From the IMG/VR virus record IMGVR_UViG_3300020123_000159, positions 1 to 33,856 of that record: a DNA stretch of 33,856 nucleotides; one strand, 5' to 3'. The position numbers and the translations under genes are program-made. Of the stretch, positions 1-33,856 are shown in pieces (the first letter of the stretch is position 1; the number at the start of each line of letters is the position of its first letter). Under the pieces are notes generated by a model. That model was not told the DNA's origin and ran no database searches. It saw only the letters and a program-made list of their open reading frames with translations. The stretch is from a virus.

Positions 1-534
1 AGTCCGGCGTGGATAAGCACGTTGGTGAATTGGAGGCTTCATGATCATGAAGGCCTGCCGTTCAGCAACGTCGAGGCGGCATCGCGCTATCGCGAGCGTC
101 AGGTGCCGACTCGACACGAGGACAAGGTCGAGATGGTGGAGAAGCTGCTCGCAGACCCGGAGGTCGTCAAGCAAGTCGCCAAGACGATCACCAATCCAAA
201 GACGAAGGCGGGGCGGCTGATCAGCCAGGAGGTCCATGATCAGGACGCCGAGCAGCGGCGCAAGCGGCAGGAGCAGGAGCGGCAGGCGCTGATCGACAAG
301 GCGCTTCCGTTGCCCGCCTACATGGCGAACATGGTCGTGAAGATCAACGAGTTCTCGCTGGGTCTCGCAGCGATGGTCGAAGACCTCGACCAGCTCCCCG
401 AGGGACGCGGTCGTGAACTCATCGCCGAAGCGATCGACGGCCTGATCAGACAGGCGGAGCGGTGGGCCGAGAAGCTCGTTCCGGAGAAGCCCGAGCTCCG
501 GGTGATCGAAGGACGAGCGACAGTCGCCTCTTAG
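1..534 (+). CDS. HTH (ParB/KorB-like) DNA-binding protein, 3' part of a gene crossing the map ends
   Basis: Position 1 is mid-gene. The frame opens at the GTG at 33685, runs off the right end, and continues here in the same frame once the 7-base terminal repeat is merged, giving 232 aa ending at the TAG at 532-534. The joined sequence around the seam (TQAEAAQSLGKSPAWIST) reads as a helix-turn-helix of the ParB/KorB type. The region after it is charged, predicted helical (many E, K, Q, R) and has no domain I can name. It is the last gene of the plus-strand early group and converges on the lysis genes at the hairpin 547-580. It may be a regulator or partition-like protein; the HTH is clear but the role is inferred. 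A TTG at 22 is an internal codon, not the start. Confidence 0.75.
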   Translation, partial: SPAWISTLVNWRLHDHEGLPFSNVEAASRYRERQVPTRHEDKVEMVEKLLADPEVVKQVAKTITNPKTKAGRLISQEVHDQDAEQRRKRQEQERQALIDKALPLPAYMANMVVKINEFSLGLAAMVEDLDQLPEGRGRELIAEAIDGLIRQAERWAEKLVPEKPELRVIEGRATVAS

Positions 535-546
535 GAACGCAGAAAG

Positions 547-580
547 GCCCGCCTGCCGCGGGGAAGCGTGGCAGGCGGGC
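547..580. terminator. Bidirectional hairpin terminator between early and late transcription units
   Basis: A perfect 11-bp stem (GCCCGCCTGCC at 547-557 with GGCAGGCGGGC at 570-580) and 12-base loop lie between the stop of the plus-strand HTH gene (534) and the end of the minus-strand lysis genes. Read on the minus strand, the stem is followed by CTTTCT, a weak T-run. The position between convergent units fits termination in both directions. Confidence 0.75.
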
Positions 581-648
581 TACTTGCGGAGCGAGATGAC
601 GATCGCGACCGTCAGCACGATGGCGAGCGCGATCAGGATGGCGGTCAG
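580..648 (-). CDS. Possible 22-aa hydrophobic micropeptide, CTG start
   Basis: This minus-strand frame encodes an almost purely hydrophobic segment (LTAILIALAIVLTVAIVI) ending SLRK and a TAG. The frame has no ATG, GTG or TTG at a sensible place. A CTG overlaps the TGA of the preceding micropeptide (CTGA), mimicking the ATGA/GTGA overlaps used throughout this genome. It would be one transmembrane helix with a positive C-terminus, after the holin and another membrane peptide, so a lysis helper or anti-holin is the natural guess. The amino-acid composition supports it; the unusual start makes it doubtful. Confidence 0.3.
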   Translation of the reverse strand: MTAILIALAIVLTVAIVISLRK

Positions 649-731
649 AAGTGGATGACGTGCAGCGCCGCGAGGATCAGGATCACGAACGACCCGATCA
701 CGCAGACGGTGGTGAGTTCGGACAATCCCAT
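645..731 (-). CDS. 28-aa membrane peptide downstream of holin
   Basis: The ATG at 731-729 overlaps the holin TGA (TGATG), so translation would be coupled. The product has one hydrophobic helix (CVIGSFVILILAALHVI) and ends HF. It sits in the lysis cassette after endolysin and holin, where small membrane proteins such as second holins or spanin-like pieces are common. I know no family for it. Coupling and composition are seen in the sequence; a lysis role is inferred. Confidence 0.5.
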   Translation of the reverse strand: MGLSELTTVCVIGSFVILILAALHVIHF

Positions 732-1039
732 CAGGGCTCCTCCTTCTTCGGGACGGCCGGCCACGGGAGCGTCTGCTCGGGCGGCTCCGGCTCGGGCCAG
801 CCTTCCTCGGGAAGATGCTTCTGCCCGTTCCCGGCCTTGTAGCCGAGCCAGCCGCCTAGCAGACCAATCGTCCCCGAGAACGCGGCGGTCAAGACCTGGG
901 TTTCGTTGTCAGAGAGCGAACTGGCGGTGTTCCCGTGCTCGACCGCGGCGATGCCGACAGCAGCCACGAGCGCCACAACGGCGATCGAGAGGCCGGCGGC
1001 GAGGATGATCGCTACCCAGTCCGACGTGCCGCGCTTCAC
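731..1039 (-). CDS. Holin-like membrane protein
   Basis: This 102-aa protein starts at a GTG overlapping the endolysin stop (GTGA). It has two hydrophobic segments, about residues 8-33 and 44-67 (the second glycine-rich, GTIGLLGGWLGYKAG), and a charged proline/glutamate-rich C-terminus ending PKKEEP. Size, two membrane spans, a hydrophilic tail and position directly after the endolysin fit a class II-type holin, which permeabilises the membrane and releases the endolysin to the wall. A longer frame upstream reads inside the endolysin gene and lacks a better ribosome site. The holin call rests on topology and context, not on a family motif. Confidence 0.7.
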   Translation of the reverse strand: MKRGTSDWVAIILAAGLSIAVVALVAAVGIAAVEHGNTASSLSDNETQVLTAAFSGTIGLLGGWLGYKAGNGQKHLPEEGWPEPEPPEQTLPWPAVPKKEEP

Positions 1040-1947
1040 GGCTCCGCCACCCGCACGAACACGACCCCGCTCAGGTTGCGGGTCTTCCTGCACACCTCGC
1101 CGCCGTTCGACTGGTCACCGTGAGCATCCGAAGAGGTGTTCCCCTCGACGCTCGAGAACTGACTGCGGCCTGTCGTCCACTTCTCGAACAGGCCCACGTG
1201 GTCGAACACCCCGTCGCGCTGCCAGTCGAAGCAGACAAGATCGCCGGGGATCGGGTCCTTCGTCACCGCTAGGCCGTTCCTGTAACTGCGTCCGTCCGAG
1301 ACGATGTAGGGGACGTAGGCGTACGTTTCGCCGCGCCGGAACGACGGCGAGTTGCCCGCCTGCTCGTATGACCAAGTGGTGAACATCGCACACCACGGCC
1401 CGACCATCCCGTACCAGTCCGTGTACTTGGTGCGGTTCGAGAACTTCGGTGATTCCTTCACGCCGATCTGCGTGACCGCCTGCGCGAGCGCGAGGCTCCG
1501 AAGGTCCGGAGACGGGTCGGGCTTCGGCTCCTTGCCGCCGAACTGCTCCCACGCCTGCACGAGCAGGCTCTGTGCGCGCGCGTCCATCGCCATCTCGCCC
1601 TCGTGGACGCCGCGCGGAACGCGGATCTGGCGCAGCACATCAAACGTCTGCTGCCCTATCCAGCCCGTGTCGTCGATCCCCATCTGCCGCTGCACCCCCG
1701 CGACGCCCGAGCCGGAGACGTTGCCGCTCTTCCCGTGCGCGAACGCGTCCGAGTACGCCTGGTCGAACTTCCCCCACTGCCAGCGGCCCGCCCTCGAGAC
1801 GGTGCGCTTGTAGGCCTCCACATCGGGGCCGTTGACGCTCGGCGTCTTGCCCTTCTCGGCGGCGTCGGGCGGGAAGAGCGGCCGAGGGAAGCCCGGCACC
1901 GGGACAGGAGGACCGAGCGCGTACGGCTTGGTCCACCAGTCCGCCAT
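1036..1947 (-). CDS. Endolysin: peptidoglycan-binding plus CHAP/NlpC-like amidase/peptidase
   Basis: This 303-aa protein starts at an ATG overlapping the stop of the 75-aa gene (ATGA). Residues about 43-105 resemble a peptidoglycan-binding domain (GVAGVQRQMGIDDTGWIGQQTFD). A catalytic CHAP-type cysteine-peptidase/amidase fold follows: Cys186 in GPWCAMFTTWSYEQAG, His250 in FDHVGLF and polar Asn270 in VEGN, in the Cys-His-Asn order of that family. There is no signal peptide, as expected for a holin-dependent enzyme. It would cleave peptide cross-links or the amide bond of host peptidoglycan at the end of infection. Family assignment is strong; the exact bond cut is unknown. Confidence 0.88.
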   Translation of the reverse strand: MADWWTKPYALGPPVPVPGFPRPLFPPDAAEKGKTPSVNGPDVEAYKRTVSRAGRWQWGKFDQAYSDAFAHGKSGNVSGSGVAGVQRQMGIDDTGWIGQQTFDVLRQIRVPRGVHEGEMAMDARAQSLLVQAWEQFGGKEPKPDPSPDLRSLALAQAVTQIGVKESPKFSNRTKYTDWYGMVGPWCAMFTTWSYEQAGNSPSFRRGETYAYVPYIVSDGRSYRNGLAVTKDPIPGDLVCFDWQRDGVFDHVGLFEKWTTGRSQFSSVEGNTSSDAHGDQSNGGEVCRKTRNLSGVVFVRVAEP

Positions 1948-2174
1948 CAGGTGACGCTGATCGTCCCGGTCTCCTCCCCGGAGTGCGACCCTGCGACCGT
2001 CACCTCGACCTCGCCGCTGAAGTCTCCCGGGAAGAACAGGTTTGATTCGCCGTCGTTGTCGACGTTCCGCTTCTCCTCGCCGGCGACCTGCATCGAGGCG
2101 TGGCTGCCCTTCACGACCTCGGTGTCCCAGCCGATCACGGCGACCTTGCGAATGCCCTTCAGCTCTACCGTCAT
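1947..2174 (-). CDS. 75-aa hypothetical protein, beta-rich
   Basis: The start is the ATG at 2174, preceded by a good ribosome site (AGGAAGGAG, 5 bases upstream). The stop overlaps the endolysin start. The product (VELKGIRKVAVIGWDTEVVK then SGEVEVTVAGS) alternates polar and hydrophobic residues like a small beta-sandwich or barrel, with an acidic middle. No family is recognised. Being between the internal-virion genes and the lysis genes, it could be a small virion accessory or a lysis regulator. Confidence 0.65.
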   Translation of the reverse strand: MTVELKGIRKVAVIGWDTEVVKGSHASMQVAGEEKRNVDNDGESNLFFPGDFSGEVEVTVAGSHSGEETGTISVT

Positions 2175-2212
2175 GGTGCTCCTTCCTGTGGATTCAGGTC
2201 TTTCGGGGGGTG

Positions 2213-2228
2213 CGCGCGGTACCGCGCG
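2213..2228. promoter_or_regulatory. Perfect 16-bp palindrome upstream of the plus-strand membrane gene
   Basis: CGCGCGGTACCGCGCG is a perfect palindrome in the 72-base gap between the minus-strand ATG at 2174 and the plus-strand ATG at 2247. It could be an operator or a small hairpin controlling the isolated plus-strand gene. No clear -35/-10 pair is visible beside it. Confidence 0.4.
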
Positions 2229-2246
2229 GCGCGTACCGTGGCCGCC

Positions 2247-2477
2247 ATGAGTTTCTGGCTGGCAATCGGCGCAGGTGTCACTTTCTGCGGCCTCGCCCTG
2301 TTTACGTTGGTACGAACGCGCGGCTCGTCGGCGGTGTTGGCCTTGGCGATGTTGGCCGGGGCTGCCGTCGCCTTCTCGGTCGCCGGGCTGGCAACGAAAC
2401 ACGAGGACGAGCATCATCCTGCCCCTGCCACGGGCTACTTCAGCGATTCGGGCAGCTCCGGCTACTTCGCGAAATAG
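2247..2477 (+). CDS. 76-aa two-helix membrane protein with GYF...GYFAK C-terminal tail
   Basis: This plus-strand gene is isolated inside the minus-strand virion block. The product has two hydrophobic helices (about residues 3-22 and 27-48) separated by RTRG, then a charged HEDEHH linker and the tail TGYFSDSGSSGYFAK. The opposing 791-aa virion protein ends in a longer tail of the same kind, with TGYF near its beginning and SGGSGYFAK at the end. The two stop codons lie in the palindrome 2459-2480. There is no convincing Shine-Dalgarno before the ATG. An independent gene such as a lysogenic-conversion or superinfection-exclusion factor, or a membrane docking partner for the virion protein, is possible. 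Composition and the shared tail argue it is real; expression is unproven. Confidence 0.55.
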   Translation: MSFWLAIGAGVTFCGLALFTLVRTRGSSAVLALAMLAGAAVAFSVAGLATKHEDEHHPAPATGYFSDSGSSGYFAK

Positions 2478-2480
2478 CCG
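2459..2480. terminator. Palindrome containing both stop codons of a convergent gene pair
   Basis: CGGCTACTTCG / CGAAATAGCCG pairs over 22 bases with one internal mismatch. It encodes GYFAK-stop on both strands. As RNA it would form a hairpin at the 3' end of either transcript, so it may act as a weak bidirectional terminator as well as coding sequence. Confidence 0.5.
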
Positions 2481-4837
2481 CTGCCGCCCGACGACGACGA
2501 ACCAGAGAAGTAGGGGCTGCCGCCACCGCTGCCGCCCGAGGTGCCAAAGTAGCCGGTCGACGGCTTCGTCTTGGGCGCTTGCGGCCCGTACGTTTGCATC
2601 CCGATCCCCACCGAGCCGACGCCGTAGCCGGCAAAGGCTGCCATCAAGCCGTTCATGCCTCCGTGCTGCTCCTTGTAGAGGTCATGGCTGTCCTGGGCGA
2701 GCAGCGGGATCATCCGTTGCGCCGCGGCCGCCTTCCATGAGAACTTCTGCCCGATCTGGGTGGAGCCCCGCATCCAGTCAGTGATCAGGCTCGCGATCGG
2801 CGACTCCTTCCCCATGAAGAACCGCTGCACGATGTCGAGCCTCGTCGGCTTCCCGAACCCCCCGGCCGTCAGGCTCAGCCTCTTCCCGGTCGTCGAGCTG
2901 ATCGCGACTCCGCTCGCGAACTGAGCGAGCAGCCGCAGCTCCTGCTGGAACCCGCCCGCTATGTCGATCCGTGTGTTGCCGATCCGGATCTTCCCCCAGT
3001 CCGGGTTTCTCGGATCGGTGTTGACCTTGACACCTGGGATCTGTGAGGCGAGCCCGAGTAGCGTGGATGCTGTCCCGGCGAGCTGGATCGCCGACCGGAG
3101 AGCCTCCTTGCGTGCGAACGGGTGCAGGCGGGCGTAGTAGGCCGGGTTGAGGAAGTTGAGGCGGGAGGCCATCAGGCGGGGGGAGAAGAAAACTGCGTTC
3201 AGCGCATTGGCGGCCGGCGCTAGGGTGCGGAGCTCGCCGCGGCCGGTGGCGGAACCGATGTACGTGCCGAGGCTCTCTAGGAAGTGCGGGTCATGGATGT
3301 TGACGCCCTGGCTCTGGGCGCTCTTGATCAGATGGTCGAAGACGTCGGCGCGTGTCTTGTCGAGGAAGCCGGTGTAGGCGCGGCCCGAGGCGCGCACGGG
3401 GCTGTACTTGCCGCCGGTCAGCGTCTCCGCGTAGCTGGACGCGAACCGCTCCTCGCGCCCGCCCACGTCGTGACCGAGCTCGGTGATCGGCAGCTTCGCC
3501 TCCACCATCAGCGGATACGTTGCTCGCGCCCGGATCTCGTCGTGTATCCCGTGGTACACCTTCTCGCTGCCGAACGCCTTGACCATCGAGCCGAAGTTCC
3601 GGCCGAAGATCGTCGGGTGGCGCGTGGCGACCATGAGCCCCTGCCGGAACGGCGCCGACAGGTCGAACGAGGCCATCAGCGACCGCGGGATGTTGAGCGC
3701 GTTCACCAGCGCTTCCCTGCCCGGATTCTTGGCGAGCCCGACCAGTCCCTCGCCGGTTCCTTTTCCGAAGACGTGCTCGAGCAGGAGGATCTCGCTGCGT
3801 GTCGGGACTGTCCCTCCGAGCGCGTTCACCAGCGCGTGCGAGGCGTTGAGCTTTTGGTAGAACCCGAGGTTCGGGTGGTTGCGGATACTGGTCTGCGCTT
3901 CCTGCAACGTCTTCTCGTTCAGATCACCGAAGCCCAGGAAGTTGATCTTCGGAAGCGGGCCGCGCTGCTCGGCCCTTGCTTTCGCGAACGCCTCGGCCGC
4001 CGAAAGGTTCGGGTTATCGAGATGAGCTTGGCCGGCGGCAACCCGTTGGGCTCTCGCCGGCGTGTACCCCGCCTCCTGCTTCCCGCGAGCGATCTTCGCG
4101 CCCGGCAGGGCGCCGCGGACCGTAGCGGCCGCCTCGGTGGTGTGGGCCGCCGCGGGCGCGGCTTCGACCACGTTCTTGACGCCAGGAATAGTCCGGAGAA
4201 CCTTGAGCCCGTACCCCAGAACCCCGGCGGCCTCGATCGCACCCCCGCCGGGAAGAACCGTTGTAGCCGCCTCGACTCCCCGCTTTACAGCCTGGACGGG
4301 GCTCGTCGTGCCGCCTTCGTCGAGCCCACCAGGAACAAGTGACCGAGCGATGTAGCCCGGCTTCCCGTAGTTCGCGACCTGGATCTTCTTGGCTGTCGCG
4401 ACCTGGGCCGCGTTCAGCTGCGTGCTCTCCTGCCCGGGCGGCCCGGCGCCACGCTTGAGCGTGAACGTGTTCGTGTAGTAGGGGCGCAGAGCGAGATGGG
4501 CGCCCGGCTGGAACTTCCCTCCGGGCTTCACCCAGGAGCCGTCCGGGTTCCTGAGCCCCTGAACGTGGCCGGCGACGGGCTCGGTGGCGAAGTTCGGGGC
4601 GAACCGCTTCACGGTCGACCGGTCGACCGGCTGGACGCTCTGCGTGCTCGAGGACGGGGCCGCTGGCTTCGCTTGCGGCGCGGGCTTGGCCTTCACCGGC
4701 ACGGCACGGGTATGAGCACGCACCTTCACGACCTTCACCGGAGGAGGAGGCGCGGCCGCGGGGGTAGGCTTCGGCCCCGCGAGCAGCTTCGGCTGCGCGA
4801 GCGCCGAGCCCGCGCGGGTCGGGAAGTACGAGCTCAC
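2462..4837 (-). CDS. Large internal-virion / DNA-ejection-type protein (791 aa)
   Basis: The GTG start overlaps the stop of the 560-aa gene. The N-terminal ~100 residues are Pro/Ala/Lys-rich and low complexity. The middle and C-terminal part contains blocks that I associate with large podoviral internal virion or polyvalent proteins: IPRSLMASFDLSAPFRQG, GRAYTGFLDKTRADVFD, NAVFFSPRLMASRLN and GKIRIGNTRIDIAGGFQQ. Such proteins travel in the capsid or tail and help eject DNA through the cell envelope. The last ~34 residues form a Gly/Ser tail with TGYF, PYF and GYFAK motifs, shared with the small convergent membrane protein. Family placement is from memory of conserved blocks; the tail function is unknown. 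Confidence 0.7.
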   Translation of the reverse strand: MSSYFPTRAGSALAQPKLLAGPKPTPAAAPPPPVKVVKVRAHTRAVPVKAKPAPQAKPAAPSSSTQSVQPVDRSTVKRFAPNFATEPVAGHVQGLRNPDGSWVKPGGKFQPGAHLALRPYYTNTFTLKRGAGPPGQESTQLNAAQVATAKKIQVANYGKPGYIARSLVPGGLDEGGTTSPVQAVKRGVEAATTVLPGGGAIEAAGVLGYGLKVLRTIPGVKNVVEAAPAAAHTTEAAATVRGALPGAKIARGKQEAGYTPARAQRVAAGQAHLDNPNLSAAEAFAKARAEQRGPLPKINFLGFGDLNEKTLQEAQTSIRNHPNLGFYQKLNASHALVNALGGTVPTRSEILLLEHVFGKGTGEGLVGLAKNPGREALVNALNIPRSLMASFDLSAPFRQGLMVATRHPTIFGRNFGSMVKAFGSEKVYHGIHDEIRARATYPLMVEAKLPITELGHDVGGREERFASSYAETLTGGKYSPVRASGRAYTGFLDKTRADVFDHLIKSAQSQGVNIHDPHFLESLGTYIGSATGRGELRTLAPAANALNAVFFSPRLMASRLNFLNPAYYARLHPFARKEALRSAIQLAGTASTLLGLASQIPGVKVNTDPRNPDWGKIRIGNTRIDIAGGFQQELRLLAQFASGVAISSTTGKRLSLTAGGFGKPTRLDIVQRFFMGKESPIASLITDWMRGSTQIGQKFSWKAAAAQRMIPLLAQDSHDLYKEQHGGMNGLMAAFAGYGVGSVGIGMQTYGPQAPKTKPSTGYFGTSGGSGGGSPYFSGSSSSGGSGYFAK

Positions 4838-6516
4838 GGCGGCGGCGCCGTCGCGATCACCCCGAGCGGCCCCTTGCTACGCACGACGATGTCGGGCGGG
4901 TAGGCCTTGTTCAGGCGTGCCATCGCCAGCCGTTTCAGCGCCGGCGAGGAGAAGTAGCCCTCCTTCTCAAGCTCGGCCATCGCATCGGCCCGACTGGTGA
5001 TCGGGCCGAGCGTTTTACCGGTTCGATCTTTCACGGCCGTCCCGGACGACGTGTACCCCGACTGCATCGTGGCGAGTGCATCGTCGACCCTCTGGACTTC
5101 CGTCTGCGCCTCCGTCGGGGTTAACGTCTTCTTCTTCGGCGTCGCCGTCGGCAGCCCCTGCGCCGGCACCCAGCCGCGGCCGCCTTTATCCCACTGGTAG
5201 GTAACGCCGTTGATCGTCTTCGTCGTCGGCGCCGTCGCCGACGGGGTCTTAGCTGCCGCAACCGGCAGACCCGACTTGACCCAGCCACGGCGTCCGGCAT
5301 CCCACATGTAGGTAACGCCGTTGATCGTCTTCGTGCTAGGCGCGCTCGTCGACGGCGCGGCCACCTTCGGCCCCGCAATCCGGCGCCTCGCTCCGGTGTC
5401 CTCGTTCACGACGTAGGTGCCCGAGGCGTCGCTGACAGTGGTGTAGTGCGGTGTCGGTGTCGCCGCCGCCTTTCCTTCACCGACCCTTCTCCTTGCCCCC
5501 GTGTCCTCGTTGACGACATAGGTCCCGGTCGAATCCGTGACGGTCGTGTAGTGCGGCGTCGGTGCTCCGGGCTGCTTGCCCTCCCCGACCCTTCTCCGCG
5601 CGCCTGTGTCCTCGTTGACAATGTAGGTTCCGGTCGAGTCGGTGACCGTCGTGTAACGCGGCCTCGATGTTGTCGGTGTCTTGCCCTCCCCGACTCGCCT
5701 CCGAGCACCCGTGTCTTCATTGACGACGTAGGTTCCCGTTGAATCCGTGACGGTCGTGTAGTGCGGCGTCGGTGGTGCCGCCGCCTTCGCCTTCGCCGCC
5801 GCGACCTTGTCGCTACGAGTGAGGTCGAACTCGCGTATGTGCTCGGCGTCCGACGCGGCCGTCTGCCCGAGCGAGGCGGCCCGGTAGTTCGCCGTGTCGA
5901 TGTTCGACTGCGCGTCCGACACGAGCTGCGGTCGGGTCGCCTCGAGCTTCGCCCTATCTTGGCTCTGCTGCCACATCGCCGAGGCAAGACTCTGGTCGCC
6001 GCTGAGCTTGCCGATGTACGGAAGCGTCCGCGCGAACGTCTGCGCCGCGGCCTTGTTCCCGGCGAGCTCGGAGCCGGGGATGGTGCCGCCCGTGAACGCG
6101 AGCACCCCGGCGCCACCCCGGAACACGTTTCCGAGCTGCGCGGCCTCCTGCGCCTGCTGTTCCGGCGGCGCTCCCACCGAACTCGTGAGCGCCTGCTGCA
6201 TCGGGGTCGGGTTCTGCCCCGAGAGGTACTGCGCCGCCTGCCCGGAGAGCCCGCCGATCTGCTGGATCGCCTGGTCGTAGTCGCCGCCGACCTGTTTCGC
6301 GACCGGCTGCAGCTTCCCCAATAGCGAGCGCGCGAACGACTGGATGACGGCGTTCTGGTGCGCGGCGTAGAGGTTCTGCTGCGCGAGCTGCGGCCCGAGG
6401 ATCGCCTGTGCCTGCTGGGCGGCGGTCGGGCCTGTGTAGCTAGGCACCCCGCCCGCCCCGCCGGCAGCCATTGCGGTAGGGCGAGCGAGCACGTAGGTGA
6501 CTCTCGGTGGAGGCAT
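4834..6516 (-). CDS. Virion-associated protein with four 35-aa tandem repeats (560 aa)
   Basis: The N-terminal ~230 residues are Gln/Ala-rich and predicted helical. Then come four tandem 35-residue units with the core YTTVTDSTGTYVVNEDTG and ARRRVGEGK, the fourth diverged. Two ~37-residue units follow, each with TKTINGVTY and a Trp-rich GRGWV segment, and then a charged helical C-terminus. Repeat units look like short beta-hairpins, as in surface-binding or linker modules. It lies between two other large proteins after the tail genes, the usual place of ejection or internal core proteins in podoviruses. The stop overlaps the next start (GTGA). No enzymatic motif is visible. Confidence 0.65.
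   Translation of the reverse strand: MPPPRVTYVLARPTAMAAGGAGGVPSYTGPTAAQQAQAILGPQLAQQNLYAAHQNAVIQSFARSLLGKLQPVAKQVGGDYDQAIQQIGGLSGQAAQYLSGQNPTPMQQALTSSVGAPPEQQAQEAAQLGNVFRGGAGVLAFTGGTIPGSELAGNKAAAQTFARTLPYIGKLSGDQSLASAMWQQSQDRAKLEATRPQLVSDAQSNIDTANYRAASLGQTAASDAEHIREFDLTRSDKVAAAKAKAAAPPTPHYTTVTDSTGTYVVNEDTGARRRVGEGKTPTTSRPRYTTVTDSTGTYIVNEDTGARRRVGEGKQPGAPTPHYTTVTDSTGTYVVNEDTGARRRVGEGKAAATPTPHYTTVSDASGTYVVNEDTGARRRIAGPKVAAPSTSAPSTKTINGVTYMWDAGRRGWVKSGLPVAAAKTPSATAPTTKTINGVTYQWDKGGRGWVPAQGLPTATPKKKTLTPTEAQTEVQRVDDALATMQSGYTSSGTAVKDRTGKTLGPITSRADAMAELEKEGYFSSPALKRLAMARLNKAYPPDIVVRSKGPLGVIATAPPP
5190..5340 (-). repeat. Two ~111-bp repeats in the 560-aa gene
   Basis: Two copies of a unit encoding TKTINGVTY(M/Q)WD followed by GWV, about 37 codons apart, lie downstream of the 35-aa array in the same gene. 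DNA identity is highest around the INGVTY codons. Confidence 0.7.
5377..5775 (-). repeat. Four tandem 105-bp repeats in the 560-aa gene
   Basis: The coding sequence repeats every 105 bases (for example gaccc/gactc at 5482, 5587 and 5692), giving four 35-aa units. The three upstream units are nearly identical in protein and the last (nearest 5377) has diverged. In-frame periodicity means copy number could change without breaking the gene. Confidence 0.85.
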
Positions 6517-7589
6517 CAGCCTGCCCTCGCGTTTCTGGCCGATTGGCCGGCGTAGGGATTAGCGGTCGCAAGCCTGGGCGGCGAGGGAGTCGGGCGTGCG
6601 GTCGGTGACGCCGGCGGCCTGTAAGCGGTGTTGCTCGGCGACAACGCCGAAGCGACCGGCGACGTGCCGGTTGCGGCGGCGTTCGCAGCGGCCTTCGGCC
6701 CGCCCGTGTCGGCGGCCCCCCAGAACTGCGGGTTCTGCACGTAGGTCTGGTAGGCGCCGAGCAGTGCCTTCGTGACGTCGGAGTGCAGCCCCTGCTTCGC
6801 CGACACGTCGGTCGCCGCAGCGGTGTTCAGCCCGCTCAACGCAGTCTGCAGGCCACCGTACACGTCACGTCCGTACGCCTCCTGGTTGCGGGTCGTCGCG
6901 TAGCCGGTCTGCCCCGAGTCGAGCATCCCGTGTGCGGCCAACGAGTCGAGGATGTTCTGCTGGTTCTCGTCCCTCGTGCGCTGGTACCCGGCGACCGTCG
7001 AGGTGCCCGCCGCGGTGTTCGCCTGCGCCATCGAGGCGGTGAGCGGGTTGATGTTGAGCCCGGCCGCCTGCGCGAGCGAGGGGTCGCCGAACTGGACGAT
7101 CGCCTGCTCCTGCGCGGCCCGCAGCGCGTTGTCTGCCTGCTGGCTGCCGGTCTGCTCGGCGGCGAGGGCGGATAGGTAGCCGGGGTCGGTCAGGAACGGG
7201 TTCGTCGTGCCGCCCCCGGTCGCCGCGGCGGGAGCAGCGAGCGCGGTGCTGACCGGAGATGCGGCAGCTGCCGCGGCGGGTGCGCTAGCGGGCGCAGTGG
7301 GCGCCGCCGCGGCCGCCTTCTTCTGCTGCGCGATCACGCCCTTCGCGTAGCCGCGGTAGTCCTGCGGGCTCGCGTACTCCCAGCGCTGATTCACCGGGTG
7401 GGAGCCGCTGACGGTGATGTTCCCCGTCGGCCCGTAGGTGCGGTAGAGGGCGTTCTTCGGAACCTCCCCGTAGGTGAAGCTCTTCGCGGTTGCCCCGCCC
7501 AATCCGCCGAGCGTCGCGGCGATCTTCGGGGTCGCGTAGTTGGCGATCCTGCCGGAGAAGATGCCTTTGTAGGGGTTCGTCGCTGCCAC
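6516..7589 (-). CDS. Virion-associated protein, Ala-rich (357 aa)
   Basis: The GTG start has a ribosome site GGGAGG 5 bases upstream. The N-terminal block (NPYKGIFSGRIANYATPK) is Gly/Tyr-rich. A long Ala/Pro stretch follows at about residues 90-125, then a helical Gln/Ala/Asn-rich region with DENQQNILDSLAAHGMLDSG, and a Pro/Thr-rich disordered end. The pattern resembles podoviral internal core proteins that sit next to the tail genes. The stop overlaps the ATG of the 560-aa gene. No catalytic motif is seen and the function is inferred from position only. Confidence 0.6.
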   Translation of the reverse strand: MAATNPYKGIFSGRIANYATPKIAATLGGLGGATAKSFTYGEVPKNALYRTYGPTGNITVSGSHPVNQRWEYASPQDYRGYAKGVIAQQKKAAAAAPTAPASAPAAAAAASPVSTALAAPAAATGGGTTNPFLTDPGYLSALAAEQTGSQQADNALRAAQEQAIVQFGDPSLAQAAGLNINPLTASMAQANTAAGTSTVAGYQRTRDENQQNILDSLAAHGMLDSGQTGYATTRNQEAYGRDVYGGLQTALSGLNTAAATDVSAKQGLHSDVTKALLGAYQTYVQNPQFWGAADTGGPKAAANAAATGTSPVASALSPSNTAYRPPASPTARPTPSPPRLATANPYAGQSARNARAG

Positions 7590-7615
7590 CTAGGCCTCCC
7601 TCTCGTCCGTAGCTG

Positions 7616-8620
7616 TCACGGCCATATCTGCGCCCACGCGCCCGAAGCCTTGAACCAGATGTGCCCAGTCGCGGTGTCGAGGTAGTAGGCGCCGTCGTCG
7701 CCGAGGCTCGAGGCCGGTGTGCCGCTGCCGTGGAACCAGAACGTCCCGACACCGGGATCCACGCCGACACCGGACTCGTACAGCGTCGCGACCTCGGCCG
7801 CCGTGAGCGCCCACCCCCAGACGCTGACCTCGTCGACGGCGCCCTTGAACGACGTGGGGACACCGCCGGTGTTGACGCCGTAGCCGATGTAGAACCCGAA
7901 GCCGGCCGAGATCAGCTGGAACGTCGTCGCGTCGCTCGCGGCGAGGATGCCGTTGACGTACAGGTTGTGGCCTGCGGTTCCGTTGTAGGTGCCGACCACG
8001 AAGTACCAGGTGTCGGCGACCATCGCGAGGCCGGTCGCAATCCCGTCCGGTGTCCCGCCGGCGGCGCGACGCCGCTCGAAGAACGGCGTCAGCGCCGGGA
8101 AGTTGACGCCGATCCGGTAGCCGCTGCCGCCGTAGGTGCCGTCGTTGAACCACTCACCGGCGACGGTGGCGGGAGCCGCCGTCGTGCCGGCGCTCGGCTT
8201 GATCCAGGCGGCGACGGTCACCGCCGTGTCGGTCAGCGCGAAGTCGAACCGGGTGGGATCGACACCGCCGGTCGAGAGATAGTCACTGAGCGCGAAGGCG
8301 TTGAACGCAACGGCGCCGTCATCGTCTGCTGCCGGGAGCGCGCCGGAGACGTTCTCCGACATCGCGGTCGTCGAGGTGTGCTTGACGGCGGCGGCCGGGG
8401 TCACGTGGCCGGACGTGTCCGCGAACGGGGAGGCACCTTCCCCGAGCCGCCAGTAGCCGCGCAGGTCGCGGGTGGCGGCCAGCTCGGCGACGGCCTCGGC
8501 GAACGAGGGAGTGTCGACGATCTGGGTTGTGTCCTTACGCAGGAACCACGGCTCGAGCCACGACTTCAGCTCGACGAGCGCCTTGTCGGTGAAGTCGTAG
8601 ACCGAGTCGATCTTCGCCAT
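7616..8620 (-). CDS. LamG/concanavalin-like tail adhesin (334 aa)
   Basis: The ATG start follows the nozzle gene immediately. After a short N-terminal helical segment (SVYDFTDKALVELKSWLEPW), residues about 50-290 have the hallmarks of a LamG/concanavalin-A-like lectin sandwich: GYWRLGEGASPFADTSG, TVAAWIKPSAG, TWYFVVGTYNGT, NLYVNGILAA and GAVDEVSVWGWALTAAEV. The C-terminus (DDGAYYLDTATGHIWFK) matches short beta modules common in phage fibres and is echoed in the 809-aa fibre ([13 protein letters not shown]). It probably binds surface polysaccharide as part of the adsorption apparatus. Confidence 0.8.
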   Translation of the reverse strand: MAKIDSVYDFTDKALVELKSWLEPWFLRKDTTQIVDTPSFAEAVAELAATRDLRGYWRLGEGASPFADTSGHVTPAAAVKHTSTTAMSENVSGALPAADDDGAVAFNAFALSDYLSTGGVDPTRFDFALTDTAVTVAAWIKPSAGTTAAPATVAGEWFNDGTYGGSGYRIGVNFPALTPFFERRRAAGGTPDGIATGLAMVADTWYFVVGTYNGTAGHNLYVNGILAASDATTFQLISAGFGFYIGYGVNTGGVPTSFKGAVDEVSVWGWALTAAEVATLYESGVGVDPGVGTFWFHGSGTPASSLGDDGAYYLDTATGHIWFKASGAWAQIWP

Positions 8621-10210
8621 CTACACGCCTTCGGCGGCGCGCGGGTACGGCCTGGACTCCACCTCGAGCGCGTGCAGCTCGGTCATCGCCGACGCGTTCG
8701 ACTGCGTCAACCGGATCGTGAGCGCTTGGCTGTCACGCGCGAACGAGACCCGCTGCCGCACCGTGTCCGTGGTCTCGGCAAGCGTCGAGACCGTCGCGAA
8801 CGTGGTCGCCTCCATCCCCGACGCGGCGGCGACAGCCAAGGTCGGGTTGTCGCTCGCCGCGTCGCGCATGTCGTAGGTGAGCCGCGCGCGGCCCCACGCT
8901 TTCAGCGCCGGGTTCTGGTCGCTCAGCGTGCGGAACGTGATCGTCGGGGCGACCGGGTCGCCGTTCGCGTCGTTCTTGTTCGACGAGCTCGGTGTGAACA
9001 GGGGGGAGAACTTGGCGACGCGGAGCGAGTTGACGTCCGCGCTCACGTAGAGCTCGACCGGCGGCGCGAACGAGGCCGCGTACATGTTCGCGGTCGCGCC
9101 GCTCGCGAGCCGCGTCCAGCAGCCGGTCGGCTCGTGGTAGAGGAACTGGTATTTCGCGCTCGGCTGCGGGTCGCTCGCCGAATGCGTGACCGTGACGAAC
9201 AGGTACTTGTTCAGGTAGACGCCGGCGCAGACGACCGAGCCGAGCATCGGTGCGTACCCCCAGAGCGCGTCGGCCCAGAACCTGCCGATCCCGGTCCCGT
9301 TCGCGAGGTGCGTGATCGACTGGGGCGCCGCGCCGTTCGTGTAGTACACGCCGCTCTCGTGCGCCCAGTAGACGAGGCCGTTCATCTTCACGATCGAGCG
9401 CGCGTCGATACAACCGACGCTCGCAAGCGGCTGCAGCTGCATGTTGAACGTCGGATGGCCGGGCGGAACGTCGCCGAGCACCCGCCACGTCTCGCCGCGG
9501 CAGAAGATGATCAGCACCCCCTGAATCGAGGCGAGCCCGATCACCTCGTGCGGCACGTCGAACCAGCTGTTCACGGTGTCCCAGGTCGTCTCGATGTCGG
9601 GGATCGGGCTGAACCAGACCCGGTTCGGGTTGGCGGTCGAGTTCGCGAGCACGAGATGCTGGACGTGGACGCACGAGTACTTCGCCGCCGGGGGGCTGCC
9701 GCCGAGGTCGGCGACCGCGACGGCGCCACTCGACAAGTACGCCTTCTTCGGGGGAAGAGCGCCGCGCCCGTCGGCGAGGATCAGCTTGTCCTTGTGCAGC
9801 GGCGAGTTCTCGTACGTCTCCAGCGTGCTGAGGGTGATCCCGGTAGCAGGTGTACCAGTGGTCACGTCGAAGAGCATCCGGGCGGCGCCCGACGAGCCGA
9901 TCGCGAGCACCCGCGGGTCGCCCGGGTACTCCGGGGCGGCGACCCCGACGAGGCCGGTCACGCTGCCGCCGCTGACCGCCGAGCACTGGAACTGCGTGCC
10001 GCCGCGCTTGTACGCGACCCCGGGCCTTTCGAGCAGGAAGTCGACGCTGTCGTAGACACCGTTGGCGGGGATCGCGTCCCTCGTCGTGTCGCGCACGATC
10101 CCGCGCGTGAAGTCCGCCAGAATCTCGGGGATCCAGAAGTGGTTGCCGTACAGATAACGCAGGTATCCGCGCCTGCCGGAGGAGGCGTTGACGCCGGCGC
10201 TAGTAGCCAT
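8621..10210 (-). CDS. Tail nozzle-like beta-propeller protein (529 aa)
   Basis: The ATG at 10210 overlaps the end of the adaptor gene by 11 bases. The sequence has the repeated short-strand style of podoviral nozzle/tubular-B proteins, with RVWFSPIPDIETTWDTVNS, VIGLASIQGVLIIFCRGETW and GVYYTNGAAPQSITHL. Such blocks are typical of proteins that form the tip of a short tail. Directly following the adaptor gene, it would be a hexameric nozzle through which DNA leaves. There is no signal peptide or enzyme motif. The propeller assignment is from blocks I recognise, not from an alignment. Confidence 0.75.
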   Translation of the reverse strand: MATSAGVNASSGRRGYLRYLYGNHFWIPEILADFTRGIVRDTTRDAIPANGVYDSVDFLLERPGVAYKRGGTQFQCSAVSGGSVTGLVGVAAPEYPGDPRVLAIGSSGAARMLFDVTTGTPATGITLSTLETYENSPLHKDKLILADGRGALPPKKAYLSSGAVAVADLGGSPPAAKYSCVHVQHLVLANSTANPNRVWFSPIPDIETTWDTVNSWFDVPHEVIGLASIQGVLIIFCRGETWRVLGDVPPGHPTFNMQLQPLASVGCIDARSIVKMNGLVYWAHESGVYYTNGAAPQSITHLANGTGIGRFWADALWGYAPMLGSVVCAGVYLNKYLFVTVTHSASDPQPSAKYQFLYHEPTGCWTRLASGATANMYAASFAPPVELYVSADVNSLRVAKFSPLFTPSSSNKNDANGDPVAPTITFRTLSDQNPALKAWGRARLTYDMRDAASDNPTLAVAAASGMEATTFATVSTLAETTDTVRQRVSFARDSQALTIRLTQSNASAMTELHALEVESRPYPRAAEGV

Positions 10211-10877
10211 ACGAGCCCCAGCCCGCCGAGACCGGCTCGCCCCACTGGTGGAACTGGCCCGGGATGATCCCGCGCTTCCGCTCCAGGTGCGCGCGGTAGC
10301 GGTTCATCCAGTCGGTGTAGTCGCCCGCCCACTGGCCGGTCGCCGGGTCGCCCTTGAAGTCGCCGGCCTCGGCCAATGCGCCGTACTCGAGGATCTTCGA
10401 CGCGTACGGCTCCTCGAACACCGGCACATCGGTCCCTGCCGAGAGGGCGGTCGGGTAGGAGACGTAGTAGATCGTGATCACGTCGGTGGCGGCCGGGGTC
10501 GGCCACAGCTCGAGCCCGTTGATCCCGACGAGGGTGTAGTGGGTCGCCTGCGGGTAGGAGCCCTGCTGGCCGCTCTGGCGGCGCTGCAGGATCTCGTCCA
10601 GCGTCGTCAGGACGAGCGGCGCGTTGAACACCGTCGAGCCGGACGGCTGCACCGCCATCTGCCGGATCCGCGCGACCGCGGCCGGGAGCGCGTAGCTCGC
10701 CGAACCCGAGGTCAGCGGCATCGTCGCCTCCCCCGAGATCGCCTCTGTCTCGACCGCGGCCTGGAAGTACACCTGGTTGATCCAGTCCTTCGTCTTGGGC
10801 AGATCGAGGACGGGGTCGAGCGTCGCCTTCTCGATCACGGCCTGCTGAATGTCAGCGTAGGTCGAGGGGAACGCCAT
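10200..10877 (-). CDS. Head-tail adaptor / tail tubular A-like protein (225 aa)
   Basis: The ATG overlaps the fibre gene stop (ATGA). The N-terminal helices (DWINQVYFQAAVETEAISG) followed by a beta-region (SYALPAAVARIRQMAVQP) are typical of phage adaptor proteins that dock a short tail onto the portal ring. The middle contains ILQRRQSG and the C-terminal helices include YTDWMNRYRAHLERKRG. Its place just before the nozzle matches podoviral gene order. It would form a dodecameric ring under the portal. Confidence 0.78.
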   Translation of the reverse strand: MAFPSTYADIQQAVIEKATLDPVLDLPKTKDWINQVYFQAAVETEAISGEATMPLTSGSASYALPAAVARIRQMAVQPSGSTVFNAPLVLTTLDEILQRRQSGQQGSYPQATHYTLVGINGLELWPTPAATDVITIYYVSYPTALSAGTDVPVFEEPYASKILEYGALAEAGDFKGDPATGQWAGDYTDWMNRYRAHLERKRGIIPGQFHQWGEPVSAGWGSYGY

Positions 10878-13306
10878 CAGAGCCTCCCGTAGATGCGGAG
10901 CTGCGACCCGGTGAGGAAGTTGCCGCCGGCGGCGCTGCAGACGACGCGGGTGACGGCGGCCGTCGAGTTCCAGAGCGTTCCGCCGGTCTGGTGGGTACCG
11001 CCGCCGCTGGCGGTGCCGTTCAGGTTGAACGACTGCCACTGCGTGTTCTTCGACCAGGTCGTCGAGGCGTACCCGAAGACGGTGAGCTCGACGACGCCGA
11101 ACGAGTTCGCGAGCGCGGTCGACCCGGTTACCTGGCCACCTTTGATCTGGTTGTCGCCGCGGGACTCGATCCCGGAGACGGTGCCGCCGATCGACTGGAC
11201 GCCGTCCCGGTAGTAGATGCCGGTGCTGTCGTTGTTGAGCAGGAACCAGGGGACGTCGGTTGCGACGCCGGCGGCCGAGCGGGCGATCAGGACGCAGATC
11301 AGGTCGTTGTAGCTGCCGCTGATCGAGCTGACGTCGAAGGTGCCGGCGCTCCCGAGGGTGGTGGTCGACAGCAGCGTCCAGGCGCCGCCGCCGCCGGCGG
11401 CTGCCCACTTGAGCCCGGTCGACTGCGTCGAGTCGGTGGTGAGGACCAGCCCGTTCGCTCCGGCGGCGAGCTTGGCGGCCGTGTCGGCGCCGGTCGCGAC
11501 GGCGAGGTCGCCCTTGGTATCCCAGATCGTGTCGCCGGCGACGCCCGCTCCGGCGCTCGGCGTCGCCCACTTGACCCCGAGCGTCTGGGCCGAGTCCGCA
11601 GTAAGTACCTGCCCGTTCGACCCGACCACAAGCTTCGAGGCCGCATCGGCGCCCGACGCCACCGCAACATCGCCCTTCGTGTCCCAGATCGTGTCCGTGG
11701 CAACCCCGGAAACCGGGCCGTAGACGGTGACGCCGCCGGAGTTGCTCTCGACGACAGTGCCTAGGCCCAGGTTGCTCTGGTACTGGTTGAGCCGCACGAC
11801 GCCCTGGCTGTTCGTGCCAGTGACCTTGAGCGCGTGCGCCTGGTTCGTCCGCGACGTGTCCGTCGCGCCGTACCCGTCGATGATGATGGCGTTGCAGTTG
11901 TTGATCACCAGCCCCGACAGGTCGGTGCCGTTGACGCAGTTGCGGTCCGCGAACAGCTGACCTGCCTGCACGAGGGCCGCGCCGTCGAACTGGAACCCGG
12001 GGCCGTAGTTGTCCTGGGCATACAGGTTCGTCATCAGGGTGAGGCTTCCGCGGATGTAGTAGCCGCCGCCCGTGTGCCCTACCTGGCCGTTCCCGTACGC
12101 CTTGCCGCCGATCAGCTGCGTGTTGCGGTGATCGGAGGGCTGCAGCCCCCAGCTGCCGTTGTCATGCGTCAGCAGGTTCTTCCAGCGCTGGTCGCTGCCG
12201 GGGATCACCCCCACCCCGTTGTTCGCGAACACCTCGACGTCCTCGAACACGCTGTCGCCGTAGAGGCCGTTGATCTCGTACCTGATCCCGTTGCCCTGGA
12301 AGAGCCCGATTCCCACGTCGTAGAGGCTCAGCTTCAGGCAGCGAGGGTCGGTGGCGACCCAGCCGGGGAAGTCGAGCGCGGCGTTGGTGAGTGCGCTCCC
12401 GCTCCAGTCGCTGCCCTCGAACCCGATCCCGCTGATCGTCCAGGCGTTGTTCCAGCTCGATTTCTTGCTGTCTGAGCCGGTCGAGTAGAACGGGGAGCCG
12501 GACTGCACCTTGCCGGTGGAGGTGTTGTCGTAGCTGACCGCGTAGGTGATGCTCTGCGGGAACTTCAGGATGCTGGAGGCCTTGCCGTCCCCGTAGAAGT
12601 AGATCGGGAAGCTCGGCAGCAGGAACGGATTGCAGGGATAGCGACCGGCCGGGAGGTAGATCCGCTTCAGCCCCGCCGAAGCGGTGAACGCCGCCAGGAT
12701 GGCCGTCCTGTTCGCCGCCTCGGTCCCGGCGCTCGTCGAGAGGCCGTAGTCGGTGACGAGGTTGAGCTGCCCGCTGCTGCCGCTCCCGGCTGGGCCAGTC
12801 GGGCCGGCCGGGCCGGTGACGCCAGTCGGGCCGGCCGGGCCGGTCGCGCCGGTTGCTCCTGCCGGGCCGGTTGCTCCCGTCGCTCCCGTTGACCCGGTCG
12901 CTCCCGTTGCTCCCGTCGCTCCCGTTGCTCCCGTTGGCCCGGCCGGGCCTGCGAAAGCTCCGATGTCGATCCAGGTGGTGCCATTCCAGGTCCAGACGTG
13001 CCCGGTGTCGAGGGCGGTGTAGGCGTCGCCGGTCGTGGCCCCGCCGGGGAGGGAGGCCGAGGTCGCGACGCTGCCCTTGAAGGTGAGGCCCGTGCCCGCT
13101 GTTCCCTGCGGGCCTGTCGCCCCAGCCGGGCCGGTTGCGCCTGTAGCGCCCGTTGCTCCTGCTGGCCCTGTCGCTCCGGCGGGACCGGTTGGCCCAGCGG
13201 GCCCGGTCGGTCCCGCAGGCCCGGCAGGCCCGGTCGCTCCCGTCGAGCCCCCTTCCAAACCGAGGACAAGCGCGATCGGGGTGGTCGGGGTGAGTGAGAT
13301 GCTCAT
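10877..13306 (-). CDS. Tail fibre/spike: collagen-like repeats plus beta-helix (809 aa)
   Basis: Residues ~19-72 and ~119-174 are Gly-X-Y repeats of collagen type ([10 protein letters not shown]). They flank a small module ([21 protein letters not shown]) also seen in the LamG protein. Residues ~180-535 have the alternating N/G-rich short strands of a right-handed beta-helix, starting with a pectate-lyase-like opening ([21 protein letters not shown]). Two 54-residue-spaced repeats with DTIWDTKGD follow, then a C-terminal receptor-binding or trimerisation-like domain. It is probably a trimeric spike that binds, and may cleave, host surface polysaccharide. No catalytic residues can be assigned. 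Confidence 0.85.
12785..13252 (-). repeat. Collagen-like Gly-X-Y coding repeats (two blocks)
   Basis: Nine-base periodic sequence (variants of ggtcgctcc/ggccgggcc) encodes Gly-X-Y triplets at 13091-13252 and 12785-12952. The two blocks are separated by a ~46-codon non-collagen module. Such tracts change length readily by slippage or recombination. Confidence 0.9.
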
Positions 13307-13773
13307 CAGACCTTCCTCCCTCGGGCGCGCTGCTTGTCACGAGCCATCCGCAGCGATTGCGACCGCGGCAGCACCGGCCTACCGTGCTTGAAGACCCAGT
13401 CGTCGGTAAGCGCCTCGCGGTCACGCTCGACCTGCCGCTCGAGCTCGCGGTCACGCGCCGCGTTGATCTCGTCTTCACTGACGTGCCCGTGGCGGCTGTT
13501 GCGGTCGAGCCGGTCGACGAGGTCGAGGATCCCGGACGACAGAGGGAACGGTTCTCCCCGTTCCCCCTGCCACACACACACCGTGTCCGGGGGTCGGTCC
13601 GGGCCAGCGTAACGGACGACCTTCCACAGGATGCAGCCGTGCGTGACCGACGGCCAGCCTTGCAGCGAGAGCAGCGGGTCGCGTCTGCGGAGCTCACGCT
13701 CGAGCGAGGCGTGGTCCTGCCCGTACTCCTGCAGGGCCAGCCCCGAGTCGAGCGTCCGTTCAACCAGGCCCAT
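13306..13773 (-). CDS. 155-aa hypothetical protein between capsid and fibre
   Basis: The ATG is 5 bases after the capsid stop and the TGA overlaps the fibre start. The first half is mixed ([21 protein letters not shown]). The second half is very charged and predicted helical ([21 protein letters not shown]), ending basic (RARGRKV). No family is assigned with confidence. The position suggests a minor head or head-completion protein or a fibre chaperone. Confidence 0.65.
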
Positions 13774-13778
13774 CCGGG

Positions 13779-15152
13779 TCAGGCGGCCTGGGCGAGGTTG
13801 TTGAAGAACACGAGCGTGTTGCAGCGCGACACGCCGAGCTGCCAGCGGTCGAGGAAGTCGGCCTCCTTCGCCAGCGTGCGGCTGAAGCGACGGAACATGG
13901 CGCCGTCGTCGGTGAGGAACGACGGGCCGGGCGCGTCGCCGTACAGCTGGAAGCTCGACTTGTCGATGAAGCGGAGGCCGTTCTTCCTCGCCTCCGGCTC
14001 CTTGATCAGCGGGAACGGAGCGTCGCCGCCGTCGTACACCGGGCCGGCGAACCCGGACTTGAGCACGCTCGTCTGCCCGTCGTAGCGGACCGAGGCGTAC
14101 AGGGATTGCTTGTAGAGGTCGATCACGGCGGGGTCACCGATCGCGAAGTCCCACTTCCCGAGCCCCGACCTGCGCCCGCGGCGAACGCCGCCGTCGAGCA
14201 TCTGCGTCGAGAGGGGCAGCGACGTCGTGTCGCCGCCGCGGCCGTCGATGCCCTGCCAGAACGCGTTCCCGGCCGCGGCCTTGTCCAGCGTCTCGAACGT
14301 GCCGGTCGAGGCGAGCGCCTGCTCGATCCCCTGCGCGCACAGGGCGCCCGGCGCCGTGGTGGTGCCGGCGGTGCCGTTCGACCACGAGCCCGGAATGTAG
14401 ATCCCCTCCGTCGCGGCATGCACGATGTTGCCCGAGCCGCCGTCCGAGGCCTGCTGCGTCGTCAGCCAGGTGATCACGCCGGTCGTCTCGTTCACCGAGC
14501 TGATCTTGCGGCGCAGCCCCTGCCCCGGGTCGGCGCCCGTGGAGCGGGTCAGGACGTCCCACACGGTTCCCGGGAGCAGCACGTCGAAGTTCGCCGCGCC
14601 GGCGGTCGGGGCCACAGGCACCGTCGTCGTCAATGACGTCGCCGAGTCGGTGATCGAAGCCATCAGCCCCGTCCCGTCCCCGAGCATCTGCCTGTTCTCC
14701 AGGCGGGCCGTCGCGGAGCGGGTCTCGTCGATCAGCTTCCCGAGCACCGCCCCCATCGAGTTGTCCATCGAGTCGCGCTCGATGTCGACGGTGATCGTGA
14801 ACGGGTACAGCGTGCGGACCAGGGAGATGTGGACCTCGGTGACCGGCAGGATGTGCGCGACGTTCCAGGTCGAGGACTCCTGGATCTGGCCGCCGCCGGG
14901 AAGACCAGCGGTGACGAGCGCGTGCTTGACGTACTTGCCGCTGAACTGCTCCCGGTTCGCGCCCACCGGCCCGTCCCGGGTGATCCGCGTGACGGCGCCC
15001 TGCGGGTTCGTGCCGCCGCGGCCGTCGTTCATCGCCGTCTCATAACCGCTCATCTCGGCGAGGAACACCGCCTCGCTGGCAAACACGTCGAACACCTGCC
15101 CTTGCTTCTCCATCAGGTACGGCTGAAGCGTGGTTAGGGCGTTGTCGGCCAA
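13779..15152 (-). CDS. Major capsid protein
   Basis: The likely start is the TTG at 15152 (ADNALTTLQPYLMEKQG), 10 bases after AGGAAGG; a longer frame to 15182 would read through that ribosome site. The 457-aa product begins with an N-terminal helix and continues with blocks typical of HK97-fold capsid proteins in podoviruses: long strands around VTEVHISLVRTLYPFTITVD, an RDSMDNSMGAVLGKLIDE helix, and a C-terminal FRRFSRTLAKEADFLDRWQLGV region. It follows the scaffold gene and a string of small head genes. The assignment rests on gene order, size and sequence style; no protease is seen nearby. Confidence 0.82.
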   Translation of the reverse strand: MADNALTTLQPYLMEKQGQVFDVFASEAVFLAEMSGYETAMNDGRGGTNPQGAVTRITRDGPVGANREQFSGKYVKHALVTAGLPGGGQIQESSTWNVAHILPVTEVHISLVRTLYPFTITVDIERDSMDNSMGAVLGKLIDETRSATARLENRQMLGDGTGLMASITDSATSLTTTVPVAPTAGAANFDVLLPGTVWDVLTRSTGADPGQGLRRKISSVNETTGVITWLTTQQASDGGSGNIVHAATEGIYIPGSWSNGTAGTTTAPGALCAQGIEQALASTGTFETLDKAAAGNAFWQGIDGRGGDTTSLPLSTQMLDGGVRRGRRSGLGKWDFAIGDPAVIDLYKQSLYASVRYDGQTSVLKSGFAGPVYDGGDAPFPLIKEPEARKNGLRFIDKSSFQLYGDAPGPSFLTDDGAMFRRFSRTLAKEADFLDRWQLGVSRCNTLVFFNNLAQAA

Positions 15153-15223
15153 AATGGAAACACCTTCCTCTCTGTGTTCCACGGCAGGCCGAGGCCCCGT
15201 GGCTCGCTTGGATGTGAGTGCTG

Positions 15224-15841
15224 CTAGTTGCCGCCGAAGAAGCGCCGCTCGACCGCGCCGGGCACGTTCCCGTACCCCCCGGCCGAGACCGTCTGCGCCC
15301 CGTTGACCTGCGCCGGCAGCCCGCGCGGAGCGCCGGCGACCGTCTGGATCTGCTGGATCTGGGCCTGGTGGTAGGCCTCACCGATCCGCTTCTCGTACTC
15401 GCGCACCTGCCGGGCCGCCTCGTTGAGCAGCTGCTGGGATTCGCGGTCGCTCGAGGGGGCACCCCTGGTCGCGGCGGTGTCCCGGGCGATCATCCAGGCC
15501 ATCTGCTTGTCGAACTCCCCTTCGCGGGCGGCGATCTCGCCGAGCATCTCCATCGCCTGCTGCTCGCCCTGGGCGATCTGCTGCTGCTCGACGAACTGCT
15601 GCAGCGGCGCGAGATGCGCCTGCGTGTAGGCCTGCAGGTCCTGCGCGTAGGTCTCCGAGAACGGGTCGGGGATCTGCGGCTGCTGCTGCTCGTACTGTGG
15701 CTGTGGCTGCAGGGCCTGCTCGAACTGCGCGAGCCGATCCTGGGTTGCCTGCCACTCGTCCTGGCTCGGCATCCACGACGTGTCCTCCGCCGAAGCCTCG
15801 ACCGGCTCGACCGCTGCCCCTTCGGGGGCGAGTTCAGACAT
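15224..15841 (-). CDS. Scaffolding-like protein (205 aa)
   Basis: A Gln/Glu/Ala-rich helical protein: QFEQALQPQPQYEQQQPQIP, a long predicted coiled-coil from about residue 75 to 160, and a short C-terminal segment ending VERRFFGGN. Composition, length and the slot just upstream of the capsid gene are those of phage scaffolding proteins, whose C-terminal basic tip often touches the capsid subunit. The start overlaps the stop of the preceding gene by 8 bases. No protease domain is seen in it. Confidence 0.78.
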   Translation of the reverse strand: MSELAPEGAAVEPVEASAEDTSWMPSQDEWQATQDRLAQFEQALQPQPQYEQQQPQIPDPFSETYAQDLQAYTQAHLAPLQQFVEQQQIAQGEQQAMEMLGEIAAREGEFDKQMAWMIARDTAATRGAPSSDRESQQLLNEAARQVREYEKRIGEAYHQAQIQQIQTVAGAPRGLPAQVNGAQTVSAGGYGNVPGAVERRFFGGN

Positions 15842-16172
15842 AGGGCGCGTCCCCTATCACGCGGCAGCGCACGACGGTCGCCGCCTGGTTCGCGACTGCG
15901 GTCTCCGCGCCCGCGATCCCCGAGGCGGCCCCGCCGATCAAGCGCAGCTTCAGGTTCGCGTAGTCGGGCATCAACGTGAACCCGGTCGTCGTCGACGCGA
16001 CTGCGGCGCCGAACGCGTCGATCCCGTGGACGGTGGTCATGCCGAACTGCGACGGCGTGTACGTGTCGCCGCCGGCGGCGTAGGTGCCGCTGAACGTGAT
16101 GTCGAAGATGCCCTCGCGCGCAGTCCCGCCTCCGAGATTGCGCTTGACGGCCGCGACGGTTACAGCTCCCAT
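15834..16172 (-). CDS. Small head protein, beta-rich (112 aa)
   Basis: Excellent ribosome site (AAAGGAG, 6 bases from the ATG). The product is rich in Gly, Ala, Thr and Val (TFSGTYAAGGDTYTPSQFG, TGFTLMPDYANLKLRLIGG), a pattern of small beta-structured decoration or capsid-stabilising proteins. It lies directly before the scaffold and capsid genes. The strong ribosome site suggests high expression, fitting a decoration protein present in many copies. No family is named. Confidence 0.65.
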   Translation of the reverse strand: MGAVTVAAVKRNLGGGTAREGIFDITFSGTYAAGGDTYTPSQFGMTTVHGIDAFGAAVASTTTGFTLMPDYANLKLRLIGGAASGIAGAETAVANQAATVVRCRVIGDAPYV

Positions 16173-16197
16173 GCGGGACTCCTTTCGTTTAGGTGGG

Positions 16198-16677
16198 TTA
16201 GGCGCCGACGGAGAAGTTGATGTTGCTGAGCGAGACGTAGTGCGGGCTGGTGATCAACTGCCCTGCGTAGTAGATCGACCCGTCGGGCCACACTTCCTTG
16301 CGCGCCAGGTACACGCTGCTGCCGTCCTGCGTCACCATGTAAGCGGGGAAGACGAGTTTGCCGCCGGGCCGTGCCCCGGGCGGCAGCGTGCCAACCAGGA
16401 TCGGGAGCGTCTCGTTGCCGACATAGGCGCCGTGAGCGAGCCAGCCCTCACAATGAACGACGTTGTTGAGGGTCAACCGGTAGCGGGCGGGCGAGTAGCC
16501 CTGGCCGACGTTCGTGAAGCGGGACTGGACCGTAATGTTGTGCCAGTCGACGTGCGCGACCGAGGCGAGGATCGCGTCGAGGTCGGCCTGGCCGACGCTC
16601 GTGGCGAGGAACGCGTTCAGGTCGTCCCAGTTGCCCGGGTTGATCGGCCCGAACTCCGTGTACTGCTGGCTCGACAT
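16198..16677 (-). CDS. 159-aa head/tail-region structural protein
   Basis: The ATG overlaps the previous stop (ATGA). The sequence NNVVHCEGWLAHGAYVGNET, ARPGGKLVFPAYMVTQDG and GSIYYAGQLITSPHYVSL looks like a single beta-sandwich domain. I do not recognise the family. Sitting between portal and capsid with two other small beta-rich genes, it is likely a head-completion or capsid surface protein. An extended frame upstream to 17157 is a shadow of neighbouring genes. Confidence 0.6.
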   Translation of the reverse strand: MSSQQYTEFGPINPGNWDDLNAFLATSVGQADLDAILASVAHVDWHNITVQSRFTNVGQGYSPARYRLTLNNVVHCEGWLAHGAYVGNETLPILVGTLPPGARPGGKLVFPAYMVTQDGSSVYLARKEVWPDGSIYYAGQLITSPHYVSLSNINFSVGA

Positions 16678-17048
16678 CAGGCGAGCGTCGAGAACCCGAC
16701 GCTGTACGTCGCGGCGTTCGCGTTGTTCGCCGTCACGAGCAGCCGCCAGATGTAAGGAAGCACGTCCGTCGCGGTCACGTTCGCGGCGGCGGTCAGGCCG
16801 GGGTAGACGGTGTAGATGTTCGTCGTGTTCGTCGTGACCGCGACGCCGGCGAGCAGCGTGTAATAGGTGCCGCTCGCCACGTCCTTGCCTTGGATCGTGA
16901 GCGTGATCGAGCCTGTCCCGATCGCGGTCGTGACGACCACGACCTTGACGCCGCGCGCGGACTGGTTGACCATGTCGCCGCCGGTGACGGTCGCCGTCGA
17001 ACCGGCCGGGACGGCGAGCGCGCCCTGCTGGGTCTGGGTGGGAGGCAT
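16677..17048 (-). CDS. 123-aa beta-sandwich structural protein
   Basis: The ATG overlaps the stop of the small basic gene. The product is Thr/Ala/Val-rich with regular strands: VPAGSTATVTGGDMVNQS, GVKVVVVTTAIGTGSITLTI, TYYTLLAGVAVTT and YIWRLLVTANNANAATYSV. This composition is typical of small Ig-like capsid decoration or fibre proteins. No exact family is assigned. Its coupling with the neighbouring genes suggests a shared head-surface function. Confidence 0.62.
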   Translation of the reverse strand: MPPTQTQQGALAVPAGSTATVTGGDMVNQSARGVKVVVVTTAIGTGSITLTIQGKDVASGTYYTLLAGVAVTTNTTNIYTVYPGLTAAANVTATDVLPYIWRLLVTANNANAATYSVGFSTLA

Positions 17049-17212
17049 CAGCCGCCCTTGCCCTTCGCAGCGAGACCCTGGAAGCGCTTCTTGCCGAGCT
17101 TCTTGCGGCCGATGTACGCGGCAAGCGCCTTCGGATCCTTCGCGCCCTTCGCGGCAAGTGTCTGGGTGAGCGCGCTGAACCGCGCGCCCGAGCCGAGCTT
17201 CGGTTGAGCCAT
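17048..17212 (-). CDS. 54-aa basic protein
   Basis: The start is the ATG at 17212 behind GGAGGG. The product (MAQPKLGSGARFSALTQTLA, then an AAYIGRKKLGKKRF helix and AAKGKGG) is strongly positive, like small phage head proteins that touch DNA. It lies between portal and decoration-like genes. The longer frame to 17263 extends into the portal gene and lacks a ribosome site. Confidence 0.65.
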   Translation of the reverse strand: MAQPKLGSGARFSALTQTLAAKGAKDPKALAAYIGRKKLGKKRFQGLAAKGKGG

Positions 17213-17228
17213 CGTCCCTCCTTCGTTG

Positions 17229-19355
17229 TCAGCCCGGCGGACGCGCCGGCGGGGATGCGACACCGGGGCTACGCGGCGGGGAAGCTTGCCCCGGGCCGGG
17301 AGGCTGCGGCACCCCTGCCGGCCCGGGTGCCGGGCCTGGCCCGGGCCCGGGTCCCTGTAGCGCCATCTGCTGCAGCTGCGCGTTGGCCTGCGCCTGCGCG
17401 GCCTGCATGTGCAGCTCGCAGTGCTGCTCGACCAAGTGCCAGGTCGCCATGTCCTGCCCGAACATCGCCATGTCCTGCAGCTTGCGGTGGATCGGCAGAT
17501 GGATGGCGTGGACGTCGTAGTAGGCGATCGGCATCGGAACGCCGGCCTGCAGGTAGTGGTTCTCGTACTCGGCCTTCTCGCCCGGGTTCTCCACCTGCGA
17601 GTTCGGGAGCTCCAGCGCCTCGCCGGATTCGAACGAGTCCTTGTACCACTGGATCCACGCCGACGGGCTCGACTGCACCGCCGCCGACAACACCGCGGCG
17701 TTCCAGATGTCCGTGACCTTCTGCAGTTCCGCCGCCGGCGAGCGCGGCTTCGCGACGCCCTTGCCGATCTGGACGATGAAGAACGCCGGGGTGCGGGTCG
17801 CGTCGAAGGTGATCGCCTCGAGCCGGTCGTCGTCGCCGGCGAGCGCGATCTGCTTGTCTCGGCCCCAGTAGGTGCGGATGTCGTAGACGGTGTCCTCGAC
17901 GAGCTGCGAGATCGCGCGCTTGCGCTCGAGATAGATCGGCTCGCGCTTCGCGGTGTCGGCCTCGTTCAAGAGTGAGAGCTGCGCGTAGGTCGTGACCCCC
18001 GGGGGGTTCTCGCCACGCCTGGGGCCGGCGATTCCTGAAGCGTGCGCGAGATCCTCCCGGAGTGCTTCGACGTCGCCCTGCATCCAGGGGCCGGGGCCGA
18101 TCCCGTTCACCGGCTGCGGCGCCCGCTCCGACGGGTCGATCTCCACGATCTCGTTCACCAATCCCTGCCGCCGTTTCGCCTCCGAGTTCTTCTGCACGAT
18201 CACGTACGGCATGTTCCGGTCGATGATCTCGTTGATCTGGGTTCGTCTCTTGTTGATGCCCTTCTGCCCGTCCTTGAGGACGTCCATCAGCGCGCGGCTC
18301 CAGAAGCGGCCCGTGACGCGCCACCAGTGGAAGTAGGCGATCCCGGAGCGATGGGTGCCGTCCGGCGCCAGATAGGGCAACGTCTCCTTGTAGTCGAGCA
18401 GCTTCAGGTCGTTGCCGGCGAACGTGATCTCCCGCCCCTGCGGATACTTCTGGGTGGGGCGCTCGTAGTAGCTGAACAGCCAGACGTGGTCACGCAGCCG
18501 GTTCTGCTTCGCGTCACCCTGCATGTAGGTGGAGGCGTTCAGGCTCGGGCTCGAGGTCGAGATCCCCAGCGAGGTCGAGATGTCGTTGTCCTCGGTGAGG
18601 CCGGCCGCCGGAGCCGCGTAGAGCTCCTTCACGTCCGCGAGCAGCGTCGGTCTGACGATCGCCTCCCACGCGAAGCTCTTCTCGTGCACGGCGCCCGGCG
18701 GCACGATGATGTTGAACGCCGACAATGGCTCCCAGCAGATGCGGCCCGCACGCACCGCCTGCATCGTCACCGCCGGGTTCGGGCCGCCGCTCATCAGGTC
18801 GGTGGCCTGCCCGATGTCGAGCACCGGCTTGCCGTCGAGGTGCGGGATGTTCTCGTCCATCACCGGCCCCGAGGTCGGGTCGAAGCGGCAGCGGATCGCT
18901 GCGGTGCCGAGATCGACGACGTAGCGGTCCACTTGCGCGAGCGCGTCGTCGCCGTCCCACTCGTGATCCCACCCGTACGCCAGTGCGCGGTTCAGCTGCT
19001 CCTGGAAGTCCTCCGAGACTTGGTCGTCGCGGCGCAGCATCAGCTCGGGGCGGTCGTTGTCGGAGCCGAGCTCGCCGAGTGCGGTGAGGCGATACTCGGT
19101 GATCACGTCGGCGGTGACGAGCTCGCGGTCGCGGTAACGGGGGTCGAGCTCTTGGATCGTCCTGAGCGTCCTTGTCTGGCCGTGCCAGACCAGCCAGTGC
19201 TGCCCGCTCGCGTAGGCGAGGTTGACCTGCCAGCCGGGCTCGAAGAAACGGCGCCGGTAGTCGCGGCCCTGCTTGATCCGGTCGCGGATCGGCTTCACCA
19301 TCGGCTCGAGCAGCGTCATCTGCCCGTTCGTGTCGGCTAGCGCAAGCGAAGTCAT
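17229..19355 (-). CDS. Portal protein (podovirus-type, 708 aa)
   Basis: The ATG overlaps the stop of the 43-aa zinc-like gene (ATGA). The protein opens with QGRDYRRRFFEPGWQVNLAY and a Trp-rich segment (ASGQHWLVWHGQTRTL). Long helices follow, including a DGQKGINKRRTQINEIID segment like the portal stem and crown helices. It ends with a Gln/Ala helix and a Pro/Gly-rich tail (PGPGPAPGPAGVPQPPGPG). Length (~700 aa), position after terminase and before capsid, and segment order match podoviral portals, the dodecameric channel for DNA packaging and exit. The Pro/Gly tail would hang free. Confidence 0.85.
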   Translation of the reverse strand: MTSLALADTNGQMTLLEPMVKPIRDRIKQGRDYRRRFFEPGWQVNLAYASGQHWLVWHGQTRTLRTIQELDPRYRDRELVTADVITEYRLTALGELGSDNDRPELMLRRDDQVSEDFQEQLNRALAYGWDHEWDGDDALAQVDRYVVDLGTAAIRCRFDPTSGPVMDENIPHLDGKPVLDIGQATDLMSGGPNPAVTMQAVRAGRICWEPLSAFNIIVPPGAVHEKSFAWEAIVRPTLLADVKELYAAPAAGLTEDNDISTSLGISTSSPSLNASTYMQGDAKQNRLRDHVWLFSYYERPTQKYPQGREITFAGNDLKLLDYKETLPYLAPDGTHRSGIAYFHWWRVTGRFWSRALMDVLKDGQKGINKRRTQINEIIDRNMPYVIVQKNSEAKRRQGLVNEIVEIDPSERAPQPVNGIGPGPWMQGDVEALREDLAHASGIAGPRRGENPPGVTTYAQLSLLNEADTAKREPIYLERKRAISQLVEDTVYDIRTYWGRDKQIALAGDDDRLEAITFDATRTPAFFIVQIGKGVAKPRSPAAELQKVTDIWNAAVLSAAVQSSPSAWIQWYKDSFESGEALELPNSQVENPGEKAEYENHYLQAGVPMPIAYYDVHAIHLPIHRKLQDMAMFGQDMATWHLVEQHCELHMQAAQAQANAQLQQMALQGPGPGPGPAPGPAGVPQPPGPGQASPPRSPGVASPPARPPG

Positions 19356-19483
19356 ACGCTCTTGAGTCTCGGCTGTGAGTGCTCGCCCTTGATGTGGAAC
19401 GAGTTGCACGACGAGCACCACTCAAACAGCACCGGCTTGCCGTCGCGGTAGTTCCACGCGACGGGCGGCGGGACATAACTCAT
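19352..19483 (-). CDS. 43-aa small protein with CxxC zinc-like motif
   Basis: Too short for usual ORF cut-offs, but has AAGGAG 5 bases before its ATG and couples to the portal start (ATGA). The product MSYVPPPVAWNYRDGKPVLF is followed by EWCSSCNSFHIKGEHSQP. CSSC with two nearby histidines could bind one zinc. Function unknown; the tight coupling suggests it is made with the portal. Confidence 0.7.
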   Translation of the reverse strand: MSYVPPPVAWNYRDGKPVLFEWCSSCNSFHIKGEHSQPRLKSV

Positions 19484-19492
19484 GGCGGCTCC

Positions 19493-19723
19493 TTAGTAGT
19501 TCTGCAGGACGCCGGGCTCGAGCTCGCCGTAGTCGAGCGGCTCCTCGGCGATCGGCAGGTCCGCCGGCGGCGGCTCCCACGTCCGGCCGGCGAGGAACAT
19601 CACCTTGTTCAACAGGAGGTCGCGCTCGCGCGCCTGTTGCCGTAGCAGTGACCGCACGAGCCCGGCGAACACGACGGCGAGCGCGACGAGTGCGAGCGCC
19701 TCGACGAGCGCGACGTAGATCAC
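19493..19723 (-). CDS. 76-aa single-span membrane protein
   Basis: One N-terminal hydrophobic helix (YVALVEALALVALAVVFAGL), then a basic helix (RSLLRQQARERDLLLNK) and an acidic Pro-rich end (PPPADLPIAEEPLDYGELEPG). It lies among small genes between terminase and portal. The topology would place the charged tail in the cytoplasm. It is coupled by a 4-base overlap to the preceding gene. Function unknown. Confidence 0.65.
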   Translation of the reverse strand: MIYVALVEALALVALAVVFAGLVRSLLRQQARERDLLLNKVMFLAGRTWEPPPADLPIAEEPLDYGELEPGVLQNY

Positions 19724-19983
19724 TCGCCGAGCTCGGGATCGAGCGGCTCGGTCGCCCAGCCGACCCGGTGCAAGCGGCCCTCGAGCCGGTCGACGCGCTC
19801 GGTCAGCTCGCGCACGAGCACGATCAGCTCGTCGATCGCCATCTCCGCGAGCGAGTTGTAGCCCTGCGTCATCGCGGCCTGCTGGTGGACCCAGGTCGCG
19901 TCCCGGAGCGTGCGCAGCGCGGGCCGGTCGAGCTTCGCCGGGTCGTGCTCCAGAAGCAGCGAGCGGTCGGTGCGGTAGTTCAC
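19720..19983 (-). CDS. 87-aa helical hypothetical protein
   Basis: The GTG overlaps the stop of the acidic 123-aa gene (GTGA). The product (NYRTDRSLLLEHDPAKLDRP, then a MTQGYNSLAEMAIDELIVLV helix and RELTERVDRLEGRLHRVG coiled coil) looks like a small oligomerising helical protein. It is part of the small-gene run between terminase and portal. The larger frame upstream is a shadow of the acidic gene. Confidence 0.65.
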   Translation of the reverse strand: MNYRTDRSLLLEHDPAKLDRPALRTLRDATWVHQQAAMTQGYNSLAEMAIDELIVLVRELTERVDRLEGRLHRVGWATEPLDPELGE

Positions 19984-20351
19984 TTGCCCGACTTCGTCGT
20001 GGCGGGCGTCTTCTTCGACTCGGGCTCGTCGGCGCTCTCGGCCTCCTCCGCCGCGGCCTCCTCGTCCTCCTGCCGCTGCTGCTCGATCTTCTGCTGCTCC
20101 TTCTCCGCCGCGTCGGCGTCCTTCTTCGCCTGCTGCTCCTCGTGCGGGGTGAGCAGGCTGATCCCCGTTGCGCGCGCGAGCTTCTGGAACTTCCACGCGT
20201 TCTGCTCGTCCTGGCTCATCTGCGTCTCGGTGAACTGAACCTCGATCGTCGGCTGCGGCAAGGTGCCCGGCGCCGGCTTCGTCTCGGTCGACGGGTCGAC
20301 CGGCTTCGTCTTCACCACGGTCGAGGTGTCCGGGTCTGTGTCTACGGTCAT
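19980..20351 (-). CDS. 123-aa acidic, disordered/coiled-coil protein
   Basis: A good ribosome site (GAGGAGG) precedes the ATG. The first ~45 residues are Thr/Pro/Asp-rich (TVDTDPDTSTVVKTKPVDP). The middle (QMSQDEQNAWKFQKLARATG) could fold. The rest is Glu/Gln/Ala-rich helix (AEKEQQKIEQQRQEDEEAAA). The composition resembles scaffold-like or packaging accessory proteins, but the dedicated scaffold-like gene is nearer the capsid. Function unknown. Confidence 0.6.
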   Translation of the reverse strand: MTVDTDPDTSTVVKTKPVDPSTETKPAPGTLPQPTIEVQFTETQMSQDEQNAWKFQKLARATGISLLTPHEEQQAKKDADAAEKEQQKIEQQRQEDEEAAAEEAESADEPESKKTPATTKSGK

Positions 20352-20368
20352 CGTGTCCTCCTCGTTAG

Positions 20369-20776
20369 CTAGTTGACGGCGGCCATGTCCATGCTCGAGA
20401 TCGCATGTACCTGGCCCATCTGCTGCCTGTGGAGCGCGATCTCCCCGGTGAGCTGCTCGATGTAGCCCTCGAGTGCCGAGAGTTTCTCCTCGCGCTTCCC
20501 GGCGATCGTCGTCATCCGGTCGATGATCTCCTGCCGCTCGCTCACTTCCTTCTCGGCGTGCGCGAGTTGGTCGGCGGCGTGCTCGAGCCTGTCCATCTCG
20601 GCGCCCTTCGCGATCCCCAGTGCGCGCGCCAGTCGCTTGGTGCATTGCAGGCAGACGTAGACGTGACCGTAGGCGTCCTTGACCAAGTGAGTGTCGACGA
20701 GCGGCGCCTTCTGGCTGCCGCACAGGCACATCGCCGGGAAGTCGGTCGGCGTCTCGATCCTCTCGTACTCGCGCAC
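20369..20776 (-). CDS. Zinc-ribbon plus coiled-coil protein (135 aa)
   Basis: The GTG start has GAGGAG just upstream and the gene follows the terminase with 9 bases between. The N-terminus has two Cys pairs (MCLCG and YVCLQC) about 25 residues apart, forming a likely zinc ribbon. A long coiled coil follows (HAADQLAHAEKEVSERQEII and further). Such small metal-binding helical proteins may help packaging or head assembly, but no family is certain. Confidence 0.65.
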   Translation of the reverse strand: MREYERIETPTDFPAMCLCGSQKAPLVDTHLVKDAYGHVYVCLQCTKRLARALGIAKGAEMDRLEHAADQLAHAEKEVSERQEIIDRMTTIAGKREEKLSALEGYIEQLTGEIALHRQQMGQVHAISSMDMAAVN

Positions 20777-20785
20777 TTGCTCTCC

Positions 20786-22324
20786 TCAGGTTGTGTAGCT
20801 CGGGCGGGCGTCCTGCTCGCGCTCCCAGCGCTCGTCCATCGCCTTCAGGAGCTCCGAGCGCATCCAGCGCTCCGCCGCCGCCGGGTCGTTCTCGAACGTC
20901 TCCTCGGGCTCACTGCTCGCACCGGGTCTACTCATTGCGCCGTAGCGGCAAGCCGCATGGGCGTGGCCGTGCGCGCCCTCCCACTTGACCGCAACCGCCT
21001 CCAGTGGATGCGGGCCACTGGTCGGCCCGGGTTCACTGGTTTCCAGTGGCGCGTCCTTCAGTTGCTCGATCAGGTTCACGCAGCGGTCACTGACGAACAA
21101 CCTTGGTGCGGGACTCTCGCCCGCGCGCTGGTGCCAACTCGGGTAGCGGCGGCCATCCTCCATCCGCAGTAGCTCACTGAGCCTGAGGTAGCCCGCCTTG
21201 CGGTCATTGTTCGCGCGTACAAGTGACACTCCACTGTCGTGGAACTCGTCGGCACTGTTCGCCTCCCGGCCGAACTTGTTCGTGACGCCCTTGCCGATCC
21301 ACAGTGACGGGTCGGCCCAGCAGACACTCGAGCGCCACCACTTGCGCCGCGCGAGGATCTTCGGCGCGATCTCGCTGGGCAGGCCCGGCTCGTAGAACTC
21401 GTCGTAGATGACCGCGTTTCCATCGTAGTCAACGCACCACGCGAGCCAGCAGGTCGGGTTGTTGCTCCCGTAGTCGGCGCTCTCGAAGCGCTCGAACGTG
21501 GACGGCGGCTCCCAGGCGCCATGCACGACGTGGTAGTGCTCGCTGAAGCGGTAGGCGAGCCCCTCGTCCTCGAGCAGCTCGGCGTCGAGCTCCTGCCTGC
21601 CTAGTCGGGTTCCTTCGTAGCGCCGGATGATTGCAGTGGCGAACGCGGGGGCCAGGTTACTGAGATTGTCGTAAGTGGTGCCGTGAGTGACGACGCAGTG
21701 TTCATCTCGTACGAGATCACGTATGAGTCGAATCGGCTTGGGGGTGGTGGTGACACACGCTCGAGGGTCAGGACCCAACCGAAGGCCGAGCATCGCCATG
21801 TCCCACGTCTCCTGCGGATACTGCCAAGCCGCGATCTCATCGGCCCAAAGTGCTTCACACTGAAGTCCTCTCACGCCCTCGGGGTCCTCGCCGGTGCGGA
21901 ACTCGCTGATCGCCCCATTGGGCCACTTGAGCACCCGCTTGGTCGCCTGGTACTCCGGGCGCTCGTGCCTCGGGCAAACCGCGAGGATCCCCGACTCGCC
22001 CTCGATCATCACCGAGCGCATGTCGCCGGCGTCCTTGCCCAACAGGGCAACCCGCTCGTGCGCCTTGACCTTCTCGCGAACCCACTCCGCACCGACCCGG
22101 GTCTTCCCGAACCCGCGGCCCGCCATCACGAGCCAGAAGCGCCACTCGCCCTCAGGCTCGAGCTGGTTCGGCCTCGCCTGCCAGTTGCGCCACTGCCAGG
22201 CGAGCGCGGCCTTCGCCTCGTTGGAGAGCGTGCTCTCCAGGCTCTCCCGCTCCTCCGCCGGCAGCGCTGCGAACTGCTGCAGCGGCGACAGCCTCGGTGA
22301 AGCGATCGATCGCGTCGGAGACAT
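20786..22324 (-). CDS. terL: Terminase large subunit (packaging ATPase/nuclease)
   Basis: This 512-aa protein powers DNA translocation into the prohead and cuts concatemers. Walker A is AGRGFGKT (residues 68-75), preceded by the adenine-binding-type RPNQLEPEGEWRFWLV. Walker B with catalytic Glu is ALWADE (158-163). A C-terminal RNase H-like nuclease begins with ESADYGSNNP (Asp284). The ATG at 22324 has GGAGG 9 bases upstream, so it is well supported even though it lies 173 bases inside the upstream gene. No intein or interruption is seen. Confidence 0.93.
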   Translation of the reverse strand: MSPTRSIASPRLSPLQQFAALPAEERESLESTLSNEAKAALAWQWRNWQARPNQLEPEGEWRFWLVMAGRGFGKTRVGAEWVREKVKAHERVALLGKDAGDMRSVMIEGESGILAVCPRHERPEYQATKRVLKWPNGAISEFRTGEDPEGVRGLQCEALWADEIAAWQYPQETWDMAMLGLRLGPDPRACVTTTPKPIRLIRDLVRDEHCVVTHGTTYDNLSNLAPAFATAIIRRYEGTRLGRQELDAELLEDEGLAYRFSEHYHVVHGAWEPPSTFERFESADYGSNNPTCWLAWCVDYDGNAVIYDEFYEPGLPSEIAPKILARRKWWRSSVCWADPSLWIGKGVTNKFGREANSADEFHDSGVSLVRANNDRKAGYLRLSELLRMEDGRRYPSWHQRAGESPAPRLFVSDRCVNLIEQLKDAPLETSEPGPTSGPHPLEAVAVKWEGAHGHAHAACRYGAMSRPGASSEPEETFENDPAAAERWMRSELLKAMDERWEREQDARPSYTT

Positions 22325-22688
22325 CGCTCTTCACCTCCAGCTCGCCGCTCACCTGCACCTGCGCCGCCTGGTAGGCGGGCTGCCAACGCCGCGCCCAGAA
22401 CTGCTTCATCGAGTCGCTCGCGTCCGGCTTGAACGCTATCGGCACCCCGTCCTTGCGGACGGTGACGTCGTCCTCGACCACCCGGTCGGCCACGTAGCCC
22501 CTGAGCTCCCGGCTCAGCGCGAGCACCGCCTGGTGGCGCTCGTAGTCCTGCTTGCGGAAGCCCGAGGTCGCCATGTTCCGGGCTCGTGCCGCCTGGACGA
22601 AATCCTCGCCGGCCGCGACCCGGCGCTCCCAGTCGGCCCAGTCCGCCGGGGACGGGTCACGCCTGAGTTTGACCATCGCCTCGCTCAT
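22152..22688 (-). CDS. Putative terminase small subunit (178 aa)
   Basis: The ATG overlaps the stop of the 61-aa gene (ATGA). The N-terminal helical part (DWERRVAAGEDFVQAARARN then MATSGFRKQDYERHQAVLAL) resembles the DNA-binding helices of small terminases. The gene directly precedes and overlaps terL by 173 bases. The C-terminal ~55 residues, read inside terL, are Ala/Gly/Glu-rich and may be disordered. A small terminase would recognise the packaging site and regulate TerL. The call rests mainly on gene order and helical content. Confidence 0.62.
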   Translation of the reverse strand: MSEAMVKLRRDPSPADWADWERRVAAGEDFVQAARARNMATSGFRKQDYERHQAVLALSRELRGYVADRVVEDDVTVRKDGVPIAFKPDASDSMKQFWARRWQPAYQAAQVQVSGELEVKSDVSDAIDRFTEAVAAAAVRSAAGGGAGEPGEHALQRGEGRARLAVAQLAGEAEPARA

Positions 22689-22870
22689 CTCCCGGCCTCC
22701 ACAGGCATCCGCGTCAACGTGAGCCTGATGTCGAGCAGCCGGTCGATCTCCACGAGAACCTCCCCACGCTCGGCTCCGTCGAGCCGGGGGAGCGCCATTC
22801 CAAGCACCCAGAGCGCCTCGTCCACTTGCGGCAGGGAGAGCGGGCTCCAACGCACGAGCGTCCGGGGCAC
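22685..22870 (-). CDS. 61-aa hypothetical protein
   Basis: GGGAGG with a 5-base spacer favours the GTG at 22870. The product (VPRTLVRWSPLSLPQVDEAL then VLGMALPRLDGAERGEVLVE) is helical and of unknown family. It overlaps the small terminase start, so the two are probably translated together. Confidence 0.6.
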   Translation of the reverse strand: MPRTLVRWSPLSLPQVDEALWVLGMALPRLDGAERGEVLVEIDRLLDIRLTLTRMPVEAGR

Positions 22871-22939
22871 GGTCACCTCCCACTTTTGAGCGCAGACGGC
22901 CACTTTGTGCCCGCGATTGTACGGACGCTCGCGCCGTTG

Positions 22940-23482
22940 TCAAACGAGCATCTGCTCCGGAAGCATCGGCTCGTGCTCGAGGCGCCAGTGGCTCGCAAGC
23001 CAGGCAACCCCCTGCTCGACCCTCGCCGGGTTCGACTTGTCGCCCTGGCGCTCCATGCGCCTCTCGGTGACCGTGACGTGCTTCCCATGCTTCGTTTTCC
23101 GCCGCACATAGACGGTTTTTGCCGTCCAGGTCACGGCCAGAAAATGCTCATTGACGTGCCACCAGAGGGGGCGCTCGCGCTCCCTCATCGCTCGCAGCAG
23201 ACGCTCCAACTCCCTGACGTCCCCCGTGTAGGTCGGAGGCATCCCCGGCACCCCCTCGACCCCCGAGCTCGCACCCGTCCGCCACGGATCCACGAGGTCG
23301 TCGTAGCGCTCCAGCAAGGCCACGAGCGCCAGTTCGCGGACGGTCACCGGCGCATCATCCGGGAAACGGCGGACGGCCGGAGGGCTGCCTCTCGACGCGT
23401 GACGCAACGGGACTCCGCCGTCGCCGCGGCACTCCCCCCTGCCCCCCCTGCCCGGGTCGCCGTCACCAGTCGATGTCCGCAT
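22940..23482 (-). CDS. 180-aa hypothetical protein of the replication-packaging block
   Basis: The likely ATG at 23482 overlaps the end of the upstream gene by 20 bases. The first ~45 residues are Gly/Arg-rich and low complexity, so the true start could be the later GTG in front of TVRELALVALLERYDD. The C-terminal part (LWWHVNEHFLAVTWTAKTVY, then basic RRKTKHGKHVTVTERRMERQG and ending LEHEPMLPEQM) has clear folded character and strong positive charge, as in nucleic-acid-binding proteins. No named family. Confidence 0.6.
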   Translation of the reverse strand: MRTSTGDGDPGRGGRGECRGDGGVPLRHASRGSPPAVRRFPDDAPVTVRELALVALLERYDDLVDPWRTGASSGVEGVPGMPPTYTGDVRELERLLRAMRERERPLWWHVNEHFLAVTWTAKTVYVRRKTKHGKHVTVTERRMERQGDKSNPARVEQGVAWLASHWRLEHEPMLPEQMLV

Positions 23483-23990
23483 CGACGCTCGCAGCGACGG
23501 CGGCGAGCGGAGCGCTAACACGCGTTAGAGGCAGGCTCGAATGGCTTGAATGCTCGCTTTCTGCGTGGTGTGCGTCGCTTGTGCGCTCGGTGCCTAGGCC
23601 ATGCATAGCCAAATGGGCCTGCTTCCAGCGCTCGGCACGCTCGAGCTGCTCACGCTCGACCTGGACGCCGAGCGGACGCACGGAGCGCCAGATCTCGACG
23701 AGCCGATCGTCGACGGGCCAGCGACGGGAGGCTAGCTCGTCTCGGATCTCGTCCTCGGTCTGGTGCAGGTAGCCCACCTTGCGGATGTAGCGCTCGGCTT
23801 GTATGCGCGCGTTGTCAGTTACGGCACCAGGAATGATTCCCGAGCGAACCCCGGCGAGAAACCACCCGACGGGCGAGCGGAGCCCGTGGGCGGAGCTGAG
23901 CGCCGAAAGCCACGCCTCAACGAGCACAGGCTCGAGGTCTTCGATCTCCGCAAGTTGACTCGGCGTCAGCCCCAGCTCAGCAAGTGTCAT
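23463..23990 (-). CDS. Replication-associated protein (175 aa)
   Basis: The ATG overlaps the initiator stop (ATGA). The sequence (LTPSQLAEIEDLEPVLVEAW, SPVGWFLAGVRSGIIPG, RIQAERYIRKVGYLHQTEDE) resembles the helical C-terminal segments seen in phage and plasmid replication proteins (the SP-GWFL-type element). The C-terminus is Ser/His-rich (HHAESEHSSHSSLPL) and low complexity. Coupled to the initiator gene, it may load helicase or contact host replication factors. This is inferred from context and a short motif only. Confidence 0.55.
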   Translation of the reverse strand: MTLAELGLTPSQLAEIEDLEPVLVEAWLSALSSAHGLRSPVGWFLAGVRSGIIPGAVTDNARIQAERYIRKVGYLHQTEDEIRDELASRRWPVDDRLVEIWRSVRPLGVQVEREQLERAERWKQAHLAMHGLGTERTSDAHHAESEHSSHSSLPLTRVSAPLAAVAASVDADIDW

Positions 23991-24469
23991 GGCATCTCCC
24001 TCGGTGAGTAGTTGATCTTGTCGAAGTCGAAGGTCTCTTCGTCGTTCGCGCGCGACGGCGAACCTTCAAATAACGCAAAACCAAGATCTTGAACTTCGTG
24101 TACTTCGTGTTCTTTGCTCTTCTCTGTCTCTGCCTCTTCACGCGCGCGTGAGGTGACAACATCTTGGCGCCGCGGTGTTTGCGCGTATTCAATGAATCCC
24201 TTGCGTTCAAGCCAATCCAGTTGTTGCTTCGTGACTCTGAGGCGTAACCGAGCCGAGAGCGAGCGTGTATCGAGGCGTAACCGAGCGTTACTCGAGGCGT
24301 ACTCGAGCCAGAGTCCGTGGAGCAGCGCGCGAGTGCCCGGGGGCAGGCTCAAGTAGTTGTCGTCATGGAGCAGCTGGGTCAGGTTTTTGATCCATGGCGG
24401 GTTGCGATTTCGGTAGTACTGGAACCTGCGCCAGTTGGTGACGACGATGTAGAGATCGCCGTCCGTCAT
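23987..24469 (-). CDS. Phage replication initiator (winged-helix, O/DnaT-like N-terminus)
   Basis: The ATG overlaps the HNH stop (ATGA). The first ~100 residues (TNWRRFQYYRNRNPPWIKNL, LSLPPGTRALLHGLWLEYAS, SARLRLRVTKQQLDWLERKG) are the winged-helix layout of phage replisome organisers. The end is acidic and low in G+C compared with the rest of the window. Three iteron-like repeats lie inside codons ~54-77, as lambda's origin lies inside gene O. It would bind the origin and recruit helicase. The family is recognised by pattern, the role by the iterons and neighbours. Confidence 0.7.
   Translation of the reverse strand: MTDGDLYIVVTNWRRFQYYRNRNPPWIKNLTQLLHDDNYLSLPPGTRALLHGLWLEYASSNARLRLDTRSLSARLRLRVTKQQLDWLERKGFIEYAQTPRRQDVVTSRAREEAETEKSKEHEVHEVQDLGFALFEGSPSRANDEETFDFDKINYSPREMP
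24060..24308. other. Candidate origin of replication: three phased iterons plus AT-richer stretch
   Basis: GAGGCGTAACCGAGC occurs at 24239-24253 and 24272-24286, with a variant GAGGCGTACTCGAGC at 24294-24308. Start-to-start distances are 33 and 22 bases, near whole turns of the helix. The adjoining 24060-24215 is visibly richer in A and T than the rest of the genome and could be the unwinding element. All lies inside the initiator gene. Confidence 0.5.
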
Positions 24470-24750
24470 GACGGCACCGGTAGCGGCGTCCAGGTCTTGT
24501 CCTTCTTCTCGAGGTTGCAGCTCTCGCACGCGAGCACAAGATTCGCCGGGTGATCGGCGCCGCCCCTGGAATGAGGGACGATGTGGTCTATGCAGCCTCG
24601 ATTGCGCCAGTAGCCGGACGCTTCGCTGTAGGTCCAGTACGTCCAGTATTTGCCGCTAGCGATCCGGCCGCAGTAGCGGCAAAGCCCCTTGTCGCGCTGG
24701 ACGATGTAGTCGCGCGTTGTCTTGCGGATCGTGCGCCGTTTGCGCTTCAT
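24466..24750 (-). CDS. HNH endonuclease-fold protein (94 aa)
   Basis: The ATG at 24750 gives MKRKRRTIRKTTRDYIVQRD; the longer frame to 24849 runs into the promoter region. The structural zinc cysteines are C24 and C27 (LCRYCG) and C75 and C78 (ACESCN). The HNH catalytic core is D55-H56 and H60 in CIDHIVPHSRGG, with N70. HNH proteins of this size are nicking or double-strand endonucleases, often next to terminase in phages where they assist packaging. Here it is first in the replication-packaging block. The stop overlaps the initiator start. Confidence 0.87.
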   Translation of the reverse strand: MKRKRRTIRKTTRDYIVQRDKGLCRYCGRIASGKYWTYWTYSEASGYWRNRGCIDHIVPHSRGGADHPANLVLACESCNLEKKDKTWTPLPVPS

Positions 24751-24818
24751 GCCGGCGGCCGCTTTCCGTGAGTGTCGAGTCCACAGAGGCGGGCCGCCGA
24801 CACTCGCGAGCCTACCCG

Positions 24819-24849
24819 AAGGTACTGATTTCGCCCTCTGGCTTGACAA
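24819..24849 (-). promoter_or_regulatory. Possible minus-strand promoter for the replication-packaging block
   Basis: TTGTCA (24849-24844 on the minus strand) and TACCTT (24824-24819) are separated by 19 bases. The -35 overlaps the plus-strand -35 of the divergent cassette promoter. The spacing is longer than ideal and the -10 is poor, so this is a weak call. It is the only pair I see before the gene at 24750. Confidence 0.3.
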
Positions 24850-24871
24850 GCGCGCATGTCAGGAGTATGGT
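24843..24871 (+). promoter_or_regulatory. Sigma70-type promoter of the small-gene cassette
   Basis: TTGACA at 24843-24848, a 17-base spacer and TATGGT at 24866-24871 form a near-consensus promoter 38 bases before the ATG at 24909. An inverted element (GTGGA-CTCG/CGAG-TCCAC, 24870-24889) covers the start of transcription and may be an operator. Confidence 0.8.
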
Positions 24872-24878
24872 GGATCTC

Positions 24879-24900
24879 GTCGAGTCCACTACACGAGGAG
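24879..24900 (+). repeat. 22-bp leader repeat, copy 1
   Basis: This leader sequence, ending in the ribosome site gaggag, recurs exactly at 25552-25573 before the gene at 25578. Its first 11 bases (GTCGAGTCCAC) also occur at 24774-24784. It carries one arm of the inverted element at the promoter. Confidence 0.85.
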
Positions 24901-24908
24901 TTCGTGAG

Positions 24909-25118
24909 ATGAAGAGCACTGAGCACGACCGCGGGATGCTGCTTCTGGCGCTCGCTTGGGCGCGGCAGGATGCGCGCGCCGCACGCAAGGGAAGCGCCGA
25001 GCAGCACGACGCCGCGAGCCGCGGCGGACGGATCGTCTACACGTTGAAGACCTCGCACGGCATGAGCGAAGGCGAGATCGACTCGGCGCTTAGCGCGATG
25101 CCCGGGGCGGTGAGCTAG
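24909..25118 (+). CDS. 69-aa hypothetical protein, first gene of cassette
   Basis: The ATG follows gaggag in the repeated leader, under the near-consensus promoter. The product (MKSTEHDRGMLLLALAWARQ, then basic DARAARKGSAEQHDAASRGG and a small C-terminal domain) is not recognised. The C-terminal YTLKTSHGMSEGEIDSALSA could be a short three-helix fold. The TAG abuts the next ATG directly, so the first three genes form a packed unit. Confidence 0.7.
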   Translation: MKSTEHDRGMLLLALAWARQDARAARKGSAEQHDAASRGGRIVYTLKTSHGMSEGEIDSALSAMPGAVS

Positions 25119-25325
25119 ATGACCACCCGCGAGACAAAGACCTTCGGCGTCTTCCTTCACTCGTCTGGCGAGCAAGGCGGCTACGTCGTACGCACGGCGT
25201 ACGACGGCTGGACACCTGCCCCGTACAACAAGGCGAAGCCGGTCCATAGCGGCTACCGGAGCGAGAAGCTCGCGCAACGGATGGCCGACAAGCTGAACGC
25301 CGACCGCTTCGGGGCGGTGGTCTAG
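25119..25325 (+). CDS. 68-aa hypothetical protein
   Basis: The ATG begins on the base after the previous stop. The product (KTFGVFLHSSGEQGGYVVRT, SGYRSEKLAQRMADKLNADR) looks like a compact alpha/beta domain with an amphipathic C-terminal helix. No family is recognised. The TAG is followed directly by the ATG of the zinc-ribbon gene. Confidence 0.68.
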   Translation: MTTRETKTFGVFLHSSGEQGGYVVRTAYDGWTPAPYNKAKPVHSGYRSEKLAQRMADKLNADRFGAVV

Positions 25326-25499
25326 ATGGCCTCCATCACGATCAACGGCACCACCTTCTACGGTGCGAAGGAGATGCTCTGGCCGGGCGGCGTTCGCTCG
25401 TGCAAGCAGTGCGGTGCGGCCATGAACCCTGTTGAGGCGATGCTCGGGCCGGTATGCGGCAAGTGCTGCAAGGCGAACCACAAGCGCGCAGCTGGCTAG
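25326..25499 (+). CDS. 57-aa zinc-ribbon protein
   Basis: Shorter than usual ORF cut-offs but tightly packed after the previous stop. Two Cys pairs, SCKQCG and VCGKCC, are ~15 residues apart and would hold one zinc. The rest (ITINGTTFYGAKEMLWPGGV) precedes the ribbon and the end is basic (KANHKRAAG). Such ribbons bind nucleic acid or proteins; the target is unknown. Confidence 0.72.
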   Translation: MASITINGTTFYGAKEMLWPGGVRSCKQCGAAMNPVEAMLGPVCGKCCKANHKRAAG

Positions 25500-25509
25500 G
25501 CGGGTTGCG

Positions 25510-25533
25510 GCTCGAGCCTTTCGGGGCTCGGGC
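25510..25533 (+). terminator. Internal hairpin (possible attenuator) in the cassette
   Basis: A 9-bp stem (25510-25518 with 25525-25533, one T-G pair) and loop TTTCGG lie between the third and fourth genes. No T-run follows, so partial termination or mRNA stabilisation is more likely than full termination. The second copy of the 22-bp leader comes right after. Confidence 0.5.
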
Positions 25534-25551
25534 CGGAGCTCACCGCTCCGA

Positions 25552-25573
25552 GTCGAGTCCACTACACGAGGAG
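25552..25573 (+). repeat. 22-bp leader repeat, copy 2
   Basis: Exact copy of the leader at 24879-24900, again ending in gaggag, placed 4 bases before the ATG at 25578. There is no obvious promoter directly upstream of this copy. Confidence 0.85.
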
Positions 25574-25577
25574 AACC

Positions 25578-25919
25578 ATGAGCGACGAGACCTACAACGG
25601 CTGGAAGAACTACCCGACCTGGAACGTGAACCTGTGGCTCTCGAACGACGAGGGCCTGTACGCCACCACGATCGAGATGGTCGTTCGCACGCTCGAAAGC
25701 GAGCAAGAGGCAGAGACCATGGAGACCTGGACACGCCGCCATCCGGAGACTGACCGCTCTGCGGTCGCCGAAGTGTTGAAGGATTGGGTCCGCGATGACC
25801 TCGCGCCGGACCTCGGCGCCTCGTTCGCATCCGACCTTCTCGGCTACGCGCTCGACCAGGTCGACTGGCACGCGATCGCGGACGCGTGGATCGAGTCCGC
25901 AAGCGAAGTGGAGGCCTAA
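25578..25919 (+). CDS. Small acidic phage/plasmid protein with [15 protein letters not shown] motif (113 aa)
   Basis: The N-terminus [20 protein letters not shown] carries an aromatic motif that I know from small acidic proteins of phages and plasmids of uncertain function, often listed near antirestriction or DNA-mimic genes. The rest is acidic helix ([39 protein letters not shown]). Overall strong negative charge fits a DNA-mimic idea, but that is inference. It has its own leader and ribosome site, and is the largest gene of the cassette. Confidence 0.75.
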
Positions 25920-25922
25920 GCG

Positions 25923-26045
25923 ATGGCCGCTCAGCTCGCTCGATCCAAGTTCGGTCCGCGCATCTGCCCGCATTGCAAGCGTAAGTCGCGCACGACGGCG
26001 GATACCTGCCTCTGGTGCGGCAAGTCGCTGACCGTGAAGGCCTAG
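25923..26045 (+). CDS. 40-aa zinc-ribbon micro-protein
   Basis: The product (MAAQLARSKFGPRICPHCKR, then KSRTTADTCLWCGKSLTVKA) is basic with two Cys pairs, CPHC and CLWC. It is packed between its neighbours: 3 bases after one stop, and its TAG directly before the next ATG. Too short for most gene finders. It may bind RNA, DNA or a host enzyme. Confidence 0.7.
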   Translation: MAAQLARSKFGPRICPHCKRKSRTTADTCLWCGKSLTVKA

Positions 26046-26228
26046 ATGCCCGACTTCGACCTGGTGCGGAGGCGCCGGCGCTCGTACGAACGAGCGCTGG
26101 CCGCCTACCGTCAAGCGATCGTCGCCGAGCTCGACCGTGGCACGTCCTACGTGACGCTCGCACGGGCGCTGGGCGTCTCGCGGCAATCGGTACGCCAACT
26201 GGCTATCCGCGAGCGCTCGAACGCTTAG
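26046..26228 (+). CDS. 60-aa HTH protein
   Basis: Basic helix (LVRRRRRSYERALAAYRQAI) followed by a helix-turn-helix (SYVTLARALGVSRQSVRQLA), the pattern of sigma-70 region 4-like or resolvase-like HTH domains. It is the last gene of the cassette and could regulate it, for example at the inverted element at 24870-24889. No ligand or partner domain is present. Confidence 0.75.
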   Translation: MPDFDLVRRRRRSYERALAAYRQAIVAELDRGTSYVTLARALGVSRQSVRQLAIRERSNA

Positions 26229-26236
26229 AACGCCTC

Positions 26237-26728
26237 TCATGGCCTCACAGCGGCAAGCGACGCTGTGAGGCCTCGCGCGTTCACGGTCCGCGCGTAGTAC
26301 GCCACCGCGTACGCGTCGAGTGCGTCCTGACTCCAGGGCGCGCCGGCACCGCGCAGCTCGTCGACCTTCTCGCCGGCCTGCTCCTTCGACGCGTGCCCCG
26401 ACAGGCCGAGTGCTTTGCGCCAGTCGGCCGGCCGCACGAGCCACAGCTCGACGGTCGCCGGCACGCAGGCGACGACGGCGCCCAGGACGCGGTTGAGCTT
26501 TGCGCTCGTGCCGGGCTGCCCACGGCTCATCGGCTCCTCGATCGCGACCAGGTACACGTCGTCGAACCACGACCATCGCGGCATCACGAGCGGCACTTGC
26601 CGCAAGCGCTCGAGCGCGGACTTGCCGTTGAGGTGCAGATGGTCCCAGGTTGCGTGGTTCGTCGTCTCGTCGAGGCGGACGAGGTCCACGGCGAACGACG
26701 AGAGGTCGCACCCGACGACGCAACTCAT
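26237..26728 (-). CDS. RuvC-like Holliday-junction resolvase (RNase H fold, 163 aa)
   Basis: The ATG overlaps the HNH stop (ATGA). The acidic residues of a RuvC-type active site are visible in order: Asp8 in VVGCDLSS, Glu64/65 in VAIEEPMSRG, and Asp135/Asp138 in SQDALDAYAVAYYA. The domain (GTSAKLNRVLGAVVACVP, RPADWRKALGLSG) follows the RuvC pattern. It would resolve branched DNA in replication and recombination before packaging. Size matches the family. The C-terminal coding end includes the hairpin 26241-26272. Confidence 0.8.
   Translation of the reverse strand: MSCVVGCDLSSFAVDLVRLDETTNHATWDHLHLNGKSALERLRQVPLVMPRWSWFDDVYLVAIEEPMSRGQPGTSAKLNRVLGAVVACVPATVELWLVRPADWRKALGLSGHASKEQAGEKVDELRGAGAPWSQDALDAYAVAYYARTVNARGLTASLAAVRP
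26241..26272. terminator. Bidirectional terminator hairpin
   Basis: A perfect 11-bp stem (GGCCTCACAGC at 26241-26251 with GCTGTGAGGCC at 26262-26272) and a 10-base loop lie where the plus-strand cassette (last stop 26228) meets the minus-strand resolvase (stop 26237). It overlaps the resolvase coding end. There is no clear T-run on either side. Confidence 0.7.
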
Positions 26729-27117
26729 TGTTTGGCGCGCTTGTGCGCGGCTCGAGCGTTTCGCCGATTGCACGCAACACACTTACGACGGCCATCGGGA
26801 TAGACCCGAAGATTGTCACCGGAAAGCGGATGCCCGTACTTGCAGTGAGTTTGGCGAGTGCGCCTAGCGTTTTCGGTTTGCGTGACGGCCTCGAGGTGAA
26901 AAGGGTTGACGCAGTTTGTTACGCGACAGAGGTGGTCGACTTGGAACCCTGCCGGGATGGGACCGACGAAGATCTCGTACGAAACTCTATGGGCGTAGGC
27001 GAACTTGTCGCACCAGACCAGGAACCCATACCCGCGCTTATTTGTGGCGCCATGCCAGAGCCAGCAGCCCGCAGACTGGTCGTCAATGAACTCTAGAAAT
27101 CGCTCCTTCGTGTTCAT
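26725..27117 (-). CDS. HNH endonuclease with C-terminal zinc module (130 aa)
   Basis: The fold matches HNH_3-type homing-like endonucleases: GCWLWHGATNKRGYGFL, AHRVSYEIFVGP with H43, DHLCRVTNCVNPFHLE with D61-H62 and zinc/catalytic C64, C69, N71 and H74. A second zinc module follows (HCKYGHPLSGDN and RKCVACNRRN: C92, H96, C113, C116), ending basic. This arrangement is typical of mobile HNH genes inserted in phages. The ATG at 27117 lies just behind the lysozyme-like gene. Confidence 0.88.
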   Translation of the reverse strand: MNTKERFLEFIDDQSAGCWLWHGATNKRGYGFLVWCDKFAYAHRVSYEIFVGPIPAGFQVDHLCRVTNCVNPFHLEAVTQTENARRTRQTHCKYGHPLSGDNLRVYPDGRRKCVACNRRNARAAHKRAKQ

Positions 27118-27123
27118 GGCCGC

Positions 27124-27431
27124 TCAGCAGCCATCGAACGGGCACCACGCCGAGCAGCCCACGCGCTGCCACAAGAGCCACGCGCGGTAGTCCTGCTCCG
27201 CCTCGGAGGCTGAGCCGGCGTCGCCACGGCCGCCCATCGAGCGCCACGTGCCGCCCTCGAACTGCCACTTGCCGCCGGGGATGTGCACCAATCCGCGTGA
27301 TTCGCGGTAGACGACGCAGCGGACGGTCGAGGACTTGAGCCAGCTCGCCGGCGGGTCCGGCCAGTGGGCAGCCGTCGCGGTGGCGACGGCGAGGGTGAGC
27401 AGGTAGAGCGTGAAGAGGATGGGGGCGACAT
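27124..27431 (-). CDS. Rpf/transglycosylase-like wall hydrolase with apparent frameshift near its start
   Basis: The frame ending with the TGA at 27126-27124 encodes a signal-peptide-like start (ILFTLYLLTLAVATATA) and a small lysozyme-fold domain: CVVYRESRGLVHIPGGKWQF, with probable catalytic Glu in YRES, EGGTWRSMGGRGDAG and WQRVGCSAWCPFDGC. This resembles actinobacterial resuscitation-promoting-factor transglycosylases. It has no usable start in its own frame: a TGA is just upstream. The well-placed ribosome site (AAGGAGAAGGAGAG) points to the ATG at 27431, which is in another frame. One extra base in the CCCCC run after the start would join them. It may be a sequencing error, a true mutation or programmed slippage. 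An exported glycan-cutting enzyme could aid entry, lysis or lysogen fitness. Confidence 0.68.
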
Positions 27432-27599
27432 GGCGGATCTCTCCTTCTCCTTGTCAGGGAACAGGGCCTCGGGGCTCTAGGCCCCGGCGTTCATGCGGGC
27501 AGGAGGCTGCGGCAGCCCCCCGCCCGCGCTGCACGGGCCGCTGCAACACCAGCCCGTGCCCTGGCGGGATGCGTGCCCGCCCAGGCTCCCGCGCTCACG
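27432..27599. other. Non-coding, hairpin-rich gap
   Basis: About 170 bases without a convincing gene. Stems visible: CGGGGC/GCCCCG near 27470-27486 (loop TCTAG), GGCTG/CAGCC near 27505-27517, GCACGGGC (27531-27538)/GCCCGTGC (27552-27559), and GGCGGG (27563-27568)/CCCGCC (27576-27581). It could be an untranslated leader for the lysozyme-like gene, a terminator cluster after the methyltransferase, or a structured RNA. No strong promoter is evident. Confidence 0.5.
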
Positions 27600-27629
27600 G
27601 CCGTTTACACCAGTACGAGTCCGCTAGGC
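27593..27629 (-). repeat. 37-bp direct repeat, copy A (downstream of methyltransferase)
   Basis: This matches copy B (28341-28377) at 34 of 37 positions. It contains gccgtttacaccagt at its centre and begins one base after the methyltransferase stop codon. Confidence 0.85.
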
Positions 27630-28346
27630 TCACCGTGCGTCCTCCCACTGCTGCTGGTCACGCAGTCGTTCCTGACACCACGGATGGGCGCGCTCGTCTT
27701 CGGCACGTAGCGGCTCCTCGCACAGCTCGCAAAGCCGTAGCTCCGGCCGTTTACACCAGTTACCTGAAAGGCTCTCGGCGGGGAGGGTTCGGTTTATCTC
27801 GGCGTCCCGGTACCCGGTGGCCTCCCCGCCAAGTCGGACGCGCCAGCCAAGCGCAGCGCACGCGGCAAGCGTCACGTTCCAGCCGAGGAGCGCCGACGGA
27901 TGCGACGCTGCATGTTGGCGCCGGTTCATTCGCAGCGTCCCGAACTTCACTCGGCCTTGGATGAACACGATCTCGTCGCACGATTCCGCCGCCCGCCGGA
28001 AAATGCGTGTGTCGGTCGCCGCCGGGATCAGCAGGATGACGCGCACACCGATACGGGCGGCGTCGACGCAGTTGTTTACCCACGGCTCACGGGCTTTCCC
28101 GTACGGCGGGTTGCAGAACACAGACGACGCTTGCCACCACGTCAGCGCGAGCCCGTCGTCCTTGGCTGTGTAGAACCGTCGCGCCCGGGTCGGGTTGTCC
28201 GGTTCGGTGCACGGGTCGAGGTCGATACCACCAAGGTCGGACCGGACGCGGTCGAGAACGTAGGCGGGCGTCAGATACCACTGACCCACATGGTCACCTT
28301 CGCGATAGCGGAGCGCGTTGCTGAACCGATGTGCGGCGTCGCTCAC
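27630..28346 (-). CDS. DNA N6-adenine methyltransferase (phage Dam-like) with zinc tail (238 aa)
   Basis: The catalytic pieces of phage adenine methyltransferases are present: QWYLTPAYVLD (residues 22-32), SAM-region GGIDLDPCTEPDN (39-51) and the target-base motif VFCNPPYG (77-83). Such enzymes methylate adenine in short sites, protecting phage DNA from restriction or altering regulation. The C-terminal ~45 residues form a zinc-like CELC...HPWC motif (C206, C209, H221, C224) not usual for this family. The junction to that tail is encoded by a 16-base copy of the flanking repeat (NWCKRP). The start is GTG at 28346, inside repeat copy B, with no normal ribosome site. Confidence 0.85.
   Translation of the reverse strand: MSDAAHRFSNALRYREGDHVGQWYLTPAYVLDRVRSDLGGIDLDPCTEPDNPTRARRFYTAKDDGLALTWWQASSVFCNPPYGKAREPWVNNCVDAARIGVRVILLIPAATDTRIFRRAAESCDEIVFIQGRVKFGTLRMNRRQHAASHPSALLGWNVTLAACAALGWRVRLGGEATGYRDAEINRTLPAESLSGNWCKRPELRLCELCEEPLRAEDERAHPWCQERLRDQQQWEDAR
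27746..27761 (-). repeat. 16-bp core repeat, copy C (inside methyltransferase)
   Basis: gccgtttacaccagtt is identical to the core of copy B and one base from copy A. It lies in frame within the methyltransferase gene, at the border between the catalytic part and the zinc tail. Confidence 0.8.
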
Positions 28347-28377
28347 AGCCGTTTACACCAGTTCGAGTCTGCTAGGC
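28341..28377 (-). repeat. 37-bp direct repeat, copy B (at methyltransferase start)
   Basis: Same orientation as copy A, 748 bases away. It includes the methyltransferase GTG and the bases just upstream. The plus-strand stretch TTCGAGTC resembles a tRNA T-loop, but the stem is imperfect. Confidence 0.85.
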
Positions 28378-28378
28378 G

Positions 28379-28406
28379 CGTCACCCCCGCATTTGCAGGG
28401 GTGACG
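28379..28406. terminator. Hairpin between HNH gene and methyltransferase
   Basis: A 9-bp stem, CGTCACCCC (28379-28387) with GGGGTGACG (28398-28406), has a 10-base loop that can pair further (GC/GC). It overlaps the 10-bp palindrome GTGACGTCAC (28401-28410). It follows the HNH stop at 28414 on the minus strand. Termination is plausible; there is no long T-run. Confidence 0.6.
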
Positions 28407-28413
28407 TCACCAA

Positions 28414-28788
28414 TCACGTGCGCACCTCGTACGTGAGGCGCTGCTCGATCCACGCCTGCCGGTAACGCTTCTGCTCCCACGTCCGCAGCTCCTCGAGGAC
28501 TACGAACAGCCAGCCGGGAGTGCGACTCTTGCGCGCGTTGCATGCCGCGCACGCGAGCACCAGATTGTCGAGACAGTCAGGGCCATTGTTGACGACGTGG
28601 TCAACGTTCATCGCCCGGCTGGTCGTGAACTCACAGCCGCAGTAGAAGCAGCGGAGCCCGTCCCGTTCGGCTAACGCACGAGCAACAGCGTGACGGGAGT
28701 CCCTCTTGTTAGGTGTAAACCCGCTCCCAGAGCCAAGACTCTTCTTACGGAGGTTCGAATCCTCCCGCCCCCACTCAAGGCGATGCAT
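28414..28788 (-). CDS. HNH endonuclease-fold protein whose N-terminus overlaps attP (124 aa)
   Basis: The core is a compact HNH: LRCFYCGCEF, MNVDHVVNNGPDCLDNL and LACAACNARKSRTPG give paired zinc cysteines and the D-H...N signature. The only usable start is the ATG at 28788, inside the integrase 3' end. The first ~25 residues include WGREDSNLR, the well-known antisense reading of a tRNA T-arm, so this N-terminus may not be a real domain. Integration at attP would exchange this stretch for host tRNA sequence. It may act in recombination, packaging or as a mobile gene. Confidence 0.75.
   Translation of the reverse strand: MHRLEWGREDSNLRKKSLGSGSGFTPNKRDSRHAVARALAERDGLRCFYCGCEFTTSRAMNVDHVVNNGPDCLDNLVLACAACNARKSRTPGWLFVVLEELRTWEQKRYRQAWIEQRLTYEVRT
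28711..28773 (+). other. attP core: 3' half of a tRNA-like gene
   Basis: The T-arm is canonical: stem GGAGG (28749-28753), loop TTCGAAT, stem CCTCC (28761-28765), acceptor strand CGCCCCC and discriminator A at 28773; CCA is not encoded. Upstream lie GTGTAAA, like a GUA anticodon loop, CCCGC, like the 3' anticodon stem, and a variable-arm-like AGAG...CTCT. These suggest tRNA-Tyr, but the variable region is longer than usual. The 5' half of a tRNA is absent. Being at the integrase stop, this is the expected attachment site. Confidence 0.8.
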
Positions 28789-29755
28789 CTAACCGTTTCT
28801 CCGCTATTTGCACGATTTCGGCAGGGTCGGTGTTGTCTCCCCAGTCAAGTGTCCTGACGGGTTCCATTCCGGCCTCGCGATTCCGCTTCCGCAGATACAC
28901 CTGGGTGGTCGCCGCGGAGCGGTGCCCGAGCAGGTCCTGCAGGCCAAGCACATCGCCGCCCTGCTCGAGGTAGTAGACCGCGAACGCCGCCCGCAGCGCA
29001 TGCACGTGCGCGTCGATCCCGGCGCGCCACGCCAGGCGCTTGATGATGTTCCAGATCACCCGGTCGTCACGCTCGGGGCGCAAGGTCGGCCCTTCGGAGG
29101 GGACGAGGTAGGCGTCCTTGTCGGGGTAGATCCCGGCGGCGATCGCGGCGTCGATCACGGCGGCGAGCTTCGTCGGCACCGTCTTCCAGATCACCTTGCC
29201 GCCCTTCTCCTTGAACCGCAGCCGCCCGCGCGTCTGGTCGTAGTCCTTCAACCTGAGCCGAGCGACGGCGCGCCGGCGCGGGCCGAGGTAGGCGAGCACG
29301 TTGATCGCGAGCCGCTCGGGCCAGCTCTCGGCCATCTCGAGCAGCGTCCTGACGTCCGCGGTCGAGAGCGTGAGCACGTCGAGGTCTTCGGGCGGGACGC
29401 GCTTCGGGCGCACCATCCTGTCCATCGGGTTCCGCTTGATCTTCTCGGCGAAGTACAGCCACTTGAAAAACGACGAGAGCACGCTGAAGGCGTGCGCCCG
29501 CGTGCCGGGCGCGTGTCGGTTGAAGCGCGTGAAGAACTTGCGGACGTCGTCCTCGGTGACCTGGCCGATGTCTGGGTCGTCGCGGAGCGAGTCGCCGAAC
29601 GGGTTGAGGAGCCGCCGGTAGGAGTCGACCGTGCGGGCGGAGTAGCCGCGGCTCGTGAGGTCGTCCAGGAACAGGTCCGTCGCCCGCGTGACGGGGAGCA
29701 TCTCGCGGACAATGACAGGAAACCCGTCTTCGAGCTCGTACTCCACGGCGCTCAC
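28775..29755 (-). CDS. int: Tyrosine-family integrase (326 aa)
   Basis: The GTG overlaps the nuclease stop (GTGA). An N-terminal SAM-like core-binding domain (RATDLFLDDLTSRGYSARTV, FSVLSSFFKWLYF) is followed by the catalytic domain: Arg in GPRRRAVARLRL (~159-168), Lys in RFKEKGGKVIW, HALR (252-255), LGHRS (276-280) and the nucleophile Tyr287 in TTQVYLRK. It would recombine attP with a host tRNA gene. It is the end of the repressor-led gene chain, and its stop codon is 2 bases from the tRNA-like attP core. Confidence 0.93.
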   Translation of the reverse strand: MSAVEYELEDGFPVIVREMLPVTRATDLFLDDLTSRGYSARTVDSYRRLLNPFGDSLRDDPDIGQVTEDDVRKFFTRFNRHAPGTRAHAFSVLSSFFKWLYFAEKIKRNPMDRMVRPKRVPPEDLDVLTLSTADVRTLLEMAESWPERLAINVLAYLGPRRRAVARLRLKDYDQTRGRLRFKEKGGKVIWKTVPTKLAAVIDAAIAAGIYPDKDAYLVPSEGPTLRPERDDRVIWNIIKRLAWRAGIDAHVHALRAAFAVYYLEQGGDVLGLQDLLGHRSAATTQVYLRKRNREAGMEPVRTLDWGDNTDPAEIVQIAEKRLDASP

Positions 29756-30852
29756 GTCGCCTTCTCCGCACGCGTCAGCTGCTTCTCGAGCCACGCCTTG
29801 TGCGTTCCGAGCTCGCCGGCATGCGAGTCGCGGTTCCCCGCCACGACCTTCGCGATCGCCTCGACGTTCTTCCCGCTCGCCTCTGCGATCGTCAGCAGCG
29901 AGCGCGTCAGGAGCTCGCACTCGCGCTCCAGCACCGACTGGTCCGGCGCCCGGCCGCTCGACGGATCACCGAACGAGAACGGGTCAGGCTTCGGCTCCGA
30001 GCGCTCGCCAGCCCACCAGGCGCACTCCGGGCGGTAGCCGCAGAAGTCGCACGCCCACGGGTGCGTCACGGCCCCCGGCCACGGCTCGTCGGGGCCGTAC
30101 GTGTTCCAGTAGGAGAGGATCCCGAGCGCGACCGTCCGCATCAGCGCCTTCGTCGCGCCGACCGCCGCGAGGTTCCGCGCGAGCGCCAGGTCGGGCGCCT
30201 CGAGCGGCGTGTACACCGCCGGCGTCTTCGACTTCACCGACACATGCCACTCCACCGGCAGCTCCGTCACGGCCTGGTACAGCGAGCCCTGGACGCGCCA
30301 GTCCGGCTTCACCTTCTTCTCCGCCCTGCCCGCGGTCTTCCGTTCGATCACCGTCTGCTCGGTCGTCAGGTCGACGTAGCCGATCACCGGCACCGGCACG
30401 CCCGGGAGCTCGACCGAGAACTTCGTCTCGACCGCCGTCGGCTGGATCCTCGGGGAGACCTGCTGGTGGTAGACACCGACAAGGGTCGCGCCCCTGTCCT
30501 TCATCTCTCCGGGCTTATCGTCGCCCCAGTCGACCTCGCTCTCGCCGCCGTTCCGCTCGACCGCCTGGTCGAACCCTTCCGCGAACGCGAGCTTCACGTC
30601 GCCCTCGCCGATGTCCTCGCCGCTCCTGATCTTCTGCGCGAAGTTCTGCTCGTGCGCGTAGTGGTCGGCGGAGCCCCAGACCAGCGCGCCGGCGGGACGC
30701 TCCTTCCTGCCGAGCACCGCTCTCTGGCGGTACTGCTCGGCACACCTGAGGAATTGGTTCGCCTGGCTCGCGGACAGATGGTCGGGGAGCCCAGCAGGCC
30801 ACGCCGTCGCTTCGTCGTCAGCGACAGGGAGCAGCTCGTCGAGGATGCTCAC
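29752..30852 (-). CDS. RecB/Cas4-like PD-(D/E)XK nuclease with Fe-S cysteines (366 aa)
   Basis: The GTG overlaps the stop of the 59-aa gene. An N-terminal LSASQANQFLRCAEQYR segment (Cys37) is followed by an active site with Asp161 in IGYVDLTTEQ and E170-x-K172 in VIERKTAG, and then Gln188 in VQGSLYQAV. Three C-terminal cysteines, C268, C271 and C277 (CDFCGYRPECAWW), complete the four-cysteine cluster typical of AddB/Cas4-type exonucleases. It would resect double-strand ends for phage recombination. The last ~90 residues are helical and extra. It is placed between a putative annealing protein and the integrase. Confidence 0.85.
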   Translation of the reverse strand: MSILDELLPVADDEATAWPAGLPDHLSASQANQFLRCAEQYRQRAVLGRKERPAGALVWGSADHYAHEQNFAQKIRSGEDIGEGDVKLAFAEGFDQAVERNGGESEVDWGDDKPGEMKDRGATLVGVYHQQVSPRIQPTAVETKFSVELPGVPVPVIGYVDLTTEQTVIERKTAGRAEKKVKPDWRVQGSLYQAVTELPVEWHVSVKSKTPAVYTPLEAPDLALARNLAAVGATKALMRTVALGILSYWNTYGPDEPWPGAVTHPWACDFCGYRPECAWWAGERSEPKPDPFSFGDPSSGRAPDQSVLERECELLTRSLLTIAEASGKNVEAIAKVVAGNRDSHAGELGTHKAWLEKQLTRAEKAT

Positions 30853-31028
30853 GGCTTCCCCTGGTACATCGTCGACGCGACCGCGTCCTTGATCGCCTCG
30901 GCCACGGCGAGGGTCGCCCAGACCTGAGCCACGGCGAGCTCCTGCACCACCGCCTCTCTGACTCGGCCTCGACTGTCGAGCTCGAACGCGCGGTCGAGCG
31001 AGTCGCGTGCCTCGTCGGCGGCGCTCAC
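30849..31028 (-). CDS. 59-aa helical protein
   Basis: Start and stop both overlap neighbours as GTGA, so it is translationally coupled on both sides. The product (VSAADEARDSLDRAFELDSR, EAVVQELAVAQVWATLAVAE) is one or two helices with acidic and hydrophobic faces. No family is known. It may be a partner of the neighbouring nuclease. Confidence 0.65.
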   Translation of the reverse strand: MSAADEARDSLDRAFELDSRGRVREAVVQELAVAQVWATLAVAEAIKDAVASTMYQGKP

Positions 31029-31255
31029 GACGCCTCCTTCGCGGCGTAGGAGTCAAGCGCGCACGCGCACTCGCTAAGACGGCCATCGTCGTCCTCGACG
31101 AGCACCACGCAGGCGTGCGGCGAGTGCGGCTCGTGCTCACAGTCGAAGCAGAGCGGGAGCGCGTCGCCGACGGTGCAACCGCAGCGCGTACGGCCGCTGG
31201 CGAGCAGATACCCGCCGTGCTCGCAGTAGTAGCCAGGGCGGAGAAGGATGCTCAC
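31025..31255 (-). CDS. Cysteine-rich (zinc) protein (76 aa)
   Basis: The GTG overlaps the stop of the 236-aa gene. It holds eight cysteines and several histidines (YYCEHGG, TRCGCTVG, LCFDCEHEPHSPHAC, SECACALD), enough for two metal sites. No family is named. Packed in the recombination chain, it might serve as a DNA-binding accessory. Confidence 0.68.
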   Translation of the reverse strand: MSILLRPGYYCEHGGYLLASGRTRCGCTVGDALPLCFDCEHEPHSPHACVVLVEDDDGRLSECACALDSYAAKEAS

Positions 31256-31962
31256 GACTCCTCCTCGCCCGCGATCTTCTTCAGCCGCGTGATGAAGTCG
31301 ATCGCCTGCGTCTTCGTCAGCTTCACCGTCAACTGGGTGCCGTACTCCTGCTGCATCCCCTCCCGGATCCGCGCCTCCGTGGCGGTGCCCTCACTCTCGA
31401 TCTTCGCGATCAGCCGGTGGATGTGGTCCTTCTGCGCCTTCGTCACGAGCACGGGCTGCTCGGGCTCGTCGCGCGGCATCTCCTCCGCCGGTGTCGCCTC
31501 GAACCCGCTCATCACCATCACGAACCCGAGCGGCTGCCGGAGCGCCTTGCTTGTCGCCCTCGTCTGCGCCATCGAGCGGAGCGCGTAGTCGTCCCGGTTC
31601 GCCCACGTCTTCTCGCTGCGGGTGCACTGCGCCTCCGCGGCGCCGACGATCGCGCCGTCACGAGTGCGCGCCTCCACCCGGGCCTCCCAGCCGTCCTCGA
31701 GCTTCCGCGTCCAGACGCAGATCGGGAACACGCCGAGCATGCTCCCGAGCAGCGTCCAGCCCTCGACGAGCACGTGCTGGCGGCCCTGGATCGTCGCCGT
31801 CAGCTTCTGCTTCTTCACCACGCTCGCGAGCGCGTCGGCGGTCTTCGCGGCCTGCACGACGACCTCCCACGGCGCGTCGGTGCGGAACAGCGTCGCCGGG
31901 GGCGTCGCCGGCGGCTCGTACGGGACGAGTTCGCCGGTCTCCATGTCGAGTACCTCGGTCAC
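31252..31962 (-). CDS. Putative ssDNA-annealing/recombination protein (236 aa)
   Basis: GGAGG lies 6 bases before the GTG at 31962. The central block (VEGWTLLGSMLGVFPICVWT, DGAIVGAAEAQCTRSEKTWA, NRDDYALRSMAQTRATSKAL) is one I associate with phage proteins beside RecB-like nucleases, in the size class of Rad52/Erf/RecT-like annealing proteins. The C-terminal helices (AQKDHIHRLIAKIESEG) resemble the tail of such proteins. The next coupled genes end in the PD-(D/E)XK nuclease, so an exonuclease-annealing pair is likely. The family is not proven by motif. Confidence 0.6.
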   Translation of the reverse strand: MTEVLDMETGELVPYEPPATPPATLFRTDAPWEVVVQAAKTADALASVVKKQKLTATIQGRQHVLVEGWTLLGSMLGVFPICVWTRKLEDGWEARVEARTRDGAIVGAAEAQCTRSEKTWANRDDYALRSMAQTRATSKALRQPLGFVMVMSGFEATPAEEMPRDEPEQPVLVTKAQKDHIHRLIAKIESEGTATEARIREGMQQEYGTQLTVKLTKTQAIDFITRLKKIAGEEES

Positions 31963-32108
31963 CGTCGGCCTCCGATCCGGTTCAAGCGATCCCACGTCTC
32001 GCGGTCGCGCTTCTCGGCGCGACCCTCGAGCCAGTAGGTGAGTGCCGGCACCGCCACGAGCAGCGCGGCGAGCAGGCAGAGGATCCAGTACCAGAGTGGC
32101 TCGTCCAT
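31959..32108 (-). CDS. 49-aa single-span membrane protein
   Basis: The ATG overlaps the TAA of the Pro-rich gene (TAATG) and the stop overlaps the next GTG. One hydrophobic helix (LWYWILCLLAALLVAVPALT) is followed by a basic tail (AEKRDRETWDRLNRIGGRR). Being in the repressor-led chain, it may be made in lysogens and could act in superinfection exclusion. That role is inferred. Confidence 0.68.
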   Translation of the reverse strand: MDEPLWYWILCLLAALLVAVPALTYWLEGRAEKRDRETWDRLNRIGGRR

Positions 32109-32332
32109 TACAGTGCTCCTGTCTGGCGCTCGGAGTCCGACTCGGGATGAAGCGGCTCCGGGCGCCGGTCGATATTTCGGGATAGGGGCGCGCCGGCGGG
32201 GGATGGCGGGTGACCGGACGCGCCCGGTGATGTCTCGCCAGGGTCAGCGGACGACACATCATCTGGCGCGCTCGGGAAGTTCTGGTACGGGTAGTCGTCG
32301 AAGACCTCCGGGACCCAGGGCTCGCTGGTCAT
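32108..32332 (-). CDS. 74-aa Pro/Ser-rich disordered protein
   Basis: Start and stop are coupled to the repressor gene and the membrane gene. Low-complexity acidic/Pro/Ser sequence (FDDYPYQNFPSAPDDVSSAD, SGHPPSPAGAPLSRNIDRRP) with no predicted fold. It may be an adaptor, or simply a linker gene in the chain. Confidence 0.55.
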   Translation of the reverse strand: MTSEPWVPEVFDDYPYQNFPSAPDDVSSADPGETSPGASGHPPSPAGAPLSRNIDRRPEPLHPESDSERQTGAL

Positions 32333-32649
32333 GCGCTCTGCGCCTTCAACTCGGCACGGACGACCTCCCGGACGTGGACGCGCAACAACTCGACGAGCGC
32401 GGAGGCGAGCTGCAAGTCCTCCTCCTTCGCGTCGGGGTCGAGCGACTGCGCGTCACGTCCGGTCGCCTCGGCGATACGGGTGAGCATCGACCTACCTGGC
32501 CGGTGCTGCCCCTGCTCGAGCCGGATCACGTGCCGCCGTGATGTGCCGATCCGAGCGGCAAGGGCGTCCTGGGACAGACCCGCTGCGTTGCGAGCGTCCC
32601 GGATGCGGGTGCCGATCGCGATCCACTGTCTTGTCGGTGCTGTGCTCAT
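32329..32649 (-). CDS. Immunity repressor (XRE/Cro-cI-type HTH, 106 aa)
   Basis: A typical XRE-type helix-turn-helix at residues ~13-66: GTRIRDARNAAGLSQDALAA, RIGTSRRHVIRLEQGQHRPG. The C-terminal part (EEDLQLASALVELLRVHVRE) may mediate dimerisation. The ATG at 32649 is preferred. It has no Shine-Dalgarno and lies ~10 bases from the -10, so the mRNA is probably leaderless, like lambda cI from PRM. The operator O1 lies in its promoter spacer, so it likely represses itself. It heads the chain to the integrase. Confidence 0.82.
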   Translation of the reverse strand: MSTAPTRQWIAIGTRIRDARNAAGLSQDALAARIGTSRRHVIRLEQGQHRPGRSMLTRIAEATGRDAQSLDPDAKEEDLQLASALVELLRVHVREVVRAELKAQSA

Positions 32650-32659
32650 GTAGGTGACC

Positions 32660-32689
32660 AATGTACGTCACGTGACGTACCGTCGTCAA
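32660..32689 (-). promoter_or_regulatory. Promoter of the repressor operon (leaderless)
   Basis: TTGACG (32689-32684), an 18-base spacer and TACATT (32665-32660) on the minus strand, with the ATG beginning ~10 bases beyond the -10. The whole spacer is operator sequence. A start of transcription at or next to the ATG is expected. Confidence 0.7.
32663..32680. promoter_or_regulatory. Operator O1
   Basis: GTACGTCACGTGACGTAC is a perfect 18-bp palindrome between the -35 and -10 of the repressor promoter. Its core CGTCACGTGACG recurs at O2 and O3. Confidence 0.85.
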
Positions 32690-32730
32690 GGGGCGTCCCT
32701 GTCGGAAGGACCGCAAACTCGGCACAGTCA

Positions 32731-32742
32731 CGTCACGTGACG
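32731..32742. promoter_or_regulatory. Operator O2
   Basis: CGTCACGTGACG, the same 12-bp palindromic core, overlaps the GTG start codon (32737) of the Cro-like gene. A bound repressor would block initiation of this leaderless-type gene. Confidence 0.8.
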
Positions 32743-33012
32743 CGGGGTCTGGAGTTGATTAAGGAGCGGCGGCTTGCGCTCAAGCTGACGCAGAGGGAGG
32801 CGGCGGAGCGCGCCAAGGTCTCGCGCGAGGAGTGGAATCAGATGGAGAGGGGCGTCCGCGGCATCGGTCAGAAGAACGCCGCTCGCTTCGTCGAGGTGCT
32901 CGGCGGCGTCCCCGACGATTACCTGTCGCGCGCGAGCCAGCCGGAGATCGTGGAGCTGCGACGGGAGCTGGCCGAGCTCGAGGCGAGAGTCAGGAAGCTC
33001 GAGGAGCGGTAA
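32737..33012 (+). CDS. Cro-like HTH regulator (91 aa)
   Basis: The GTG lies inside O2. The HTH (IKERRLALKLTQREAAERAK, VSREEWNQMERGVRGIGQKN) is of the XRE class, and a short coiled coil (VELRRELAELEARVRKLEER) follows. Divergent from the repressor gene across O1-O2, this is the expected place of a Cro analogue that turns off the repressor. No strong promoter is visible upstream: CTGTCG-18-CACAGT is the best weak pair, which would again give a leaderless start. Confidence 0.78.
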   Translation: MTRGLELIKERRLALKLTQREAAERAKVSREEWNQMERGVRGIGQKNAARFVEVLGGVPDDYLSRASQPEIVELRRELAELEARVRKLEER

Positions 33013-33016
33013 CGCC

Positions 33017-33046
33017 TTGCCGTCACGTGACGTACCGTGGTATGGT
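33017..33046 (+). promoter_or_regulatory. Early plus-strand promoter with O3 in its spacer
   Basis: TTGCCG (33017-33022), an 18-base spacer and TATGGT (33041-33046) precede the 190-aa gene by about 70 bases. O3 (33021-33032) overlaps the -35 and spacer, mirroring the O1 arrangement on the other strand. Confidence 0.65.
33021..33032. promoter_or_regulatory. Operator O3
   Basis: Third copy of CGTCACGTGACG, followed by TAC as in O1. It sits in the early plus-strand promoter. Confidence 0.82.
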
Positions 33047-33060
33047 GCTCGCGCACACAA

Positions 33061-33100
33061 GGGCGCCGGGCCTACCGATGTGAGGAAGAACCCGACGCCC
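33061..33100 (+). promoter_or_regulatory. Leader hairpin before the 190-aa gene
   Basis: GGGCG-c-CGGG (33061-33070) pairs with CCCG-a-CGCCC (33091-33100) around a 20-base loop. The gene's own ribosome site (AAAAGGAGG) begins a few bases later at 33103. The loop contains GAGGAAG, a second ribosome-site-like sequence. It may stabilise or time translation of the early message. Confidence 0.45.
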
Positions 33101-33115
33101 AGAAAAGGAGGCTAA

Positions 33116-33688
33116 ATGCTTCCTGAGACGTTGTCACACCTGCGCGAGCACGGTTACGTCCGCGGCGACCAGGCCGACCGTGCCAAACTCGCCGACGGCT
33201 GCCGCGAACTGCTCGTCGGCAAGCCTGTCGGAAGCGCCGACGAGGCCGAGATCCAAGAGAAGGCACTCATCATCGCCGAGCTCCGCTACACGCTCCTCGG
33301 CGAGGCCGTGAACGAGGAGATCGAGCGCGAGCTCGACCTGCTGATCACGCCGCTGGTCGGTGCGGGCGGGATCGTGCAGAAGTCACTCGAGAACGGCTAC
33401 GTCCTCTGCGCCGCCCAGGTCACCCGCAAGCTCAGCCACAACGGCGACGGGATGATCACGATCAAGCGGCGCGGCCGGTTCGTGTCGGACAACTCGGACG
33501 CGATCGAGCTGTACTACTGGCAGCCCGCCATCGCTCGGCTCTCGTCGGGGATGGAGACCGTCAAGAGTCGGCTCGAGCTCGGGACGCGCCGTCAGCCCGA
33601 GTTGGCTGCTCGTCAGCAGCCCGCGATCGTGAAGATGCACGAGAAGATGCAGCTCGAGCTGCCGGTCGAGACCGAGTCCGGGCAGTGA
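33116..33688 (+). CDS. 190-aa early hypothetical protein
   Basis: AAAAGGAGG is 4 bases before the ATG, a strong initiation signal. The product has an N-terminal helical region (LSHLREHGYVRGDQADRAKL), a central alpha/beta region (ERELDLLITPLVGAGGIVQK, NGDGMITIKRRGRFVSDNSD) and a Gln-rich end. No domain is recognised. It is coupled by overlap to the HTH gene that crosses the map ends, so the two likely act together, perhaps as an early regulator or a partition-like pair. Confidence 0.7.
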   Translation: MLPETLSHLREHGYVRGDQADRAKLADGCRELLVGKPVGSADEAEIQEKALIIAELRYTLLGEAVNEEIERELDLLITPLVGAGGIVQKSLENGYVLCAAQVTRKLSHNGDGMITIKRRGRFVSDNSDAIELYYWQPAIARLSSGMETVKSRLELGTRRQPELAARQQPAIVKMHEKMQLELPVETESGQ

Positions 33689-33856
33689 GCGTCAAGAGCC
33701 ATCTGGAAGCGGCGGCCGCGTATATCGCGGTCGCCGAATCCGGGGACGCGAAGCGCGAGGCGTACGTGAAGGCAGCCGACGAGATCCTCGCCGCTCAGGC
33801 TGATGATCCGAAGCTAACGCAGGCCGAGGCCGCTCAAAGTCTCGGCAAAAGTCCGG
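33685..33856 (+). CDS. HTH (ParB/KorB-like) protein, 5' part running off the window
   Basis: The GTG overlaps the previous stop (GTGA). The first 57 codons (KSHLEAAAAYIAVAESGDAK, REAYVKAADEILAAQADDPK, LTQAEAAQSLGKSP) lead straight into the frame at position 1 when the 7-base terminal repeat is merged. See the 3' part at 1-534. Confidence 0.78.
   Translation, partial: MSVKSHLEAAAAYIAVAESGDAKREAYVKAADEILAAQADDPKLTQAEAAQSLGKSP
33850..33856 (+). repeat. 7-base terminal overlap (agtccgg) with positions 1-7
   Basis: The last seven bases equal the first seven. Merging them keeps an open frame through a helix-turn-helix, so the overlap reflects circular closure of the assembly and not two separate repeats of biological origin. 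Confidence 0.8.

What the first reader, a model, noticed from the sequence alone, without database searches (positions are those of the whole stretch)
2247..4837. Convergent genes on opposite strands share a C-terminal GYF...GYFAK tail
A small two-helix membrane protein (plus strand) and a 791-aa virion protein (minus strand) both end in a Gly/Ser tail that begins with TGYF and ends GYFAK-stop. Both stops lie in one palindrome (2459-2480), so the last five residues are identical from either strand. The similarity extends ~15 residues further than the palindrome. This suggests a copied, inverted tail and perhaps a docking or sorting signal that brings the virion protein to a membrane partner. 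I know of no described system like it.
Basis: partly seen in the sequence, partly recalled or inferred. Interest (0 to 1): 0.75.

Follow-up and report, generated by a model that had tools for sequence, protein, structure and literature searches.

The report
Phage membrane protein copying virion-protein tail
In a group of uncultured phages, a tiny membrane protein encoded tail-to-tail with a large virion protein ends in the same short peptide as that virion protein, and where the peptide differs between two such phages it differs in both proteins, which hints at a self-recognition tag, perhaps used to block rival phages.

Summary
The plus-strand 76-aa membrane protein and the minus-strand 791-aa protein converge and share TGYF...GYFAK tails. 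A 44-bp palindrome (2448-2491; 18 of 22 positions pair) explains the last nine residues; TGYF lies beyond it. A relative (L005) has the same membrane-protein body (88% nt identity) but a different doubled tail, YDFTP...YDFTPAP, and its virion protein ends YDYTP...YDYTPSTP, with non-overlapping stops. So the tails switched together. The motif also sits at the virion protein's own N-terminus in L005, L009 and L010. Tail DNA is no more alike than the peptides require.

The small gene behaves like a moron: a convergent insert with a family-specific leaderless-promoter box, present in five of seven close relatives (window included) and absent from L003 and L004, where the flanking genes abut. The tail is not universal: L002 and L009 carry a different body with only a partial match, and L010 a tailless 39-aa protein.

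Best reading: a membrane-anchored mimic of the terminal motif of an ejection-type virion protein, most likely for superinfection exclusion (SieA/Ltp-like logic). The main rival is a bidirectional terminator palindrome whose peptide similarity is incidental. The sequence pattern is well supported; the function is untested.

The parts
2233..2246 (+). Promoter-like box GTACCGTGGCCGCC directly before the ATG: -10-like TACCGT at 2234-2239, no Shine-Dalgarno, so probably leaderless
   Evidence: Box conserved in 5 phages (GTGTACCTTGGGCCGCC in four). The exact 17-mer pattern gives 5 records in all of IMG/VR: four of this family and one chance hit inside a gene. The longer pattern with ATGAG gives 4: three of the family plus one chance hit. 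One copy per genome.
2247..2477 (+). Small membrane protein gene (76 aa, two predicted TM helices), convergent with the virion gene
   Evidence: relative in L005 with dN 0.077, dS 0.29 over the body and differences by codon position 7/2/11
2430..2477 (+). C-terminal tail TGYFSDSGSSGYFAK-stop
2448..2491 (.). 44-bp imperfect palindrome holding both stop codons (core 2459-2480); predicted hairpin on both strands; possible bidirectional terminator without a T-run
2462..4837 (-). 791-aa virion protein, last of three internal/ejection-type genes before the lysis genes
   Evidence: no Pfam or PHROG family; low-confidence model mostly helical with disordered ends; nearest BFVD structures include uncultured-phage LPD-domain proteins
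2462..2557 (-). C-terminal tail TGYF..SPYF..SGYFAK-stop of the virion protein (three aromatic motifs on Gly/Ser linkers)
4820..4834 (-). N-terminal motif SSYFP (residues 2-6) of the virion protein; in L005 and L009 the same place carries SSYDYTP / SSYDFAP, matching their C-termini
1947..2174 (-). 75-aa conserved protein; starts on the far side of the gap filled by the small gene
1036..1947 (-). CHAP-domain endolysin
   Evidence: Pfam CHAP E 4.6e-8, PHROG endolysin E 3e-31
731..1039 (-). Holin candidate (two hydrophobic helices) directly after the endolysin, so the small plus-strand gene is not the only holin candidate
   Evidence: a similar protein lies at the same place in L005
28775..29920 (-). 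Tyrosine integrase: the phage is probably temperate
   Evidence: Pfam Phage_integrase E 3e-16

Best explanation
The small plus-strand gene is a moron-like insert with its own leaderless promoter, placed convergently at the end of the gene for an ejection-type virion protein. It makes a tiny membrane protein whose tail is predicted to lie outside the cytoplasmic membrane and carries the same lineage-specific motif (GYF or YD[YF]TP) as the termini of the virion protein. Most likely mechanism: in a lysogen the membrane-anchored tail occupies whatever the ejected virion protein's ends must bind (each other or a host envelope factor), so a superinfecting phage with the same motif cannot complete DNA entry. 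Shown: gene presence/absence, conserved box, purifying selection on the body, matching tails that differ together between the two phages with this body, and matching virion N- and C-termini. Inferred: membrane topology, ejection role, prophage expression and exclusion.
For: Tail switch: the window and L005 small proteins are 88% identical in body DNA, yet their tails follow their own virion protein (alignment scores 52 own vs 25 other; 60 own vs 18 other) with shuffle p about 2e-4 and 4e-4. The motif is found in the L005 genome only at virion N-term, virion C-term (x2) and small-protein C-term (x2). Virion N- and C-termini match each other across phages (permutation p 0.003). The peptide SYDFTPAP-stop ends both the L005 small protein and the L009 virion protein with a different codon at all five fourfold sites, and tail DNA similarity does not exceed the synonymous expectation. 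Insert logic: the small gene fills a 150-300 nt gap in five phages, while L003 and L004, which lack the box and the gene, have abutting flanking genes. Integrase present. Precedent: P22 SieA, an inner-membrane protein, blocks entry, and escape mutations lie in the C-terminal regions of ejection proteins gp16 and gp20 (PMC10883804).
Against: Only one clear motif switch (window vs L005) supports co-variation with the small protein. The L002 and L009 small proteins have non-significant tail matches (p 0.15, 0.13) and L010's has no tail. Part of the window similarity is dictated by the palindrome. Virion N-C matching is not significant in L002 and L003. No expression, topology or infection data; no homology to any known exclusion protein. 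The virion protein has no family match, so its ejection role rests on gene order.
Confidence: 0.35

Rival explanations
1. Nucleic-acid explanation: the two convergent 3' ends share a bidirectional terminator hairpin or inverted repeat. Because both stops sit in the palindrome and are read in register, both proteins end alike; the tail is carried along with the virion module in recombination and has no function as a peptide.
For: 44-bp palindrome unique in the window; hairpins more stable than shuffles on both strands in window (z -2.1, -2.8) and L005 (z -3.8, -2.3); in L005 the two stops again lie in a CCGTAG..CTACGG palindrome. YFxK-stop encoded TACTTC...GAAGTAG is palindromic by itself (L002).
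Against: No T-run after the hairpin; no significant hairpin in L002 (z -0.4, -1.0). Tail similarity reaches beyond the palindrome in the window (p 0.0008), and both tails are doubled in L005 with 55 nt between the arms. DNA similarity is not above the synonymous expectation. The virion N-terminus, 2.4 kb away, carries the same motif. Inverted repeats are read in the same register in 4 of 4 phages, although any register would form a hairpin.
Confidence: 0.3
2. Docking: during the lytic cycle the small protein brings the virion protein, or a shared partner, to the membrane for assembly or for pre-lysis membrane change.
For: Matching tails on a membrane protein and a virion protein; gene lies next to the lysis genes.
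Against: Convergent with the late operon and under its own promoter box; L003 and L004 carry the virion protein without the small gene, and L010 without the tail, so it is not needed for assembly.
Confidence: 0.13
3. The small protein is a lysis accessory (holin or antiholin), its tail being an incidental Gly/Ser extension.
For: Short, one or two TM helices, close to the endolysin.
Against: Opposite strand to the lysis genes, own promoter box, and a separate two-helix holin candidate follows the endolysin in window and L005; does not explain motif switching.
Confidence: 0.12
4. Chance convergence of low-complexity Gly/Ser/aromatic tails next to an untranslated plus-strand frame.
For: Only seven genomes are available; GC-rich composition favours Gly/Ser codons; tails diverge in L002, L009, L010.
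Against: Purifying selection on the body (dN/dS about 0.26), tail p-values of 2e-4 to 4e-4, motif exclusivity in L005, exact box conservation.
Confidence: 0.1

Closest known systems
P22 SieA superinfection exclusion protein (PMC10883804)
   Same: Prophage-encoded inner-membrane protein of a short-tailed phage that blocks DNA entry; escape mutations fall in the C-terminal regions of ejection proteins gp16 and gp20; carried by only some relatives.
   Different: No sequence similarity found; in the passages read SieA is not reported to share a peptide with the ejection protein or to be encoded convergently with its gene. Exclusion is untested here.
Ltp-type exclusion lipoproteins of Streptococcus thermophilus phage TP-J34 (PMC3952083)
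   Same: Small, surface-exposed, membrane-anchored protein that acts on the C-terminal region of a virion-internal protein (tape measure).
   Different: Ltp is a lipoprotein with repeat domains and is thought to bind by charge complementarity; here a two-helix protein bears the same motif as the virion protein, so the logic would be mimicry.
Phage morons
   Same: Single inserted gene with its own promoter, present or absent at one locus among relatives.
   Different: Reads convergently into the 3' end of a structural gene and shares its terminal peptide.
Amyloid signalling motif pairs of NLR and effector genes (PMC9815663, PMC5485727)
   Same: Adjacent genes, one coding for a membrane-acting protein, carry matching short terminal motifs that vary as a pair (partly from own knowledge).
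   Different: Different proteins, much shorter motifs, no evidence of amyloid here; an analogy only.

Membership tests
Phage moron | Extra gene present or absent at one site among relatives whose flanking genes otherwise abut | tested here: met
   Gap of 150-300 nt filled by the small gene in window, L002, L005, L009, L010; 13 nt gap in L003 and overlap in L004
Phage moron | Own promoter | tested here: inconclusive
   Conserved box with TANNNT-like -10 element 7-9 nt before the start codon (TANNNT described in PMC3898074); transcription not measured
Phage moron | Own terminator | tested here: inconclusive
   Hairpin at both stops in window and L005, no T-run, not clear in L002
Phage moron | Expressed from the prophage | not testable with these tools
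   Only an integrase gene points to lysogeny
SieA-like superinfection exclusion protein | Sequence similarity to SieA or another known exclusion family | tested here: not met
   No Pfam or PHROG match above threshold for P0001; no hit in the phage collection
SieA-like superinfection exclusion protein | Inner-membrane protein | tested here: inconclusive
   Two hydrophobic helices predicted; localisation not shown
SieA-like superinfection exclusion protein | Blocks DNA entry of related phages | not testable with these tools
   Needs an infection experiment
Ltp-type exclusion lipoprotein | Lipobox cysteine after a signal peptide | tested here: not met
   Only Cys is C14 in VTFC, inside helix 1; no lipobox by reading the sequence
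Holin | Small TM protein co-oriented with the endolysin and sole holin candidate | tested here: not met
   Opposite strand; another two-helix candidate follows the endolysin
Bidirectional intrinsic terminator | G+C-rich hairpin followed by a T-run on each strand | tested here: not met
   Hairpin present, no T-run on either side

The most novel reading that the evidence does not exclude
A lineage-specific self-recognition tag: the phage marks both ends of its ejection-type virion protein with an interchangeable short aromatic motif and displays the same motif on a prophage-made membrane protein, so that exclusion (or another interaction) is specific to phages bearing the same tag and changes in step with it.
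Probability: 0.25. Interest if true: 0.8.

Novelty: new variant of a known kind. Interest (0 to 1): 0.52.

Why it matters
In the P22 study the authors say it is difficult to understand how SieA keeps interacting with such diverse ejection proteins (PMC10883804). A membrane protein that carries the same terminal peptide as the virion protein, and that differs in parallel with it in a relative, offers a simple testable answer in another phage group: mimicry encoded next to the gene being mimicked, so that tag and decoy travel together in recombination. It would also give a sequence handle for finding exclusion genes in uncultured phages.

Tried and rejected
Genome scans for prophage relatives found none. 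Pfam, PHROG and PDB sequence searches gave no family for either protein. Structure prediction of the virion protein was poor (pLDDT 49) and its fold matches only suggest uncultured-phage LPD-type proteins. The box hits L014 and L017 lie inside unrelated genes and were rejected as chance. The idea that the tails are a recent inverted DNA copy was tested with synonymous-codon randomisation and not supported; the test has little power. In L005 the virion N- and C-terminal copies are unusually alike in DNA, so recent copying within that gene is likely there. GYF in the 560-aa neighbour is a conserved, unrelated stretch. The major capsid protein had no match in the phage collection, and terminase hits span many hosts, so the host stays unknown.

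Full report
What is in the sequence. The window is a 33,856-base virus record. The plus-strand gene 2247-2477 encodes a 76-residue protein with two hydrophobic helices and the tail TGYFSDSGSSGYFAK. The minus-strand gene 2462-4837 encodes 791 residues ending TGYFGTSGGSGGGSPYFSGSSSSGGSGYFAK. Both stops lie in a palindrome which is 44 bp long (2448-2491, 18 of 22 positions pairing), the only one of its size in the window and in the relatives' records searched. It is read in the same register on both strands, so nine residues are shared by geometry. The additional TGYF match is beyond it (shuffle p 0.0008; whole tail p 0.0002).

Surroundings. Gene order on the minus strand is terminase, portal, capsid, tail fibre, P22 gp10-like protein, lectin-fold protein, 357-aa and 560-aa proteins, the 791-aa protein, a 75-aa protein, CHAP endolysin, holin candidate. 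The 357/560/791-aa trio sits where short-tailed phages keep ejection proteins; that role is inferred. An integrase suggests a temperate phage.

Relatives. Scans of IMG/VR with the virion protein, the small protein, the 75-aa protein and the box yielded six usable relatives of this locus: L002, L003, L004, L005, L009, L010, plus the distant L012. Small-gene bodies come in two kinds: A (window, L005; 88% nt identity, dN/dS about 0.26) and B (L002, L009, probably L010; for L002/L009, L010 by eye). Virion tails come as GYF (window, L002), YD[YF]TP (L005, L009), YAPP (L010), NPFS (L003) and none (L004).

Parallel switch. In L005 the type-A body carries SVYDFTPSPSYDFTPAP, and its virion protein ends SSYDYTPSGSGGGSSYDYTPSTP; the two stops are 8 nt apart and do not overlap. 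Scores of each small tail against its own virion tail exceed those against the other's (52 vs 25; 60 vs 18). L005's small tail matches the L009 virion tail even better (75), ending in the identical SYDFTPAP-stop, with different codons at all five fourfold sites. The virion N-terminus carries the motif as well: SSYDYTP in L005, SSYDFAP in L009, SSRYAPP in L010, SSYFP in window and L002. Across six phages N- and C-termini are matched beyond permutation (p 0.003), though window-type N-C similarity is weak (window p 0.007, L002 not significant).

Limits. In type B the small gene overlaps the virion 3' end. In L002 the plus frame reads GYFPK and continues to YPLPPDGDEPEK; in L009 it reads TYDYGAG. 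Both match weakly (p 0.15 and 0.13). L010's small protein is 39 residues without a tail. L003 and L004 have no small gene. So the paired tail is a property of type A, and the virion motif exists without the small gene. Only one motif switch is therefore a clean independent contrast for the pairing.

Peptide or nucleic acid. Randomising synonymous codons in both tails reproduces the observed DNA similarity (fraction at or above observed 0.30 in L005, 0.19 in window), so there is no sign of DNA copying or base-pairing constraint beyond the peptides; power is low. Strong hairpins do exist at the junction in window and L005 but not in L002, and lack T-runs. A bidirectional terminator therefore remains the main rival.

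An inserted gene. The box GTGTACCTTGGGCCGCC(ATG) precedes the small gene in L002, L005, L009 and L010, with a close variant in the window. The pattern with K at the variable base occurs in only five IMG/VR records, four of them this family and the fifth inside an unrelated gene. TACC[TG]T fits the TANNNT -10 element described for mycobacteria (PMC3898074), and its distance to ATG suggests leaderless translation. Where box and gene are missing, the virion gene and the next gene abut. This is how a moron looks.

Mechanism. By the positive-inside rule the tail of both body types is predicted to be outside the cytoplasmic membrane (inference). A prophage-made membrane protein showing the terminal motif of a protein that enters the envelope at the start of infection suggests a decoy. 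P22 SieA acts at this step, with escape mutations in the C-terminal regions of gp16 and gp20 (PMC10883804), and Ltp acts on the tape measure C-terminus (PMC3952083). Neither is reported to share a peptide with its target in the passages read. I give this reading 0.35. It works like an exclusion protein in outline, but membership in the SieA or Ltp families was tested by sequence and not met.

Verdict.

Noticed in passing
window 6516-7589 (-): The 357-aa virion protein also has a similar motif at both ends (NPYKG near the N-terminus, NPYAG near the C-terminus); homologues in L005, L009 and L010 keep NPY or NAY near the C-terminus.
   Followed up: partly
window 4834-6516 (-): The 560-aa protein contains several near-identical repeats of about 30 residues (TPHYTTVTDSTGTYVVNEDTGARRRVGEGK); L005 has about two copies and L009 none visible.
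   Followed up: no
window 20786-22324 (-): Terminase looks chimeric: most database phages listed match only residues up to about 244, while L010 matches only residues 243-510, suggesting exchange near the ATPase/nuclease boundary.
   Followed up: no
L004 9822-10250 (-): An HNH-endonuclease-like ORF (by eye) lies on the opposite strand downstream of the virion gene in L004.
   Followed up: no
window 2190-2246 (+): TCAGGTCTTTCGG and a TGCG element upstream of the promoter box are shared with L002 and L009 and may be a -35 region or operator; the window alone has an extra GGTACCGCGCGGCGCGTACC inverted repeat there.
   Followed up: partly
L005 virion gene, minus strand, 5' and 3' ends (about 5249-5350 and 8100-8131): N- and C-terminal motif copies are more alike in DNA than synonymous codons predict (p about 0.001), which suggests recent copying between the two ends of one gene.
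   Followed up: partly
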